Shown in pieces: positions 1 through 64,000 of a stretch of DNA of 64,000 bases (position 1 is its first letter; each line of letters opens with the position of its first letter). This DNA is from Desulfopila aestuarii DSM 18488 (lineage in GTDB: Bacteria > Desulfobacterota > Desulfobulbia > Desulfobulbales > Desulfocapsaceae). A program made the translations under genes and the position numbers. The notes under the pieces are model-generated. The model made no database searches. It was not told where the DNA came from and saw only the letters and a program-made list of their open reading frames with translations. Location: NCBI GenBank assembly GCA_945863875.1, contig CAMBBS010000022.1, forward strand, positions 1-64,000, written 5' to 3'.

Positions 1-734
1 TTATAGCAGGTACCGAGATATCGCGTCGTGTCGACAAATGTCTCGACCATCGCTATATCACTACCATAGCGCCGTTTCCAGTCTCGAGGCAGACGGCGCA
101 GGCATGCTCCGAGAGCATAGCTGGCAAGGTGGGGAACCTTAACCCAGTCAAATATTAAAAAACGAGTGTTGTTGCAAATTAAACCAAGATTTTGCTCGCG
201 AACTGCCGCCGGCCAGCCTATCCAGCTGTCTCGATCCTCAACTTTCCACGCGGCCGCGCCAAACAACAGACAACCAAGAAAACGTTCATCCCGCCCAATA
301 ATCAAATATTTCATATTCTGGCCGACGGGGCGTCCATAACTGAGATAGTGGTATTGTTTCATCAGGTGGTTAAAGGCTTTCTCGTGTTCAGCGCAATCCC
401 TCGCATTGACAATCTTTACCGGCCTAATGTTCGACAACAAACACGATATTGGCTCTTGGTCAACTTTGACCGGTTCAATGTTCAGCAGCCGGCCAGGACC
501 GGGACGCTGGCGCGGGGGCAGCTTTATCAAGGCACGAAACTCAACCTTGCGAAGTAGCTCGCGACAGGCCATGTCTTTAATCTGACCGTCAGGGCGCCGC
601 CACTTCCAGCGAATACAAAGCTCGCGGGATAAGCGAGATCGGTTCCATAAAGGATGGGTGTCAAGAAGCATCCGTACCTCCTCCATCTCTGACTCTGTTA
701 CAAAGCGCCCCTGTATTTTTATCGGCCAGTCCAT
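1..734 (-). CDS. DUF4338 (DruA-like) family protein, C-terminus beyond window
   Basis: An open frame runs from ATG at 734 to the window edge (about 244 codons seen), with no stop. The N-terminus reads MDWPIKIQGRFVTESEMEEV, then an RLSRELCIRWKWRRPDG stretch and a central LMKQYHYLSYGRPVGQNMKY block, which I recognise as the DUF4338 family (DruA of the Druantia defence system is a member; many relatives are stand-alone or transposon-associated). No good ribosome site is visible before 734. A separate 18-codon frame (MKIDIKFKKLLDSDEPQE) lies at 802-746 just upstream in another frame and could be a leader or a frameshifted beginning. Insertion-sequence wreckage to the right suggests a mobile origin. 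No Druantia partner is seen in this window. Confidence 0.7.
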   Translation of the reverse strand, partial: MDWPIKIQGRFVTESEMEEVRMLLDTHPLWNRSRLSRELCIRWKWRRPDGQIKDMACRELLRKVEFRALIKLPPRQRPGPGRLLNIEPVKVDQEPISCLLSNIRPVKIVNARDCAEHEKAFNHLMKQYHYLSYGRPVGQNMKYLIIGRDERFLGCLLFGAAAWKVEDRDSWIGWPAAVREQNLGLICNNTRFLIFDWVKVPHLASYALGACLRRLPRDWKRRYGSDIAMVETFVDTTRYLGTCY

Positions 735-802
735 GGCCTTGTATATTATTCTTGTGGCTCGTCTGAGTCCAGAAGTTTTTTGAATTTGATGTCGATTTTC
801 AT

Positions 803-1032
803 GTTATCACTTTTTTGTATTACACCCGTTCTATAATTGCTTAAAAGTGTCCAGTAACCCCGCCTGTTTTGGGGAAGGGTTTACGAGGTCTGGAAAGACG
901 ATTTCATTTCAGATAATTAAGACTGAAGCCACTCGATGGTCAAAGTATTTCCTATCGATCATAACTGAATGAAGTGGTAACTAATAGGATATTTTTTCAG
1001 ATTATCTTGGGGGTTGATACTGATGATTCTTA
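803..1032. other. Non-coding gap, no feature recognised
   Basis: This stretch lies upstream of the DUF4338 gene and downstream of the IS3 remnant. No frame in it has coding character. I see no clear terminator or promoter. Confidence 0.4.
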
Positions 1033-1184
1033 GTATTCATGATGCCATCGGGAATACGTCTGTTCTGTGACATTGTATCCTCGGCCATATTTCCCAGGTC
1101 GATGTCACGTTCTTTTTGGAAACCAGATTACTCAACCTCGTCAGATAATCGATAGGTGTGCTACGACCTTCGCCGGGGATCTAT
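1033..1184 (-). pseudogene. IS3-family OrfA transposase remnant
   Basis: One minus-strand frame, crossed by three internal stops, reads SPAKVVAHLS and then NVTEQTYSRWHHEY. This matches the helix-turn-helix of IS3-family OrfA proteins (typically ..EQIVAKLREAEVLLSQG.. followed by ..LGVTEQTYYRWRKEYGG). No OrfB is recognisable nearby and the terminal repeats were not found, so only a fragment of the element survives. It is non-functional as read. Confidence 0.55.
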
Positions 1185-1599
1185 GCAAAAACACCACACG
1201 CATTCGATTCCTAAATATTTTACAATGCTTTGTCATTATAGCACCTGGCCAGTTTGGCATATTTGCATGTGTTCGCATTCCCCCTGAAATCATCTTTCAC
1301 CTGCTGTTGATGATGAAGAGCTGTCGTTCATTGGCTGGTTTACGATTGATCCTGTTCGAAGCCTGCGTTTTAAATAGGACATTGCGAAATTTCACTTCTA
1401 AGGGTAGTAATTGCAGCCGTGTCTCAGGTGTCTGCTTGGCGGAAATTGTCTGAACTTGAGCCTCGATGAAGGCAGGTAGCTGCCATCTTTTATTTTGACG
1501 AATACAAAGGAATTTATATGCAGAGGAATGTATGTGGTGGCAAAAGGCCCCCCATCGACGATGACATTATCCGCTTCGACCAAGGGGGAAAGGACTGGG
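1185..1599. other. Non-coding gap before the SDR gene
   Basis: Long open frames on both strands here have odd composition and no family resemblance, so I treat them as chance. The only clear element is the purine-rich ribosome site (gggggaaagg) about 7 bases before the start at 1600. Confidence 0.4.
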
Positions 1600-3096
1600 A
1601 TGGATCGAGATATTAGACCTGTAATAGTTTTGGGGGCCACGGGCTATGTGGGCGGACGACTGGTGCCCCTCCTGCTCGAACGCGGCTGGAAGGTGCGTGC
1701 GGCAGGACGCTCCGACAGCAAGATTCAGGGGCGACCCTGGGGCAGGCATTCCAACCTGGAGATCGTCGTTGCCGATGCTCTGGATACCGCAGTTCTCACC
1801 GAGGCCATGCGCGGTTGCCGGGCGGTGGTCTACCTCATTCATTCTGTCAGGCCGGGAGAGCAGGATTTCGCCACTCTCGATCGGCACATCGCCTACTCCA
1901 CGGTACGTGCCGCACGCGAAGCGGGAGTGGAATGGATCATTCATTTCACCGGTCTGGGAAACCCGACACATCTCCCGGATCAGCTGTGCTCACGCTACGA
2001 GGTTGGTGAAATCCTGGCCCTGGGCGGTGCCAGGGTGACGCAGCTACGTGCGCCTCTGGTCTTGGGCTCAGGCGGGGCCTCTTTTGAGATGATTCAGGCC
2101 TTTTGCGGGAATATGCGGATCATGTTCGCCCCACGCTGGATGGATGCCAAGTGCCAGCCCATCGCCATCGCCAATGTGGTCGAGTATCTGGCCGGCTGCC
2201 TGGACCACCCTGAGACCGCCGGGCAGGTGTATGAGATCGGCGGTCCGGAGGTGCTTACCTGGCGTCAGCTGTTCCATATCTATGCAGAGGAGGCCGGGCT
2301 GCCGAAACGCCTCGTTCTGGTGCTGCCCATGCGCATCCATCAGATTTCCATCGGGTGGATGAATCTGGTCACCCCGGTATCCGTGGCTCTCATTCGGCCA
2401 CTGGTGGAACGTATGCGTGATGAGATCCTTTGTCGCGACGAACGTCTTCGCGAGATCATCCCGCAAAAACTTTTCTCCTGCCGGGATGCCATCACCAAGG
2501 CTCTGGGGGAGGTGTATCGGAACGAGGTTGCCTCCAGCTGCTACGACGCGGGGTCCACCCTTCTGCCGGAATGGGCCGGGGGGCAGGACAAAGCGGAGAC
2601 CAGGGTCTTCCGCGACACCTTCTCCATTACCCTCGATGGCCCACCGAAACTTGCCTGGGACGTGGTCAAGCGTATCGGCGGTGACACCGGCTGGTATTTT
2701 GGCACCTGCCTTTGGCGGCTGCGTGGTTTCGTGGACGAGCTTCTGGGTGGTCCGGGACTATCCCGGGGGCGGCGTCACGTGGATTCTGTGGCCATGGGCG
2801 ACCACCTGGATTTCTGGCGTGTGGTGGCGGTTGAGGAACATCGCCGTCTCCTGCTCCGGGCCGAGATGCTGGCCCCGGGCGAGGCCCTTCTGGAATTCCG
2901 GGTCCAGGTTCTGCCGGACGGCTGTACCGAACTGCGCATGACCCCGAGCTTTGTCCCACGTGGGGTCTGGGGCAGGATCTACTGGTGGATCATCGCCCCA
3001 TCCCACTCTTTGATGTTCAAACCCATGCTCAGGCAGATGGTCAAAGCCGCCGGTGTCCGTGTTTTGAGCGGCCCATCCTATGTCGCATGGGACTGA
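1600..3096 (+). CDS. Atypical SDR (NAD(P)-binding) protein with C-terminal DUF2867
   Basis: Predicted 498 aa. The N-terminus has a Rossmann fold with GATGYVGG at residues 12-19, the glycine motif of atypical (extended-like) SDRs related to NDUFA9/NmrA proteins. From about residue 330 to the end the sequence matches DUF2867 (SITLDGPPKLAWDVV...GDTGWYF), a common fusion in the 'SDR family, DUF2867' proteins of about 480-500 aa. Substrate is unknown; a nucleotide-sugar or quinone-linked role cannot be told from sequence. ATG at 1600 is chosen over the in-frame codon at 1495 because a strong purine-rich ribosome site precedes it and the Rossmann strand starts right after. It stands alone between transposon remnants. 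Confidence 0.85.
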   Translation: MDRDIRPVIVLGATGYVGGRLVPLLLERGWKVRAAGRSDSKIQGRPWGRHSNLEIVVADALDTAVLTEAMRGCRAVVYLIHSVRPGEQDFATLDRHIAYSTVRAAREAGVEWIIHFTGLGNPTHLPDQLCSRYEVGEILALGGARVTQLRAPLVLGSGGASFEMIQAFCGNMRIMFAPRWMDAKCQPIAIANVVEYLAGCLDHPETAGQVYEIGGPEVLTWRQLFHIYAEEAGLPKRLVLVLPMRIHQISIGWMNLVTPVSVALIRPLVERMRDEILCRDERLREIIPQKLFSCRDAITKALGEVYRNEVASSCYDAGSTLLPEWAGGQDKAETRVFRDTFSITLDGPPKLAWDVVKRIGGDTGWYFGTCLWRLRGFVDELLGGPGLSRGRRHVDSVAMGDHLDFWRVVAVEEHRRLLLRAEMLAPGEALLEFRVQVLPDGCTELRMTPSFVPRGVWGRIYWWIIAPSHSLMFKPMLRQMVKAAGVRVLSGPSYVAWD

Positions 3097-3169
3097 TCCG
3101 CAAGGCTCCGGTATACCGCTAGTTTATAGACTGAATGGGCAGTCTGGATTTATTGTTCCTGAAAAAGGT

Positions 3170-3640
3170 TACCCCCGCCCGCCTTTTAGGCGGGTAGCAT
3201 TCTGCTAGCAGTTAGCATATAAGCGTCATATGGACTATCGCCAAGTGAGTTATACAAAGTTCAAAATTGAGTACCAAAGCACCGCTGCCATGTTTTGCAA
3301 GGAGACCTGGCCTCGAGGGTGCGCTATAGCGAGGTGTTGTCAGCAAGGATCATGTGCATATTCTTGTATCTGCACCGCTAGTCATCTCACCATCTGACGT
3401 CATGCGCAGGGTGAAAGGTCGAGTGGCACGAATGATATTTGAGGAGTTTTCGTTAATCAAAAAGCGGTATTGAGGGCAATATTTTTGGGCTTGAGGCTAT
3501 TTTTGTGTCACCTCCGGTGAACTCACGAAAGAAATGATAAAGGAATATCTGGCCCATCATTTTGAAAAAGACCCCAACGATCGTTTTGACATCGAATAGC
3601 TCAACCGGCGAAGGCAGGTGTCGCTGGACTTTCAGTCCGC
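3170..3640 (+). mobile_element. Degenerate IS200/IS605-type element
   Basis: A tnpA remnant (3230-3599) is bracketed by two short hairpins of the kind that mark IS200/IS605 ends. The left one is CCCGCC-TTTTA-GGCGGG at 3178-3194. The right one is GGACT-TTC-AGTCC at 3626-3638. No terminal inverted repeat is expected for this family. The exact ends are inferred from the hairpins only. Confidence 0.6.
3230..3599 (+). pseudogene. IS200-like TnpA (Y1 HUH transposase), inactivated
   Basis: The start MDYRQVSYTKFKIEY is typical of IS200 TnpA, but the middle is frameshifted. In a second frame the rest is clear: DHVHILVSAP with the HUH metal motif, PSDVMRRVKGR, then a C-terminal block with the expected catalytic tyrosine in MIKEYLAHHFEKDPNDRFD. 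Two TGA codons stand where tryptophans are expected (KKRYWGQYFWA). The gene is about the usual 140 codons long but cannot give a full protein. Confidence 0.8.
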
Positions 3641-3823
3641 GATCTTAACCCATGTTTGTCACAGATGCGGCATTTAAATGGTATGTTCAACGATTTCCAC
3701 TCCATCAATGTTGCAGATATGACGGCAAATCAATGAGCACATGGTTAGGAGGTTAAATGTAGTGCCATGATAATGATATCAGCTATTGTTTTTTTACTGG
3801 AAACATGGTTATGATCCCCTGCC

Positions 3824-5471
3824 ATGTATATTCGACAAATAAAAATCAGCAGCCGTAGATCGGGGGATGCCTGCACCACCTTTCGCCTGGCCGCCTCGGA
3901 ACGGATCGGTGGCCGCGTCAAACAGCGAACCCTCTTGAACCTGGGTACGAACTTCAGCCTGCCGAAAGAGAAATGGCTGGAGCTGTGTACCCGGATCGAG
4001 CAGATCCTTGCCGGGCAGGGAGCGTTGTTCCCTTGGGCGGGAGATATTGAGCAGGAGGCACATCGCTATGCTGCACTTTTGGTCGGTAGGGGTGCTGCAA
4101 AGGACAGGCCAGACGAAAATGGGAGCAGCTTTGACTATCAAGAAGTGGCTGTCAATTCCCTGGAGTTGGTTCGGTCTCGGCCAATTGGTTTTGAACATGT
4201 CGGCCTTGCCGCCTTGCAAGAGCTGCATGTACCGCAAATTTTTGCCGCTTCCGGGCTGAACAAGGTGCAGCAGGATGCGGCAGGATGGCAGAGCCAGGCA
4301 GTGAAATTGCGACCTATTGCTGACCGAGCGTAGCGGTCTGGGCGAGCCTTTTGGGTTGTGATTATGCCGGGATGTCATTGATTCGCTGTTCTATGCCAGG
4401 ATCGGTGCATTGTTTGCTCTGGAGACAACGGTGACTCTGTATGATCTGACCAACACCTCTTTCGAAGGAGACGCCGCCGGCAACCATAAGGGGCAACGTG
4501 GTCATTCCAAGGAAAAACGATCCGCTTGCCCCCTGGTGACTCTAGGCCTGCAGAGCCCTGAAGGGGCACTGGTGACCATGGATCGAGGTATCGCGACCGA
4601 GAGCAATATAGCCTGGTTGGCCGACCACCATTATCGGTATCTGCTGGTGAGTCGGGAAGGGGGGCGCCGGTTCGATACGGAGCGGCCGGTCGAGGTGGTG
4701 AACAAATCGGGGGGATCCATCCTGGTGCAGCGGATAGTCAACGAAGCGGCCACCGAAGCGCGGTTGTCCTGTTATTCCTCCGAGCGCCAGGAAAAAGAGG
4801 CTGGGATATCCAGCCTCTTTACCGAAAAGTTTGAGAATGGACTGGCCAAACTGGTCGCTGGGCTGACCCCGCCGCGCCGGGAAAAACCTCACGACAGGAT
4901 TCTTCAGAGGATCCGCCGCCTGCAGGAAAAAAGTCACGGCAGCGGCCGGCATTGTCGTATCGACGTCATTCGGGGTGCAACCGGCGATAAAGCCGTAGCG
5001 CTGTCCTGGGAAAAAGTCACGGTTGCCGTGACGATGTTGACCCATCCCGGGGTCTACTGCCCGGGTACCAATGAGCTGAGGTGGGATGAAAAAATGCTCT
5101 GGCAAACCTAGGCTATGCTGACCGATCTCGAGGCGGTTTTCCGGAGCTTGAAATCGAAGTTGGGGCTACGCCCCACCTGCCACCACAAGGAAGACCGGGC
5201 CGAAGGGCATCTCTTTATCACCGTGCTGGCTTATCAAGCTGTTCAGGTTCTGCGGCGAAAATTACGGCCACACGGGATCAATGACCGCTGGTCGACTCTT
5301 CGACGAATATTTGCCGGCCAACGCAGGGTGACAGCCACCTTCAAACAAAAAGATGGTCGTACCCTGCACGTTCGCAAGTCCACCACCCGTGAGCCGAAAC
5401 GGAAACAGCTTGACGATGGGAACATCCCGTTAGTAATGGGGATATTTATTGTTCTGCTAAGCATGGGCTAA
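3824..5471 (+). pseudogene. IS1634-family (IS4 superfamily) transposase, broken into three frames
   Basis: Three consecutive frames (3824-4333, 4410-5111, 5115-5471) together spell one IS1634-type DDE transposase of about 550 aa. The first holds the N-terminal domain (ASERIGGRVKQRTLLNLG). The second holds TLYDLTNTSFEGDA with the first Asp and VTMDRGIATESNIAWLADH with the second. The third holds MLTDLEAVFRSLKSKLGLRP with the catalytic Glu and HLFITVLAYQAVQVLRR. The catalytic residues survive but frameshifts or a small deletion near 4333-4410 and a stop at 5109-5111 separate them. The C-terminus also departs from the family after residue RKSTTREPK. A possible left-end sequence TGTAGTGCCATG at 3758 has no partner I could find on the right. 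Confidence 0.85.
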
Positions 5472-5486
5472 TATCTTCTCCATGTG

Positions 5487-5506
5487 CACCCTCTTTGCCG
5501 AGGGTG
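5487..5506. terminator. Hairpin between IS1634 remnant and CNNM gene
   Basis: CACCCTC-TTTGCC-GAGGGTG forms a 7-bp stem between the converging transposase remnant and the membrane-protein gene. T-tracts are weak on both sides, so terminator function is only probable. Confidence 0.4.
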
Positions 5507-5539
5507 TTAGCGGGGTAGGAGGTTTTACTGGCCTCTATT

Positions 5540-6715
5540 TTAGATGTCAGGTGCTATATTCATGGCCTTGGCTCGTTCCAGCCATTGCTTCCGAGCAAGG
5601 GAACGCATATCTTCCACATCGTCTGTTTCATCCATGATTTCCAGTCCCATGAGTGTCTCGATTAAATCTTCGAGTGTCACCAGTCCATCCGCTCCGCCAT
5701 ATTCGTTGACTACTATAGCAATATGCTGCCGATCCTTAAGAAAGCGCTCTAGTAGTGAAGTCAACGATACTGACTCAGGAACAGCAATTATATTACGCTT
5801 CAAAGCCTTGAGTGTTTCATTACCCCGCTTCTGGGTAGTAGAAATCAATACATCATCTTTACGGACAAAACCCGTAATAGCATCAATATGCTTCCTGTAG
5901 AGCGGCAACCGTGAGAAGGGAGTTTCAGTTATTTGTTTTAATGAATCACTGATTTTCATATTTTCTGGAAGTGCCATGATTACTGTGCGTGGCGTCATAA
6001 TATCGGCAACTTTCAATGTTTCGAATCGTAAAAGGTTTCGAATAATCTTTGATTCTTTGCTATGTATTTGTCCGGTTGCTACACCGACCGATGTCATGGC
6101 GATGAATTCGTCACGGCTGAATATGTGCACAGTTTTTCCATGAGAAATAAATCGCGTCATTTGCTCTGAGAGCCATACGATCGGATAAAGAGCTACAATC
6201 AATGTATTAACATAATATGCAGTCGGTGTTACAAGTTTTGACCAATGCACAGCACCGATGGTTTTTGGAATAATTTCAGAAAGAAAAAGAATCATCAAGG
6301 TCATTGCCGCCGAGAACAATCCGAACCAGGCGCTTCCAAAAACAATAGCTGCTTCTGCTCCGGCACCTATTGCACCAACTGTATGGGCAATCGTGTTGAG
6401 GGTCAGAATTGCCGCCAGCGACCTATCTACATTATCCTGTTTCAAGCGTTTTAGAAGGGCTGCCCGTTCAGGAAGCTTTTCTTTCATGCCTTCGATGTAA
6501 GAGGGAGTAATGCTTAACAATACTGCTTCCGCTATCGAACAAAGAAATGAAAAAATCAACGCCAGCAGGACATAAGTTATCAGCATCGGGACGGCAGCAC
6601 TATGTTTTTCGATATTTTTTTCATAGGGACCTTCTGTACCATAGGCATGAGCGGCAAACAACAGCACCAGCAGCAATAAAGCCGGTACTATCCGGTACGG
6701 TTTTGTTGATCTCAT
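5540..6715 (-). CDS. CNNM-domain / CBS-pair membrane protein (hemolysin-C/CorB-like)
   Basis: About 391 aa. A signal-like first helix (residues 6-20) precedes the CNNM transmembrane domain, with several helices including LCSIAEAVLLSITPSYIEGM and LMILFLSEIIPKTIGAVHW, both hallmarks of the family. A tandem CBS pair follows (VADIMTPRTVIMALPENMKISD... and ...EYGGADGLVTLEDLIETLMG). Family members are membrane cation (Mg2+/Co2+) transporters or their regulators. The usual C-terminal CorC_HlyC domain is absent: the protein ends soon after the second CBS motif. ATG at 6715 is preferred because the signal-like helix follows directly; an in-frame ATG at 6751 would add 12 residues. Alone on this strand. 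Confidence 0.85.
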   Translation of the reverse strand: MRSTKPYRIVPALLLLVLLFAAHAYGTEGPYEKNIEKHSAAVPMLITYVLLALIFSFLCSIAEAVLLSITPSYIEGMKEKLPERAALLKRLKQDNVDRSLAAILTLNTIAHTVGAIGAGAEAAIVFGSAWFGLFSAAMTLMILFLSEIIPKTIGAVHWSKLVTPTAYYVNTLIVALYPIVWLSEQMTRFISHGKTVHIFSRDEFIAMTSVGVATGQIHSKESKIIRNLLRFETLKVADIMTPRTVIMALPENMKISDSLKQITETPFSRLPLYRKHIDAITGFVRKDDVLISTTQKRGNETLKALKRNIIAVPESVSLTSLLERFLKDRQHIAIVVNEYGGADGLVTLEDLIETLMGLEIMDETDDVEDMRSLARKQWLERAKAMNIAPDI

Positions 6716-6911
6716 AGTATATTCTCTTTTAACCTCGAGTTTGTGGCTCATTCTTCATGTAAAAATGTGTATTCATTCCACCCTCTCTGCCTACAACGAG
6801 TTTTCTCGGTAAAAATGAGCAAAAGTAAAGAAATGGCAATCCCGGTAGGCATTGCCCAAAACCGCTGCGAGAGGCGGCAGCACCATAAACCTAAATTATA
6901 CAATAATTATA

Positions 6912-7311
6912 TCAAATACGTTTAATAGATACAGTTCGCTTTACTAGATTAAACGCCGTAATCATCACAGAAAAAGCTCCAGCAAATAGCGTTAGAATAC
7001 TTTGCAAAAGCAACTTCATGTCACTATCGACCAGAGATAACACAACACCAACACCTGCAACCGAGCCAAGCAACATTGCAATAAATAATGGCACCTATGA
7101 TGACTGCATGGCTATTCGCTAATCAACCGTATCTGGCTATTGTAACAGCCAATGTGTTCATGGAAATGAATGGTATATTTAATTCTGCACCGCGACGAAT
7201 ATCATCACGCACTTTTCCTTTCCAGAGGTTCGGCAAAAATAAAATCTTGAATCTAGAATTTCTCCAGTTTTCTGAATAACTTTGCTCATCGCACGAATAG
7301 TGCAGACCCAT
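6912..7311 (-). pseudogene. DUF389 (TIGR00341-type) membrane protein remnant
   Basis: Reading leftwards from 7311, one frame gives IRRGAELNIPFISMNTLAVTIARYG, a TGA stop, and then LANSHAVIIGA. After a frameshift near 7095 a second frame gives MLLGSVAGVGVVLSLVDSDMKLLLQSILTLFAGAFSVMITAF. Joined, this matches the hydrophobic DUF389 core (..AVIIGAMxIAMLLGPVxG..SDMKLLxQSILTLxAG..). The C-terminal half is missing. The piece from 7094 alone would be a 60-aa membrane peptide starting at GTG, but decay is the simpler reading. Confidence 0.6.
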
Positions 7312-7675
7312 CGCGGTTGAGCACTATTCTACGCCACCTGAAATCTCGTTCAAGGCCGGAGGAGTTTATCTCTGGAATCCCCGCGAAGATGCCGATCGAT
7401 TACCCCGGAAGAGTGGAAAACTTTTTTTCGGGGGAAATATGGTACGGATCCTTTGAATACCAATCATGAGTGTTACGTGGTGGTCGATAATAATTCCAAT
7501 GAGATAATTTCAGATTGTAAAAAAATGATGTAAAGTCGTATTGTATAAATCGTATTTTCTATATCGCAACAGCGCACAAATGTCCTGGCTGCGATTTGTC
7601 GAGGGAGCCGCGTGGTTCAAGCTGCGCGGTACAGGTATGCGGTTTGAAAATGATAACGGAAAGTAAATAACGACA
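7312..7675. other. Non-coding gap, nothing recognised
   Basis: About 360 bases without coding signal between the DUF389 remnant and the radical SAM gene. The last 20 bases include a possible ribosome site (ggaaag) for the TTG start at 7676. No promoter or terminator could be supported. Confidence 0.4.
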
Positions 7676-8608
7676 TTGGTAATAAATACGTATCGTGAGG
7701 CATTAAGCTCATGTGAGGTTTGCCCCAGAAAATGCGGTGTTGATCGTTTGGCTGGGGAATTCGGATATTGTCGGACCGGAACGGGGTATCAGATCGGTTC
7801 CATTTGTTTGCATCGCGGTGAAGAGCCGGTGATCAGCGGACAACACGGTATCTGCAACGTCTTTTTCAGCCATTGCAATCTGCAATGCTGCTACTGTCAA
7901 AATTATCAAATCAGTTGTAATTACGGAACGGAAATTGAGTACGCCCTTGCGCTCGACGATGTAACTTGCCGAATTGCGGCGATATTGGACCAAGGTGCCC
8001 ATGCCGTTGGTTTAGTCTCGCCTTCCCATGTTATTCCGCAAGTTCAAAACATCATTTATGCATTGCGGGATCAGGGGCTTACTCCGGTCATCGTCTATAA
8101 CACCAATGGTTACGACCGGGTAAAAAGCCTCGTTCCCTTGGAACCTCTCATTGATGTTTATCTCCCCGATCTGAAATATATGGATCGCAAATTGGCCGGG
8201 CAGCTCTCCGGTGCCCCCGACTATCCACAGGTTGCCATGCGTTCGATTCGGGAAATGGTGCGGCAAAAAGGGGTGGAGCTCGTGCTGAATAGTGCAGGAG
8301 AGATTCAGTCAGGAGTCATTGTGCGTCATCTAGTCCTTCCCGGTCAAGTCGAGAACAGTCGGCGTGTGCTGCGTTTTCTGGCCGAAGAAGTCTCCCCCCG
8401 GATCACCATTTCGCTTATGTCCCAATACAGCCCACAGCCGGGGGGGTGTCCTTTGTCTGAGTTAGATCGTGGTGTGATCCAGGAAGAATATGCGGAAGTC
8501 CTCGACGAAATGGACTTTCTGGGTCTTGAAAACGGCTGGGTCCAGGAACTGGAAAGTTGTGACTTTTACCAACCTGATTTTGTCAAATCTCATCCGTTTG
8601 AAACCTAG
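7676..8608 (+). CDS. Radical SAM protein, PflX-like (pyruvate formate-lyase activase homologue)
   Basis: 310 aa. A Cys-rich N-terminus (C13, C16, C20, C32) precedes the radical SAM motif CX3CX2C at C67, C71 and C74 (SHCNLQCCYCQNY). This arrangement, followed by a DLKYMD motif, is that of the COG1313/PflX group related to PflA activases. Members bind a [4Fe-4S] cluster and SAM; the target protein is unknown. The best start is a TTG at 7676 because a stop lies a few codons upstream and no ATG precedes the Cys-rich part. The gene is monocistronic, bordered on both sides by decayed genes. Confidence 0.85.
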   Translation: MVINTYREALSSCEVCPRKCGVDRLAGEFGYCRTGTGYQIGSICLHRGEEPVISGQHGICNVFFSHCNLQCCYCQNYQISCNYGTEIEYALALDDVTCRIAAILDQGAHAVGLVSPSHVIPQVQNIIYALRDQGLTPVIVYNTNGYDRVKSLVPLEPLIDVYLPDLKYMDRKLAGQLSGAPDYPQVAMRSIREMVRQKGVELVLNSAGEIQSGVIVRHLVLPGQVENSRRVLRFLAEEVSPRITISLMSQYSPQPGGCPLSELDRGVIQEEYAEVLDEMDFLGLENGWVQELESCDFYQPDFVKSHPFET

Positions 8609-8671
8609 GAATGTGCGTCCTTGAACGATCACTGATTTTTTACTTTTTTAGGGGTGATTATAGCCCGGTAA

Positions 8672-9246
8672 ACGGTTGCGGAAACTAAAAGGACACAGGG
8701 AAAAGTAGTCAATGGAGTAAATGTCGATCAATTATTCAACAGTATAGAACAGGTTAAGGAAAACCCGGAAATTGCTCAATTCAGATTTCGTGCAAAGAAC
8801 TCTTGGGTTGACGGGACCCGCAACCGGGCGACAATAAAGAGTTTCTATGGCGCTAAAGAGGATGACACGCGAGATTCAATTGTTTTTGAAATTGGTGAAC
8901 GACCGGTTTTATGTGGTAAAAATCTGGGAGCAAATCCGGTCGAATACCTTCTTGTTGCCCTCTCTGGGTGCCTGGCTACAAGCCTGATAGCTCATTCAGC
9001 CGCTCGGGGCATAGGAATAAAAAAAGTGGAGTCCAGCTGTGTAGGCTAATTGGATCTCCAAGGTTTTCTCCGAATATCGGAAGAGGTTCCAGTCGGATAC
9101 AAGAATATCAACATTCACTTTAAAATTGAGGCTGATCTTTCAGAAGAGCAGAAAGATGAACTGCTCAAGGTGGCTAGAAGTATTCTCCCGTTTTCAATAG
9201 TACCGTGAAACCAGTTCCGGTTTCTGTCTACCTCGACAAGAAATAA
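8672..9246 (+). pseudogene. OsmC-family peroxiredoxin-like protein, inactivated
   Basis: The frame VNGVNVDQLFNSIEQVKENPEIAQFRF...NPVEYLLVALSGCLATSLIAHSAARGI is a clear OsmC/Ohr-type protein that still has the first redox cysteine (SGCLA). A TAA interrupts it after VESSCVG where the family continues with an LDLQGFLG-type motif. A frameshift near 9187 separates SILPFSI from the expected SPVFNSTVKPVPVSVYLDKK ending. There is also no ATG; the frame opens right after a TAA at 8669. Normal family length is about 180 aa, so nearly the whole gene is present but broken. Confidence 0.8.
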
Positions 9247-9327
9247 ATAAGTGAAAAGTGGTGTAAATTCAGGCACATACTTTGGTTTCTATCTGTCTGC
9301 AATATTTTTATTTCAGGAGGATCTCTG

Positions 9328-9858
9328 ATGCGTTGGTGGATAACAGTTTTGATCATCTTTGCTGCAGCTTTATCCCGAGCGGGCGATGACCGCCGGTCGA
9401 GCAGGGGATCCGAAAGTCTTTGCACCTATTCGTGGTACAAATTCATAGAAGATAAGGTGGCGACCAGCGACGAGCAGAATCATGGTCCGGATGTCGGCTC
9501 GGACGAGTGGAAATCAGTGGTGGAGTTCAAGCTTGGCCTCCGAGGCCAAAGTGACCTGCCCCGTCGTAACAGCGAAGCCTGGTGTCGCGATATCAACCAA
9601 CTTGTTCCGGGCTACAGTCCGTTTCGTTTCATCTGCGACGGCGACCCCGCCAAGGAGGTCATTATTACCTTTTTGCAGAGCGATCCTTCGTCCCTGGTCG
9701 CCGAATTTGACGGTAGTGTTGCACTGATGTATGTGCAAACGAGCGGCAGTGGTACAAGGTACCAGGGGAAGGACAAGACTTTTTGGGAACATCAGGGCGA
9801 AGCGACGATCACCTGGGGGGACGACATGCCGAAAATGCTCTGCAAGCAAGTACCCTGA
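9328..9858 (+). CDS. Exported protein with C-terminal MliC-like lysozyme-inhibitor domain
   Basis: 176 aa, with an ideal ribosome site (aggagg) before ATG. Residues 1-19 form a signal peptide (MRWWITVLIIFAAALSRAG). The C-terminal 80 residues match MliC (membrane-bound inhibitor of c-type lysozyme): FRFICDG with the first Cys, a SGSGTRYQGKDKTFWEHQGEA core and a final Cys in KMLCKQ. The first 95 mature residues (with SDEWKSVVEFKLG and EAWCRDINQLV) form an extra domain I do not recognise. No lipobox Cys is seen, so a periplasmic soluble form is likely. Monocistronic. Confidence 0.65.
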   Translation: MRWWITVLIIFAAALSRAGDDRRSSRGSESLCTYSWYKFIEDKVATSDEQNHGPDVGSDEWKSVVEFKLGLRGQSDLPRRNSEAWCRDINQLVPGYSPFRFICDGDPAKEVIITFLQSDPSSLVAEFDGSVALMYVQTSGSGTRYQGKDKTFWEHQGEATITWGDDMPKMLCKQVP

Positions 9859-10012
9859 TGCTGACAGAACAGGTTGGAAAATAAAAGAGTCGGTTTATTG
9901 GTTGCCTGTGATATAACCAATAATGGTCTAGCGGCTCATGAGATACATTCAATTTTCTCTGCAATGAATCGGTGAAAAAATAGTTTTATGAAGTTTATGA
10001 AGGTAATATACA

Positions 10013-10597
10013 ATGACATTTATGACTGACAGCACGGTATTTATTTATATAATTCTCCCCCTCCTGGTCTTTCTGGCGCGTATAATTGATGTTTCCATCG
10101 GCACTCTGCGGATCATCTTTGTCGCCAGAGGGTTGAAGTATTTTGCTGCCCTCCTTGGCTTTTTCGAATCCCTTATCTGGCTGATAGCGGTGGCCCAGGT
10201 CATGCAGAATCTTAATTCGTGGCAGACGTATGTCGCATTTGCCTGCGGATTTGCCGCCGGAAACTATGTCGGGGTGGTTCTCGAGGAAAGAATTGCCCTT
10301 GGCAATCTCTTGATAAGAATCATAACCATGAAGGAGGCGGATGAGCTCGTGAACGTTCTCTGGAAAGCGGGGTACGGCGTGACCAGCGTTGATGCACGAG
10401 GGGAGTCTGGGCCGGTGAAATTGATTTTCAGTATCACCAAACGGAGAAATCTCGCCAAGATCATTGCCATTATTAAAAAATACAATCCCAATGCCTTTTA
10501 CACTATCGAAGATATGCGTTATGTCAATCAGACCTATCCGCTGCCGTTGACGAAGCGCTCCCTGTTCCCGCATATGGCCCTGAGAAAACGCAAGTAG
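10013..10597 (+). CDS. UPF0316 / DUF2179 membrane protein
   Basis: 194 aa. Three N-terminal membrane helices (about residues 8-28, 38-58 and 65-85) carry the family motifs IIDVSIGTLRIIFVARGLKY and ACGFAAGNYVGVVLEERIALG. A soluble DUF2179 domain follows from about 95 to 180 (GVTSVDARGESGPVKLIFSITKRR). The family is widespread but of unknown function. The start has a modest ribosome site (gaaggt). Its stop is 13 bases from the stop of the convergent MFS gene. Confidence 0.85.
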   Translation: MTFMTDSTVFIYIILPLLVFLARIIDVSIGTLRIIFVARGLKYFAALLGFFESLIWLIAVAQVMQNLNSWQTYVAFACGFAAGNYVGVVLEERIALGNLLIRIITMKEADELVNVLWKAGYGVTSVDARGESGPVKLIFSITKRRNLAKIIAIIKKYNPNAFYTIEDMRYVNQTYPLPLTKRSLFPHMALRKRK

Positions 10598-10610
10598 GGC
10601 TTTTTCTATA

Positions 10611-12020
10611 TCACTTGCCGTTCGGTACGCTTGAAGATAGCAAGGCCCCTCGAAACCAGGAGAAATAGACCCCTGCAAGGCAGAGAAGGGCGCATAGAGT
10701 AAAGACCGTGTGAATGCTGCGCAGAAACAGGTCATAGTTTTCTGGGACGATTGCCTGGCGGCCGACGATGAGTGTCAAAACAATGGTGGCCATGGCCATA
10801 CTGAACATCTGACCAAGCAGGCGCATGGTCGCTACAGTTCCCGACGCCAGCCCATAGTGACGCTTTTCCACTGCACCCATGATGGCGTTCATGTTCGGGG
10901 AGCTGAACAGGGCAAAACCGGTACCGAGTAGGATCAGATTGGCAACGATAAGATATGAAGCGGTATCCGGCTGCAATGTTGAGAAAAGTATCACCCCAAC
11001 AACTGTCAAGCTCATGCCGGCAGTGGCAAGCAGCCGGGGTTCGATACGGTCGGAAAGTTTGCCGGTTATCGGCGACAGCACCGCCATGACTATCGGTTGG
11101 GCCATCAGCACAGTACCAGCCGTCTGCGGCGACATTCCTTTCAGATACTGCAGGTAGAGGCTCAACAGGAAGGTGACGGCAAAGGTTGCGGAATAGTTGA
11201 GCAGAGCGGCAATGCTCGAATAGGCGAAGGTCTTGTTGTCGGTAAACAGCTGGATATCAAAGACCGGAAACCGGGCGGTCAGCTGATGGCGGATGAAAAC
11301 AGAGATGAGGATGAAGCCGGAAAGCAGCAGCAGTATGCCCAGGGTCGATGGCAGTCGCGTCGCGCCATAGACCAGCGCGAGAATGGCCGAGGCATACAGC
11401 AGACACCCGACGACATCAAGCTTTTGTCCCGGCTCGCCCACCCATTCTCCTTTGAGATAATAGAGTGTCAATAAAAGGGTGAAAAGACCAAGAGGCAGCA
11501 TGACAAGAAAGATACTGCGCCAGCCGAGGTAGTGGGTGAGAAAACCACCGGCAAATGGTCCCACGGACAGACCGATATACACAGCGGCGACATAAAGCCC
11601 GATGACCTTACCCCGTTTGTTTGGTGGAAAAATGGAGGTAATGATGGCCATGCCGGTTGTCACAAACATGGCCGCACCCAGGCCCTGAAAGGCTCGCAGG
11701 CCGATCAGCATTGTCGCCGAGTCGGCAAAAATGGCCAGGCCGGTACCAAGCGTGTACACGCCCAGGCCGGTGGCGAAAACTTTTTTCCGACCGTGAATAT
11801 CGGCAATTTTCCCGGCCGGTACCAGGCCGATAGCCATAGCCAGCAGGTAGGCGGTGGCTATCCAGCTGAGCTGTACGGCATTCATTTGCAGTTCGACCTG
11901 GATAGCCGGCAAGGCCACATTCACCGAAGAAATCATGAATGGCCCCATAAACGAGGTCAGGGTTGCGACAATTAAAGCCGACCGCTCAAGTGCGGCATTG
12001 TTTTCAGTACCTTGCTGCAT
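10611..12020 (-). CDS. MFS transporter, DHA2 (EmrB/QacA-type) drug exporter
   Basis: 469 aa, with many membrane helices consistent with the 14-helix DHA2 family. The antiporter motif A is seen as GKIADIHGRKKVFATG near residue 70, and motif C-like GLSVGPFAGGFLTHYLGWRSIF near 155, which is typical of drug/proton antiporters. A ribosome site (ggagc) precedes ATG at 12020. No TetR/MarR regulator or EmrA adaptor gene adjoins it, so substrate is unknown. Confidence 0.88.
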   Translation of the reverse strand: MQQGTENNAALERSALIVATLTSFMGPFMISSVNVALPAIQVELQMNAVQLSWIATAYLLAMAIGLVPAGKIADIHGRKKVFATGLGVYTLGTGLAIFADSATMLIGLRAFQGLGAAMFVTTGMAIITSIFPPNKRGKVIGLYVAAVYIGLSVGPFAGGFLTHYLGWRSIFLVMLPLGLFTLLLTLYYLKGEWVGEPGQKLDVVGCLLYASAILALVYGATRLPSTLGILLLLSGFILISVFIRHQLTARFPVFDIQLFTDNKTFAYSSIAALLNYSATFAVTFLLSLYLQYLKGMSPQTAGTVLMAQPIVMAVLSPITGKLSDRIEPRLLATAGMSLTVVGVILFSTLQPDTASYLIVANLILLGTGFALFSSPNMNAIMGAVEKRHYGLASGTVATMRLLGQMFSMAMATIVLTLIVGRQAIVPENYDLFLRSIHTVFTLCALLCLAGVYFSWFRGALLSSSVPNGK

Positions 12021-12285
12021 AGTTGCTCCCTGTTTCTAATATGATGATGTGATGGCTTCGAAAAAATCTTTATCGTGGGGCACCGAGGCTACCACGCTTT
12101 CTGCCGAGAAGCAATACCGCCACTCTTCCAGCTCAGCTTCTTAAAATCAACGAAAATATCTTGTCTAAATGGCTTGAAAAGGATAGGCTTTTGTATCGTT
12201 TATGCAGGTTCAGCGGGATAAGGCCGGTAGAAATGAGGTGATCGTTTACGAAAGTGTCTTGGAAAATGTATAAATGGAGGATGCC

Positions 12286-12591
12286 ATGCCTGAATTCTGC
12301 AGTCCATTTGCTGTAAAGAAAAGCGATAGAAAGCTCACCGACCAGGAACTGGTTCGGGCGATACGTTTTATGGTGGCGGCTGAATATGAAGCTATTCAAC
12401 TCTACCAGCAAACTGCCGAAAGTACGGATAATGTCTTGGCAAAAGAGGTGCTGTTGGATATCGCCGATGAAGAAAAAGAGCATGCCGGCGAGTTTCTTCG
12501 CCTGCTTCGCGAGCTCGATGTCCAGGAAGAAGAGTTCTATAAAGAAGGGTATCAGGAAGTTGAAGAAATTATCGCCAAGATGAAAAAGTAA
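12286..12591 (+). CDS. Small ferritin-like protein (encapsulin-cargo Flp-like family)
   Basis: 101 aa. The ATG at 12286 is chosen because ggagg sits 6 bases before it; the in-frame ATG at 12274 overlaps that site. Two helices carry iron-ligand motifs: AAEYEAIQLYQQ and DIADEEKEHAGEF, a pattern of short ferritin-like proteins that dimerise to make a di-iron site. Similar domains are encapsulin cargo or are fused to encapsulin in some archaea and bacteria. No encapsulin shell gene is present in this window. It likely oxidises and stores iron or protects against peroxide. Confidence 0.75.
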   Translation: MPEFCSPFAVKKSDRKLTDQELVRAIRFMVAAEYEAIQLYQQTAESTDNVLAKEVLLDIADEEKEHAGEFLRLLRELDVQEEEFYKEGYQEVEEIIAKMKK

Positions 12592-12613
12592 GAGCTCACA
12601 TTAAAATAATATA

Positions 12614-13645
12614 ATGTCAATATCATACGAGAAGTTAGCAACACAACTCAAAGCCTCCCCCCGTTCCTGGCTGGTCACCGGCGTCGCCGGGTTTATTGGT
12701 TCTAACCTGCTCGAGACTCTTCTCAAACTTGAGCAACGGGTTTTTGGCCTGGATAATTTGTCAACCGGTTTCCAGCATAACCTCGACGAAGTCCGCTCTC
12801 TGGTCAGTGAGGAGCAATGGCGGCGATTTTCCTTTATTGAAGGGGATATCCGTACCTTGGACACTTGCTGCAGCGCCTGCGATGGTGTGGAATATGTTCT
12901 GCATCAGGCGGCTTTGGGTTCGGTGCCCCGTTCCATAGAAGACCCGCTTACGACAAATGAAAACAACATCAACGGCTTTCTGAACATGCTTGTTGCCGCA
13001 AGGGATGCAAAAGTACGGCGCTTTGTCTACGCCGCATCGAGTTCCACCTATGGCGACCATCCTGATCTACCCAAGGTCGAGGAGAAAACCGGCAAACCAT
13101 TGTCGCCCTACGCCGTTACCAAACTCGTCAATGAGCTGTATGCGGAAGTTTTTGCCAGAACATATGATTTCAACACTATCGGACTCAGGTATTTTAATAT
13201 CTTTGGTCAACGTCAAGACCCGGATGGCGCCTACGCCGCGGTCATTCCCAAATGGTTTGCCGGACTGGTCAAGAATGAAGCCGTCTATATCAACGGGGAT
13301 GGGGAGACAAGCAGGGATTTCTGCTTTATTGACAATTGCGTCCAGGCAAATATTTTGGCGGCCACCGCCCCCGACGGAGCGGCGGCAAATCAGGTCTACA
13401 ATGTCGCCTATGGAGAAAGAACAACCCTGAATGAACTGTACAAGCTTATTAAAGAGCGGGTTGTCACGAGCAATGCCCATGCTCAAGGGGCAAAACCGCT
13501 TTATCGTGACTTTAGAGAAGGGGATGTTCGTCATTCCCTGGCTGATATCTCCAGGGCCAGGACATTGCTTGGCTATGCACCCCGGTTCTCGGTTGTCAAG
13601 GGACTGGATAAGGCTGCGGAGTGGTATCTGCAAAGTCTTGGGTAA
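12614..13645 (+). CDS. WbpP-like UDP-N-acetylhexosamine 4-epimerase
   Basis: 343 aa extended SDR. The NAD motif GVAGFIG is at residues 23-29, the catalytic Tyr/Lys pair in PYAVTK at 166 and 170, and the conserved serines in ASSSTYG near 142-144. N-terminal and central features ([30 protein letters not shown]) are characteristic of WbpP/Gne-type epimerases acting on UDP-GlcNAc or UDP-GalNAc/GlcNAcA for surface polysaccharide. The NUDIX gene begins 25 bases downstream and probably shares its transcript. No other polysaccharide genes are near. Confidence 0.85.
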
Positions 13646-13669
13646 AAAATTGAATTTTTTTGAGAAGAC

Positions 13670-14218
13670 ATGAACTACTGTCCCCATTGTGCCGCACCAG
13701 TCATCGTTGAAACGCCCGAAGCCGACAACCGGCCCCGCTCGATCTGCACTGGCTGTGGCCGCATCCATTACCAGAATCCGAAAATGGTTGTCGGCTGTAT
13801 TCCGGTATGTGATGAAAGAGTATTGCTCTGCAAAAGAAATATTGAACCAAGAAAAGGCTTCTGGACACTTCCGGCTGGCTATCTTGAATGCAATGAAACC
13901 ACCGAGGCCGGCGCCATCCGCGAGACACTCGAGGAAACCGGAGTTGTGGTTACTGAACTGCAACCCTATCGCCTCTTTGATATTGTCCACATTGCCCAGA
14001 TTTATCTAATGTATCTTGCCCGTCTTCAGACACTGGCGTTTCATGCAACTGAAGAGAGTCTCGAGGTCAGGTTGTTTGTGGAAAAGGATATACCCTGGTC
14101 GGTGATTGCTTTCCCGGTTATTGAAAAAGCATTACAGCACTATTTTGCCGACCGGCTGCACAATGATTTCCCCTTTCGACAGGATCAGATTACCGAAACC
14201 ATTAGGACACGGTACTGA
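13670..14218 (+). CDS. NUDIX hydrolase with N-terminal zinc ribbon
   Basis: 182 aa. A zinc ribbon (C4, C7, C26, C29) precedes the NUDIX fold. The NUDIX box is complete: G70, E76, R84-E85, E88-E89, G91 (GYLECNETTEAGAIRETLEETG). This architecture resembles NudC-type NADH/ADP-ribose-like pyrophosphatases, but the protein lacks the longer NudC N-terminal domain. Substrate is unknown. The start lies 25 bases after the epimerase gene. Confidence 0.85.
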   Translation: MNYCPHCAAPVIVETPEADNRPRSICTGCGRIHYQNPKMVVGCIPVCDERVLLCKRNIEPRKGFWTLPAGYLECNETTEAGAIRETLEETGVVVTELQPYRLFDIVHIAQIYLMYLARLQTLAFHATEESLEVRLFVEKDIPWSVIAFPVIEKALQHYFADRLHNDFPFRQDQITETIRTRY

Positions 14219-14258
14219 CGTTTTCTCGGTCCACTTCTTTTTTCTTTCCGATCCTGGC

Positions 14259-14283
14259 ATGAAATGAGTCGTTCTTATTTCAT
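14259..14283. repeat. Inverted repeat after the NUDIX gene
   Basis: ATGAAATGAG-tcgtt-CTTATTTCAT is a near-perfect 10-bp dyad 40 bases after the NUDIX stop. No T-tract follows, so it may be an attenuated terminator or a protein-binding site. Confidence 0.4.
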
Positions 14284-14396
14284 CACGCCCGGCAAGTGAT
14301 TATTTTAAATAGAAATGCTATACTGAGAGCACCAGGCAGGTTTAAATCGGCCTTGGGGTAGATCTATAGATATAAATTGCAATAACAGGGGGATTC

Positions 14397-14846
14397 ATGC
14401 AAAAAGCTCAAGATATTATGACAAAAGATGTAATTACGGTAACACCTGCAACAACGGTAACAGAGCTGGCCCTGCTTCTGGCATCGCATAAAATTGGTGG
14501 TGCCCCGGTGCTCGATTCCTCCGGTGCTCTTCTTGGTGTGGTTACGGAAAATGACTTGATCGATCAAAAGAAGAAAATCCATATCCCCACCGTCATTACC
14601 ATTCTGGATTCTGTTTTTTATCTGGAAAATCCGGATAAAATGGAAAAGGAAATGAAAAAAATCGCTGGTTCAACAGTTGGCGATATTTATTCCAAGGATC
14701 CTTTGACAGTTACCGAAGATACCCTCCTTGACGAGATCGCTACCCTGATGGCGGAAAAAAACGTTCATACCCTGCCTGTCATGCAAGGTGATACGCTGGT
14801 TGGGGTAATCGGCAAAAAGGACATCATCAAGACGCTGATTTCCTGA
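14397..14846 (+). CDS. Stand-alone CBS-domain-pair protein
   Basis: 149 aa, a full-length tandem CBS (Bateman) module and little else. The first CBS starts AQDIMTKDVITVTPATTVTELA and ends GALLGVVTENDLID. The second has VGDIYSKDPLTVTEDTLLDEIA and ends DTLVGVIGKKDII. Such modules sense adenine nucleotides or SAM and regulate partners by contact; the partner is not evident here. A ribosome site (aggggg) precedes ATG at 14397. Confidence 0.88.
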   Translation: MQKAQDIMTKDVITVTPATTVTELALLLASHKIGGAPVLDSSGALLGVVTENDLIDQKKKIHIPTVITILDSVFYLENPDKMEKEMKKIAGSTVGDIYSKDPLTVTEDTLLDEIATLMAEKNVHTLPVMQGDTLVGVIGKKDIIKTLIS

Positions 14847-15004
14847 TGGTGCCGGTCCTTCTCTGCAGACCTCATGGCAAACGATAATAGCTACAGTCTG
14901 TACAGTCTCAAGACCTGTTACGCACATCCTCGGCCCTGGTAAAGGTTCACATATACAGAGGATATGCTGCATTTCAGGATTTCCGTTGCACGCTTACAAA
15001 AATC

Positions 15005-15060
15005 TTGACTAGTAAAAGATAACTAATTACATATGGGACTAATTATTATTATATCCGATA
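15005..15060 (+). promoter_or_regulatory. Promoter and probable Fur/PerR operator of the fur-like operon
   Basis: A sigma-70-like promoter is visible: TTGACT at 15005-15010, a 17-base spacer, and TACATA at 15028-15033. An A/T-rich tract directly after it (ACTAATTATTATTATATC, 15037-15054) resembles Fur/PerR boxes. Autoregulation by the Fur-like protein encoded 120 bases downstream is the obvious inference. Further down are small hairpins (CTCCTC-TT-GAGGAG, about 15091-15104). Confidence 0.5.
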
Positions 15061-15179
15061 TGCTGGAAAGAAATTGAGACGAATTTTAGCTCCTCTTGAG
15101 GAGGGATACATTCATTTACGATGCCCTTCTCCGGAAAAATCCGGAAAAGGATTTCCAGGGGTAATCACAAAGGGTCCGT

Positions 15180-15584
15180 ATGCAACTCCGAATGACGAAT
15201 CAGCGGGAAATGATCCTGCGCGAGTTGAAAAAAAGCAAACGGCATCTTTCTGCTGATGAGTTGTATGATATAGTCAAAAAAGTTATGCCGCGAATAAGCC
15301 TGGCCACGGTTTATCGTAATCTTGAGATACTCTCGGAAAAGGGGGTGATCCGCAAGCTGGAAATAAGTGGCAGGCAGAAGCGTTTTGATTTTGATGTCTC
15401 GGATCACGATCATATTTATTGTGCTATGTGCCACAAGGTCGATAATCTCAACATTGAGCGAAAAAATGTCAATTCCGAGCAGCTAGGTGTTGAGGCAGGG
15501 TATTCAATAACCGGGTATAGGGTGGAAGTCATCGGCATATGCCCGGAGTGTCAGAAAAAAGAAAAGATTAAGGAGAAAAAATAA
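15180..15584 (+). CDS. Fur-family (PerR-like) transcriptional regulator
   Basis: 134 aa. The N-terminal winged helix carries the family signature MTNQREMILRELKKSKRHLSADELYDIV and ISLATVYRNLEILSEKGVI. The dimerisation domain has HDHIYCAMCHKVDN and a second CPEC, which supply the structural Cys4 zinc site typical of PerR and most Fur proteins. ATG at 15180 follows an agggt ribosome site. The downstream Cys-rich winged-helix gene overlaps its stop codon (TAATG), so the two are translationally coupled. It likely controls iron or peroxide response and perhaps itself. Confidence 0.88.
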   Translation: MQLRMTNQREMILRELKKSKRHLSADELYDIVKKVMPRISLATVYRNLEILSEKGVIRKLEISGRQKRFDFDVSDHDHIYCAMCHKVDNLNIERKNVNSEQLGVEAGYSITGYRVEVIGICPECQKKEKIKEKK

Positions 15585-15835
15585 TGAGCGGATGTGGATG
15601 TGGTTGTGCATGTACAAATACGGTGAAAGAAACAGGCAGTGAATCCAAAAAGGTGCTGGAGGCGTTGGCCAAATGTGCTGGCCCATGCGGTTCGAAAGAT
15701 ATCGCTGAGGCTACCGGGCTTGATAAAAAAGTCATAAGCGACCAGATAGCTGCGCTGAAAAAACAAGGCCTGGTTGATAGCCCGGTGCGATGCAAGTACG
15801 GCATTACCCCAGAAGGCAAGGCCAGCCTAGGCTAA
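15584..15835 (+). CDS. Small winged-helix regulator with Cys-rich N-terminus
   Basis: 83 aa. The first ten residues contain four alternating cysteines (C4, C6, C8, C10), and further cysteines lie at CAGPCGS and VRCKYG. Residues 20-80 form an ArsR/MarR-like winged helix (VLEALAKC..SKDIAEATGLDKKVISDQIAALKKQGLV). The start ATG shares a base with the stop of the Fur-like gene. The Cys cluster could bind a metal or Fe-S cluster and act as the sensor. Seen: fold-like pattern and cysteines. Inferred: DNA binding and metal sensing. I know no named family for it. Confidence 0.7.
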   Translation: MSGCGCGCACTNTVKETGSESKKVLEALAKCAGPCGSKDIAEATGLDKKVISDQIAALKKQGLVDSPVRCKYGITPEGKASLG

Positions 15836-15876
15836 ATTGAGCCGCCATGTGCGGCGTAATCAGTTTCTGATCCTTT

Positions 15877-15912
15877 AAAAAACCCGTGGATGGTAATATC
15901 TCTGCGGGTTTT
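15877..15912 (+). terminator. Rho-independent terminator of the fur operon
   Basis: AAAACCCG and CGGGTTTT pair across an 18-base loop and run into TCTTAATTT. It lies 40 bases after the winged-helix gene. A small extra hairpin (GCCGC-catgt-GCGGC) is at 15841-15855. Confidence 0.7.
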
Positions 15913-16011
15913 CTTAATTTATTCCCGTTGATATAAATGCCGTCAAAGTGGTATCTTACGCATCCAGCTGAGTGAAACTGTAATGCAATTATTTTTCAAC
16001 TATGGTGCCCT

Positions 16012-16599
16012 ATGCAAGAGATCATTGCCAGAACACGTACCTTTAGGCGGTTTGTAGAAAAAGAGGCAATAAATACGGCGACTCTGCACGAATTGATTGA
16101 TCTGGCCCGGTTAGGCGGGTCGGCTCGCAATGGCCAGCCGTGGCAGTATATGATTGTCAATAGCCCAAAATATTGTGAGAGGATTTTTCCCTATCTCGGC
16201 TGGGCAGGGTATCTGACCGACTGGAAAGGCCCGATTGAGGGAGAACGGCCCAGTGCTTATATTCTCTGCCTTTTGAACAAAAATAGGCTGAAGGGACCGG
16301 AGAGTGAGGCTCAGTTTGATTTGGGGGTAGCCTCGCAGAATCTGCTTCTCGGGGCAATGGAAAAAAGGATCGGCGGGTGCCGGATAGGTGCGTTTAATGC
16401 GCAACTGACCTCTCTGTTTAAACTTCCTGAACACCTGCGGCTTTCACTGGTTATAGCACTCGGCAAGCCGAGAGAAACCGTCATTATCGAAGAATGTAAA
16501 GACGAGGATGATGTTCGCTACTGGCGGGACGAACATGGCGTGCATCATGTACCGAAACGATCCCTGAAGAGTTGTCTGGTGGAAATGGAGTTGCGTTAA
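16012..16599 (+). CDS. Nitroreductase-family flavoprotein
   Basis: 195 aa. The N-terminal RTFRRFVEKEAIN and LIDLARLGGSARNGQPWQYMIV motifs are those of FMN-binding nitroreductases. The segment FDLGVASQNLLLGAMEKRIGGCRIGAF is the conserved FMN/dimer-interface region, and ALGKPRE near residue 150 ends the fold. Physiological substrate is unknown. The next gene starts 82 bases downstream on the same strand. Confidence 0.85.
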   Translation: MQEIIARTRTFRRFVEKEAINTATLHELIDLARLGGSARNGQPWQYMIVNSPKYCERIFPYLGWAGYLTDWKGPIEGERPSAYILCLLNKNRLKGPESEAQFDLGVASQNLLLGAMEKRIGGCRIGAFNAQLTSLFKLPEHLRLSLVIALGKPRETVIIEECKDEDDVRYWRDEHGVHHVPKRSLKSCLVEMELR

Positions 16600-16681
16600 C
16601 AATAAACCCGCTGGCAGCTTCGAGCAGTGACTGCATTGATGAGCTGCCGGCTATGTATTGCTATAAATCACAGGAAGAGTC

Positions 16682-17062
16682 ATGGGTACTGAAAAAACAT
16701 TTGAGCAACAGATTGATACGCTGCAAAAGGAAGTCCGGCAACTCGATGACGATTTTGACGATACGATTGTCGAAGAAACGGCAGCCCGTTTGCGGGGACT
16801 CAACTTTTCGCCGCCGGTTATTACGCCGATGGATAAATTTTTAAGAATACGCAGCCAGGGTGTGCTGGCCGAGATTGATCGTATTCTCGCCTTACCGGAC
16901 GCCGAAGCCTGTGCGCTTGCACCAGATAATACGAAGAAGTGTGGAGATCTCCGGGTGCAGTATATTACTGTACTGATATTTTATTATAAAAAGCTTCTGC
17001 AGTTAAGGAAGGGCAACCCTGAAGAGTGGGATGAGGTGGATGAGCTGTACGTCCATGATTGA
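16682..17062 (+). CDS. Conserved hypothetical protein with N-terminal coiled coil
   Basis: 126 aa, acidic, with no family I recognise. Residues 5-35 look like a short coiled coil (EQQIDTLQKEVRQLDDDFDD); the rest is helical with a LRVQYITVLIFYYKKLLQLRKGNP segment. ATG at 16682 follows a ggaagagtc ribosome site. Its tidy position between two confident same-strand genes and its codon use support a real gene. Confidence 0.6.
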   Translation: MGTEKTFEQQIDTLQKEVRQLDDDFDDTIVEETAARLRGLNFSPPVITPMDKFLRIRSQGVLAEIDRILALPDAEACALAPDNTKKCGDLRVQYITVLIFYYKKLLQLRKGNPEEWDEVDELYVHD

Positions 17063-17127
17063 CGACAGCCGTTTTTTGCTGTGGTGTTTCACTCTTTAAA
17101 AGTATTTTTCTTTCTTTCAGGTTCCCT

Positions 17128-18066
17128 ATGTCCTCTCCGGTTATCCGTACCTTCAGCTATCACTACCGGGGTAAATATAGGCATGGCGTAGGCAAGATCC
17201 CGGTTGATATGGGGCAGCCCTGCCCGAATAGGCTGCAGGGAGGCTGCATTTTCTGCCGACCGGCCAGTTTTACTCCTGCTTATCTGTGCAATACCGATGA
17301 TGTCTTGCGGCAGGTGGCTGAGGGGAAGAAACATCTGCTGCGGGGAAGATTCAAAAAATACTTTGCCTACTTCCAGCAGGAAACCTGCACGGCCTTGCCT
17401 GTCGAACAATTAATGCCGGTTTTCCAACTGCTGCTGGCCGATGCCGCCTGCATTGGCCTGATACTCTCCACCCGACCGGATTATGTCAGCAGCCAGCTTT
17501 TAGAGCCGCTTGCTGAACTGCTCAGTACGAGCGGCAAGGAATGTCTTTTCGAGCTTGGTCTGCAGAGTGTCCACGAGCGCAGTTTGCAGCTTCTCAATCG
17601 GAATCATAGCTATAGCTCCTTTGAGGATGCTGTCCGGCTTATTCGGCAGGCCGGCTGTTTTGAGTTGGGCGCCCATCTGATTTTTGGTATTCCCGGGGAA
17701 TGCGCGGAAGATATGCTTTGTTCGGTGCAAACAGTCTGCCGGCTTGGCGTGAATGCTCTGAAGCTGCATCACCTGCAGGTTATTCGCGAAACCCCGTTGG
17801 CGGATCTCTATGCACAGGGGAGCGTCGAAGTGTTTACCCTGGACGGTTATATGCAATTTTTGCTGCGGGTCCTGCCGATTATACCCGCTGACGTGACCAT
17901 CCATAGACTTTGGGCAACCGCCCACCCCGAGCTGCTTATTGCCCCGCACTGGCATGTGCTGGCCGGTCGTCTCAGTGAGATGCTGCGGCACAAAATGACG
18001 GAAGTCGGCATATGGCAGGGGCAACGAGCCGGGCGTCCCTTTCCTTCTCTTAATGCTACTCTCTGA
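17128..18066 (+). CDS. TIGR01212-family (YhcC-like) radical SAM protein
   Basis: 312 aa. The radical SAM cysteines are in CX7CX2C spacing (C32, C40, C43: CPNRLQGGCIFC), the variant specific to the YhcC/TIGR01212 family. Other family motifs are YFQQETCTALPVEQL and LGLQSVHERSLQLLNRNHSYSSFEDAVRLI. The substrate is unknown. ATG at 17128 is preferred; a TTG at 17059 overlapping the previous gene would add an unlikely hydrophobic leader. Its 3' end overlaps the convergent CBS gene by 11 bases. Confidence 0.85.
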   Translation: MSSPVIRTFSYHYRGKYRHGVGKIPVDMGQPCPNRLQGGCIFCRPASFTPAYLCNTDDVLRQVAEGKKHLLRGRFKKYFAYFQQETCTALPVEQLMPVFQLLLADAACIGLILSTRPDYVSSQLLEPLAELLSTSGKECLFELGLQSVHERSLQLLNRNHSYSSFEDAVRLIRQAGCFELGAHLIFGIPGECAEDMLCSVQTVCRLGVNALKLHHLQVIRETPLADLYAQGSVEVFTLDGYMQFLLRVLPIIPADVTIHRLWATAHPELLIAPHWHVLAGRLSEMLRHKMTEVGIWQGQRAGRPFPSLNATL

Positions 18067-18700
18067 TGATGCTGTTTATTTTACAACCCGAGCGCCAGAG
18101 ATCATCAATGAGCGGATCAACATCTTCTCCGCGAAATCGAAGCGTGAGCAGGCGGCTTTCGCTACTGCAATCGTTGCAGACCGTCAATGTCAAAAGATGC
18201 ATGTCATGTTTTTTGAAAATATCCACAGTCCGGTAAATTGACCGGGCTTCACTGTCGATAGACAGTTCTATCCTGACACCTTCTTCATTACCGCCGAGAA
18301 TTTCAATAAAAGCTTGAAATATATCCGATTCAGTAATTATGCCCACCAACTTTTCCTCGGCCACGACAGGTATGCCGCCGACTTTATTTTTGCGCATAGT
18401 GGCGGCAACTTTTTCCAACGGCTCCATCGGATCGACAGTGATGGGATTTTTGGTCATGAACGCTTCAACTTTTGCCTGATTGGCCAGTGCTCGTGCGCTG
18501 TCATCAAAATTTGCGTCAATAATCGACGGCAGAGCATTGTGAATGTCTTCCTTGCTGAGAATGCCGAGAAGATGATTTTCTGCGTTGATGACCGGCAGTC
18601 TCCTGATTTTATGCAGGGCCATCAGGTTTTCCGCTTCCGCGATGGTGCATTCCGGTCGTACGGTAATAATTTCCTCATGCATCCACAACTTTACAAACAT
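18056..18700 (-). CDS. AcuB-like protein: CBS pair plus C-terminal ACT-like domain
   Basis: 214 aa. Two CBS motifs (VKLWMHEEIITVRPECTIAE, then VEAFMTKNPITVDPMEPLEK) span residues 1-140. A C-terminal ACT-like region follows (GVRIELSIDSEARSIYRTVDIFKKHDMHLLTL). The layout matches AcuB-type proteins, whose ligand and role are unclear. Start is near the divergent side; FapA lies 20 bases upstream on the same strand, so they may be co-transcribed. Confidence 0.85.
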   Translation of the reverse strand: MFVKLWMHEEIITVRPECTIAEAENLMALHKIRRLPVINAENHLLGILSKEDIHNALPSIIDANFDDSARALANQAKVEAFMTKNPITVDPMEPLEKVAATMRKNKVGGIPVVAEEKLVGIITESDIFQAFIEILGGNEEGVRIELSIDSEARSIYRTVDIFKKHDMHLLTLTVCNDCSSESRLLTLRFRGEDVDPLIDDLWRSGCKINSIIRE

Positions 18701-18719
18701 ATTCGTCTCTTTCCTTTTT

Positions 18720-20348
18720 TTACATTTTGTTGACGACTATCTGGCCGAGCATTTTATCAATGGAGAATTGCACGGCGGCGCATTCGTCTTCAAGGGTTCT
18801 GGTCAGGTTGCCGATACGCAGTTTTGTACCGATCGCAGCTGTTCCATGGATGGTAATCCGGGCATCACAGGAGCTAAATGCTGGTACATTTCGTGAATAT
18901 GCCGGCGTTTTCGGTATCAGATTCAGTTTATTGAAAGACGATTGAACTTGTTGCAATTCATATTCGTACTGCTGGTAAAGCTCATCAGCAGTGCCTTTTT
19001 CCCCTTTGCGGGTGCGAAGAGTAACCAGGGTGTCTTCGATATTGAGGATTTGCTGGCGAAGCTCTTCATATTTTCTGTACCGTTTCCCGTCAACACCGAC
19101 GGCAATGGTTGCTGCCTGTCCCTGGCTCGAGCCTACAGCGCCTCCCATAAAATTGCCGGCGCAGCAGAATACGCAGCCGACTATCTTGCTGTCGGGGCTG
19201 CAAAAGATATCGTCTCCTGCCGTAATTTCACTGTAATATATCCCTTTGCGCAGAGTAACTTTGCCGCCGGCATTGATTCTCGTCCGCTCGGCAAAGTTGA
19301 TATCCGCGTCTCCCAGGGTATCCAGACTGGAATTTGCCCCAAGCAGGCCACCCTTGACCACTACATTGCCCTGGCAAGAAATTGTTGCACTTTGAATATT
19401 GCCGCCTATCCGGAGGTCACCTTTGGTTTTGACACTGAATCCGGGAAGGACGTTGCCTTTAATATCGACGCCATCTTTTGATTCTATATTTCCCACGGAA
19501 AAATCGACATCTCCGGCTATGAGCTGTTTGGCGCTTACTTTAATATCGGTACCTTTGATGGCCGAGAGCACACCTGCCCTGGTGGCGATAACCTGCCCCG
19601 TCTCGGGCGAATAGCTTGCATCGCCGGAGACTTTGATGCTGATATCCTTACCCGGCTGTTGCGAAAGTTTTTCTCCGAAAATATTGATGCCCGGAGTACC
19701 CGATGTTTGCGGCACTTTTACTGCAATAACCTGATTTTCGTTTACTCCCGTGAAGATCTTGCGCTCGCGAAAATCAATGGTGCCGTCGCGCAAAACCGTC
19801 CCGGGGAGCGGGCCAATTTCCATTTCAAAACGGAGAAAAGCATCTTTGCCATCTATGGGCAGCATTCCTCGGGCGATAGGTATGTTTTTTTCTATTTGTT
19901 TGAGGTGCACCAGTTTCTCCGTACATTCATGGAGCTTTGCCTGGTCAATACCATAGCTGATGCCTTCTTCTTGTAAAATGGCTTCGAGCTCCGCGGGGGC
20001 TAATGCGTCCTTGCCGGATGGGGTTGGGTACAAAGTAAGTGACGCTCCCATCTTGTCCGGTTGTATATGTATCAGAGGGACAAGATGGACCAGGGCCGAG
20101 AGTGACTGACCGTTTTGGTTACGTTCAATAAAGGGATAACCGGTAACCAGCGATACTATGGCATTGCCGTCTTCCGACAGGGCCGTGTTGCTACCGGGGA
20201 GCAGTTCGACTGTTTTGTCGGACGCATCTTTTGAGACAAGTATTTGGTCTTTAACAATAACTTCTGAAGTGTACTCTGCCGAATCGGTTCCATCCTCTGC
20301 CGTTTGGAGGGGTGCTGAGATAAAATGGACAGTGAACGATTGTTTCAT
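18720..20348 (-). CDS. FapA-family (DUF342) polymer-forming protein
   Basis: 542 aa. The central FapA region is rich in short beta-repeats (GVDIKGNVLPGFSVKTKGDLRIGGNIQSATISCQGNVVVKGGLLG), a bactofilin-like beta-helix signature. The preceding region (GILPIDGKDAFLRFE-like, IDFRERKIFTGVNENQVIA) and a C-terminal coiled coil (YEELRQQILNIEDTLVTLR) complete the usual architecture. FapA proteins are linked to flagellar regulation in Vibrio, but many members sit away from flagellar genes, as here. It is followed on the same strand by the AcuB-like gene. Confidence 0.85.
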   Translation of the reverse strand: MKQSFTVHFISAPLQTAEDGTDSAEYTSEVIVKDQILVSKDASDKTVELLPGSNTALSEDGNAIVSLVTGYPFIERNQNGQSLSALVHLVPLIHIQPDKMGASLTLYPTPSGKDALAPAELEAILQEEGISYGIDQAKLHECTEKLVHLKQIEKNIPIARGMLPIDGKDAFLRFEMEIGPLPGTVLRDGTIDFRERKIFTGVNENQVIAVKVPQTSGTPGINIFGEKLSQQPGKDISIKVSGDASYSPETGQVIATRAGVLSAIKGTDIKVSAKQLIAGDVDFSVGNIESKDGVDIKGNVLPGFSVKTKGDLRIGGNIQSATISCQGNVVVKGGLLGANSSLDTLGDADINFAERTRINAGGKVTLRKGIYYSEITAGDDIFCSPDSKIVGCVFCCAGNFMGGAVGSSQGQAATIAVGVDGKRYRKYEELRQQILNIEDTLVTLRTRKGEKGTADELYQQYEYELQQVQSSFNKLNLIPKTPAYSRNVPAFSSCDARITIHGTAAIGTKLRIGNLTRTLEDECAAVQFSIDKMLGQIVVNKM

Positions 20349-20500
20349 GAACAGATATTCCGGGTAGCCTTGAATTTATCTTACTGAAATTGCATATATC
20401 TTTTACTTACTCTACATTTTGCGTATTCGTCAACGCAGTTAGTGCTTCGCGGCTCGTTTTCTTGTTTTTGTGCCAGAAAATAATCTGTCTTAAGGTAAGT

Positions 20501-20559
20501 ATCCCTGCAAAGCACAGGGACTAAAAAGAGTACCCGCAAAGCAGGGGTACTGAAAAGAG
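20501..20559 (+). repeat. Tandem pair of 29-30-nt hairpin units
   Basis: Two units lie head to tail at 20501-20530 and 20531-20559. Each is a CCC(T)/(A)GGG stem enclosing GCAAAGCA, followed by ACTaAAAAGAG or ACTGAAAAGAG. Related units are at 26845-26874 (minus) and 43671-43754. They lie in the non-coding region 20349-20749, where I see no other feature. Function is unknown. Confidence 0.7.
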
Positions 20560-20749
20560 TCGTGGCTTGTTTCATGTTTACCGGGGTTTATTATTATCGA
20601 TAGGACTAGACGGCACGGTAAGTGTTGCTTATATATTTTTTAGGACGAACAAACAATATTTAAAGGCTTAGCTTCCTGGTCTCCGGAGGTTGAGGTTCAG
20701 AAAACAATTGACCACCATGAAAATTGATACAATAAAACAGGAGAGTATT
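20560..20749. other. Non-coding leader of the 27-aa gene
   Basis: Apart from the ribosome site (aggagag) for the ATG at 20750, nothing was recognised. Two open minus-strand frames here lack family resemblance. Confidence 0.35.
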
Positions 20750-20833
20750 ATGGCCAAAAAGCAAAAGAAAAAATGTTGCGGCAAGGGCAAGAAAGACGGC
20801 GATAAGCGTTGCAGCAAATGCCCTAAAGCATAA
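20750..20833 (+). CDS. Lys/Cys-rich 27-aa microprotein
   Basis: The sequence is MAKKQKKKCCGKGKKDGDKR followed by CSKCPKA: 13 basic residues and four cysteines (C9, C10, C21, C24). A strong ribosome site (caggagag) sits 5 bases before ATG at 20750. An in-frame ATG at 20717 has no ribosome site. A strong terminator ends the transcript 90 bases downstream, so this looks like a self-contained single-gene unit. A metal- or nucleic-acid-binding knuckle is possible; nothing in the sequence proves it. Confidence 0.6.
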   Translation: MAKKQKKKCCGKGKKDGDKRCSKCPKA

Positions 20834-20919
20834 GTAATGGTATCTGGAATATATCTCTTGGCATGTCTGAGGTCACGTTGATAGTGCAAAGTGAAAAAGA
20901 AGAAGTTGGCAACTTTAGT

Positions 20920-20963
20920 GGCCTTTAAGCGTTACAATCTATATACGTTTAAAGGCCTTTTTC
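20920..20963 (+). terminator. Rho-independent terminator after the microprotein
   Basis: GGCCTTTAAGCGT (20920-20932) pairs with ACGTTTAAAGGCC (20945-20957) with one mismatch, followed by TTTTTC. It is the strongest terminator between the microprotein and alaC. Confidence 0.75.
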
Positions 20964-21199
20964 ATATTCTGCCTGTCTCCCTCCGAAGCTTTCTGCACGT
21001 GTTCCTTTTTGGTAATTGCGGTAATTCACCGGTTCTCGGTTGCCCTGCAAAATAATATTGATGAATTCAATACCGCCTGATTGGCAAGGTAAATGGAAAA
21101 TGGTACGATAGCCGGATAAGTTTATCAATCCATCAAAATTACTGATGAGCTGGCTCTGTTTGGACAGCCTTGAAGAAAAGGAAAATCAAAGGGATACAT

Positions 21200-22432
21200 A
21201 TGGAAGAACAATTTAAGATACGATTTGCCGAGCGCATGAATCAATTGCCGCCCTATCTATTTGGCATGATCAATAAGATGAAAATGGAAAAGCGCTGGAA
21301 GGGCGATGATGTCATTGATCTTGGCATGGGCAACCCCATTGATCCGACTCCCGGCCCGGTAACCGATAAACTCTGCGAGGTTGCTATTGACCCGAAGGCG
21401 CATCGTTATCCGGTAGCCGGCGGTATGAAAAACCTCAAACGGGAAATCGCCCTCTATTATAAACGAAATTATGGGGTGGACTTGACCGGAGAAGATGATG
21501 TCATCTGCACCATCGGCTCAAAGGAAGGTATTTCCCATCTCTGTCTGGCTTTGCTCGGACCGGGAGATACGGTACTGACCCCGGCGCCGGCCTTTCCGAT
21601 CCATGTCTATGCCGCGGTCATCGCCGGCGCCAATGTTCTGCGTATTCAACTCAGTGCGGAAGATACCATGCTGGCGCAGATTGTCACGATGTGCAAGTCG
21701 CTCTACCCCGGCCCGAAGCTGCTTATGCTCAACTATCCCCATAATCCGACAGGAACCCTGGCCTCGAAAGAGTTTTTTACTGAAGTGGTCAAACTGGCTA
21801 AAAAATATAACTTTATGGTTATCAACGACTTTGCCTATGCCAAGATAACTTTTGACGGGCTGGTGGCGCCAAGTCTGCTTGAGGTACCCGGAGGCATGGA
21901 TGTCGGGGTGGAATTCGGCTCCTTTTCCAAGTCGTATAATATGGCGGGCTGGCGTCTTGGATATTGTGTCGGGAACAAGGAAATGATCGGGGGCTTGTCG
22001 AAGATCAAAGGCTACTATGATTATGGCATTTTTTCAGCTATCCAGGTGGCCGGGATAGTCGCCATGCGGGATTGCGATGACCAGATCACTGAACAGGTGG
22101 CTGTCTACCAAAAACGCCGGGATTTCCTCTGCGACGGCTTGCGCAAAATGGGCTGGGAGGTCGAGACCCCGAAAGCGGGGATGTTTCTCTGGGTGAAGAT
22201 CCCCGAGCCATACCTGCAAATGGGCTCGATAAAATTCTCCATCGAGATGATGAATCGGGCCAACGTCGCCCTGGCGCCGGGTGCAGGTTTTGGCATTGAA
22301 GGAGACGATTATCTGCGGCTGGCCCTGGTTGAAAACGAAAACAGAGTCAGCCAGGCCCTCAAGCAGATGCGACGGGCGCTGAAGGATATCGACAATGAAG
22401 TTGCCGCCGGCACGTTTCAGTTGAGCAAATAA
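21200..22432 (+). CDS. alaC: AlaC-type PLP aminotransferase (glutamate-pyruvate)
   Basis: 410 aa class I aminotransferase. The PLP lysine is in FGSFSKSYNMAGWRLGY, the pyridine-binding Asp in VINDFAYAKI and the Asn in LNYPHNPTGT. The N-terminus (RFAERMNQLPPYLFGMINKMK) and overall similarity point to AlaC of E. coli rather than AspC or DapL, although annotators often call this group LL-diaminopimelate aminotransferase. It would make alanine from pyruvate and glutamate. ATG at 21200 follows an aaaggga site; an in-frame start at 21170 lacks one. Confidence 0.82.
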   Translation: MEEQFKIRFAERMNQLPPYLFGMINKMKMEKRWKGDDVIDLGMGNPIDPTPGPVTDKLCEVAIDPKAHRYPVAGGMKNLKREIALYYKRNYGVDLTGEDDVICTIGSKEGISHLCLALLGPGDTVLTPAPAFPIHVYAAVIAGANVLRIQLSAEDTMLAQIVTMCKSLYPGPKLLMLNYPHNPTGTLASKEFFTEVVKLAKKYNFMVINDFAYAKITFDGLVAPSLLEVPGGMDVGVEFGSFSKSYNMAGWRLGYCVGNKEMIGGLSKIKGYYDYGIFSAIQVAGIVAMRDCDDQITEQVAVYQKRRDFLCDGLRKMGWEVETPKAGMFLWVKIPEPYLQMGSIKFSIEMMNRANVALAPGAGFGIEGDDYLRLALVENENRVSQALKQMRRALKDIDNEVAAGTFQLSK

Positions 22433-22457
22433 ACAGGCAGGCCTCTGCGGCTCGGTC

Positions 22458-23648
22458 TCATTCTTTCGAGACTCGGGCCAGAAAGGCTTTCAGGTAGCGG
22501 GTTTCCGGGATGGCCGGATGCACCGGGTGATCCGGACCCTGCATGCCTTCAAAGAGTATCTGCACATGGCGGTTCAGGTGGCCGCCACCATGGCGCAGCA
22601 CATCCAGCAACTCGTCCCGCTGCAGATGCATGGAGCAGGAGGCCGACAGCAACAGGCCGTCGTCGACGAGGAGGTGCATCGCCAGCTCATTGATGCGATG
22701 ATAGGCCCGCAAGCCCTCTTGGTGATCTTTTTTACGCTTGATAAATGCCGGTGGATCGACGACGATGACGTCGAACTGTTCCCCGTCCTGCCTGAGTGCT
22801 TTCAGGACATCAAAGGCGTCCCCTTGGGCACCGCTGAAAATTTTCCCCACCCCGTTCAGGCCGGCGTTTTTTTCTGCCAGTTCCAGAGCAAAACGCGAGG
22901 CATCGACCGCCACAACCGCTTTTGCACCAAAGACTGCCGCCTGGACGGCGAAACTGCCGACATAGCTGAACACATCAAGAACCCGTTTATCCTGCACAAA
23001 GCGTTGCAGCAGGGCTCGGTTTGGTCGTTGATCGTAAAACCAGCCTGTTTTCTGACCGCCATGGAGCGGGGCGAGCATCCTGACGCCGTTTTCCAGCAGT
23101 TCCACTTCCGCAGGTGATGTGCCGTATGCCGTTTCGACCAGTCGGGGCAGTCCTTCGAGCTGCCGCATACTGCCGTCGTTGCGCAGAAGGATCGATTCCG
23201 GCCGCAGCAGGGCGGTCAGGGCGTCAAGAATTTCCGCTTTCAGTACCTCCATGCCGGCACTGTTCAGCTGCACGCTGAGGTGCGCGCCGAAGCGATCGAC
23301 GACCAGGCCGGGCAGCAGATCACTTTCGCCATAGACCAGACGGTAAAAGGGTTGGTCGAATAAACGGTTGCGCAGGCGCAAGGCCTGTTCCAGCCGGTGC
23401 ATAAGCAGCGTACGGTCGAGGCTTTGGTGGTCGCGGCTGAAAAGCCGGGCGCAGATCAGGCTATGGGGATTGACATAGGCTGTGCCAAGGAATTTGCCGT
23501 TATGCGTTTCGATGCCGGCCTGTTCCCCCGGCAGAAAGTCCTTCAGGGGTGTCTGCCGAGTATCGACTTCGTTGCTGTATATCCACAGATGACCGCCCTG
23601 CAGTCGACGTTCTTCATGACGCTTGAGGCGTAATTTTTGATGTTCCAT
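22458..23648 (-). CDS. rlmI: RlmI-type 23S rRNA (m5C) methyltransferase
   Basis: 396 aa. The N-terminal PUA domain (RLKRHEERRLQGGHLWIYSNEVD) is followed by an EEHVD-type linker and a SAM-binding Rossmann domain (VLDVFSYVGSFAVQAA). The IVVDPPAFIKRKKDHQEGL motif and the catalytic Cys in LLLSASCSMHL are typical of RlmI/RlmO, which modify C1962 of 23S rRNA. ATG at 23648 gives the family N-terminus; codons further upstream are non-ATG. It converges with alaC, 26 bases apart. Confidence 0.88.
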   Translation of the reverse strand: MEHQKLRLKRHEERRLQGGHLWIYSNEVDTRQTPLKDFLPGEQAGIETHNGKFLGTAYVNPHSLICARLFSRDHQSLDRTLLMHRLEQALRLRNRLFDQPFYRLVYGESDLLPGLVVDRFGAHLSVQLNSAGMEVLKAEILDALTALLRPESILLRNDGSMRQLEGLPRLVETAYGTSPAEVELLENGVRMLAPLHGGQKTGWFYDQRPNRALLQRFVQDKRVLDVFSYVGSFAVQAAVFGAKAVVAVDASRFALELAEKNAGLNGVGKIFSGAQGDAFDVLKALRQDGEQFDVIVVDPPAFIKRKKDHQEGLRAYHRINELAMHLLVDDGLLLSASCSMHLQRDELLDVLRHGGGHLNRHVQILFEGMQGPDHPVHPAIPETRYLKAFLARVSKE

Positions 23649-23894
23649 AGGTGTTAGAGTAGAGTTTGCCACCTGGACCAAGGCGACAGTAATTTTGTGA
23701 AAAAGGTTTATCCACTGTACTGGTGGTACGTGTAAAAGTCGATGACAAAGCAGATGCGGTGCAGGTAAATGTTTACGAAAATCTTTGATTCTTATAAGCT
23801 ACTTTTGCAAAAAGATGCTATCGTCAACGGCATGAAACGAGCAGTAAAATTGCCCAAATGCGGTTAATCGTTTAAACCAATCAAGGAGGAATAC

Positions 23895-24395
23895 ATGGCG
23901 ACAACAACGGAAAATCTAAAAGATGCTTTTGCCGGAGAGAGCCAGGCAAACCAGAAATACCGAGCCTTTGCCAAGAAGGCGGAAAAAGAGGGCTTTGTCA
24001 ATATCGCCAAGCTCTTTCGCACCACCGCCGAAGCCGAACGTATCCATGCCGAGGGACATCTGAAATCACTGGATATGATCGCCTCGACCGCGGAAAACCT
24101 GCAGGCGGCCATCGATGGTGAAACCTATGAGTTTACCGAGATGTACCCACCAATGGTGGAACTGGCTAAGGCAGACGGCCATAAGGCAAAAACCATGTTT
24201 AAGTTTGCCGTCGATGCCGAAGAAGTTCACGCAAGAATCTACGCCAAAGCCCTTGAAGCGGTGAAAGCCGGGGTGGATCTGGATGTAACTGCTTTTTATC
24301 TTTGCCCGGTTTGCGGCTATATTGAGCTCGGCAGCCCGCCGGAAAAATGCCCGGTCTGCGGCGCCCTGGGGAAAATATTTGTCCAGGTAGATTAG
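23895..24395 (+). CDS. Rubrerythrin
   Basis: 166 aa with an ideal ribosome site (aaggagg). The ferritin-like di-iron domain (AFAGESQANQKYRAFAKKAEKEG, TTAEAERIHAEGHL, AVDAEEVHARIYAKALE) contains the expected Glu/His ligands. The C-terminal rubredoxin domain has the FeS4 cysteines C137, C140, C152 and C155 (two CPVCG motifs). Rubrerythrins reduce hydrogen peroxide in anaerobes. Length and domain order are standard. Monocistronic. Confidence 0.95.
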   Translation: MATTTENLKDAFAGESQANQKYRAFAKKAEKEGFVNIAKLFRTTAEAERIHAEGHLKSLDMIASTAENLQAAIDGETYEFTEMYPPMVELAKADGHKAKTMFKFAVDAEEVHARIYAKALEAVKAGVDLDVTAFYLCPVCGYIELGSPPEKCPVCGALGKIFVQVD

Positions 24396-24486
24396 ATATA
24401 ATGGTTCTCTTCGTGCTGTAACGGCAGTGAAACTGATTCTTCCGCCGTTGCAGCACCTTCGCCGGCTGGCAGTTTACCCTTGTCGG

Positions 24487-25566
24487 TTATTTGCTCTCCT
24501 GCAGGTCTAATCGCACCCTTTTAGCCAGTTCCGCTGTCATAGACAATACTTTTTCGGCCAGTTCCGCTGACAACGATCCTGTACCGCAGGAAGGGGCGAT
24601 GAACGTCTGCCGCATGAGCTGCGCTTTGCTGAAGCCGAAAGTTGTCAAAAATTCCAATTGCCCCTGCCATTTGTTGAAAAGTGTCGCGACGGACTCCCCG
24701 GCAACCACCAGCGGATCACCCGTTGGAATAATACCCCAGGCCAGGATGCCGCCGCGGGTGAGGAAGGCGATCAGTTGCTCCCTGTATAAGATAAAGTTGT
24801 CAAAATAGAAATAGGCGTCAAAACTGATGATGTCGGCAGCCGAAGACAGAGCCGGATCCCAGTCACCATTGGCGCAGATATGCACCCCGGCAAGACCTCC
24901 CGCCTGTTGAATTGTGCTGATCACTTCAGCTGCAGCCTCGGAAACCATCTCCCGTGAAATACCGCCAAAGCCACTCGAGCCAAAGCTGACAAAACCGGGT
25001 TCGTCGATGAAGATGATCGGCGGCGTCTGCCCGGTGAATCCCAGCAGTTCGGCAACCTGCCAGCGTCCCTTCATAGACAAAAGCTTGACGAGCATATCAC
25101 GCAGATTATCATCATAAAAGATTGAGTTACCGTGCTGATCCTTAACACCGATGCCGGTAGTTATCGGGCCGGTGATCTGCCCCTTGGCGGTGAGATGTGG
25201 CGACTGGTCGTTTTTCAGATAGTCCATCAGGGTAAAAAAACCAGGCGCCGAGTCGACCCCCAATGCGAATCTGGAATTTTGTAAAAACTCCGGATCTTCT
25301 TCCACGCGCATGTAGTCTTCATAAAAAACAGCCATCTCCTGTTCGAAACCCTCACTACCGGTATCGATCCAGTAGCGGTTGCCCTGATCGACAAGACCTG
25401 GAAAGCCGGTAAGGAACTGACGTACCATTCCCTCCCTTTGATGTTTTGGCAGCTGCGGCCACAGCGGGATTTCCGGCGTGAAACGGGCTATGAGCTGCAT
25501 TGCTTGATCGTGGTCGAGAAGAGGCAGACTGCCTATTAGAATGGGGCGACAATTGGCCTGGAACAT
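24487..25566 (-). CDS. Core-MetE-like (B12-independent methionine synthase C-domain) protein
   Basis: 359 aa, a single TIM barrel equal to the C-terminal half of MetE. Zinc-ligand candidates are H and C in GVHICANGDW and a C-terminal C in FIAPSCGTGSL. The position held by the Glu ligand in MetE looks like Asp here (ISFDAYFYF). N-terminal LIGSLPLLDHDQAM and IFIDEPGFVSFG fit the family. Such short proteins may methylate homocysteine from a donor other than folylpolyglutamate, or act on another substrate. A strong ribosome site (aaggaggc) precedes ATG at 25566. Monocistronic. Confidence 0.7.
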   Translation of the reverse strand: MFQANCRPILIGSLPLLDHDQAMQLIARFTPEIPLWPQLPKHQREGMVRQFLTGFPGLVDQGNRYWIDTGSEGFEQEMAVFYEDYMRVEEDPEFLQNSRFALGVDSAPGFFTLMDYLKNDQSPHLTAKGQITGPITTGIGVKDQHGNSIFYDDNLRDMLVKLLSMKGRWQVAELLGFTGQTPPIIFIDEPGFVSFGSSGFGGISREMVSEAAAEVISTIQQAGGLAGVHICANGDWDPALSSAADIISFDAYFYFDNFILYREQLIAFLTRGGILAWGIIPTGDPLVVAGESVATLFNKWQGQLEFLTTFGFSKAQLMRQTFIAPSCGTGSLSAELAEKVLSMTAELAKRVRLDLQESK

Positions 25567-25802
25567 ATTGATCGATGCCTCCTTTATATGTATGTGTAAC
25601 GCATGCCTGCACGAATAAAGTCTTCCGTGGGCCAGCAGTAGAAAAGTAGTATAGCGGTTTTTTTTCAGTAATTTTTTTTAAAAGCCTTTGCTCTGCTGGC
25701 TGTCGCCTGCATCATCAAAACATCTATTGCCTGTTTTCTGGTTGCATGTATTGCTTGAGACCTGCGTTGTTTTTGACAGAGTCCAAAAAGCAATATATAT
25801 TC

Positions 25803-25860
25803 GCATATAAGTATAAGTTTATATGCTTCAGTCTACAGTCTTGTAAACAGTAGACTGAAG
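25803..25860. promoter_or_regulatory. Two dyads upstream of the ArsR-like gene (probable operator)
   Basis: GCATATAA (25803-25810) pairs with TTATATGC (25819-25826). Directly next to it CTTCAGTCTAC (25826-25836) pairs perfectly with GTAGACTGAAG (25850-25860). A/T-rich dyads of this sort are typical ArsR/SmtB operators, and an ArsR-type gene starts about 80 bases downstream. The second dyad may be part of a transcript hairpin. Confidence 0.5.
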
Positions 25861-25938
25861 TGATGGAGGAATATGTGTGGGAGAATATGTAATGCATGAG
25901 GTAACGGAAAAACCACATTAAGCTCAACCGATAACGAA

Positions 25939-26345
25939 TTGATTCTCGTTAACGAAGAATTTCAGGCGGCCTCTTTCCTGGCCAAAATCCTGTCCTATGA
26001 GAACCGATTAAAAATTCTCCTGTGTATCAGTCGAGGGAAAAAAGCGGTGGGGAGTATAGTCGAAGTACCCAATCTCTCTCAACCGCTTTTTTCCTATCAT
26101 CTGAAAGAATTGATAAGGTCCTTGCTGGAAAAATAGAACGCAATGGGCCTTTTATATACTACGAAGTGCCTAATCCCCGTATTCTTGGGGCAATCGGCAG
26201 TCTGAATTCGATAGCGAAGATCTGCTGGCGGCACGGACAAGCTTTACAAACTGCAGGAGGATATTGGTTTCCCATGAACGAAATTGCGAGAATACTGAAC
26301 CCTATGGATCAGGAAGATGCTGCAACCCAGACAACGCTGGTCTGA
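25939..26345 (+). pseudogene. ArsR-family regulator, frameshifted
   Basis: The first frame gives NEEFQAASFLAKILSYENRLKILLCI...LSQPLFSYHLKELIRS, the winged helix of an ArsR regulator, and then stops at 26136. A second frame overlapping it continues the family with VLAGKIERNGPFIYYEVPNPRI, the beta-wing and dimer helix, to 26345. One frameshift near 26115 separates the halves. No ATG starts the first frame; TTG at 25939 is the only option. A sequencing error cannot be excluded from sequence alone. Confidence 0.65.
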
Positions 26346-26369
26346 GAAGAAGGGCGAAACCAGTTCATC

Positions 26370-26495
26370 ATGAACCCTCTCAAAATAGTCGGCGCGATAG
26401 GTGACAAAGAATTGGCCGACAAATTGAGCCGTTCCATCAGGGGAGCGGCGTTTCTCATGTCAAAGCTTAACAAGCCAACAAAGTTAAATGATTGA
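26370..26495 (+). CDS. Possible 41-aa protein
   Basis: A frame from ATG at 26370 encodes MNPLKIVGAIGDKELADKLS and 21 more residues (ending NKPTKLND). It overlaps the J-domain gene start by 8 bases (AATGATTGA), which suggests translational coupling. I do not recognise a family and there is no strong ribosome site, so it may be chance. Confidence 0.35.
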   Translation: MNPLKIVGAIGDKELADKLSRSIRGAAFLMSKLNKPTKLND

Positions 26496-26817
26496 CTCAT
26501 ACCAGAAAATTACTGCGGCACGACTTGTTCTTGAACTTCCAGAGACCGCGACAACTGAATCGATCAAAAAGAATTACCGTCGTTTGCTGGCCAGGTGGCA
26601 CCCCGACAAATGCCTGGAACAGGAAGAGAGGTGCAATGAAATGACGAGGGAAATCATTGCCGCTTATGCTGTGATAATTGAATATTGCCAACAATATCAA
26701 TATTCTTTCAGCGAAAAATCGGTAAAAAGACATCAATCATCTGAAGAATGGTGGTTTGCGCGCTTTGGCGTTGACCCAATCTGGGGAGACGGTCAGAAAC
26801 GTAAGTCTGATAAATAA
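26488..26817 (+). CDS. Short J-domain (DnaJ-like) protein
   Basis: 109 aa. Residues 5-60 are a J domain: AARLVLELPETATTESIKKN, YRRLLARWHPDKC with the HPD motif that stimulates Hsp70, and an EIIAAYAVIIEYC helix. There is no Gly/Phe or zinc-finger region, so it is a type III co-chaperone with a 50-residue tail of unknown role (EEWWFARFGVDPIWGDG). Neighbours are decayed redox and regulator genes. Confidence 0.75.
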   Translation: MIDSYQKITAARLVLELPETATTESIKKNYRRLLARWHPDKCLEQEERCNEMTREIIAAYAVIIEYCQQYQYSFSEKSVKRHQSSEEWWFARFGVDPIWGDGQKRKSDK

Positions 26818-26844
26818 ACCCGGTAAATCGAAAACAAGCCGGTG

Positions 26845-26874
26845 CTCTTTTCAGTCCCACTGCTTTGCGGGGAT
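26845..26874 (-). repeat. Single copy of the 30-nt hairpin unit
   Basis: On the minus strand the unit reads ATCCCCGCAAAGCAGTGGGA followed by CTGAAAAGAG. It shares the CCC-GCAAAGCA-GGG hairpin and the CTGAAAAGAG tail with the pair at 20501-20559. Confidence 0.65.
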
Positions 26875-26888
26875 AAGTGCCTTGGTGA

Positions 26889-27161
26889 TTACTTTCAGTT
26901 CCTAATTTCAAATGCGTTTTTAGTATTCTGGTTGTATTCACCACCCTGTGTGTCGGTCCCTTTGTTCTTGGGCTGCTCAGCTGGGTTGCCGCTGGGGGTA
27001 ACCCCTGGTTCGGGTTTTTGATCTTTTTCGTCCTCAGTCTGGGGCTTGGCCTGCCTCTTTTCGTGCTGGCGTTTTTTTCCGGACAGCTGCAGCGGCTGCC
27101 CCAGGCCGGCGGTGATCACCGATTTCTACGCCGATTGGTGGACGCCATGCCGGTAATTTGA
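26889..27161 (+). pseudogene. dsbD-like thiol:disulfide interchange protein fragment
   Basis: One frame gives LCVGPFVLGLLSWVAAGGNPWFGFLIFFVLSLGLGLPLFVLAFFSGQL, matching the transmembrane core of DsbD/ScsB (..APCxGPFVLGLL..GNPxxGFxMFFxLALGLGLPxLxLG..). In another frame at 27110-27154, VITDFYADWWTPCR is the active-site start of the DsbD C-terminal thioredoxin domain, with Trp in place of the first redox Cys (normally WCxxC). A large internal deletion therefore joins two parts of an old dsbD. Not functional. Confidence 0.6.
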
Positions 27162-27182
27162 AGAAGAGACGTTTTATCAACC

Positions 27183-27500
27183 ATGCCTGGTCCGTTTGGC
27201 GGAAAAACACTTAACCAAACGGCAAACCCTGAAAACATTTTCAACAGATTATGCCCAGGCTGTGCAAAAAAATATCCGGTTGAAGTTGAAATTACCGCAA
27301 AACCTAAAGCTGAATACGAAACTGATGCATATTTCGCACTCGATCTGCCGGAAGCACCGGCGATAGTGGTCGGTGACGTAATTATCGTTGAAGGGACCGA
27401 CGTATCTCACCACGATGTGGAGGTGTGCATCTGCCGCCGGCTTGGCTTGCTGGAACCCAGGAAAAAAGGCTTTTTCGATCGTCTTTTAAAAAAATCCTGA
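27183..27500 (+). CDS. Putative thioredoxin-fold small protein with CPGC motif
   Basis: 105 aa. A CPGC motif at residues 24-27 and a later PAIVVGDVIIVEG segment resemble the redox Cys pair and cis-proline strand of glutaredoxin-like proteins, although the motif sits further into the chain than usual and the second half (DVSHHDVEVCICRRLGL) looks like the C-terminal helix of such folds. The neighbouring dsbD fragment and ArsR remnant make a redox or arsenic locus plausible. Family assignment is uncertain. Confidence 0.55.
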   Translation: MPGPFGGKTLNQTANPENIFNRLCPGCAKKYPVEVEITAKPKAEYETDAYFALDLPEAPAIVVGDVIIVEGTDVSHHDVEVCICRRLGLLEPRKKGFFDRLLKKS

Positions 27501-27541
27501 CATCTCTTCCATAAGCAGAAAATGCCAAGCCGTTGTAATCT

Positions 27542-27560
27542 GCTAACGGGTTCCGTTAGC
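27542..27560. repeat. Perfect 8-bp inverted repeat
   Basis: GCTAACGG-gtt-CCGTTAGC lies 40 bases after the thioredoxin-like gene. There is no T-tract. It may be a terminator stem or an old insertion-sequence end. Confidence 0.45.
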
Positions 27561-27638
27561 GCGCGCCTACAGGAGCGTTTGGGAAGACATTCTCTTCGTA
27601 TATGTGAAAAACATTAAACCTGCATCGAGGGCTCATCC

Positions 27639-27938
27639 ATGGGAATGCACCGGCAAGAAGATGTCAAGCATGATAAGAACACGAAAGGCAGCGGGCTGGT
27701 GAAGATGGTTCTGCTGCTCATGCTCATGGCTGCGGCCATCTATCTTGTCGGAACGATCAAGGATGTTTGGGCAACCGGCCAATGGGAGGAACTCCTGAGC
27801 TGGAACGCCGCTTTGTCCCTCGCCTTTTTCGTTTTTCATACCCCAGTTTCTGCAAAGGGCCAAGGTGTCGAAAGGCATCTGATTTTCCTGGAGCAGGTGA
27901 AAGAAAATTTTGCAGCCCCCTCTAACTCCTTACTATAA
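27639..27938 (+). CDS. Hypothetical protein with one membrane helix
   Basis: 99 aa. Residues 20-40 (LVKMVLLLMLMAAAIYLVGT) form a membrane helix preceded by a basic cytosolic stretch; a second hydrophobic segment is ALSLAFFVFH. The C-terminal third (VSAKGQGVERHLIFLEQVKEN) shows no family. ATG at 27639 has a weak gaggg site. It could be a truncated remnant like its neighbours. Confidence 0.4.
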   Translation: MGMHRQEDVKHDKNTKGSGLVKMVLLLMLMAAAIYLVGTIKDVWATGQWEELLSWNAALSLAFFVFHTPVSAKGQGVERHLIFLEQVKENFAAPSNSLL

Positions 27939-28154
27939 TACGGCTTACTGGTAGACCATTTTTGCGAAATACACAGGGATAATCTTTTTTCGTTAAAAGC
28001 TGGAAAGTCCCAGGTAAATTAGGTATAGTCGGCGCTTTTTTCGTAGCCTTGTCTCTCCTGTAAAGGCCCTTATTGTCTTATCTGAAGTTCATTTACCGAT
28101 GCAAGGTTGACCATCACCTCGCGTCTTTTTCGAGTTTTGTAAAAGAGAAAATCA

Positions 28155-30272
28155 ATGGCGAATAAATTGTATGTGGCCGGAACCGAACAGCGCAGCGGCA
28201 AATCTGCGATCGTTCTTGGGCTGATGGAACTCCTGACCAGAAATATCAAGAAAGTAGCATTTTTCAAACCGTTGATAGACGTCGATCAGTCGAGAGATGA
28301 GCGGGACAATACTATCAACCTTATCAAGCATCAGTACCATCTCTGTGCGGACTATGATGAGATGTATGCCTTTACCGTGGCCGAGGCGAGTCAGCTCATT
28401 GCTCTGGGGAAAAATGCTGAACTGCACGATGGAATAATGGCTCAATACAATAATCTTGCTGAAAAATCTGATTTTGTTCTGTGCGAAGGTATTGAGATGT
28501 CCGGGGCGGCATCCTCTTTTGATTTTGACATCAATGTCGACATAAGTAACAATCTTGGCTGTGCCATGATGCTTGTTGCCGGGGCGAAAAACAAGACGGT
28601 CGAAGAGGTTGTTCGTTCCGTCAAGGTGTATTACGAGTCGCTGGCTGAACGGAGTTGTGACCTGGTGGCGACTATCGTCAACAGGGTCGATCCCGCACTT
28701 GCTGAAGCAATGGAGCATCGGCTTGTCATGGAGAATATCGGCAGGAAAAAGCTCGTCTATGTCATTCCCAATAACGAAAACCTCGGCAACCCTTCCGTCG
28801 GGGAGGTCGCCCGCCTGTTGAATGCCGAGATTCTCTATGGCGAGGAAAACCTTACCCGTCATGTACGCAGCTTTACCATTGCCGCCATGCAGCTGAGAAA
28901 TTTGCTTGGCCGCATAGAATACGGCACGCTGGTTATTACTCCCGGTGACCGTTCGGATGTCATCCTGGCCTGCCTCGCCGCGGGAGAGTCGTTGACCATG
29001 CCGAACATTTCCGGGATCATGCTGACCGGCGGGCTCGTTCCGGAAGAACCGGTACAAAAGGTTATTGAAGGATTTAAGCAGACCGTGCCGATAATTTCAG
29101 TGCATGAGAATACCTTCCAGGCGGCGATTCGCGTTGATAACATCCATGCGGCAATTACCCCGGACAATACCAGAAAGATTACCCAGGCGCTGGCGGTTTT
29201 CGAACGTCATATCAATATGGATGAGCTCAGCGACAGGATTATCAAGACCAAAACCACCATCATGACGCCGAAGATGTTTGAATCGCAGCTGCTGCAGCGG
29301 GCCAAAGCGAACAAGCAGCATATTGTCTTGCCGGAAGGTGAAGATGAGCGGGTTCTGCGAGCTGCGGAAATCCTCCTGCGTCGTGACGTTGTCGATTTAA
29401 CCCTTCTTGGCCGGGAAGACAAAATTCACGAGCGGGTCAGAAGTCTGGGTTTGCATCTGCAGAAGGCCACAATCATTGATCCACGGACTTCAGTGCTGCT
29501 GGAAGATTATGTGGAAACCTATTACCAGCTGAGAAAGAATAAGGGTATTACCCTCGATAATGCGCGGGATATCATGGTTGATTTGAATTTTTTTGGCACC
29601 ATGATGATCTATAAGGAACATGCCGACGGGATGGTTTCCGGCGCAGTGCATACCACCGCTGATACCATACGTCCCGCTTTTCAGTTTATTAAGACCAAGC
29701 CTGGTTATTCGGTTGTGTCCAGCGTCTTTCTCATGTGCTTGAACGATCGGGTACTCGCCTACGGCGACTGTGCGGTAAATCCGGATCCGACCGCGGAACA
29801 ACTGGCGGAGATCGCTATCAGTTCCGCCCAGACGGCGGCCTTGTTTGGCGTCCATCCACTGGTGGCCATGCTGTCCTATTCCTCTGGAAGCTCAGGCAAG
29901 GGACTTCAGGTGGAGAAAGTAAGAAAAGCTACGGGAATTGCGCGAGAAAGGGCGAAGACGCTTTATCCAGGTCTAGAGATTGAGGGGCCGATTCAGTACG
30001 ACGCTGCTGTGGATATGGGGGTTGCCAGAACAAAAATGCCCGAGAGCAAGGTGGCCGGCAGAGCGACGGTTTTTGTTTTCCCTGATCTCAATACCGGCAA
30101 CAACACCTATAAGGCGGTGCAGAGATCGGCCGGCGCCATTGCCGTCGGTCCGGTTCTGCAGGGCTTGCGCAAACCCGTAAACGATTTGAGCCGTGGCTGT
30201 CTGGTGCCGGACATTGTCAATACGGTGGCAATCACCGCAGTGCAGGCATATGCCGACAAAAACAGCAAATAG
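28155..30272 (+). CDS. pta: Phosphate acetyltransferase (long type)
   Basis: 705 aa. It has an N-terminal P-loop/BioD-like AAA domain (LYVAGTEQRSGKSAIVLGLMELL), a central DRTGG domain (LVITPGDRSDVILACL) and a C-terminal PTA catalytic domain (NKQHIVLPEGEDERVLRAA, AVNPDPTAEQLAEIA, MLSYSSGSSGKG). The enzyme interconverts acetyl-CoA and acetyl phosphate, a key step in acetate formation or use with lactate as electron donor. Length and domain order match the E. coli long form. No ackA adjoins it. It converges with the hydrogenase/hyp operon. Confidence 0.95.
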   Translation: MANKLYVAGTEQRSGKSAIVLGLMELLTRNIKKVAFFKPLIDVDQSRDERDNTINLIKHQYHLCADYDEMYAFTVAEASQLIALGKNAELHDGIMAQYNNLAEKSDFVLCEGIEMSGAASSFDFDINVDISNNLGCAMMLVAGAKNKTVEEVVRSVKVYYESLAERSCDLVATIVNRVDPALAEAMEHRLVMENIGRKKLVYVIPNNENLGNPSVGEVARLLNAEILYGEENLTRHVRSFTIAAMQLRNLLGRIEYGTLVITPGDRSDVILACLAAGESLTMPNISGIMLTGGLVPEEPVQKVIEGFKQTVPIISVHENTFQAAIRVDNIHAAITPDNTRKITQALAVFERHINMDELSDRIIKTKTTIMTPKMFESQLLQRAKANKQHIVLPEGEDERVLRAAEILLRRDVVDLTLLGREDKIHERVRSLGLHLQKATIIDPRTSVLLEDYVETYYQLRKNKGITLDNARDIMVDLNFFGTMMIYKEHADGMVSGAVHTTADTIRPAFQFIKTKPGYSVVSSVFLMCLNDRVLAYGDCAVNPDPTAEQLAEIAISSAQTAALFGVHPLVAMLSYSSGSSGKGLQVEKVRKATGIARERAKTLYPGLEIEGPIQYDAAVDMGVARTKMPESKVAGRATVFVFPDLNTGNNTYKAVQRSAGAIAVGPVLQGLRKPVNDLSRGCLVPDIVNTVAITAVQAYADKNSK

Positions 30273-30332
30273 TTGCCTGGCCTGCTTCTGGTAGAGACAT
30301 CACCCAACGCTCTATTTTATCGCTGATTGTCC

Positions 30333-30363
30333 GGTCTCCGTTGGCATGTCGCCGACGGAGACC
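30333..30363. terminator. Bidirectional terminator between pta and hypB
   Basis: GGTCTCCGT (30333-30341) pairs perfectly with ACGGAGACC (30355-30363), and an inner GGC/GCC pair extends the stem. It sits between two convergent stop codons, 60 bases from pta and 30 from hypB. Confidence 0.7.
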
Positions 30364-30393
30364 AGTGCTGCGGCGAGTCCCTGGGGCCTCAGT

Positions 30394-31167
30394 TTAAGCG
30401 TTTTTCTTCGCCCGCATCTTGTGTACTAATTCACGCAAATAATCGAGCCATTTTTCCATGCCGGTGCCGGTCGTTGACGAGAGATCCATGGTTCGCAGAT
30501 GCGGATTGAGCCGAAGGGCGTCCCCGGTTGCCTCGGCTAGCGGGAAATCAAAATAGGGCAGGAGATCGGTCTTGGTGATGACGAAGGTTTGTGAGCTGGT
30601 GAAGGCTTTAGGGTATTTTGCCGGTTTATCGGGACCTTCCGGGACTGACACCAGAACCACGCGTTCATGTTCGCCTAGATCAAAGGTGGCCGGACAGACC
30701 AGGTTGCCGACATTTTCGATAAAGAGCAGCTCGATGTCCTGCCCACCCGGTTCTTTCTGCAGTCGATGAAAGCCCTTATGGGTCATGGCTGCGTCAAGAT
30801 GACAGGCACCGCCGGTGGTCAGCTGAATCACCGGAACGCCTTTTGCCCGGATCCTATCGGCATCACGTTCCGTTTCAATATCGCCTTCGATAACACCGAT
30901 GTTTATTTCCCCTTTCAGGGCCTCGATGGTGTTTTCCAGGAGGGTCGTTTTGCCGGAACCGGGGCTGCTGATCAGGTTGAGGGCGACCGCGCCTATTTCA
31001 TCAAAATGTTCTCGGTTGACACGGGCCAGCGCGTCGTTTGCGGCAAAGAGACTGGCATGTACATCCACTGTTTTACTATGGTTGTGGCCATGCGCCTGGG
31101 AGTGATTATGGTCGTGATGATCGTGGTTATGGTCTGAGGGGCTGGGACAGCCGCAGGTATCGCACAT
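30394..31167 (-). CDS. hypB: Hydrogenase nickel insertion GTPase HypB
   Basis: 257 aa, last gene of the hydrogenase operon. The N-terminus has the CDTCGC high-affinity nickel motif and a His-rich nickel store (about residues 13-30). The GTPase P-loop is LISSPGSGKTTLLENT, with a switch region GVIEGDIETERDADRI and NKTD-like TKTDLLPYF. HypB loads nickel into the large subunit with HypA. Its start lies 98 bases after hypA. Confidence 0.95.
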   Translation of the reverse strand: MCDTCGCPSPSDHNHDHHDHNHSQAHGHNHSKTVDVHASLFAANDALARVNREHFDEIGAVALNLISSPGSGKTTLLENTIEALKGEINIGVIEGDIETERDADRIRAKGVPVIQLTTGGACHLDAAMTHKGFHRLQKEPGGQDIELLFIENVGNLVCPATFDLGEHERVVLVSVPEGPDKPAKYPKAFTSSQTFVITKTDLLPYFDFPLAEATGDALRLNPHLRTMDLSSTTGTGMEKWLDYLRELVHKMRAKKNA

Positions 31168-31265
31168 TTTAGTACCTCGTTCAATTATGATGACCGGTTA
31201 CGCCTTGGGCTGCCTTTTCGGCCATCGCTGGTTCAAGTGTTGATTCATAAAAAATCTGAAGCTTA

Positions 31266-31613
31266 TTATTCCATTTCCACCTGGCGAAGCATAAGATCAT
31301 TACCGCCGTCGGCAATAAGCAGTAACTCGCCGCAGGCGGGGCACTCTTCCGGTTTTCCGCCGGTGGTAACCTCGACGTGCCGGCAATTGGTGCAGCGATA
31401 ACTGACCGGCGGCACCTCGATAATCAGTTTTGCCCCGCGTACCAAGGCGTCATCGGCGGAGATAATATCAAAGCCGAACTGGAAAGAATCGACGACTACG
31501 CCGCAGTGGGGACCGATCTCCATGGTCACGCTGATGATCTTGGTCGCATTATTGGCTGTTGCCAGTTCTTTTAGTTGGGCGAAGAGTTCCTGAACGAGTG
31601 AAATTTCATGCAT
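31266..31613 (-). CDS. hypA: Hydrogenase nickel chaperone HypA
   Basis: 115 aa, full length. The N-terminal MHEISLVQELF carries the nickel-binding His2-Glu3. The zinc-finger cysteines are YRCTNC and ECPACG. It delivers nickel together with HypB to the large subunit. It lies between the maturation protease gene and hypB in the operon. Confidence 0.95.
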   Translation of the reverse strand: MHEISLVQELFAQLKELATANNATKIISVTMEIGPHCGVVVDSFQFGFDIISADDALVRGAKLIIEVPPVSYRCTNCRHVEVTTGGKPEECPACGELLLIADGGNDLMLRQVEME

Positions 31614-31648
31614 AAGCGTATCCCGTGCTGCTGTATTTGTTGTGCTGG

Positions 31649-32140
31649 CTATTTCCTGGTCACCTGCACACCCATCTCGGCCAGGCGGGCAAGGACCATT
31701 TCGGCTACTTCAATCTTGCGTTGCTCAACCACATCGGATAGCTCGATAGATTCTTCCAGTTCCTTGGGGATGACCGTATAGAATTCAACATGCTCGGGAG
31801 CGGCGTCACGCAGTTTTGATACCTCGAGAATCTCAAGCAGTCCGAGTTGGTGGGGCGACATGCGCGTTTGGAAATTACCGGCCTTGACATCATCGAGGGT
31901 GAAAAAATGAAAAGATCCAGGCTCTCCTGCAATATCGACGACATCGATAACAAAGATCGGGTCGCATTCCTCAAGAAACGGCGCCATGTATATTCCCGCC
32001 GTACCGACATCCTGAATTTCCACATTGTCCGGGAAAGAGTAATTCTCTTGCAGATAGTGCACCACATGGACGCCGAATCCCTCATCACGTAAAATGAAGT
32101 TGCCGATGCCGGCAATGCCGATTTTTTTTTCTGTTTGCAT
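31649..32140 (-). CDS. [NiFe] hydrogenase maturation protease (HyaD/HybD family)
   Basis: 163 aa. The N-terminal GIAGIGNFILRDEGFGVHVVH carries the Glu ligand, FVIDVVDIAGEPGSFHFF the Asp, and MSPHQLGLLEIL the His that probe nickel in the immature large subunit. The enzyme removes the C-terminal tail of the large subunit after nickel insertion; such a tail (15 residues after DPCIACAVH) is present in the gene at 37663-39363. It follows hypE by 20 bases. Confidence 0.93.
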   Translation of the reverse strand: MQTEKKIGIAGIGNFILRDEGFGVHVVHYLQENYSFPDNVEIQDVGTAGIYMAPFLEECDPIFVIDVVDIAGEPGSFHFFTLDDVKAGNFQTRMSPHQLGLLEILEVSKLRDAAPEHVEFYTVIPKELEESIELSDVVEQRKIEVAEMVLARLAEMGVQVTRK

Positions 32141-32160
32141 AATTTTTTACCGGGAATCCT

Positions 32161-33174
32161 TTAGCAGATGCGTGGGAGAGGGACGCCGTGCAACGGAGTG
32201 ACGACCCGTGCTCCGCCGACCGGGGTATTAATGATCACTCTGCCGGCTTTCTCGGCCACGAGCCTGCCGATGATCGCCGCCTCCCGCCCTTCGGGGGTCG
32301 CTCGCATGACGGCCAGAGCCTGTTCGGCCTTATCGCCGCTGACGATCGCCAGGCATTTGCCTTCGTTGGCCAGATAGAGTGGTTCCAGGCCAAGGAGTTC
32401 GCAGGCGGCGCGAACCTCCGGGCGTACCGGCAGGTCTTCGTCGCAGAGCTCGATGCCGAGACCGCTGTTTTCGGCAATCTCATTCAGGGTCGAGGCGACC
32501 CCGCCCCTGGTCGGATCGCGCAGGGCATGGACCGCGCCCGGTAGTTCGCGCAACAGGGCGGCAACAAGCGTATGCAGCGGCATGGTGTCACTATGCAGGT
32601 CGCCCTGCACGGAGATTCCCGCCCGCCGGGTCATGATGGTGATGCCGTGATCCCCCATGGTCCCGGAGAGTATGACCGCATCGCCGACTTTGGCGTTTTT
32701 CGACGAGATATCTATGGATTCGTCGACAAAACCGATGCCGGAGGTGTTGATAAAAATCTTGTCGCCCTTGCCCTTCGGCACCACTTTAGTATCGCCGGTC
32801 ACCACCGGCACCCCGGCTTTCTTGCACGCCTCGCTGATGGAGATGATGACCCGTTCAAGTTCATCAAAGCGCAATCCTTCTTCAAGAATGAGGCCGAGAC
32901 TCAGGCAGTAGGGCGTGGCGCCGCGCATGGCCAGGTCGTTGATGGTGCCATGGACGGCGAGTTTACCGATGTCGCCGCCGGGGAAAAAAATTGGATCGAC
33001 CACATAGCTGTCGGTGGTGAAGGCCAGCCTTCCCTGCCTGTTCTCCAAGATGGCACTGTCTTCCAGGCCGCGCAGAATGGGGCTGTCGAGATGTTTCAGA
33101 AAGAGTTCGCTGATCAGCCGCTGGCTGGCCAGACCACCGCTGCCGTGGTCGAGTAAGATGGTTTTTTCAGACAT
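32161..33174 (-). CDS. hypE: Carbamoyl dehydratase HypE
   Basis: 337 aa. The AIR-synthase-like fold has the conserved start LLDHGSGGLASQRLISELF and the ATP-binding GDTKVVPKGKGDKIFI. The C-terminus ends PRIC, with the cysteine that takes the carbamoyl group from HypF and dehydrates it to the cyanide ligand of the active-site iron. Complete. Confidence 0.96.
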   Translation of the reverse strand: MSEKTILLDHGSGGLASQRLISELFLKHLDSPILRGLEDSAILENRQGRLAFTTDSYVVDPIFFPGGDIGKLAVHGTINDLAMRGATPYCLSLGLILEEGLRFDELERVIISISEACKKAGVPVVTGDTKVVPKGKGDKIFINTSGIGFVDESIDISSKNAKVGDAVILSGTMGDHGITIMTRRAGISVQGDLHSDTMPLHTLVAALLRELPGAVHALRDPTRGGVASTLNEIAENSGLGIELCDEDLPVRPEVRAACELLGLEPLYLANEGKCLAIVSGDKAEQALAVMRATPEGREAAIIGRLVAEKAGRVIINTPVGGARVVTPLHGVPLPRIC

Positions 33175-33270
33175 GGAGCTGTTCTATCCTCTTTTGGAAA
33201 ACACGTAAAAACCGAATTGGCACGAAATATCCCTGTCCGTTGCCCTTACAGAGTATTGAACCGGGCAACA

Positions 33271-34359
33271 TTAAATATCCCGGCCATATTTATGGTAGGC
33301 GGCACAGGTGCCTTCACTCGACACCATGCACGGCCCAACCGGGTTGGCCGGAGTGCATCTGGTATCGAACAGGGGACATTCCCGTGGATTGTTCATCCCC
33401 TTGAGGATGTACCCGCACATGCAGCCTTTCGGCTCTTCTGCCTGGGGCAGGGTGATATCGAGTCGTACTTCGGCGTCAAAGGTGGCGTATTTCGGCCGAA
33501 TCTTTAAACCACTGGCCGGAATACGACCAAGGCCGCGCCAGTCCATATCGGCTGGTTCAAATATTTCCTCGACCATTTTCCGGGCGCGCAGATTGCCTTC
33601 CCAGGAAACGGCACGGGGGTAGGCGTTTTCTACTTTGATATCGTTCTGGCCGATCTGGCGGGCAAGGAGGATGAGGCTTTTCAGGAGATCGGCGGTTTCA
33701 AAGCCGGCGACCACGCAGGCCAGATGGTACTTTGCTGCCATGGGCGACCAGGCTCCGGCGCCGATGATGGACGAGACATGGCCGGGACAGAGTAGCCCGT
33801 CAATTTGTAAATTCGGGTCACTGAGCAAGGCCTCCATCGGGGCCGGCATGGTTTTCTGTGTGGAAAAGACAACGAAATTTTTGATAGCCCGGTTGTACGC
33901 CGCAAGGATAGTCGCCGCGATGCCCGGTGTGGTTGTTTCAAAGCCAACGCCAAGAAAAACCACCAGCTCCCCGGGATACCGCATGGCCAGGTCGAGGGCG
34001 TCCATCGGCGAGTAGACGATGTCGATTTTTGCCCCCCGGGAGCTGGCCTGGGCCAGGGAGGCAGAGGTACCAGGCACGCGAAACAGGTCGCCGAAGATCG
34101 TCACCCGCACGCCGGGACGGTCGGCCATAGCAATGAACGCGTCCATGTGGGAGGCAGAGGTGACGCAGACCGGACAGCCAGGGCCGGAAACGAGCTCCAT
34201 GCCATCCGGCAGGACACTTCGCAACCCATTGCGAAAGATGGCCATGGTATGCGAGCCGCACACCTCCATCACCCGGAGAGGTTTGCTGACGGCATTTTTC
34301 AGCTCTTCGACCAGGGGTTTCGTCAAGTCAGCGGCACGGTATTCGTCGAGGTGTTTCAT
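33271..34359 (-). CDS. hypD: Hydrogenase Fe(CN)2CO assembly protein HypD
   Basis: 362 aa. Conserved cysteine motifs MEVCGSHTMAIFRNGLR and SGPGCPVCVT hold the iron scaffold, and FLGVGFETTTPGIAAT and the C-terminal CMCGYILKGMNNPRECPLF region holds the [4Fe-4S] cluster. HypD with HypC assembles the diatomic ligands on iron. ATG at 34359 is preferred to a 54-base upstream extension that would run through hypC. Confidence 0.95.
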   Translation of the reverse strand: MKHLDEYRAADLTKPLVEELKNAVSKPLRVMEVCGSHTMAIFRNGLRSVLPDGMELVSGPGCPVCVTSASHMDAFIAMADRPGVRVTIFGDLFRVPGTSASLAQASSRGAKIDIVYSPMDALDLAMRYPGELVVFLGVGFETTTPGIAATILAAYNRAIKNFVVFSTQKTMPAPMEALLSDPNLQIDGLLCPGHVSSIIGAGAWSPMAAKYHLACVVAGFETADLLKSLILLARQIGQNDIKVENAYPRAVSWEGNLRARKMVEEIFEPADMDWRGLGRIPASGLKIRPKYATFDAEVRLDITLPQAEEPKGCMCGYILKGMNNPRECPLFDTRCTPANPVGPCMVSSEGTCAAYHKYGRDI

Positions 34360-34372
34360 AGTGCAACCTGGG

Positions 34373-34636
34373 TCAGGAAAGTAACTCTTCCGGGGTGTTT
34401 TCCGAGAGTTCACGCAGCAGAGCTATATTTTTTAATGCCTCTTCCTCGACGAGCGAATGGATGGCAAAGCCGGCATGAATGATGACATAGTCGCCGACGG
34501 ACGGCCATTGGTCGACGATGTCCAGGCGGACCTCTTTGCTGATGCCGTCGGTATCAACGGTGGCTACCTGATTGCTGGTGAAGTCGTCCGGGTCACCCTG
34601 GACGCGGGTTACCCGCATGGGAATGGCGAGACACAT
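34373..34636 (-). CDS. hypC: Hydrogenase assembly chaperone HypC
   Basis: 87 aa. The N-terminal MCLAIPMRV has the essential Cys2 that binds the iron cofactor and the immature large subunit. Its central part (VGDYVIIHAGFAIHSLVEEEA) is typical. A strong site (aggaggt) precedes the ATG. The first 44 bases overlap the end of hypF. Confidence 0.95.
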   Translation of the reverse strand: MCLAIPMRVTRVQGDPDDFTSNQVATVDTDGISKEVRLDIVDQWPSVGDYVIIHAGFAIHSLVEEEALKNIALLRELSENTPEELLS

Positions 34637-36983
34637 GGCGCAGACCTCCTATAATTGTCTGACCGAATGAAATCGCCCCGTCATTAATCGGCAGCGATTG
34701 TCCGGTGAAAACGTCTAAATGAATACGTGTCAACGTGTGCAGAAGACCCGCAAGAAGCAGGCTGTTTTGCATACATCCTCCAGAAAGCACAACCTTATGG
34801 ATGCCGGTCTGAAGGGAAAGATTTTCTATAAGTTGTGTGATGCTGCCGATTAACATCGTGTGAAATTCTAGGGCGATAGAGGATTTCGGCTCATCTCTGC
34901 TTATACCATCGACTACTCTTTTAACAAATTCTGCTGAACAAATCTCCCATTTTCCGTTAATTTCCCGCAAAGAAGGCAAAATATTCGTGTGCGAATTGGG
35001 CAAAATATTATCGACCCAGGAGCGCGTCCAACCCCTTTTGGCCAGCGTCTCAAGTTCCATGGCCGCCTGGCCTTCGAAACTGATGCGCATGCGCAGGCCA
35101 AGAAGGCAGGCGATGGCGTCAAAGAGCCGGCCGCAGCTGGAGGTGAGCGGGGAATTGAAACCACCTCGCAGCATGGCAGAGATAACGCGCAACTGGGTAT
35201 CGTCGACTCGGTGGAGTGTCTCCGGCAGTCGGTCGCGGTTTATTCCGTCGGGGCCGAAGCTATGGTAGAGGGCTGACAGGGCCATGCGCCACGGTGCGGT
35301 GGTGGCCGCGTCGCCGCCGGGAAGGTGCAGGGGGCTGAGGTGGCCCAGGCGTTCATAAGAGGTTAGATCCGCCCGGAGGATTTCGCCGCCCCAGATTGTG
35401 CCGTCGTCGCCCAGGCCGGTTCCATCGAGTACGACCGCCAGGACCGGTTCGTCGAGACCATGTTCGGCCATGACGGCCACGGCGTGGGCATGATGGTGCT
35501 GGATCTTGTAAAGCGGCAGCTTACATTCGGCGGCGTATCTGCTGCTCATATAGTCCGGATGGAGATCGCAAGCGATTGCTTCCGGTTCGATTTGAAAAAC
35601 CTTTTTCAGGTGTTCTATCGATTCCTGGTAAAAATCATAGGTGGCCAGGTTGTCAAGATCGCCGATGTGCTGGCTGAGAAAGACACTCCGGTTGCGACCG
35701 AAGCTGAAGGTGTTTTTCAGCCCTGCACCGCAGGCGAGGATATTCGGCAGCTGGCAGGTCACCTGGATGGGCGCGGGAGCAAAGCCGCGGCCCCTGCGCA
35801 AGAGAAATGGCCGGTTGCCAACCACTCTGACGACCGAGTCGTCGACTCGGGTGACGATCTCCCGGTTATGCAGGAGAAATAGATCGGCAATGGTCCCCAG
35901 CTGAGTAAGAGCTGCATCGTTTGTTGTGCAGAGAGGATTGCCGCTGCTATTGCCCGAGGTCATAACCAGCGCTTCGGGACAGTCGCCCTGCTGAAAGAGC
36001 AGGTGATGAAGCGGCGTGTAGGGCAGCATCATGCCGATCTCATCCATGCCTGGCGCAAGATTACCGGCAAGGGGGGTCTTTGGCAGCTTTTTAAAGAGAA
36101 CTATCGGCTGTTCCGGTGAGGTCAAAAGCATCTGTCCCGGCAAATCGACAGCGCCGAATTTTTTCGCCGCCTCGATATTTGCCACCATGATCGCCAGGGG
36201 TTTATCGGGACGCCCTTTTCGTTGCCGGAGCAAGGCGACCGCGTCAGCCGTACAGGCGTTGACCGAGAGATGAAAGCCACCCAGGCCCCGAATGGCGAGA
36301 ATTCGTCCATCTTTTAGGGCGGCGGCGGTTTCCGCCAGGGGCGAGTCGGTGTCCAGACGCAGCCCATTACGGTCGTGCAGGGAAATATTCGGCCCGCAAT
36401 CGGCACAGGCGTTTGGTTGCGCGTGGAATCTTCTATTGCCCGGATCGTGGTATTCCTCGGTGCAGGCCTTGCACATTGGAAAGACCTTCATTGAGGTCTG
36501 CGGTCTGTCGTAGGGAATGGTTTCGACGATGGTAAAGCGCGGACCGCAGTTGGTGCAGTTGATAAAAGGGTAGTGGAATCTTCTGTCGCCGGGGTCGAGA
36601 AGCTCGCCGAGGCAGTCGATGCAAAGCGCAATATCGGGGGGAATGGCGGTGTTAGCTGAGATACCGGCGATGCTTGGCAAAATAGAAAAAGATGGCTCGC
36701 TTGCTTCTCCTTCTGTGTCAAGGGGCAAGGAACGGCTTTCAAGGGAGATAATCCTCGCCAGAACCGGCGCCTGTTCCTCTATGGCCTGGATGAATTGCTG
36801 CAGTCGGTCGCCATGCGCGGCAGCGGTGATGACGACGCCGTCACTGGTATTGGTCACCGTGCCGGAGATCGCAAACCGAGAGGCTAAGTTGTAGATAAAG
36901 GGTCGAAACCCGACGCCCTGGACAGTGCCCCGAACGAGAATTTCGACCCTTTGCTGTTTATGCTTTGTGTTTAAATTTTGCAC
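34593..36983 (-). CDS. hypF: Carbamoyltransferase HypF
   Basis: 796 aa, four domains. An acylphosphatase domain (VEILVRGTVQGVGFRPFIYNL) leads. Two zinc fingers follow (CIDCLGEL...FINCTNCGPR and CKACTEEYHD...ACADCGP). A YrdC domain (ILAIRGLGGFHLSVNA) and a Kae1-like domain (HHHAHAVAVMAEHG, VVLSGGCMQNSLL) complete it. It makes thiocarboxamide on HypE from carbamoyl phosphate. The last residues run past the usual end, through the hypC start. Its own start overlaps the cytochrome b stop by 26 bases. Confidence 0.95.
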   Translation of the reverse strand: MQNLNTKHKQQRVEILVRGTVQGVGFRPFIYNLASRFAISGTVTNTSDGVVITAAAHGDRLQQFIQAIEEQAPVLARIISLESRSLPLDTEGEASEPSFSILPSIAGISANTAIPPDIALCIDCLGELLDPGDRRFHYPFINCTNCGPRFTIVETIPYDRPQTSMKVFPMCKACTEEYHDPGNRRFHAQPNACADCGPNISLHDRNGLRLDTDSPLAETAAALKDGRILAIRGLGGFHLSVNACTADAVALLRQRKGRPDKPLAIMVANIEAAKKFGAVDLPGQMLLTSPEQPIVLFKKLPKTPLAGNLAPGMDEIGMMLPYTPLHHLLFQQGDCPEALVMTSGNSSGNPLCTTNDAALTQLGTIADLFLLHNREIVTRVDDSVVRVVGNRPFLLRRGRGFAPAPIQVTCQLPNILACGAGLKNTFSFGRNRSVFLSQHIGDLDNLATYDFYQESIEHLKKVFQIEPEAIACDLHPDYMSSRYAAECKLPLYKIQHHHAHAVAVMAEHGLDEPVLAVVLDGTGLGDDGTIWGGEILRADLTSYERLGHLSPLHLPGGDAATTAPWRMALSALYHSFGPDGINRDRLPETLHRVDDTQLRVISAMLRGGFNSPLTSSCGRLFDAIACLLGLRMRISFEGQAAMELETLAKRGWTRSWVDNILPNSHTNILPSLREINGKWEICSAEFVKRVVDGISRDEPKSSIALEFHTMLIGSITQLIENLSLQTGIHKVVLSGGCMQNSLLLAGLLHTLTRIHLDVFTGQSLPINDGAISFGQTIIGGLRHVSRHSHAGNPRPG

Positions 36984-37602
36984 CGGTAAAGATCGAGGAA
37001 ATTAATCCCTCAGGCTCTGTACAGTCGTTCCATATGCAGAGATAGATATGGACGACGGCAAAGATCATAAACCACCACATGGTGATATGGTGGAGATAAC
37101 GAGCAAACTGCTGGCTGCCAAACAGCATCACTCCCCATTTCGCCCAGAAAGCAGATTCCGGGTAGAGCATATAAAAACCACTGACAATCATCAGCAGGGC
37201 GGCGATAAAGGTGAGTAAATACGCCAGCCCGGCGAGGATATTGTGGCCGAGTCGTTCGTCGTGCTTGTTGCTGATATAGCTGTACTGCAGCAGGGTCATC
37301 TTCAGGTTGTTCAGATTTCGGCCGGTAATCGGCAGGATATCCCAGACTCGCTCTTGGGCATTGCCGAAAATATAGAGAAAAAGCCTGATCAGCACGGCGG
37401 AAGATAAGACATACGCTGCAATATAATGTATGTAGCGCATCGTTGCCATTGGGAAGCTTGCGCTTCCTTCAATCATGGTGTTTGTCCAGGGAGTGTTGAT
37501 GTAGAAACCTGTAACTATCAGGAAAATGATAGACAGGGCAAACATCCAGTGGAACAGCCGAAGCAGCAGGCTCCAGCAGTGATGTCTCTCATAAGTTGCC
37601 AT
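36958..37602 (-). CDS. [NiFe] hydrogenase b-type cytochrome subunit
   Basis: 214 aa integral membrane protein with four to five helices. Heme-ligand histidines appear in LLLRLFHWMFALSIIFLIVTG, RYIHYIAAYVLSSAVLI and YLHHITMWWFMIFAVVHIYL. It would take electrons from the periplasmic hydrogenase small subunit to quinone (HyaC/HupC type). It directly follows the large subunit gene and precedes hypF. Confidence 0.92.
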   Translation of the reverse strand: MATYERHHCWSLLLRLFHWMFALSIIFLIVTGFYINTPWTNTMIEGSASFPMATMRYIHYIAAYVLSSAVLIRLFLYIFGNAQERVWDILPITGRNLNNLKMTLLQYSYISNKHDERLGHNILAGLAYLLTFIAALLMIVSGFYMLYPESAFWAKWGVMLFGSQQFARYLHHITMWWFMIFAVVHIYLCIWNDCTEPEGLISSIFTGAKFKHKA

Positions 37603-37662
37603 TCTTGTAACCTCCTACGGTTTGAGCCGGAAAGAAAAGTTTTGAGTGAGGTGAAATCCAGC

Positions 37663-39363
37663 TTACATTGCTTTCACTTTGATAACTTCCTTCCCTTCAG
37701 GGTCCAGCATATGTACGGCGCAGGCAATACATGGATCAAAAGAATGCACGGTACGGAGAACCTCAAGAGGTCGTTCCGGGTCAGCGATTGGATTTCCCAT
37801 TAACGACGCCTCATAGGGCCCAAGCTGACCTGCCGCGTCTCGTGGACCGGCGTTCCAGGTCGAAGGTACGACACACTGGTAGTTTTTGATTTTGCCGTCC
37901 TGGATGACGATCCAATGGGATAACAGACCCCGTGGCGCTTCGTGGACGCCAACGCCGCGTTGTTCTCCTTTTGGAAAGACGGGCGGATTGAATATTTCGT
38001 AATCCCCGGTGGCGATATTGTTGACCAGCAGCTCCCAGTGCTTCAGGGCAAGATCGGCCATCATTCCGGCACGGACTGCACGGCCGGCATGGCGTCCGAT
38101 AGTGCTGTGCAGGATCTCCGGTCCTACCTTTACCCCGGCAACCGCACTGATGCGGCTGAGGCAGGCATCGACGCTTTTCACCGTCAGTTCATGGCCCTGG
38201 GCGTAGCCGACAACCATCTGGGCCAGTGGGCCCACCTGCATCGGTTTTCCTTGAAAACGAGGGGCCTTCAGCCAGGTGTAGCGACCTTCATCTTCAAAGT
38301 CGGTGTACTTCGGATCAGTTGTCGATTCCCATGGATGTTTCGACCAGTCGCCGTCATACCAGGCCCTGGCAATCGACTCTTCAACATTTTCCTTGAAGTA
38401 TGGATCGGAGAGGCCGGTGATCGGCTTGACCGTGCCGAGATCGCCGTCGAAGACGGTTCCACCGGGCAGATCCGCTTTGGTTCCGGCGGCATCGAGGAAC
38501 ATGTCCGGCGCTGCCAGATAGTTGGTCACGCCGGCACCGTATGGTAGCCAGTCGGCATAAAGCGCGCCGACGGCAACTACATCGGTGATATAGACCATTT
38601 TTACAAAGTCTCTGACTTCCTCTATCAGCTGTTTGACATAGTAGAGACGTTCCATGGTAACTGCGGTCTGATTCTCTGGGTTGATATTGGTGGTGACGCC
38701 ACCGACCGAGAGATTCTGTACATGCGGGTTCTTGCCGCCGATGATGGCGAGAGCCTGGGTGGCTTTACGCTGATAGTCAAGGGCTTCGAGATAATGGGAA
38801 ACCGCCATGAGGTTTGCCTCGGGTGGCAGCTTCATGGCCGAATGACCCCAATAGGCATTGGCGAAAGGTCCGAGCTGGCCACTGGCCACGAGGCCTTTGA
38901 GTTTCTCTTTTACCGCTGTAAACCGTTTCGGGCTGTTACCGGGCCAGTCTGAGAGGCTGTCTGCCAGTTTCGCGGTGGCCACGGGATCAGCATCCAGAGC
39001 AGAAACAACATCGACCCAGTCAAGGGCGGACAGGGCGTAGAAGTGGACAATATGGTCATGCAGACAATGAATTGACTGCACCATATTACGAATGAGCTGG
39101 GCGTTGAGTGGGATTTCCAGGCCGAGGGCGTTTTCCACGGCACGAACGGAAGCCAGGGCATGAACGGTAGTGCAGACGCCGCAGATACGCTGTACAAAAA
39201 GCCACGCATCGCGGGGGTCACGACCTTTGAGAATGTTTTCAAGACCGCGGTACATCTGGCCGGAGGACCACGCCTTGGTAACCAGGCCTCCGTCAACTTC
39301 GATATCTATTCTTAGGTGACCCTCAATCCGGGTGATTGGATCGATGGTAATTCGCTGAGCCAT
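37663..39363 (-). CDS. [NiFe] hydrogenase large subunit, group 1
   Basis: 566 aa. The L1 motif RICGVC is at residues 59-64 and the L2 motif DPCIACAVH at 543-551, together giving the four nickel ligands. The 15 residues after His551 are the cleaved maturation tail, and the matching protease is in the same operon. ATG at 39363 follows ggagg; an in-frame start at 39378 is less likely. Group 1 (membrane-bound uptake) is inferred from the Tat-exported small subunit and the cytochrome b. Confidence 0.95.
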   Translation of the reverse strand: MAQRITIDPITRIEGHLRIDIEVDGGLVTKAWSSGQMYRGLENILKGRDPRDAWLFVQRICGVCTTVHALASVRAVENALGLEIPLNAQLIRNMVQSIHCLHDHIVHFYALSALDWVDVVSALDADPVATAKLADSLSDWPGNSPKRFTAVKEKLKGLVASGQLGPFANAYWGHSAMKLPPEANLMAVSHYLEALDYQRKATQALAIIGGKNPHVQNLSVGGVTTNINPENQTAVTMERLYYVKQLIEEVRDFVKMVYITDVVAVGALYADWLPYGAGVTNYLAAPDMFLDAAGTKADLPGGTVFDGDLGTVKPITGLSDPYFKENVEESIARAWYDGDWSKHPWESTTDPKYTDFEDEGRYTWLKAPRFQGKPMQVGPLAQMVVGYAQGHELTVKSVDACLSRISAVAGVKVGPEILHSTIGRHAGRAVRAGMMADLALKHWELLVNNIATGDYEIFNPPVFPKGEQRGVGVHEAPRGLLSHWIVIQDGKIKNYQCVVPSTWNAGPRDAAGQLGPYEASLMGNPIADPERPLEVLRTVHSFDPCIACAVHMLDPEGKEVIKVKAM

Positions 39364-39471
39364 GGGTAAAACCTCCATATAAAATTAAACTACCAGACAC
39401 CGCAGAGTGTTCTGCTTACAGGCGCCGGTAAAAAGAGTATCGCTAGTAAACTGCTGTTCGTTGCCCTGCTG

Positions 39472-40548
39472 CTAGGCTTTGTCGCTGCTCTTGCCCTTGA
39501 TTAGCCGTTTACCGATGCCGACTGCCGCATGGATGCCTACTGCCGCGGCCGTAATGCCTAAAACGGTTTTGCCAATTTTGTCGGCGCTACCGACAATGCC
39601 GCTGGCGGGAATTTTTACCATCGGTAGTCTTTCGTAAAATGGCGTCATGGTATCCCAGAAATTTGGTTCGGTGCAGCCGATACAGCCGTGGCCGACACTG
39701 ACTGGCCAGACATCGACGTCGTTGAAACGGACCGCCGGGCAGTTAGAAAAGGTCTCAGGGCCTTTACAGCCAACTTTGTAGAGGCAATAGCCGAGCTTAT
39801 GGAACGCATCGCCGTATTGCTCAACAAAGCGACCTTCGTCAAAATGAGCGCGGCGTTCGCAATGGTCGTGTATTCTTCGGCCATAGGCGAAGAGCGGACG
39901 GTTCAGATTGTCAAGAGCAGGAAGTCTCTTGAAGGTAAGGTAGTGGAGGATGGTGCCGAGAAAAGAAACCGGATTTGGCGGACAACCGGGAATGTTAACA
40001 ATGGGGACGCCGCTCACCAGATCCTGTACTCCGACGGCGCCGGTCGGATTGGGTGCTGCGGCCTGAACGCCGCCGAAGGTTGCGCAGGTGCCGATAGCGA
40101 TGATCGCCGAAGCCTTGGGGGCGACTTCCGCCAGGATATCCATGGCAGTTTTTCCGGCAATCTTGCAGTAGATACCGCCGTCCTTGGTGGGGATGGCGCC
40201 TTCGACAACGAGAATAAACGGGTGATTGTTCACCGTGGCATGGAGGTTCTCTTCAGCCTGATGGCCCGCTGCGGCCATGACCGTTTCGTGGTAATCAAGA
40301 GAAATGATGTCGAGTATCAAACGGGCCAGATCCGGGTGGGAAGAGCGCAGCAGGCTTTCAGTACAGCCGGTGCATTCCTGGAAATGTAGCCAGATGACGC
40401 GCGGTCTTTCAGCGGTTGCCGCCGCTTCGACGAGTTTAGGAATCATAGCTTCGGACATTCCTAAAGCGGCCGCCGCCATGGTGCACCCCTTGAGGAATCC
40501 GCGCCGATCAAGCTGCGGGTCCAGTACCTTTTTTACTGTGTCTGCCAT
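39472..40548 (-). CDS. [NiFe] hydrogenase small subunit with Tat signal
   Basis: 358 aa. The twin-arginine signal (DRRGFLKG, R15-R16) exports the folded heterodimer. The Fe-S ligands are in order: ECTGCTESLL (proximal), IGTCATFGGV, PGCPPNP, then HDHCERRAHFDEG, KVGCKGPETFSNCP and GHGCIGCTEPNFWD (distal and medial). A C-terminal membrane helix (near residues 318-340) anchors it to the periplasmic face. First gene of the operon, with a strong aggagg ribosome site. Confidence 0.95.
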   Translation of the reverse strand: MADTVKKVLDPQLDRRGFLKGCTMAAAALGMSEAMIPKLVEAAATAERPRVIWLHFQECTGCTESLLRSSHPDLARLILDIISLDYHETVMAAAGHQAEENLHATVNNHPFILVVEGAIPTKDGGIYCKIAGKTAMDILAEVAPKASAIIAIGTCATFGGVQAAAPNPTGAVGVQDLVSGVPIVNIPGCPPNPVSFLGTILHYLTFKRLPALDNLNRPLFAYGRRIHDHCERRAHFDEGRFVEQYGDAFHKLGYCLYKVGCKGPETFSNCPAVRFNDVDVWPVSVGHGCIGCTEPNFWDTMTPFYERLPMVKIPASGIVGSADKIGKTVLGITAAAVGIHAAVGIGKRLIKGKSSDKA

Positions 40549-41241
40549 ATCAACCTCCTATTGCTGTGTGACAACAAATGTGCGCCAGAGAGCGCGATGG
40601 TTCGGCGTGAGCATAGCCGAAAATAAAATTAAAAAAATACGGGTATAAAAGTTAAGCCGGCCGGCTTGGTAATTTTGTGGAAGACGAAATCTTCTGTTGT
40701 GCGAGCTGCTTGAAAAAAAGTAAGGATGCAGTCTGGTTTCTGCAGGGGGGCTGTGGTTGCTCCTCCTGTGAAAAAGAACGGAACTGTGGGGAGTTGCCAG
40801 CGGCGATAGTTCACTGCTCGAAAATGAATGTGGAATAGTTATGCGCGCCATTGTGCAAAAAGTGCATCGAAACGTTGAGAGTAGACATCGAAACTTTTGT
40901 GCAAACAGTATCTTTCGAAAGGAAATTGAATAAAATTACCACCTGCGTAGTACTAAATCAAGATCATTTTGTAACAATTGTGTTTTGGTTTCATGTTTTT
41001 ATCAAAAGACTTGAATTGTTGCACAATACGCATAGTTTGAAGTAATTGTTTGTGCGATATTTTTCATTGCACAATCTGACCAACCTGACTTGTGTATGTG
41101 GATAGTGTGTGGTAGGGAAAGGGACCAACAATGCTCAGTGGCAAAGGCAGTTGGAACCGGTCTGCAAAATAAAGAAGGAAACAGACCAGCGCAAGAAGAA
41201 GGTCCGGGGGTGGCGGATGGTATTCGACCAGAAAAGGAGAT
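40549..41241 (-). promoter_or_regulatory. Non-coding regulatory region upstream of the hydrogenase operon
   Basis: This 690-bp gap holds the hydrogenase promoter region. The 8-mer TTGTGCAA occurs at 40851-40858 and 40897-40904, and its complement TTGCACAA at 41019-41026 and 41067-41074; a near copy TTGTGCGA is at 41050-41057. TTGTGC (41050) and GCACAA (41069) form a dyad with a 13-base spacer. CATCGAAAC repeats at about 40865 and 40887. A perfect 14-bp palindrome AAGCCGGCCGGCTT is at 40655-40668. I could not place a convincing -24/-12 or -35/-10 promoter. Confidence 0.5.
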
Positions 41242-42636
41242 CTATTTCTTAAAACCGAAGATGCCGCCTTTACTTTTTTGGGCAAATGCCGGCCTGCTTT
41301 TGGGAGGTATAAACTCCCGGTCGAATGTTTTGATTTCCTCCGCGGCAGGCTGCATAACCGGTTCTGCTATAAGGAGGTGGTCAATGGATGCGCCGGTGTC
41401 GGCGGCCATGTAAAAATGGTAAAAGAGCAGCGATCTTTTAAAATAGCTTTTTCTTTTCAACCATTTTGGCCAGCTATTTAGCTGTTTGTTATGAATCAGC
41501 TGCGACAGGTTTATCAGCAGGCTGACCATCTCCTGTCGGAGTGAGCGGCGCAGGTTGAGCTGGATGCCGATAGTCTGATCAATTTCTTCACGGATCTGCT
41601 TTGCCAGTTGGTACAGCGGTGCTCCTTTTCGAAACTGACTGATTAACTGGAACCGGGTTTCCACCCACGGAATAAGAAACAGGCCAAGAAGAACAAAATC
41701 CGGCTGGCGATGGATTTTCAGTTCAAGCGACAGGCTGTTGATGCGGTCGATGGTTTGGCAGATGCCACTGAGCAGCGTTCGGGTGTGAGCAGCTGCAGCG
41801 GGATTACCGGCTAATGTTTTTCGATAGAAGGGGAAGAGGGCGAACAGCAGGCCCGAATCGACGGCCAGCTCAAACCAAGGCGCCGCGGCTCCGCTATAGA
41901 GATCCTTGAGAAATTCGTCACGCAGCCTCGAAGGTGGACAGAGGGACAGCTTGTCGCTGTTGCTGCAGAGCGCCTTCCAGGTGTGCTCTTCTATAGTGAA
42001 GTTGATTCTTGCCGCATGGCGGATGGCCCGCAACATTCGGACCGGATCATGACTTATGCGCTTGACCGGTTCCCCGACAATGCGGATTATGCCGCGGTCT
42101 AAGTCCTGGCTGCCGTTGACATAGTCGATAATGGTGCTGGTTTCAATTTCGAAAAAAAGCGAGTTGATAGTGAGATCCCGGCGTCGGGCATCCTCGCTGA
42201 GTGTACCAAAGGTGTTGTTCGGGGCAAGGACGGCTTCGGGGCCGTCGAGGTCGTGCTCGCTGAGAGAGCGAAGCGTACTTATTTCAATGGTTTTGCCGCC
42301 CCGGAAAAAGATCTGCACCAGCCGGAATCTTCGACCGATGGTATTGCTGTTCGGGAAGAGTTTACGCAGCTGGCCGGGCCGTGCATCGGTGCTGATATCA
42401 AAATCTTTTGGTGTCTTGCCGAGGTAGAGATCACGTACCCCGCCCCCGACCAGGTAACCGGCAAATCCGGCATCACGCAGTTTTCTGAGGATGTAGAGCG
42501 CATCTCGATCGATCATCTCAGCGGTGATCGGATGGTTTTCCGGGGAAATTATCCGTTCGAGACCGGGCAGGGCCGCATCCGAAGATTCATCGATTTTGCT
42601 AAGAGGACGCATGTTTGAGTTGGAGGTTGATGTCAC
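41242..42636 (-). CDS. PcnB-type poly(A) polymerase / CCA-adding enzyme family protein
   Basis: 464 aa. The class II nucleotidyltransferase signature is seen as GYLVGGGVRDLYLG and KDFDISTDA (catalytic Asp pair), then EDARRRDLTINSLFF and the arm motif RMLRAIRHAARINF. The C-terminal extension past the core (FKRSLLFYHFYMAADTG..) favours PcnB over a CCA-adding enzyme, but the two are hard to tell apart. The GTG start overlaps the stop of the upstream nitronate monooxygenase gene (GTGA), implying coupling; an ATG at 42612 is an alternative. Confidence 0.85.
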   Translation of the reverse strand: MTSTSNSNMRPLSKIDESSDAALPGLERIISPENHPITAEMIDRDALYILRKLRDAGFAGYLVGGGVRDLYLGKTPKDFDISTDARPGQLRKLFPNSNTIGRRFRLVQIFFRGGKTIEISTLRSLSEHDLDGPEAVLAPNNTFGTLSEDARRRDLTINSLFFEIETSTIIDYVNGSQDLDRGIIRIVGEPVKRISHDPVRMLRAIRHAARINFTIEEHTWKALCSNSDKLSLCPPSRLRDEFLKDLYSGAAAPWFELAVDSGLLFALFPFYRKTLAGNPAAAAHTRTLLSGICQTIDRINSLSLELKIHRQPDFVLLGLFLIPWVETRFQLISQFRKGAPLYQLAKQIREEIDQTIGIQLNLRRSLRQEMVSLLINLSQLIHNKQLNSWPKWLKRKSYFKRSLLFYHFYMAADTGASIDHLLIAEPVMQPAAEEIKTFDREFIPPKSRPAFAQKSKGGIFGFKK

Positions 42637-43619
42637 AGTGCCGGGTTGAATCCTCTTCCTTCTTTATAGACGGATTCCGCTTGTTCCTTAAATTGTCTGA
42701 AGATCTCGGCAACTGAGAGAATTTTATCCATTTTATAGGTGTTTTCACCGGAGAAAATTAAGCCGTCGCGGACGTTACCGTCGTGAGCCATCATCAGGCG
42801 TTCGTTGATGCAGTAGTGATGGTCGCACTTTTTCAGGCAGACATGTGGACATTTTTTCACGCTCACATCTTCACCGGCATTCATTGCCTGGACGAAGGGG
42901 TTGTTGATGGCGCGTCCGGGCATACCGACCGGGGAAGAGGTGAGAACGATGTCTTCTTTTTTGGCATTGAGATAGGCCTGTTTGAACTCGTTGGCGATAT
43001 CACATTCTTCACTGAGGACGAATCGGGAGGCGATCTGCACCCCGTCTGCGCCATATTTGTCCATCATTTCGGCCATTTCATAACCGTTGGTGATGCCACC
43101 GGCGGCGATAAGCGGGATGTTTTTGACGACATCACGGATGGGCGGGAAGATTTCCCGCAGGGGTTTGTCGGTGCCGAGATGGCCTCCGGCCTCTTTTGCT
43201 TCAACGATAACCGCGGCGGCGCCAAGTTTTTCGGAGAGTTTAGCCAGGGTCGGAGAACTGACGATCATGACAATAGGCGTGTTACGTTCCCGTCCGATTT
43301 TAAAGATATCCCGGGAAAAACCGGCACCGGTAATGATCATGTCGATCCCGGCGTCAATGGAGGTTGTCACAAGATTGTAAAAATCCTTCATGGCGTACAT
43401 GATATTGACGGCTATAATGCCGTCTGTGGCAGCTTTGGCCTTTTTGATATCATTGTGAAGTTCTTCAGGCGGGAGTCCGGATCCGCCGATAACACCGATT
43501 CCGCCACAATTGGCCACCGGGATGGCAAGTGCCGAAGTGGATACCCGAATGGACATCCCTCCTTGAATCAAGGGGAAAGAAGCTTTGAGATTGGCAATAG
43601 TAAGTGAGGGTAGCTGCAT
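42633..43619 (-). CDS. Nitronate monooxygenase family (2-nitropropane dioxygenase-like) flavoprotein
   Basis: 329 aa TIM-barrel FMN protein. Motifs are FPLIQGGMSIRVSTSALAIPVANCGGIGVIGG at the start, VIVEAKEAGGHLG and LIAAGGITNGYEMAEMMDKYGADGVQIASRF (phosphate-binding loop). A C-terminal Cys-rich insertion (KKCPHVCLKKCDHHYC) is a clear feature of a subgroup common in anaerobes, possibly a metal site. ATG at 43619 has an aaaggagt site. It is the first gene of a pair with pcnB. Confidence 0.85.
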   Translation of the reverse strand: MQLPSLTIANLKASFPLIQGGMSIRVSTSALAIPVANCGGIGVIGGSGLPPEELHNDIKKAKAATDGIIAVNIMYAMKDFYNLVTTSIDAGIDMIITGAGFSRDIFKIGRERNTPIVMIVSSPTLAKLSEKLGAAAVIVEAKEAGGHLGTDKPLREIFPPIRDVVKNIPLIAAGGITNGYEMAEMMDKYGADGVQIASRFVLSEECDIANEFKQAYLNAKKEDIVLTSSPVGMPGRAINNPFVQAMNAGEDVSVKKCPHVCLKKCDHHYCINERLMMAHDGNVRDGLIFSGENTYKMDKILSVAEIFRQFKEQAESVYKEGRGFNPAL

Positions 43620-43670
43620 GCAGTGAATACTCCTTTTAGTGCCCCCGGCAATTATAGTTTGAAAGCACTT

Positions 43671-43754
43671 GTACCCCTTGCTTGGGTACTGAAAAAAGCA
43701 CCCCACAATGGGGGTATTATAAAAATTCCCGTCTGTCGGGTTTTAAAAAATAAA
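43671..43754 (+). repeat. Three consecutive short hairpin units in the pcnB-hisS divergent gap
   Basis: Unit 1 (43671-43698) is GTACCCCTTGCTTGGGTACT plus GAAAAAAG, like the 20.5-kb units. Unit 2 (43699-43725) is an ACCCC-acaat-GGGGT hairpin, and unit 3 (about 43726-43754) is CCCG-tctgt-CGGG followed by TTTTAAAAAA. The first is clearly kin to the 30-nt family; the others are looser. Confidence 0.55.
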
Positions 43755-43919
43755 TATGAGAAATGAGATAATGCACTTCTTGCCTGGTTTTGTCAAGAGT
43801 AGTATGTGGTCGACTAACTGCGGTCAATGGGTGAGTGCCGATTTATCCGAAATGCCCGGAAAACAGCTCCTGCAGCGGAAAAAAGTGCACGATTTTCTGG
43901 AGATTGGCCGGGGGTAAAC

Positions 43920-43948
43920 TTGACAAAACGACAAAATTGCGGTTATGT
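43920..43948 (+). promoter_or_regulatory. Putative hisS promoter
   Basis: TTGACA at 43920-43925 and TTATGT at 43943-43948 with a 17-base spacer. It lies about 80 bases before the hisS start. The -10 match is only fair. Confidence 0.45.
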
Positions 43949-44028
43949 ACGCAGTTTTTGGTTTAAATTATGCTGTTTTCGTTTTTCTGCAATTTCAACA
44001 ATTTCACGAATTATAATTGGAGACTGTT

Positions 44029-45285
44029 TTGAAGATCAAGGCCCTGAAAGGCTTTAAGGATATTGTGCCGGGCGAGGTTGAGCTGTGGCAGTACCTTGAA
44101 AGAGTGGCAAGAGAGGTATTTGACAGATTTCATTTTCGCGAGATTCGTCTGCCCATTCTCGAAGAAACCGAACTGTTTGCCCGCTCCATCGGCGAAGCAA
44201 CAGACATTGTCGAAAAGGAGATGTATACCTTTGTCGACAAAAAAATAACCATGCGGCCCGAGGCCACCGCCTCTCTATTGCGCGCCTATATAGAACATGG
44301 TCTCTATGTGCAGAAACCGGTGCAGCGTCTGTTCACCATCGGACCGATGTTTCGCCATGAGCGGCCCCAGAGAGGACGACTCAGGCAGTTTCATCAGATG
44401 GATATCGAGGTACTCGGCACGGATAACCCTTTGGCCGATACCGAGCTGATGGCCATGGCGGCCATGCTCTTTGAAGAACTTGACATAAATGTGAGCCTGG
44501 AACTTAATTCTCTTGGTTGCCCCGAATGTCGACCCGGTTATCGGGCCAGGCTGCTCGCCTATATAGCAGAGCGACACGACGCACTCTGTGGCGACTGCAA
44601 AAGAAGGAGTACCACCAACCCCTTACGGGTCCTTGATTGCAAGGTACCTTCCTGTCGGGAGCAGATTCTCGACGCGCCTTCGCTGCTCGATCATCTGTGT
44701 GGCCCGTGCAAAGACCACTTCGAGCAGGTCCAGGCCGGTCTCCGGCAGCTGGGTGTTAGCTACCGGCTGAATAAATTCATGGTGCGCGGCCTGGACTATT
44801 ACTGCCGTACGACCTTCGAATTCATTACCTCGGATCTTGGCGCCCAGGCGGCTGTGGCTGCAGGTGGCAGATACGATGGACTCATCGAAACTCTTGGCGG
44901 GCCGAAAAACAGCCCCGGCATAGGTTTTGCCATGGGCATGGAGCGGCTGGTTCTCTTGCTGCAGCAGCAGGCGAAATCCCCGGTTGAGGAGGAAAAAATC
45001 GATCTTTTTGTCGCCGGGATCGGAGCACAGGCTGCCCGGGCGGGCTTTGGCCTCGTCCATGAGATGCGCGCCAGGAAATTTTCCGTTGCCATGGACTATG
45101 AGGGGCGTAGTCTGAAGAGCCAGATGAAGCAGGCCGATAAGGCCGGGGCGCGCTTTGTCCTCATTGTTGGAGATGATGAGCTGGCCCTGGGCAAAGGAAT
45201 TCTCCGAAATATGATGAATAAAGAAGAACAGCAGGATATAGCCCTGTCGGCTTCAGCTATTGCAGAGTGTCTGCTTAAAAAATAA
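44029..45285 (+). CDS. hisS: Histidyl-tRNA synthetase
   Basis: 418 aa class II synthetase. KIKALKGFKDIVPGE is the standard N-terminus; motif 2 is FRHERPQRGRLRQFHQMDIEVLG, the His-specific motifs are GLDYYCRTTFEF and AAGGRYDGLI, and motif 3 is GIGFAMGMERLVLLL. A C-terminal anticodon domain follows. The TTG at 44029 is chosen as start because ggag stands 7 bases before it and it gives the family N-terminus. Confidence 0.95.
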   Translation: MKIKALKGFKDIVPGEVELWQYLERVAREVFDRFHFREIRLPILEETELFARSIGEATDIVEKEMYTFVDKKITMRPEATASLLRAYIEHGLYVQKPVQRLFTIGPMFRHERPQRGRLRQFHQMDIEVLGTDNPLADTELMAMAAMLFEELDINVSLELNSLGCPECRPGYRARLLAYIAERHDALCGDCKRRSTTNPLRVLDCKVPSCREQILDAPSLLDHLCGPCKDHFEQVQAGLRQLGVSYRLNKFMVRGLDYYCRTTFEFITSDLGAQAAVAAGGRYDGLIETLGGPKNSPGIGFAMGMERLVLLLQQQAKSPVEEEKIDLFVAGIGAQAARAGFGLVHEMRARKFSVAMDYEGRSLKSQMKQADKAGARFVLIVGDDELALGKGILRNMMNKEEQQDIALSASAIAECLLKK

Positions 45286-45386
45286 GTGGTAAAGAAAATA
45301 AAGCTGTCCAGGCTGGTGGCACATCAGTGCATTTTTTCTTACAGGGACAGCGTTTGGCAGAAAAAAATTCAACAGATTAAAAAATT

Positions 45387-47171
45387 ATGGAATCAATGGG
45401 CAAGTTGAGCCGGACGCATTCATGCAATGCTCTCGGCAAAAAAAATGTAGGCGAGCAGGTAACCCTGATGGGCTGGGTTCTACGCAGGCGCGACCACGGC
45501 GGAGTCATCTTTATTGATCTGCGTGATCGTCGCGGCATCACCCAGGTGGTCTTTAACCCGGAAATCAACCCGGAAGTGCACGCCAAGGCGCATCAGGTCC
45601 GCAGTGAATGGGTGCTGGCGGTCCGTGGCCGGGTCGAAGCGAGACCGGGCGATATGGCCAATGCAAAACTGGCGACCGGGGAGATAGAGATTCTCGTCGA
45701 TGAGCTGCGTCTGTTAAACAGCAGCGAGACGCCGCCCTTTCCACTGGACGAAGAGGTTGAAGTGTCGGATAACCTCCGCCTGCAGTACCGCTACCTCGAT
45801 CTGCGTCGACCGGAAATGGCAGCGAACCTGATCATGCGCCATAAGGCGGTACAGTCCGTGCGGAATTATCTCAACGAGCACGATTTTCTCGATATCGAGA
45901 CGCCGATGCTGACCCGCTCCACCCCCGAGGGCGCCCGCGACTATCTCGTTCCCAGCCGGGTGAACAGCGGCAAGTTCTACGCCCTGCCCCAGTCTCCCCA
46001 GCTCTTTAAACAGCTGCTGATGATCGCTGGCATGGACCGGTATTATCAGATTGTCAAATGTTTTCGCGATGAAGATCTGCGTGCCGACCGGCAGCCGGAA
46101 TTTACCCAGATCGATATGGAGCTCAGCTTTGTTGATGAAGAACAGATCATGGCCATCAACGAGGGAATGATCGCCACGCTGTTCAAGGACACCATCGGCG
46201 TTGACCTTGCGCCACCCTTTCCGCGGCTGACCTTTGATGAGGCGATGAACCGTTTCGGCACCGACCGGCCGGATGTCCGGTTTGGCATGGAATTGATCGA
46301 TCTGACCGACATTGCCGCCAACTGCGGTTTCAAGGTGTTCCGCACTATCGCCGACAAGGGCGGCACGGTGCGGGCGATCAACGCCAAGGGCTGCGGCGAT
46401 TTTACCCGCAAGGAACTTGATCTTCTCACCGAGTATGTGGCGCAGTTCGGTGCCAAGGGGTTGGCCTGGGTGAAAATGAAGGCGGATGGCGAATGGCAGT
46501 CACCGATCGCCAAGTTTTTCACCGATGGGGAGCGGGCAGCCATCGCCGCAGCCACCGACGCGGTGGAAGGAGATCTGCTCTTTTTCGGCGCCGACAGCCG
46601 GAAGGTGGTCCTGCAGGTGCTCTCCGAGTTACGGGTGGAACTTGCCCGACGCCTGAACCTGTTGAAGAAAGATGACTTCAACTTTGTCTGGGTCACCGAT
46701 TTTCCTCTCATGGAATACGATGAGAAGGAAAAACGCTTTCAGGCCCTGCATCATCCGTTCACCGCACCCAGGGAAGAGGATATTGCCAAACTCGACACCG
46801 ATCCGGCATCCGTCTACAGCCGGGCCTATGATCTGGTGCTGAACGGCACGGAAATCGGCGGCGGCTCGATCCGTATCCATCAAAAGAGCCTGCAGTCCAA
46901 GGTCCTTGCAGTCCTGGGCATTGAAGCGGAAGAAGCGAATGAGAAGTTCGGTTTTCTCCTGCGGGCCCTGGAGCTCGGCGCGCCGCCGCATGGCGGCCTG
47001 GCCTTTGGCCTCGACCGTCTGCTGATGATCATCACCGGCAGCGATTCCATCCGCAACGTTATTGCCTTCCCAAAAACCCAAAAGGCGACCTGTCCCCTGA
47101 CCGAAGCGCCCGCCGCGGTCGCCAGAAAACAGTTGACCGAGCTGCATATTCGACCCGACTGGAAAGAATAG
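45387..47171 (+). CDS. aspS: Aspartyl-tRNA synthetase (bacterial type)
   Basis: 594 aa. It has an OB-fold anticodon domain ([27 protein letters not shown]), class II core ([29 protein letters not shown]) and the inserted bacterial GAD domain (residues about 290-400). Motif 3 is [20 protein letters not shown]. Charges tRNA-Asp; whether it also acts on tRNA-Asn cannot be read from sequence. It follows hisS by 101 bases and probably shares its transcript. Confidence 0.96.
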
Positions 47172-47198
47172 GTCGGCAGCATCGGTTCATTCAATATT

Positions 47199-47230
47199 TC
47201 CACCGGTGGACCGTTTGGTCTGCCGGTGGA
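47199..47230 (+). terminator. Probable aspS terminator
   Basis: TCCACCGG (47199-47206) pairs with CCGGTGGA (47223-47230) with an inner ACC/GGT extension. The following CGTTTCTCC is only weakly T-rich. Confidence 0.5.
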
Positions 47231-47399
47231 CGTTTCTCCTCTCTAGCCAAATCCTGAGACACTCGCTAAAAGCGGCAACCACGGCGAGAAACAAAAAACA
47301 AGGTACAAATCATGAATCGATCGATTGATTTGTTTGATTATTCTGGGGCTTATGTTATGAAAAATGGGTAGAAGTAAGGTGACCAGGTGCTTTAACTAC

Positions 47400-49183
47400 G
47401 TGCTATGAATTTTCGACTCACCATGAAATATCTCAGCTCACTACTCTTTCGCTCAAGATACCCAAACTCGACAATCTCGCCTCCGACATCCGGAAATCCG
47501 CTGAGTGCTTGCCCGGCCAATTCAAGACCTACGAATATCAGAGCGTCATCCTGCCCATCATCGTTATCCGCCGGCTCGAGTGTGTTCTGATTGACTGGCG
47601 CCATGACGAATTCCACCGAAGTATCGAAAAACCGGCCCAAGTTCGCCGAGAAGGAGCTTGCCAAGCTGGTCAAGGAACTTGGAGCTGAATCCCAAACAGT
47701 GTCCGTTCTCCACCGCCACCGACTGGACACTCCGCTCGGTCTAAGAGGAAGACCACGCCTTGCTGGAGGAAATCTTTCGCGTCTACATCAGTTGCTTTTC
47801 CAGGGACGTTGACGACGTTATCGAACACTTTAATTACCGTGCTATCCTGCCATTGGCCAGATGGTGAAACTTAACCGGTTGGCCCCGGTCCTCAGCCGGT
47901 ACAAGAAACTCCCCCTCGGCCCCGATCAGCCCTCCGGGCTTGGAGATGGGTTACATCTACGAACCGGCCAGCGGCACTGGTGGCATGTTGTCCGTGGCCA
48001 ATAAGCACCTGCTTCTATCGGGTCGACACGCCGGAGGAAAAGGTGTGGGTGGAGAAATGTGTCACCATGCACGGGCAGGAGTTTTCCCCCACCAACTACG
48101 CGTCGTCTGTCAGGCCAACCTTCTCATTAAGACCGACCAGCAGGCCACCGTCCACCTCGGTAACTCGCTCATCCCAAACGAACGGCACATCAAGGAGCCA
48201 CGCGATCGGTGGCCGGAGCGGAAATGGCGCTTCAACCCCATGCTCTCCAATCCGCCTTTCGGCGTCGCCTGGGGCGGCAAGGACGGCCACGAAAAGGAGG
48301 CCCGCAAGCTGAAAAAGAGTCGTTACTAGGCAGGAATGCCGTGTGTGAACGACGGCGCGCTGCTCTTTCTGCAAACCATGCTGGCCAGGAAGGCCCCGCC
48401 CGAGAAAGGCGGCAGCCGCATCGCCATCATTTCCACTTACGTCTGGCTGCTGCGCAACGACAAGCCCGCCAATGACAAGGGCCGGGTCATGCTCATCGAC
48501 GCCCGCCAACAGTTCGAGAAGGAACCGAAATCCTACGGCAATAAGTGTCACCGTATTACTGATCTCCACCGCGCATGGATCGAGGAGCGTTACACCAGTG
48601 GCTGGGCCGGGGGTACGACGATGAGCAGGTAAAAATCTTCCCGCGCGAAGACTTTGCCGACCACAAGGTCCGCGTCGTCTTCTGACAAACGGATGAGCAC
48701 GACCAGCCGGTCACCATCACCGAGCCTTACGAAAAGGCTTTCACTGCGGCCAACACGAAGAAGGAACAAGCCTTCAACGAGAGCGACCTGAGCTTTTGCG
48801 TGCGGTTGATAACAAAGGGCAGGGAGAAGAACGTCGAGTTCACCGTCTAAGCTAATGAAACCTCATTAAAAAATATCAAAGAAGCCCTGGCTAATGCCGA
48901 TGAAACGCTTTTTGTCGAATGGACGCGACGGCCTTATGTGCAGGATGACGAATACATCTCGCACGGCGAGGGCATCGCCGCATTCCTGAAACGGGTAATC
49001 GCCGAGCCGATCATCAGCTGGGAGGAGACCAAGAAGAACGGCCAAGCGACCCTCGGCTATGCAATCATGCCGAACAAATACTTCAACCGCTACCAGCCGC
49101 CGACCCCCGCCAAAGAATTGCTGGCGGAGTTGTGGCGACTGGAAAAGGAAGCGGAGAAGATGCTGGAGGGACTCGCCCGATGA
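47400..49183 (+). pseudogene. Type I restriction-modification methyltransferase HsdM, heavily degraded
   Basis: Pieces of one HsdM protein appear in successive frames. First comes LKIPKLDNLASDIRKSAECL followed by YEYQSVILPIIVIRRLECVL. Next are RPKFAEKELAKLVKELGAESQ, LGPDQPSGLEMGYIYEPASGTGG (SAM-binding motif), LSNPPFGVAWGGKDGHEKEA (catalytic NPPF), and ANTKKEQAFNESDLSFCV. Last is the C-terminus YAIMPNKYFNRYQPPTPAKELLAE...MLEGLAR. At least five frameshifts or stops break it. No hsdR or hsdS is recognised nearby. Confidence 0.8.
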
Positions 49184-49985
49184 AAACGCCAGCCGCCACT
49201 ACTCTCTGGCCATCAGCGCTGACTACCGGCGGTTCATTGAGAAACTGAGGGCCCCGGTTTACTTCCGCCCGCATTGCAGCGACCAGGCCATTACCCATGA
49301 GGCCATCCTGCTTTACTGGGAAACTGGGCGCAGTACTGTGGAGAAGCAGCAAGCCCATGGTTGTGGGGATTTCGTAGTCGAAATGGTGGCGGCTGATCTG
49401 CAACGGGTTTTTTCGGGAATGAGAGGTTTTTCATCCTTCAATCTCTGGAGGATGCGGCAATTCTATCTGGAAGACTCGTCGGCTGAATTACTGGCACAGC
49501 TTGTGCCGGAATTGCCTTGCCCGATTCCTTGTGGGCATTATGTTGAAATGATGAAAAAGAATAGATTGCCCGTCTCTCGTCTTTGGCACCTCCGTGCTAC
49601 CGCGAAATTCGACTGGTCGTGCAATGTCCTGCTTAATCAGATCAAGCCGGCGCCTACGATCGGGCGGTGACCGTGAAGAAGATCCACAATTTTCCCCTTG
49701 GCCATGCCGGAGTATCTCGCTTAACAGGCGGATGGGATGCGCAAAACACCTATAACCTCGAGTTCCTCGGTATCCACCGGCAGGTGAAAGAGCGGGAGCT
49801 CGAAGACCGCATCGTCTCGCGCCTGCAAGCCTTCCTGCTCGAACTCGGCTATGGCTTCTGCTTTGTCGGACGTCAGCACCGCTACACCCTGGGGCAGAAA
49901 GAATATTTCATCGATCTGCTCTTTTGCCACCGCACACTCAAGGCGCTGGTCGCCTTTGAACTGTTAGGTGGTCGACCACATAACA
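49180..49985 (+). pseudogene. DUF1016 (YhcG-type PDDEXK nuclease) protein, frameshifted
   Basis: Its ATG overlaps the hsdM stop (ATGA). The N-terminal helical domain appears in one frame: ITHEAILLYWETGRSTVEKQQAHGCG, then MRGFSSFNLWRMRQFYLE. The nuclease domain follows in another: YNLEFLGIHRQVKERELEDR, LGYGFCFVGRQHRYTLGQKEYFIDLLFCHRTLKALVAFEL, with the DLLF strand of the family. The final ELK-type catalytic Lys is lost as the frame diverges at EL-LGGRPH. Such nucleases often travel with type I R-M loci. Confidence 0.75.
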
Positions 49986-50673
49986 GTTCATGAGGAATTG
50001 AAGCTGGAACAGGTTATTAAAAAATTGCAGAAACTTCCAGATATGCTCAGTGTGTAGCGCCACGAGACAGGGCGTGTGGTCATCACCAGCTTTGGCAACA
50101 TATTTGTGAAGAAGACTTGGCAGGTAACCTGGGAACATAATGTCTGGGAATTATTCTTCAGATTACTGAGGATGTGCGCATCCGGCTGTCACAAGGAATT
50201 GTGGTGATTCGGAACACTGAATGAAGATATTCAGGTTCTTCGCGGCGGTGTTTATCGAAGAATAGCTTTCGCAAGAATGACAAGGAACGTATCAATATTC
50301 AAGAGTTTTCAGTAAGTTAAAAGTTGCACGGGAATTACTGAAGTTCCATGCCTCTTTTTAGCAAAGCGGTTTAAAATATATTGATACTGCCATCGATAAA
50401 GCATAATTATAAACAATATCCATTAGCATTATAGATAGATATACCGCATATCAATCATTGGCCTGCTGCCTTGCATTTGTGCATATGAAATCGAAATGCA
50501 TAATTTAATGAGTGCTCTGTTTTCAAAATTGAATTTGCTGTATGCTGAAGTGTATGAATCAATCAGGGATGGCGTCGTAAAAATTCTTCATCTGACGCTT
50601 CATATAGGAAAAAATTTACTTAACCATCTTGAAATCTGACTTTTTAAGCGTTTATAAAAGGAAAGCACGTCCC
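49986..50673. other. Gap after the R-M remnant; only weak coding traces
   Basis: A trace EELKLEQVIKKLQKLPDMLS and a broken VVITSFGNIFVKKTWQ at about 49993-50130 suggest one more eroded gene, which I cannot name. From about 50280 the DNA is A/T-rich and should hold the promoter of the downstream sia operon, but no site could be fixed. Confidence 0.35.
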
Positions 50674-52677
50674 ATGTCCTCGATGAGTTTAAAAGCTCGT
50701 TTTTCTTTGTCGATTGCAGTCGTTTATATCGTACTTGGCACCATAACTCTGGGCGCGATCCACTTTAGCACACAAAAGATAATCAGCTCCCTGGGAACAC
50801 GTTTCGCCATCAAACAGGCCCTGTTGGAAAAATCAAAACTTATGTCCCAGCTTCAGCGAGATCTGTCACTGTCGCTGAAGATGGCGAGTTCTCCCCTGCT
50901 CCGGCAATGGCTCGTTAAGGAAGATAACCTGGAGCTCAAACAACAGGCTATGGAGGAGTTGGAAAGCTATCGACAGAGCTTTGAGGGTAAAAGTCTCTTT
51001 CTTGCTGTTGCCGATTCGGGCCATTACTATTTTGCCGATGGCGGTGAAACTGATTATGCGGTTCCCAGGTATACCCTCAATGTCGAGAATCTGAATGACG
51101 CCTGGTTTTATCGGACGATGACTACTATTGAATCCTTCGAGCTGAATATCGACTACGACAATCATCTCGATGTCAACAAGATCTGGTACAATGTTGTGAT
51201 CCGTGACCGTCAGGGAAAAAAAATAGGCCTGGGTGGGAGCGGCGTCGATATCACCAGTTTTATCAATCAGGTCGTCGACATTGACGAACTGGGTATCGCA
51301 ACCATCCTGTTCAGTGGCGGTGGGACGATTGAAGGACATAAAGACCGAAATTATGTCATTCACAACAGCAAGGTACGGGGGTCCGAGAAAAAATTTACCA
51401 TTTTTGATCTTCTCGATACCAGGGACGACCAAGATGCGCTAAAGCTCTCCATAGATCGATTGAATACAGGACAATCTGAAGTTGAGAATCTGTCCCTTTC
51501 ATTGCAGGGCAAGAAATATTTAGCGGCAATTGCCTACATGTCTGACATCCGCTGGTATAACCTGGTCCTGATTGATGCGCAGCAGGTCATCGGATCCCGA
51601 AGTTTCTTGCCCATCCTGACAATATCCATTGTTTCGCTGCTGATTGTCGTGCTGATTATTATTGTTCTTCTTAACCGGCTGGTGCTAACCAGGCTTTCGG
51701 TCCTGGCGGTCTCTGCAAATAGAATAGCTGCAGGAGATTTCAACATTTCGATTGCAGCCGACAGTAAAGATGAAATCGGCGCCTTGACCTCGGCATTTAA
51801 CGATATGTCCATGATGGTCAAAGACCACAGCGAAAATCTTGAGCAGAAAGTGGTACAACGTACCGAGGAGTTGAATTTGGCCAACAGCCGACTGGCGGAC
51901 TTCAACAAACAGATACTGGACAGCATTCATTATGCACAACTCATTCAGACATCGATTCTGCCGTCCGATGAGATTATTGCAAATCATTTCGACGATTTTT
52001 TTGCACTGTATCTGCCACGGGACATTGTCGGCGGCGACTTTTATTTTTTCAGGGTACTGGATGACGGCTGGCTTCTTGCGGTAATCGACTGTACCGGACA
52101 CGGTGTGCCCGGTGCGTTTATGACCATGACGGCCAACGCCGTACTGTCAAACATTATCAGCAGTGGTGAAGTCAACAATCCGGCAACAATCATCGAGAAT
52201 CTGAATCGGCAGTTTCATGCAACCCTGCATCGAAACAGTGGCAACAGATTCATAGACTACGGACTGGATATTGGTTTGTGTCACTTTAAAAATTTGGAAA
52301 ATAAGCTTATTTATTCCGGCGCTCGGATAGATTTGCATTATCTTGCCGGTGGAGAAATGCAGACAATCGGCGGTCAGCGCAAATCTATCGGCTATCGCCG
52401 TTCCGACCGTCACCTGCGGTTAGAGAATCATGTTGTGGAGATTATTGGTGATTTGCGTTTTTACATGACCAGTGATGGTGTTCTTGACCAAGCCGGCGGC
52501 GCTAAAGGCTGGGGTTTTGGCAGGCGCAAGTTCGGTGAGATGATAAAGAGAGCGGCCAATCTGCCGGCAACTGTGCAGAAAGAACAAATACGGCAAGAAC
52601 TGGCTGAATATCAGGGGATATATCCGCAGCGAGATGATATTACGGTAATAGGTTTTCGACTTGGTAATAAAAAGTAG
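50674..52677 (+). CDS. siaA: SiaA-like membrane PP2C phosphatase
   Basis: 667 aa. Two membrane helices (about residues 12-32 and 320-345) flank a periplasmic sensor domain (FLAVADSGHYYFADG, KIGLGGSGVDITSFI). A HAMP domain and a coiled coil (ENLEQKVVQRTEELNLANSRLADFN) lead to a SpoIIE-like PP2C phosphatase (FFALYLPRDIVGGDFYFF with metal Asp, VIDCTGHGVPGAFMTM, and C-terminal RDDITVIGF). In Pseudomonas SiaA dephosphorylates SiaC. ATG at 50674 follows aaggaaag. The three partner genes follow immediately, 11 bases away. Confidence 0.9.
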   Translation: MSSMSLKARFSLSIAVVYIVLGTITLGAIHFSTQKIISSLGTRFAIKQALLEKSKLMSQLQRDLSLSLKMASSPLLRQWLVKEDNLELKQQAMEELESYRQSFEGKSLFLAVADSGHYYFADGGETDYAVPRYTLNVENLNDAWFYRTMTTIESFELNIDYDNHLDVNKIWYNVVIRDRQGKKIGLGGSGVDITSFINQVVDIDELGIATILFSGGGTIEGHKDRNYVIHNSKVRGSEKKFTIFDLLDTRDDQDALKLSIDRLNTGQSEVENLSLSLQGKKYLAAIAYMSDIRWYNLVLIDAQQVIGSRSFLPILTISIVSLLIVVLIIIVLLNRLVLTRLSVLAVSANRIAAGDFNISIAADSKDEIGALTSAFNDMSMMVKDHSENLEQKVVQRTEELNLANSRLADFNKQILDSIHYAQLIQTSILPSDEIIANHFDDFFALYLPRDIVGGDFYFFRVLDDGWLLAVIDCTGHGVPGAFMTMTANAVLSNIISSGEVNNPATIIENLNRQFHATLHRNSGNRFIDYGLDIGLCHFKNLENKLIYSGARIDLHYLAGGEMQTIGGQRKSIGYRRSDRHLRLENHVVEIIGDLRFYMTSDGVLDQAGGAKGWGFGRRKFGEMIKRAANLPATVQKEQIRQELAEYQGIYPQRDDITVIGFRLGNKK

Positions 52678-52688
52678 GGTGTGGTTAA

Positions 52689-53234
52689 ATGGAAAAATTT
52701 GATCTATATGATCTGAAACGGACAGTGAACAGTCACGGTATCCTCATCAGTTTTGCCGGCCCATTTTCCCATGGTATTATTGAGGAATTGGGGCAGGCAG
52801 TTACGAGGTACCTGGAAACGCAGGCATTAACCAAGGCCTCACTGATGGATGTTTTTTCTGTATTTATAGAGCAGACCCAGAATGTCCGCAATTACGCTGC
52901 CAAAAGAGAAGCCGAAGGCAACAGTGAGCTGGATTTTAATAATGGCATCGTCACCATCGGCCGAAACGGCGCACATCATGTTGTGTGCTCGGGAAATTTT
53001 TTAAAAAGATGTGATGTCGAACCCTTGACCGCAATGCTGGATCAACTGCAGAACCTGGACCGTAAAGAGTTGAAGATATTGTTCAAACAACAGCTGCGCC
53101 AGGAAAGGCAAGTTGATCAAGGTGGGGGGCTGGGCCTTATCGATATGTCGAGAAAGTCGGCTCTGCCGCTCAAATACGAAATCAGGGTGCTTGACCATGA
53201 CTATTGTTTTTTCAGCCTTTGTGCGACGTTATAG
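52689..53234 (+). CDS. siaB: SiaB-like protein kinase
   Basis: 181 aa, matching the SiaB family (DUF6272) in length and in order within the operon. It has the start YDLKRTVNSHGILISFAGPFS, the helix TKASLMDVFSVFIEQTQNVRNYA, and a GGGLGLIDMSRKSALPLKYE loop, which corresponds to the ATP lid of a GHKL-type kinase. In Pseudomonas SiaB phosphorylates SiaC and opposes SiaA. Gap of 10 bases to siaC. Confidence 0.88.
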   Translation: MEKFDLYDLKRTVNSHGILISFAGPFSHGIIEELGQAVTRYLETQALTKASLMDVFSVFIEQTQNVRNYAAKREAEGNSELDFNNGIVTIGRNGAHHVVCSGNFLKRCDVEPLTAMLDQLQNLDRKELKILFKQQLRQERQVDQGGGLGLIDMSRKSALPLKYEIRVLDHDYCFFSLCATL

Positions 53235-53244
53235 GAAATAACTT

Positions 53245-53637
53245 ATGGACAGTATATTTTTTCAGGAAACAAAATCATCCCCGGCAATAGCTTTTGACAG
53301 TGGCACTGGGTTACTGGAAATATCCGGGGAATCATATCCAGAAAACTCCTACGAATTCTATAAACCGCTGCTTCTCTGGATCTCACGTTTTTGCACCATT
53401 TTTCCAGGAACAATCGTTTTCAGCTGCCGCATCACTTACCTCAATACCGGCAGCACCAAAAGCATGATGGACATTTTCGATCTGTTTGAGGATCGGTTCC
53501 AGAGAGGTCAGGAGATCAAGGTGAACTGGTTTTGCGACATCGACAACGATCGGGCAATTGAAACCGCTGAAGAATTTATGGAAGACGTCACCTTTCCTTT
53601 TGAAATCAAACCATTGGTCAGAGCCGATGAGTTATGA
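53245..53637 (+). CDS. siaC: SiaC-like regulatory phosphoprotein (DUF1987)
   Basis: 130 aa. The DUF1987 signature FSCRITYLNTGSTKSMMDIF includes Thr68, the position phosphorylated in Pseudomonas SiaC. The N-terminus IAFDSGTGLLEISGESYPENSYEFYKPLL is also typical. Unphosphorylated SiaC binds and activates the diguanylate cyclase SiaD. Its end overlaps the siaD start by 11 bases. Confidence 0.92.
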   Translation: MDSIFFQETKSSPAIAFDSGTGLLEISGESYPENSYEFYKPLLLWISRFCTIFPGTIVFSCRITYLNTGSTKSMMDIFDLFEDRFQRGQEIKVNWFCDIDNDRAIETAEEFMEDVTFPFEIKPLVRADEL

Positions 53638-54766
53638 AAGAGAGCATGACGACAACTGCATAATTACATCGCTGAAGAAACGCCTGGCGGACCCGGATTG
53701 CCCCGAGACCTTCAGCCGCCGGGAAGTAGCCGATCTGCTTTTTATCCATGAGTCCCTAGGAAACCGACTCAACCGGATCGTCAAAATCAGTGACGGCTAC
53801 CAGTATGAGTTGAAACATCTGACGAGTGAACTGCAGCAGGCGCTGGCTAATGTCAAAACTCTCAAGGGTTTTATCCCTATATGTGCCTCATGCAAAAAAG
53901 TCCGCGCCGATGACGGATACTGGCGCCAGATCGAACAATATATCTGCGAAAATTCTGACGCGAGTCTTTCCCACGGACTGTGTCCTGATTGCACCTCTAA
54001 TTACTTTCATCTGGCCTCGATATCTGATGAAGCCGAAGAGATTCCGGCCAGTTTTTCCATTAAAGTTTCTGCAGACGATCTAGAAAACCCTGTAATTTCT
54101 CACTATCTCAATATTATCAGCAACAAACATTTTAATGATACACCGCTCCGTGCCGATCTGCTCAGGTTGCTGGAAAAATACATCCTCCTGCAGCGGCGCC
54201 AGTTGCGTATTGCCCGCATCAGCGACAAGTACCAGGCAGAGGTCAAAGAGATTAAAGAAAAATTTGAAAAAGAGGCGAGGATTGATCACCTCACCGGACT
54301 TTCCAACCGGCGTGACATGTTCAGGGTGATGCATGCCGAGATTGCCCGCATCAACCGTCGCGGCGGTATCCTTTCTCTGATCATGTTTGATTTTGATGAC
54401 TTCAAGAGCATTAACGATATGCATGGTCATGAAGCCGGGGATCTGACCCTGCAATATTGTGCCTGTTTGCTGCGTGATGTCCTCCGATGTGACGACACGG
54501 CTGCCCGCTGGGGCGGGGAAGAATTTATGCTTATTCAATCCGGCACCAGCCGAGACGGTGTCTTTCGATCTGCGGAAAGGTTAAGACAACTCATCGAACA
54601 AAGTCCGTTATATTACAAAGGCACCAAGATCGAGCCGACCATCAGTCTCGGCGTAGCTTTATACCGCCCAGGCGAACCTCTCAACGAATTGTTACACCGT
54701 GTTGATTCGAGCCTTTACGGCGCAAAGAAGCAAGGTAAAAATCAAGTCGGCCCCCTTAACGAGTAA
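53627..54766 (+). CDS. siaD: SiaD-like diguanylate cyclase
   Basis: 379 aa. An N-terminal helical region ends in a Cys-rich zinc-ribbon-like unit (FIPICASCKKVRADDGYWRQIEQYI...HGLCPDC). The C-terminal GGDEF domain is intact, with LTGLSNRRDMF, DFDDFKSINDMHGHEAGD and the active site ARWGGEEF. An RxxD inhibitory site (RCDD) sits five residues before GGEEF, so product inhibition is likely. ATG at 53627 lies inside the siaC end; it would make c-di-GMP under SiaC control. Confidence 0.9.
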   Translation: MSYEREHDDNCIITSLKKRLADPDCPETFSRREVADLLFIHESLGNRLNRIVKISDGYQYELKHLTSELQQALANVKTLKGFIPICASCKKVRADDGYWRQIEQYICENSDASLSHGLCPDCTSNYFHLASISDEAEEIPASFSIKVSADDLENPVISHYLNIISNKHFNDTPLRADLLRLLEKYILLQRRQLRIARISDKYQAEVKEIKEKFEKEARIDHLTGLSNRRDMFRVMHAEIARINRRGGILSLIMFDFDDFKSINDMHGHEAGDLTLQYCACLLRDVLRCDDTAARWGGEEFMLIQSGTSRDGVFRSAERLRQLIEQSPLYYKGTKIEPTISLGVALYRPGEPLNELLHRVDSSLYGAKKQGKNQVGPLNE

Positions 54767-54989
54767 CCAATTGGGGAAACAACAAAATCCAACCGGATCG
54801 TCACGTTTTCCTTGACATATCGGCCGCAAATATTCCCGCATACTCGGCTGATGAAGCTGTGACTATTGCCAAGCCTGTTCTTTTCCTCAACTTTTCAGGC
54901 TCTGCCGGACGGAATACCCGAATTAACCTTGGCCAATATCTACCTGTTTCGGGCAGAACATCACTATTCATTTTCGCAGTTGCCGGATG

Positions 54990-55024
54990 ATATCAATTAG
55001 CGTCGGCACCTCGGCAATTGATAT
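54990..55024. terminator. Hairpin at the end of the sia operon
   Basis: ATATCAATT (54990-54998) pairs perfectly with AATTGATAT (55016-55024). It lies 220 bases after siaD and immediately next to the 19-bp inverted repeat, so it may belong to that element rather than serve as a terminator. Confidence 0.4.
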
Positions 55025-55042
55025 TGTGTCCCCAGATTAAAC
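55024..55042 (+). repeat. Left copy of a perfect 19-bp inverted repeat
   Basis: TTGTGTCCCCAGATTAAAC. The exact reverse complement is at 56150-56168. This copy contains the stop codon of the enclosed gene. Sequences like TGTCCCCAGATTA/TAATCTGGGGACA are often found at ends of IS200-like (RAYT) elements, from memory only. Confidence 0.75.
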
Positions 55043-56128
55043 CAGTTTCCCGCCATGGTGTTGGCCATCATACAAACGTCCATTATGCGTGGCAAGAAAA
55101 GTGGCTAAGGGGATTTCTTCCTGTTTGATAAAACCTTTGCGTGGCAGAGCGCCGCTATTGACCATTTCCAGGACAGCACAGATGGAGGCAGCCGTGGTCC
55201 AAGCGATTGCTCTTCTCGCTTTTCCTGCAATTACAACGGGAGGGTAGGCCCTGACAAATTCTTCCCGAGTGAGTTGACCATGGATCCAGCCCTCAACAGA
55301 GGCATGGATATAGACAACATCCTCGCTCACGGGCGGTTTGGCATTGACCAGCAATTTGCCGGCATTTACCTTGTCTTCACGCATCAGGAGTTCGTGCAGA
55401 AGAAAGTTCATCAAGGCGGCGTGTCCCATATATCGGATCGATTTGTAGTCGAGGTTTTCGACAAGACCATCGTAGGTTTCGCACATGGTACCAAGTCCTC
55501 CCGAAGTGGTGAATGCTTCGAGCTGCACACCATCGATGACAATCTTTTCCAGCCACTCCAGCGGCGATACCCATTTTCGGACACCACCTTCAATGACTTC
55601 ACAGTCGTTGAGGTACTCGTTGACGACCCCCTCCGGAGACCAGTTGAAGGCATAACCGAGCAAGCCGGTCGGATGTTTTGGCAGGGCGCCGACACGCAAT
55701 TTAATAGATCGTATTTTGTCAAAGCTACTGGCAAGAGAAGCTCCTGCAATAGCGATAAAGCCAGGGGCAAGGCCACATTGCGGAGCCATGACGACAGATG
55801 CGTTTCGACTCAATTCCATTATTTCTCTTGTGGTCTGTACATCTTCAGTCAGATCGAAATAGTGCGTGTCGCATTGTGCTGCAACTCGTGCTACTCCGAC
55901 ATTGAAATGGTACGGCAGGCAGGAAATTATTGCATCATGATCCTTGATGCCTTTGCTTAAGTCCGTTTCGCTGGTTATGTCGATGGCTTCGGCTGGGAAT
56001 GGAAATGTCTCGGTTACCTTCAGGTCGGCTCCAGTCACTTTGAATCCGGTCTCATGGAGCAGGAGTGCAACGAGATGTCCGACTTTGCCAAGACCCAGAA
56101 CCAATACCGAATTGATATGTTTGTTCAT
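55037..56128 (-). CDS. Saccharopine dehydrogenase-family protein (lysine 6-dehydrogenase-like)
   Basis: 363 aa. The N-terminal Rossmann motif VLVLGLGKVGHLVALLLHETG is followed by the domain linker FDLTEDVQTTREIMELSRNASVVMAPQCGLAPGF. A C-terminal catalytic domain carries FTTSGGLGTMCETYDGLVENLDYKSIRYMGH. Close types oxidise lysine or carboxynorspermidine; which applies cannot be told. An ATG with a tggag site starts 22 bases inside the right repeat. The gene is alone, framed by the 19-bp inverted repeat, which overlaps its stop. Confidence 0.8.
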   Translation of the reverse strand: MNKHINSVLVLGLGKVGHLVALLLHETGFKVTGADLKVTETFPFPAEAIDITSETDLSKGIKDHDAIISCLPYHFNVGVARVAAQCDTHYFDLTEDVQTTREIMELSRNASVVMAPQCGLAPGFIAIAGASLASSFDKIRSIKLRVGALPKHPTGLLGYAFNWSPEGVVNEYLNDCEVIEGGVRKWVSPLEWLEKIVIDGVQLEAFTTSGGLGTMCETYDGLVENLDYKSIRYMGHAALMNFLLHELLMREDKVNAGKLLVNAKPPVSEDVVYIHASVEGWIHGQLTREEFVRAYPPVVIAGKARRAIAWTTAASICAVLEMVNSGALPRKGFIKQEEIPLATFLATHNGRLYDGQHHGGKLV

Positions 56129-56149
56129 TGATGATCTCCAGTGTCATCT

Positions 56150-56168
56150 GTTTAATCTGGGGACACAA
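56150..56168 (-). repeat. Right copy of the perfect 19-bp inverted repeat
   Basis: On the plus strand this reads GTTTAATCTGGGGACACAA, the exact reverse complement of 55024-55042. It stands just upstream of the saccharopine-dehydrogenase-like start codon. Confidence 0.75.
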
Positions 56169-56336
56169 AACCGATTAACGGGGTGTCGACATTACATTGG
56201 ACTCTTTGCCCAGATTTATTCTTTTTCTTTGTTGAAAAAACTTTTTGAAGTTAGTTGGCGTTAACCCTGGCTGATTCAAACTTTGAACACACGCATCCAG
56301 TACTTCGGTTGCGAGTTCCGCCGGGCACTTAAGGCG

Positions 56337-57224
56337 CTATTTTCCGTTGCCCTTTTTCACCCGAAAAGTAGTCAGTAATATGCCTCCGAATATCAAAAGG
56401 ATGGCCTGGATATGGTTGGCCGTCAGTTTTTCTCCGAGAAAGATTACCGCCAGGATGGTGCTGAAGACCGGCATAAGATGGATAAACGGCCCGGCGATAT
56501 TGGCACCGAGCATGGTTACCGCACGGTTCCAGAAGATGAAGGCCAGTACCGAGGCGAATACCGCCACATAGACGACGGTCACAATCGATCCGCTGGAAAG
56601 GGTCATGGTTTGCCCGGTGGATAATTCGACAAGGTAGAGTGGCAAGAGGATTGTCAAACCGACGAGTACGATACCCATCTGGAAGGCAAGAGGGTGCAGT
56701 CCTTTCGGGTATCTTTTCAGATTGGCGGAATAAAGTGCCCAGCAGGCTGCAGCCATAAATACCAGAATATCCCCCCGGTTGAAACGGAGATGCCGGAGCG
56801 TTGCCAGTTCGCCCTGGGAGATGATCAGCATGACCCCGCAAAGAGATATGGCGACGCCGAGATACTGCCTGAGGCTGAGCCGGTCGTTGTACATTGCCCA
56901 GGAAAAAAGGACAATGATGATCGGTGTGCAGGAGTTGACCAGCACCGCATTGATGGCGGTGGTGGTCTGGATGGCCAGATAAATGAGGCTGTTAAATCCG
57001 GCTACCCCGAGGACGCCCTGGATAATGATATATCTGCCGTGCGTCAGGACAAGCCGACGCTGGGCAAGGAGATGGCGGAGACTGAAGGTGGACAGAATCA
57101 GCAGTGCCAGTGTCCATCGCCAGAACGCAAGAGAAAATGGCGGAATTTCCGCATGCATGCCGCGGCTGAGCACGAAATTGCCGGACCAGAAAAGAGTGGT
57201 AAGGATCAGCAGGAGATAGGGCAT
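56337..57224 (-). CDS. EamA-family (DMT superfamily) transporter
   Basis: 295 aa with ten hydrophobic helices and two EamA repeats. The first begins LLILTTLFWSGNFVLSRGMHAEIPP with the family Trp, and the second FMAAACWALYSANLKRYPKG; the end AVIFLGEKLTANHIQAILLIFGGILLT is the classic signature. Probable metabolite or drug exporter. It is 46 bases downstream of the AI-2E-type gene and could share the lut transcript. Confidence 0.85.
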   Translation of the reverse strand: MPYLLLILTTLFWSGNFVLSRGMHAEIPPFSLAFWRWTLALLILSTFSLRHLLAQRRLVLTHGRYIIIQGVLGVAGFNSLIYLAIQTTTAINAVLVNSCTPIIIVLFSWAMYNDRLSLRQYLGVAISLCGVMLIISQGELATLRHLRFNRGDILVFMAAACWALYSANLKRYPKGLHPLAFQMGIVLVGLTILLPLYLVELSTGQTMTLSSGSIVTVVYVAVFASVLAFIFWNRAVTMLGANIAGPFIHLMPVFSTILAVIFLGEKLTANHIQAILLIFGGILLTTFRVKKGNGK

Positions 57225-57270
57225 TGCAGCGGTCGTTTCCGTGGGTTAAAGGTCGAGGAGGTCATCCCCG

Positions 57271-58389
57271 TTATTGGTTATCCGCTGGTTCGTCGTCGGC
57301 TACCGGCGCATCATGCCTCTTTTTCAGGACAACGTCAACATGGGGAAGATAGTCTTTGAAAACCACGCCGTAAATTTCCCAGATGGTAATAAAAAGAGCA
57401 GCAACGAGTGGGCCGATAATGATGCCGAGCAGGCCGAACATGGACAGCCCGCCAAGGGTACCGAAAAGGACAAAAAGATCGTGCATTTCGGTGTCCTTGC
57501 CGACCAGACGTGGACGGATGATATTGTCCAGATTGCCGGCAACCGCACCGCACAGGACAGCCAGTACGATCACCCCGGTGAAATTTCCGGCCAGGGCGAG
57601 GACGAGCAGGGCGGGAAACCAGATGATCGCCGTACCAAAAGCAGGGATGATCGACATGACCGCCATCAATGAGCCCCAGAAGACCGGCCCATCAATCCCG
57701 GCTATGGCGAAAGCGATGCCGCAGACAGTTCCCTGGATGATGCCGATTATCAGGGTTCCCTTGATGGTCGCTCTGGTGACCGAGGTAAAGCGGTAGAGCA
57801 GGCGTTGCTCATTGAGGTCATCCAGAGGGAGAAAAAAGAGAATTTTCTGCAGCAGCAGGTCGCCCATGGTGAGAAAATAGAACATCACATAGAGCATGAT
57901 GATCGACGAGAAAATAGCGTCAATGGTTACCTTGGTAAAAGACGAGAGCGAATCGATGAGAAAGCTGGAGACGGTGCCGACAAGCTCCCCTGCCTTTTGC
58001 ACGATGACATCGCGATAGGGGAGTATCTCCTCGTAATAGGGGATCTTCTCCAGATAGTTGGTCAGCGTGCTGGGCTGATTGATAAAACTCTGCACCCAGG
58101 GGGTTACGGATTGCCCAATCTCGATGGCCTGGGCCACCACCAGAGTAATAAGGACGGTGAGTGGTATCAGGACCAGCAGGATGATAGCCAGTATGGTCAG
58201 GATGGAAGCAAGTGTCTCTCGGCCGCCAAGTTTTCTGGTGAGCAGGTGATGGGCCGGCATGACCATCGCCGAAAAGAGCCCGGCCATGAAAATAGCCATC
58301 AGGAACTGATGGACCATGGACAGAAAAAGGGCGGAAATAAGGATGACCAGACAGAGCAGTGTCGTCTTGTTGACCAGTGCCTGTTTCAT
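57271..58389 (-). CDS. AI-2E family transporter (TqsA/PerM-like permease)
   Basis: 372 aa. Eight hydrophobic segments and the C-terminal family block GFVLP-like FGTAIIWFPALLVLALAGNFTGVIVLAVLCGAVAGNLDNIIRPRLVG..GLSMFGLLGIIIGPLVAALFITIWEIY identify it. The start overlaps the lutC stop (ATGA), so it is translated with the lactate genes. Family members are mostly uncharacterised, some move autoinducer-2 or cations. A link to lactate uptake is inference. Confidence 0.85.
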   Translation of the reverse strand: MKQALVNKTTLLCLVILISALFLSMVHQFLMAIFMAGLFSAMVMPAHHLLTRKLGGRETLASILTILAIILLVLIPLTVLITLVVAQAIEIGQSVTPWVQSFINQPSTLTNYLEKIPYYEEILPYRDVIVQKAGELVGTVSSFLIDSLSSFTKVTIDAIFSSIIMLYVMFYFLTMGDLLLQKILFFLPLDDLNEQRLLYRFTSVTRATIKGTLIIGIIQGTVCGIAFAIAGIDGPVFWGSLMAVMSIIPAFGTAIIWFPALLVLALAGNFTGVIVLAVLCGAVAGNLDNIIRPRLVGKDTEMHDLFVLFGTLGGLSMFGLLGIIIGPLVAALFITIWEIYGVVFKDYLPHVDVVLKKRHDAPVADDEPADNQ

Positions 58390-59120
58390 CTTTCTGTCAC
58401 TGGTTCGGCGAGGACAATGAGATGCAGCTCACGCGGACCATGCGCTCCATAGACCATATGCGCCTCTATGTCGGCCGTTTTTGAAGGGCCGGAGATGAAA
58501 ACCAAGCTGTCCAGGTACGATTTCTGCCGCAGCAGGGCGTAGGCCTCGGCCAGGTCAGCGACGATATTTTCCCTGCGCAGCAGGGCAATGTGCAGAGAGG
58601 GAAGCAGGGAGGTTGAGCGCGGGCGTCCGGGTTCGGTCAATTGTATCACGGTCGCCGAATCGGCTACACCGATGGTCGGTGCAGTTATGCCGATGAAAGA
58701 GGCGATGGTTTTGTCGGTAATCTGCCGGTCCCGGCTGAAGGTGGTGTGCAGGGTCACGGCTTCCCGGTTAAAACGGTTCCATAGCTCTAAGGCGGCGATA
58801 TCCGGATGATCATGCATGATGACATGTTTTACGTAATTGAATTCCGGTTCTTTGGTGCGGATCAGTTCGACGACGACGTCGGCCGCTTCGTGCAAGGATT
58901 CGGCGATATGGCTGCTGATGTTCAGCATATTGCCGTTGTGCAGGAAAATTGTTACCAGCTCGTTAAGCTCCGTCACCGTGCGGCCGCAGATTTTCTTCAG
59001 CGTCTCGGTCGTGTCCGGAGCGGCAAACAGCCTGGGAAAAGTACTTTTTGAACGTTCAACTTGTGGTGCCTCGCCAAGAGCCGTCCGGACGTTTGCCAGA
59101 AAGGTGGTTTGCTTATGCAT
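58386..59120 (-). CDS. lutC: LUD-domain protein LutC
   Basis: 244 aa. The LUD/LutC-type domain (LIRTKEPEFNYVKHVIMHDHPDIAAL, ADSATVIQLTEPGRPRSTSLLPSLHIAL, ISGPSKTADIEAHMVYGAHGPRELHLIVL) is complete. LutA, LutB and LutC form an L-lactate-oxidising complex in Bacillus; the LUD proteins may act with other dehydrogenases in sulfate reducers. ATG at 59120 follows aaggagg. It overlaps lutB by 8 bases. Confidence 0.9.
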   Translation of the reverse strand: MHKQTTFLANVRTALGEAPQVERSKSTFPRLFAAPDTTETLKKICGRTVTELNELVTIFLHNGNMLNISSHIAESLHEAADVVVELIRTKEPEFNYVKHVIMHDHPDIAALELWNRFNREAVTLHTTFSRDRQITDKTIASFIGITAPTIGVADSATVIQLTEPGRPRSTSLLPSLHIALLRRENIVADLAEAYALLRQKSYLDSLVFISGPSKTADIEAHMVYGAHGPRELHLIVLAEPVTER

Positions 59121-60588
59121 TGTTGTCCTCCTTGGTCGCCACAGGGAGTTTCGGCAAGGGGGTGGCGTGTTTTTCCTGCCAGATTTCGTCAAAGGTCTTT
59201 TTGGCGATGGGCGGCAGATCACGCCCATCGGTCCAGCCGGAGGCGACCCCCGCCATCCTTTTAATCATCCTGTTTTTCTCGACAAAGGGCCGCTGGCACA
59301 GGCGGGCGATTTTCAGACCGGTCCGGTAGAGAGGACTCCAGCAGACAATGAGCCGCCACAGGGTGAATGCATATACCTCGAGGGGATTATGCTGCCTGGT
59401 ATTCCATCTGTCGCTGCCATAGGCCAGTTTTTGCCGAAGCGCGGCAAGCATGCGCGGCAGATCGATCTGCACCGGGCAGATATCCTTGCAGGCGCCGCAC
59501 AGGGTTTCCCCTTTGCACAGATCGGCATGTTTGTTGATGCCGTCGAGCAGTGGCGTGACGACCGCGCCGATCGGGCCGCAGTACGGTGAATTATAGGCAT
59601 GCCCGCCGATCCTGCCGTAAACCGGACAGATATTCAGGCAGGCGCCGCAGCGGATGCAGGCGAGAACCTCGCGGAATTCCGGGTCGGCGAGGATCTTCGA
59701 CCTGCCATTGTCGATGATGACCAGATGAAACTCCTTCGATCCATCCGGGTCGTCGTCACTGCTCGGCCCGCCGACAAAACTGACGTAGGTGGACAATTTC
59801 TGCAAGGCCGCCCCCCTGGTTAGCAGCTGGACTGTCTCCCGGTGCTCATCAAGGGTTGCGACGATGCGCTCCATGCCCATAAGCGCCACATGTACCGGCG
59901 GCATGGTTGTCGACATACGGATGTTCCCTTCGTTGGACACCAGGCTGATATGGCCGGTTGCGGCACAAGCCAGGTTGCAGCCGGTCAGGCCCATATCAGC
60001 ACTGAGCAGCTTTTCGCGCAGCGCCTTGCGGGCCGCCGCCGTCAGTGATGGCGGATCGTCGGTGTAGTCGATTCCCAGTTTTTCAGCAAAAAGTTCCCCG
60101 ATCCGGCTGCGGTCCATGTGGATACAGGGCGCAATAATATGCGAGGGTTTGTCACCGGCCAGCTGAATGATGTATTCGCCGAGGTCGGTTTCCACTACCT
60201 CGATGCCGGCCTCTTGCAAAGCCGGATCGATGGCGATTTCCATAGAGAGCATCGACTTGCCCTTGACCACCCGTTTGACCTCGTTTTTTCTGGCCACGTC
60301 GAGGGTATAGTCGATAGCATCCTGCGCGGTTTCGGCAAAATGGACATGGCCGCCCCTGGTTCTTACGTTTTTTGCCAGTTCAGCGAGCAGTATGTCCAGG
60401 TACTCAAGGTTTTTCATGCGCGATTTCTTCACCCGCCTGCGCATATCCTGATCGTCCATTTCCGCCCACAGCGCCATGGCACCCTTGCCGAAGCGATTCT
60501 GCAGGCTGTGCAGGCTTGCCTGCAGTCGTGGCGAATCCATGCTTTTTTTTGCGTCCATGCAGTATTGTGATTGCGGCTTTTTGCTCAT
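59113..60588 (-). CDS. lutB: LUD-domain and 4Fe-4S protein LutB
   Basis: 491 aa. A LUD domain (HVHFAETAQDAIDYTLDVARKNEVKRVVKGKSMLSMEIAID) is followed by two ferredoxin-like clusters, CIRCGACLNICPVYGRIGG and CGACKDICPVQIDLPRM. A C-terminal lutB-type helix bundle follows. It carries electrons from lactate oxidation. Overlaps lutA by 4 bases (ATGA) and lutC by 8. Confidence 0.93.
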   Translation of the reverse strand: MSKKPQSQYCMDAKKSMDSPRLQASLHSLQNRFGKGAMALWAEMDDQDMRRRVKKSRMKNLEYLDILLAELAKNVRTRGGHVHFAETAQDAIDYTLDVARKNEVKRVVKGKSMLSMEIAIDPALQEAGIEVVETDLGEYIIQLAGDKPSHIIAPCIHMDRSRIGELFAEKLGIDYTDDPPSLTAAARKALREKLLSADMGLTGCNLACAATGHISLVSNEGNIRMSTTMPPVHVALMGMERIVATLDEHRETVQLLTRGAALQKLSTYVSFVGGPSSDDDPDGSKEFHLVIIDNGRSKILADPEFREVLACIRCGACLNICPVYGRIGGHAYNSPYCGPIGAVVTPLLDGINKHADLCKGETLCGACKDICPVQIDLPRMLAALRQKLAYGSDRWNTRQHNPLEVYAFTLWRLIVCWSPLYRTGLKIARLCQRPFVEKNRMIKRMAGVASGWTDGRDLPPIAKKTFDEIWQEKHATPLPKLPVATKEDNNA

Positions 60589-61328
60589 CTCTTCTCTCCT
60601 TTGTCGCCAGCAAGGATCTGGGCGATATGCAGTACCTGAACGTCTTCTCCCCGTCTTCTGAGGCGGCCGAGAATGTTCATGAGGCAGCTGATATCGCAGC
60701 CGGTTACCGTGCCCGCCCCGGTCGCCAGGATGTTGTCGACCTTCTCGTCGACCATGGCGACACTGATCTCGGGGTAGTTGACACTGAAGGTTCCCCCGAA
60801 GCCGCAGCAGGTATCACTGTCACGCATCTCGATCAGCTCCAGTCCCCGGACGTTTTTAAGCAGGGTTCGGGGTTGGTCGGCAATGCCCAGGCCACGGTTC
60901 AGATGGCAGGAGTCGTGATAGGTGACGGTGCCTGGGAATTGTGCCCCGACATCGTGTATGGCCAGTTCGTCGACGAGATACTGCGTGAACTCAAAGGTTT
61001 TAGCGCCGATGGCGAGGGCCCTGCTGTGCATGGCGGGGTCGTCGGCAAAAAGCTCGGGGTAGTGGTGGCGTACCATGTGCACACAGGAACCGGACGGACA
61101 GACAATAACTGCCGCTGCCTCAAAAATGTCGATAAAATGTTTTGCCGCAGCCGCGGCATCGCGGCTGTAGCCGCTGTTGAAGGCTGGCTGGCCGCAGCAG
61201 GTCTGTCCCGGTGGGTAATCATAGGCCACGCCAAGTCTGTCGAAAACAGAGATCATCGCCTCGCCGGTTTCGGGAAACATGGTATCAACAAGACATTGAA
61301 TAAAGAGGGAAACCGTTTTGCCAGGCAT
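60585..61328 (-). CDS. lutA: CCG-domain Fe-S oxidoreductase LutA
   Basis: 247 aa. Two CCG domains are recognisable, with GQTCCGQPAFNSGYS, and YHDSCHLNRGLGIADQPR plus DTCCGFGGTFSVNY, which bind non-cubane 4Fe-4S clusters in heterodisulfide-reductase-like proteins. It is the first gene of lutABC. Its promoter should lie in the 300-base gap 61329-61625, where I could not fix a site. Confidence 0.93.
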   Translation of the reverse strand: MPGKTVSLFIQCLVDTMFPETGEAMISVFDRLGVAYDYPPGQTCCGQPAFNSGYSRDAAAAAKHFIDIFEAAAVIVCPSGSCVHMVRHHYPELFADDPAMHSRALAIGAKTFEFTQYLVDELAIHDVGAQFPGTVTYHDSCHLNRGLGIADQPRTLLKNVRGLELIEMRDSDTCCGFGGTFSVNYPEISVAMVDEKVDNILATGAGTVTGCDISCLMNILGRLRRRGEDVQVLHIAQILAGDKGEKR

Positions 61329-61625
61329 TGTTGTGTCCTCAGGTTGACAGGAAAAAGAAGAAGCTGTCTATTTTTTTGATTGCAGGTGTATAAAATGTTA
61401 TGAAAAATACCCGTTTTGCACCAACACTGCAACATGAGCGAGGTGCTTGAGGAGTGCCAGTTCCTTCTCCGTGGCCAAATGTGCTCGATGTTATTTCCTG
61501 GAAAAATTTGGCCGGTCGGGCAAAGGCCCTCTATTTGCTTGAATGAATTCGCATAATCTTCTACAAAGGTCAATAGGAATGTGCCGTACCCTACAATTAC
61601 TAACTCAAACGAGACGAGGGAAGAA

Positions 61626-62588
61626 ATGAAAAAAATTGCGAAAACTATTGTCCTGACAGCCTTGCTGGCCTTTGCCGCGAATGTCAATGCCCAGCCGGTC
61701 AAGATTGCCGTCAGTCAATTTGTCGAACACCCTGCTTTGAATGCGGTGTTGAAAGGGTTTAAAGATGACCTAGCGGAAAACGCCGTCGAGGTTGAATACA
61801 AAGAATACAATGCCCATGGCAATATGGGCACGGCCAGTCAGATTGCCACCCAGATCGCCTCCGATGCACCGGATATGATCGTGGCGATCGCCACACCGAA
61901 TGCCCAGGCCTGTGCCAAGGCGTACGACAAGGCGCCGCAGCTGGCCCATACCCCGATGCTGTTTACGGCGATCACTGACCCCCTTGCCGCCGGACTGGTC
62001 AAGGACTATAAGCATCCCGGGCCAAATATTACCGGTGTTTCCAACCAGATGCCCATGGACAAGCATCTCGATATGCTTCGCCGTTTTCTGCCTGGGCTGA
62101 AAAAACTCGGGGTGATGTATAACGCCGGAGAAGTGAACTCGGTTTCAAATGTGAAACGGCTTAAAGCAGCGGCTATCGAGAGAGACATTACCATCATCGA
62201 TGCACCGGTGACCAACTCCGCTGATGTCTATCAGGCGGCGCAGAGTCTTGTCGGCAAGGTCGATGCGGTGTACGTGCCGACGGATAATACCGTCGTCTCA
62301 TCTCTTGAGGCGGTAGTGAAGGTCTGCGAACGGACCAAGCTGCCGCTGTTTAGTGCCGATACGGATTCGGTTGAGCGGGGAGCGATTGCCGCCATGGGTT
62401 TCGACTATTATCTACATGGCAAGCAGACCGGGGCCATGGCCAGGAAAATTCTCGCCGGCACCAGCCCTGCAGCCCTTCCGGTCGAGTTCCAGAAAGACCT
62501 CACTTTCCATATAAACCCAAAAGCGGCGGAGCGTATGGGGCTTGTAATTGACCAGGCGATTCTTGATTCAGCCGACACCCTGCACTAA
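61626..62588 (+). CDS. ABC transporter substrate-binding protein (TrpX/PF04392 type)
   Basis: 320 aa. A Sec signal peptide (residues 1-22, MKKIAKTIVLTALLAFAANVNA) is followed by a two-lobe periplasmic-binding fold of the ABC_sub_bind family (IAVSQFVEHPALNAVLKGFKDDLAE, TAITDPLAAGLVKDYKHPGPNITGVS, LGVMYNAGEVNSVSNVKRLK). Members bind tryptophan, tyrosine or similar ligands. The ATPase and permease that normally follow are missing here, so the protein is an orphan in this window. ATG at 61626 is preferred, with gaggga before it. Confidence 0.85.
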   Translation: MKKIAKTIVLTALLAFAANVNAQPVKIAVSQFVEHPALNAVLKGFKDDLAENAVEVEYKEYNAHGNMGTASQIATQIASDAPDMIVAIATPNAQACAKAYDKAPQLAHTPMLFTAITDPLAAGLVKDYKHPGPNITGVSNQMPMDKHLDMLRRFLPGLKKLGVMYNAGEVNSVSNVKRLKAAAIERDITIIDAPVTNSADVYQAAQSLVGKVDAVYVPTDNTVVSSLEAVVKVCERTKLPLFSADTDSVERGAIAAMGFDYYLHGKQTGAMARKILAGTSPAALPVEFQKDLTFHINPKAAERMGLVIDQAILDSADTLH

Positions 62589-62618
62589 GGCAATTCTCAT
62601 CAGTCGAGGCTGTTGCCG

Positions 62619-62651
62619 ACCCTCCCCGCCGCCTGTACCTGCGGGGAGGGT
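62619..62651. terminator. Terminator after the substrate-binding protein
   Basis: ACCCTCCCCGC (62619-62629) pairs perfectly with GCGGGGAGGGT (62641-62651). It separates two convergent genes and may act on both strands. The T-tract is short. Confidence 0.65.
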
Positions 62652-62695
62652 GTTATGGTATTGCTTCTGCCACGAGGTGCAGCGCGCGGGGGCGC

Positions 62696-63121
62696 TTAGC
62701 GCTGCGGATAATCCTTCTTCCACGGTTCTTTTTGTTTTCTGGTATAGTCCGTCAGGGCCTTATAAAATGCACCCACGGCAAGTTCCGCGCAATGGAAATG
62801 ATCCGACGGCAGGGTTTGCAGATAATCCGAGACGTTTTCTGGAGTGAGCCGCCAGCCATCGGTGAGGGTTCGCCCTTCCATCAAGATCGAGACGGTGTTG
62901 CCGCAGGCCACCGTATTGGCGCATCCCTCTACCCGAAAGGTGATCATGCGGATCTGCCCGGCCTGGATGGACAGGTACATTTCGATGGTGTCGCCGCAGT
63001 CGCCTGTCCGCTTCCCATAGCCGTCCGGCTTTTCGAGCTCCCCATATCGTTCAATCCGGGAAACCATCGCCTGGAAATTTGTTGAGTGGTCCTGAAAGGA
63101 GGTGTTCTGCATCTGTTCCAT
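62696..63121 (-). CDS. NifU-like Fe-S cluster scaffold protein
   Basis: 141 aa, matching the NifU N-terminal/IscU-like scaffold. The three cluster cysteines are GDCGDTIEMYL, EGCANTVACGNTVSILMEGR and DHFHCAEL, in the order expected. A C-terminal thioredoxin-like or NFU extension is absent. It is separate from any isc/suf genes seen here. It lies seven bases from the hemerythrin gene and is likely co-transcribed. Confidence 0.82.
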   Translation of the reverse strand: MEQMQNTSFQDHSTNFQAMVSRIERYGELEKPDGYGKRTGDCGDTIEMYLSIQAGQIRMITFRVEGCANTVACGNTVSILMEGRTLTDGWRLTPENVSDYLQTLPSDHFHCAELAVGAFYKALTDYTRKQKEPWKKDYPQR

Positions 63122-63127
63122 ACTCTA

Positions 63128-63535
63128 TCAGCGAAGTTCTTTGCTTTTAAAAAAATCCTTATATTTCATGTCCTCTTGTAGGATATGTCCGACCAGCCAG
63201 GTGCCGAGATAATCCAAAAGTGCCACGGAGAGAACATTTGGTCCAATATCCGTCGCCGAGTAAAAGGAAATGGTTTTGTCGATAAAGGCCTGATGCTGTT
63301 TCTCTTGCACGCTTATCTGCTCATAGCCGTATTCTGCCATGAGAAATTCTTCAGCTCGAAAATGAACCTGGGCATAGTCGGTCATTTCCGTCAGAAGGTC
63401 GGCAATCGTTCTTGGGTCGGTCAGGGTGTGTTGTTCTTCAATCAGCCGGTTGATCATGCCGAGCAACTTTTTATGCTGCTCGTCCATTTCTTTTACGCCG
63501 ACACTGAATTCATTTTTCCAATTGATTGTTTCCAT
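63128..63535 (-). CDS. Bacteriohemerythrin with one substituted iron ligand
   Basis: 135 aa with the hemerythrin four-helix fold. Ligands visible are H21, H58, E62, H81, H117 and D122 in the usual spacing. The position expected to be a sixth histidine four residues before H81 is Gln77 (SVQEKQHQAF), read as CAA. Oxygen binding may be weakened or altered. ATG at 63535 follows gaggaag; an upstream in-frame codon at 63568 is less likely. Confidence 0.85.
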   Translation of the reverse strand: METINWKNEFSVGVKEMDEQHKKLLGMINRLIEEQHTLTDPRTIADLLTEMTDYAQVHFRAEEFLMAEYGYEQISVQEKQHQAFIDKTISFYSATDIGPNVLSVALLDYLGTWLVGHILQEDMKYKDFFKSKELR

Positions 63536-63653
63536 AAGCTTCCTCGATACAAGTAGTTGTTTTTTCAAGATACTCTCTGAAGAGTTACGCAGAATACCAC
63601 GAAGCGCATTCTTTACAAGAAATAATTGTGAAGAGCAGATGAGGAAGAAAAGA

Positions 63654-63691
63654 CCGGCCTGATTCTTCGATAAAGAGAAGAATCAGGCCGG
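63654..63691 (-). terminator. Strong terminator of citrate synthase gene
   Basis: A perfect 15-bp stem (CCGGCCTGATTCTTC with GAAGAATCAGGCCGG) and an 8-base loop lie 25 bases downstream of the gltA stop; on the minus strand TCTTTTCTT follows. Confidence 0.8.
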
Positions 63692-63715
63692 AAGGAGAGT
63701 GGCGGCGACTCTCTC

Positions 63716-64000
63716 TTACCGTTCGGCCATCGGGATAAAATGGCGGGTGGTTTCGCCGGTATAGATCTGCCGCGGACGTGAAATACGCAGGTTGTGATCA
63801 TGCAGCTCTTTCCAGTTGGCTATCCAGCCGGGCATCCGTCCAATGGCAAACATGACGGTGTACATGTTGAGCGGGATACCGATGGCCCGCAGCAGAATGC
63901 CGCTATAAAAGTCAACATTGGGATAGAGATTTCTGGAAACGAAATAGTCATCATTAAGCGTGGTTTCTTCAAGTTCCAGGGCGATATCCAGCAGGCTGTC
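63716..64000 (-). CDS. gltA: Citrate synthase, 3' part (5' end beyond window)
   Basis: The minus strand from 64000 to 63716 encodes [34 protein letters not shown], then [26 protein letters not shown], with [17 protein letters not shown] near the end. These are C-terminal citrate synthase motifs, including the [12 protein letters not shown] and RPRQIYTG segments. The TAA is at 63716-63718. Start and catalytic core lie off the window. Supports an oxidative or branched TCA pathway. Confidence 0.9.

Follow-up and report, generated by a model that had tools for sequence, protein, structure and literature searches.

A single gene between two inverted arms

The window, i.e. the whole stretch of 64,000 nucleotides that was analysed, carries TTGTGTCCCCAGATTAAAC at 55024-55042 (+) and an exact inverted copy of it at 56150-56168. 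No other inverted pair in the window reaches 16 exact bases at a spacing of up to 5 kb, and the two arms of this one are the only copies of the exact 19-mer in the whole 4.69 Mb assembly. In dinucleotide shuffles, the 19-mer matched 0.03 times on average when up to 3 mismatches were allowed, and no shuffle of 100 contained two matches. A single gene lies between the arms and encodes a protein in which both Pfam domains, Sacchrp_dh_NADP and Sacchrp_dh_C, are present. This layout had been described in an initial annotation, and the position and perfect inversion of the repeat, the single saccharopine-dehydrogenase-like gene, its stop codon within the left arm and the hairpin against that arm were all recovered as described. 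The 21 bp that separate the start codon from the right arm would hold a ribosome-binding site but not a usual promoter.

Features of the framed gene and of its repeats, with the evidence for each
Feature	Position	Strand	Evidence and remarks
Framed gene, saccharopine-dehydrogenase-like, 363 aa, intact	55037..56128	-	ORF; PF03435 + PF16653; G053 (nearest relative) orthologue 83% identical, same end codon
Left arm, GTTTAATCTGGGGACACAA read on - strand	55024..55042	-	AATCTG toward gene; contains the TAA stop of the gene (55037-55039)
Hairpin adjoining left arm, outer part of left repeat	54989..55025	-	Stems ATATCAATT (54990-54998) and AATTGATAT (55016-55024); weak element homology
Right arm, GTTTAATCTGGGGACACAA	56150..56168	+	21 bp upstream of start codon
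Right repeat, decayed palindrome of ~70 bp, tentative	56150..56221	+	Fold and sequence; right arm to distal CCCAGATT (56210-56217)
Hairpin-forming repeat sequence of the family			AATCTGGGGACACAATA
Sequence on which the family assignment to RAYT repeats of relatives turns			AATCTGGGGACACAA

The arms belong to a family of palindromic repeats

With the relaxed motif AATCTGGGGACA[T/C]AATA, a family of imperfect palindromes of about 45-95 bp was recovered in the same genome, with relatives across the order. The window pair are members of this family, which was invisible to the initial annotation. Whole-genome searching with the 19-mer has a double outcome: the exact word is restricted to this locus, but the relaxed family occurs elsewhere. 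The 19-mer has 15 genome sites at up to 3 mismatches. With one mismatch allowed, 16 sites match the motif TTAATCTGGGGACANA, and with two allowed, 37 do so (reversed control, 2); most of them lie in contig C2 between 81 and 108 kb. Three nearly intact elements from C2 can be aligned with one from C35 over about 90 bp, and they fold into long hairpins; shorter palindromes of 46-50 bp match the right half of this ~90 bp element. A sequence model made from these elements finds full copies in C2 and C35 only. At the left repeat of the window it gave a weak match (55008-55041, E about 0.1) and at the right repeat none, so that common ancestry of the outer parts of the window repeats with the element is tentative. 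The C2 copies read GGGGACAT or GGGGACAG where the window arms read GGGGACAC, and both window arms carry the CACAA variant.

In the region at 81-108 kb of C2 (L101 and L102), copies of the repeat are densely clustered. They lie among toxin-antitoxin genes of the HipBA, MNT/HEPN, Fic and AbiEii-like kinds, and genes for sulfate assimilation, a flavodoxin and a glutaredoxin-like protein are enclosed one at a time. The same region holds two group II introns (RF01999), at L101 9599-9718 (-) and L102 8315-8432 (-), corresponding to about 85.6-85.8 and 101.3-101.5 kb of G000:C2. Since the presumed 5' ends of both, GTGTGCCACGAGAGC, begin right after TAATCTGGGGACA, the introns appear to have been inserted at the same position of repeat copies.

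Position of the repeats at gene ends

Stop codons lie inside the arm or its TTAATCTG end in the genes for HipA (INLGT*), HigA (VNLAT*), a glutaredoxin-like protein (NLGA*), HDOD, DUF218 and flavodoxin; in SelO and in a gene that looks PfpI-like by eye, the stop falls a few bases short of the arm. REPs are known to adjoin the 3' ends of genes and can provide their stop codons (PMC3733652), so a stop codon within an arm is ordinary for this kind of repeat. Outside C2, the six sites with at most one mismatch form three close pairs, each of them around one gene or operon, namely the gene studied here, HigBA and SelO. Such an arrangement of three pairs was obtained in 0 of 2,000,000 random placements, a figure which is descriptive because the sites were chosen after inspection. 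The pairing could be explained either by local hopping or by joint movement. HipBA in C2 shows the same framed layout.

The HigBA-type pair lies between facing arms at L104 3822-4569 (G000:C38:36821-37568), and its antitoxin ORF ends VNLAT* within the arm. At L103 2142-6239 (G000:C35), SelO is split by a gene of 727 aa in which a DruA-like domain is fused to a Tn5-type transposase. The ends of SelO bear repeats of the window-arm family, and the interruption by the transposase came later. When the neighbourhoods of the flavodoxin gene were compared for insertion into an operon, they were conserved in no relative.

Related repeats frame RAYT genes in relatives

TIRYT genes, which are related to RAYT genes, have terminal inverted repeats on either side with GGGGWSAS in common, and some of these repeats make up families (PMC3733652, PMC6006769). 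TnpA-REP subclass 2.1, with the consensus GGGG[AT][CG]A[CG], corresponds to RAYT group 1 (PMC6006769). Both window arms conform to the GGGGWSAS core through GGGGACAC. Genes of RAYT type were detected in 80 of the 93 genomes of the family (profile, E <= 0.001). Twenty RAYT genes of ~225-250 aa were taken by protein length and not by repeat, a sample that is not random; an inward GGGGAC[A/G] occurs within 150 bp of an end in 17 of them and at both ends in 10, and outward copies were seen at one locus. Many of the repeats at these 20 genes read GGGGACAG or GGGGACAGAC and hence are related to the window arms without being copies of them. The framing is found in this lower-scoring 225-250 aa group, whereas the RAYTs scoring best against NF047646 are mostly without GGGGACA framing. 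At L185 a RAYT with an internal deletion, recognised by N-terminal and C-terminal profile matches, comes directly after the motif ATTCTGGGGACACAATAC, and this is the closest subfamily link between the motif and a RAYT. Over the order, 52 of 258 genomes contain TTAATCTGGGGACANAATA when up to 2 mismatches are allowed, against 11 matches in total for the reversed control, and some of the matches are palindromes, e.g. GGGGACACAATACTGATTATGGATTTTAGGTATTATGTCCCC.

The inward framing of a RAYT-like gene by the same repeat was thus found in relatives and not within the genome of the window. In this assembly, which is 98.5% complete, no cognate transposase was detected: with NF047646 there were two matches, both weak (best E 2.4e-5), and the PF01797 matches failed the RAYT profile. 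Published species with such repeats are also at times without the transposase. The exact 15-mer occurs, among the 93 family genomes, in this genome only. On its own, exact-word searching was misleading; it returned two unrelated matches from the genome collection and none from viral contigs and plasmids, and a literature word search for GGGGACA returned irrelevant matches only, e.g. a PCR primer.

Some further loci were noted. A Y1_Tnp fragment on contig C81 with GGGGACAC on both sides was considered as a RAYT and rejected, as it has no RAYT profile match, and the window itself holds, at 3327-3557, a fragment of a Y1_Tnp pseudogene interrupted by three stop codons. In two other genomes of the order, at L263 1608-1990 and L264 1868-2835, a single small gene is bracketed by near-identical, directly oriented GGGGACA repeats; by eye, the two genes look like a RelE/ParE-type toxin ORF and a cytochrome ORF.

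Distribution and neighbourhood of the framed gene

High-score matches to the framed gene were found in 3 of the 15 genus genomes, and some match in 10 of 18 genera. In G053, the orthologue stands beside an amidohydrolase/proline-racemase pair, with neither arm and no repeats, and the EamA orthologue is on a different contig. Sequence similarity between the genus members and the window breaks off at the 3' end of EamA. To judge from the two assemblies, the gene is located differently in its own genome and in G053. In G035 it adjoins aldehyde and acyl-CoA dehydrogenase genes. The framed gene is likely to act in amino-acid breakdown. In two orthologues from genus g12, GGGGACACAATAC palindromes precede the gene at different distances, which indicates that such repeats insert independently upstream of it.

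Origin of the framed layout

The initial annotation had regarded the gene as a possible cassette or mobilised passenger of a RAYT/IS200-like or MITE element. Its connection to RAYTs holds insofar as the GGGGACA core frames RAYT genes in the bacterial family, but the passenger claim is unsupported as worded, the polarity being outward. GGGGACA points inward at RAYT genes and outward around the window gene, which is faced by AATCTG. Because this polarity is opposite to that of the RAYT genes, the gene is placed outside both elements, with one repeat on either side of it, and the idea of a passenger inside one element is not supported. Nor are the terminal repeats in the polarity of a parent element, as in a mobile insertion cassette or composite transposon.

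With a probability of about 0.65, we consider the arms to be the gene-facing ends of two short TIR/REP-type palindromic repeats of RAYT-like (TIRYT, Y1 HUH) transposases, which arrived by local or independent insertion. That they are ends of TIRYT/RAYT-type repeats is well supported. Such repeats are believed to disperse in trans in the form of single-stranded hairpins and to settle between genes, often directly at the 3' end of a gene, which may then take its stop codon from the repeat. The framed look would result from two copies, one of them on the 3' end of the gene and the other 21 bp before its start codon. The spread would have been driven by a RAYT/TIRYT that is undetected in this genome, and the two copies probably inserted locally or independently and did not bring the gene with them. 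Against this reading stand the failure to detect any RAYT of the group in this genome, the decay and weak homology of the outer halves of the window repeats, and the pairing of every one of the best copies outside C2, which random independent insertion does not predict.

It is possible, although clearly less probable, that the gene and its two repeats move, or once moved, as a composite unit, with a RAYT/TIRYT acting in trans on the ends of both repeats. The three close pairs outside C2, the HipBA layout in C2, the CACAA variant common to both arms and the patchy occurrence of the gene with its other neighbourhood in G053 would all agree with such movement. The polarity opposite to that of RAYT elements speaks against it, and so do the g12 spacings, which point to independent insertions, while the pairing statistic is post hoc and local hopping gives the same pattern. 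In addition, no target duplication was seen by eye at the window locus, no alignable empty site was found in the genus members (one genome per species), and no second copy of the unit of gene plus repeats was found. A broader version, to which we give slightly less credit still, is that RAYT/TIRYT repeats bound small gene cassettes, in which a single gene or toxin-antitoxin operon is held tightly between facing repeats and takes its stop codon from a repeat end. A Y1 HUH transposase would gather and relocate these cassettes in trans, and integron-like arrays would arise without an integrase.

Two other explanations have far less to recommend them. The arms are exactly complementary around one gene and a hairpin stands beside its stop, and a part for REPs in mRNA stability or termination has been proposed (PMC3733652); the arms might thus be kept for a role in the transcript, either through a 19 bp duplex of the 5' arm with the 3' arm or through a 3' hairpin that ends or protects the mRNA. 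This is improbable, as the repeats are dispersed, occur around unrelated genes, and are both missing at the closest orthologue. An integron-like array with attC-type sites could account for C2, where ORFs lie tightly between imperfect palindromes of roughly 90 bp and group II introns interrupt two copies. It is the least probable reading and was rejected on core sequence and orientation: instead of the attC core GTTRRRY / RYYYAAC, the arms have GTTTAAT / ATTAAAC, with bases that vary among copies, the orientation of full elements relative to the genes is inconsistent, and the core is common to RAYT gene ends.

Comparison with known systems

Through its arms, a puzzling framed gene is tied to a little-studied repeat system, that of the TIRYT terminal repeats, relatives of which are shown here over a whole order. 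With repeats around toxin-antitoxin operons and patchy genes, possible RAYT-type movement of host genes becomes a concrete question that can be put to the test. Integron gene cassettes resemble the C2 region in that ORFs are tightly enclosed by imperfect palindromes; unlike attC sites, the repeats described here lack a GTTRRRY core and have mixed orientation. Mobile insertion cassettes (MICs) likewise consist of a transposase-less gene between inverted repeats, but MIC repeats share the polarity of the parent IS, which is reversed here, and movement is only hypothetical in the present case. The REP, BIME and REPIN sequences of RAYTs are also short extragenic palindromes at 3' gene ends that supply stop codons; the window family has a low copy number and another core. 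The terminal repeats of TIRYTs or TIRtrons differ in that no transposase was detected in this genome and that two copies stand outward around a host gene; their likeness lies in the fit of GGGGACAC to GGGGWSAS, in the framing of RAYT genes of relatives by this core, and in free copies that are single, palindromic and clustered.
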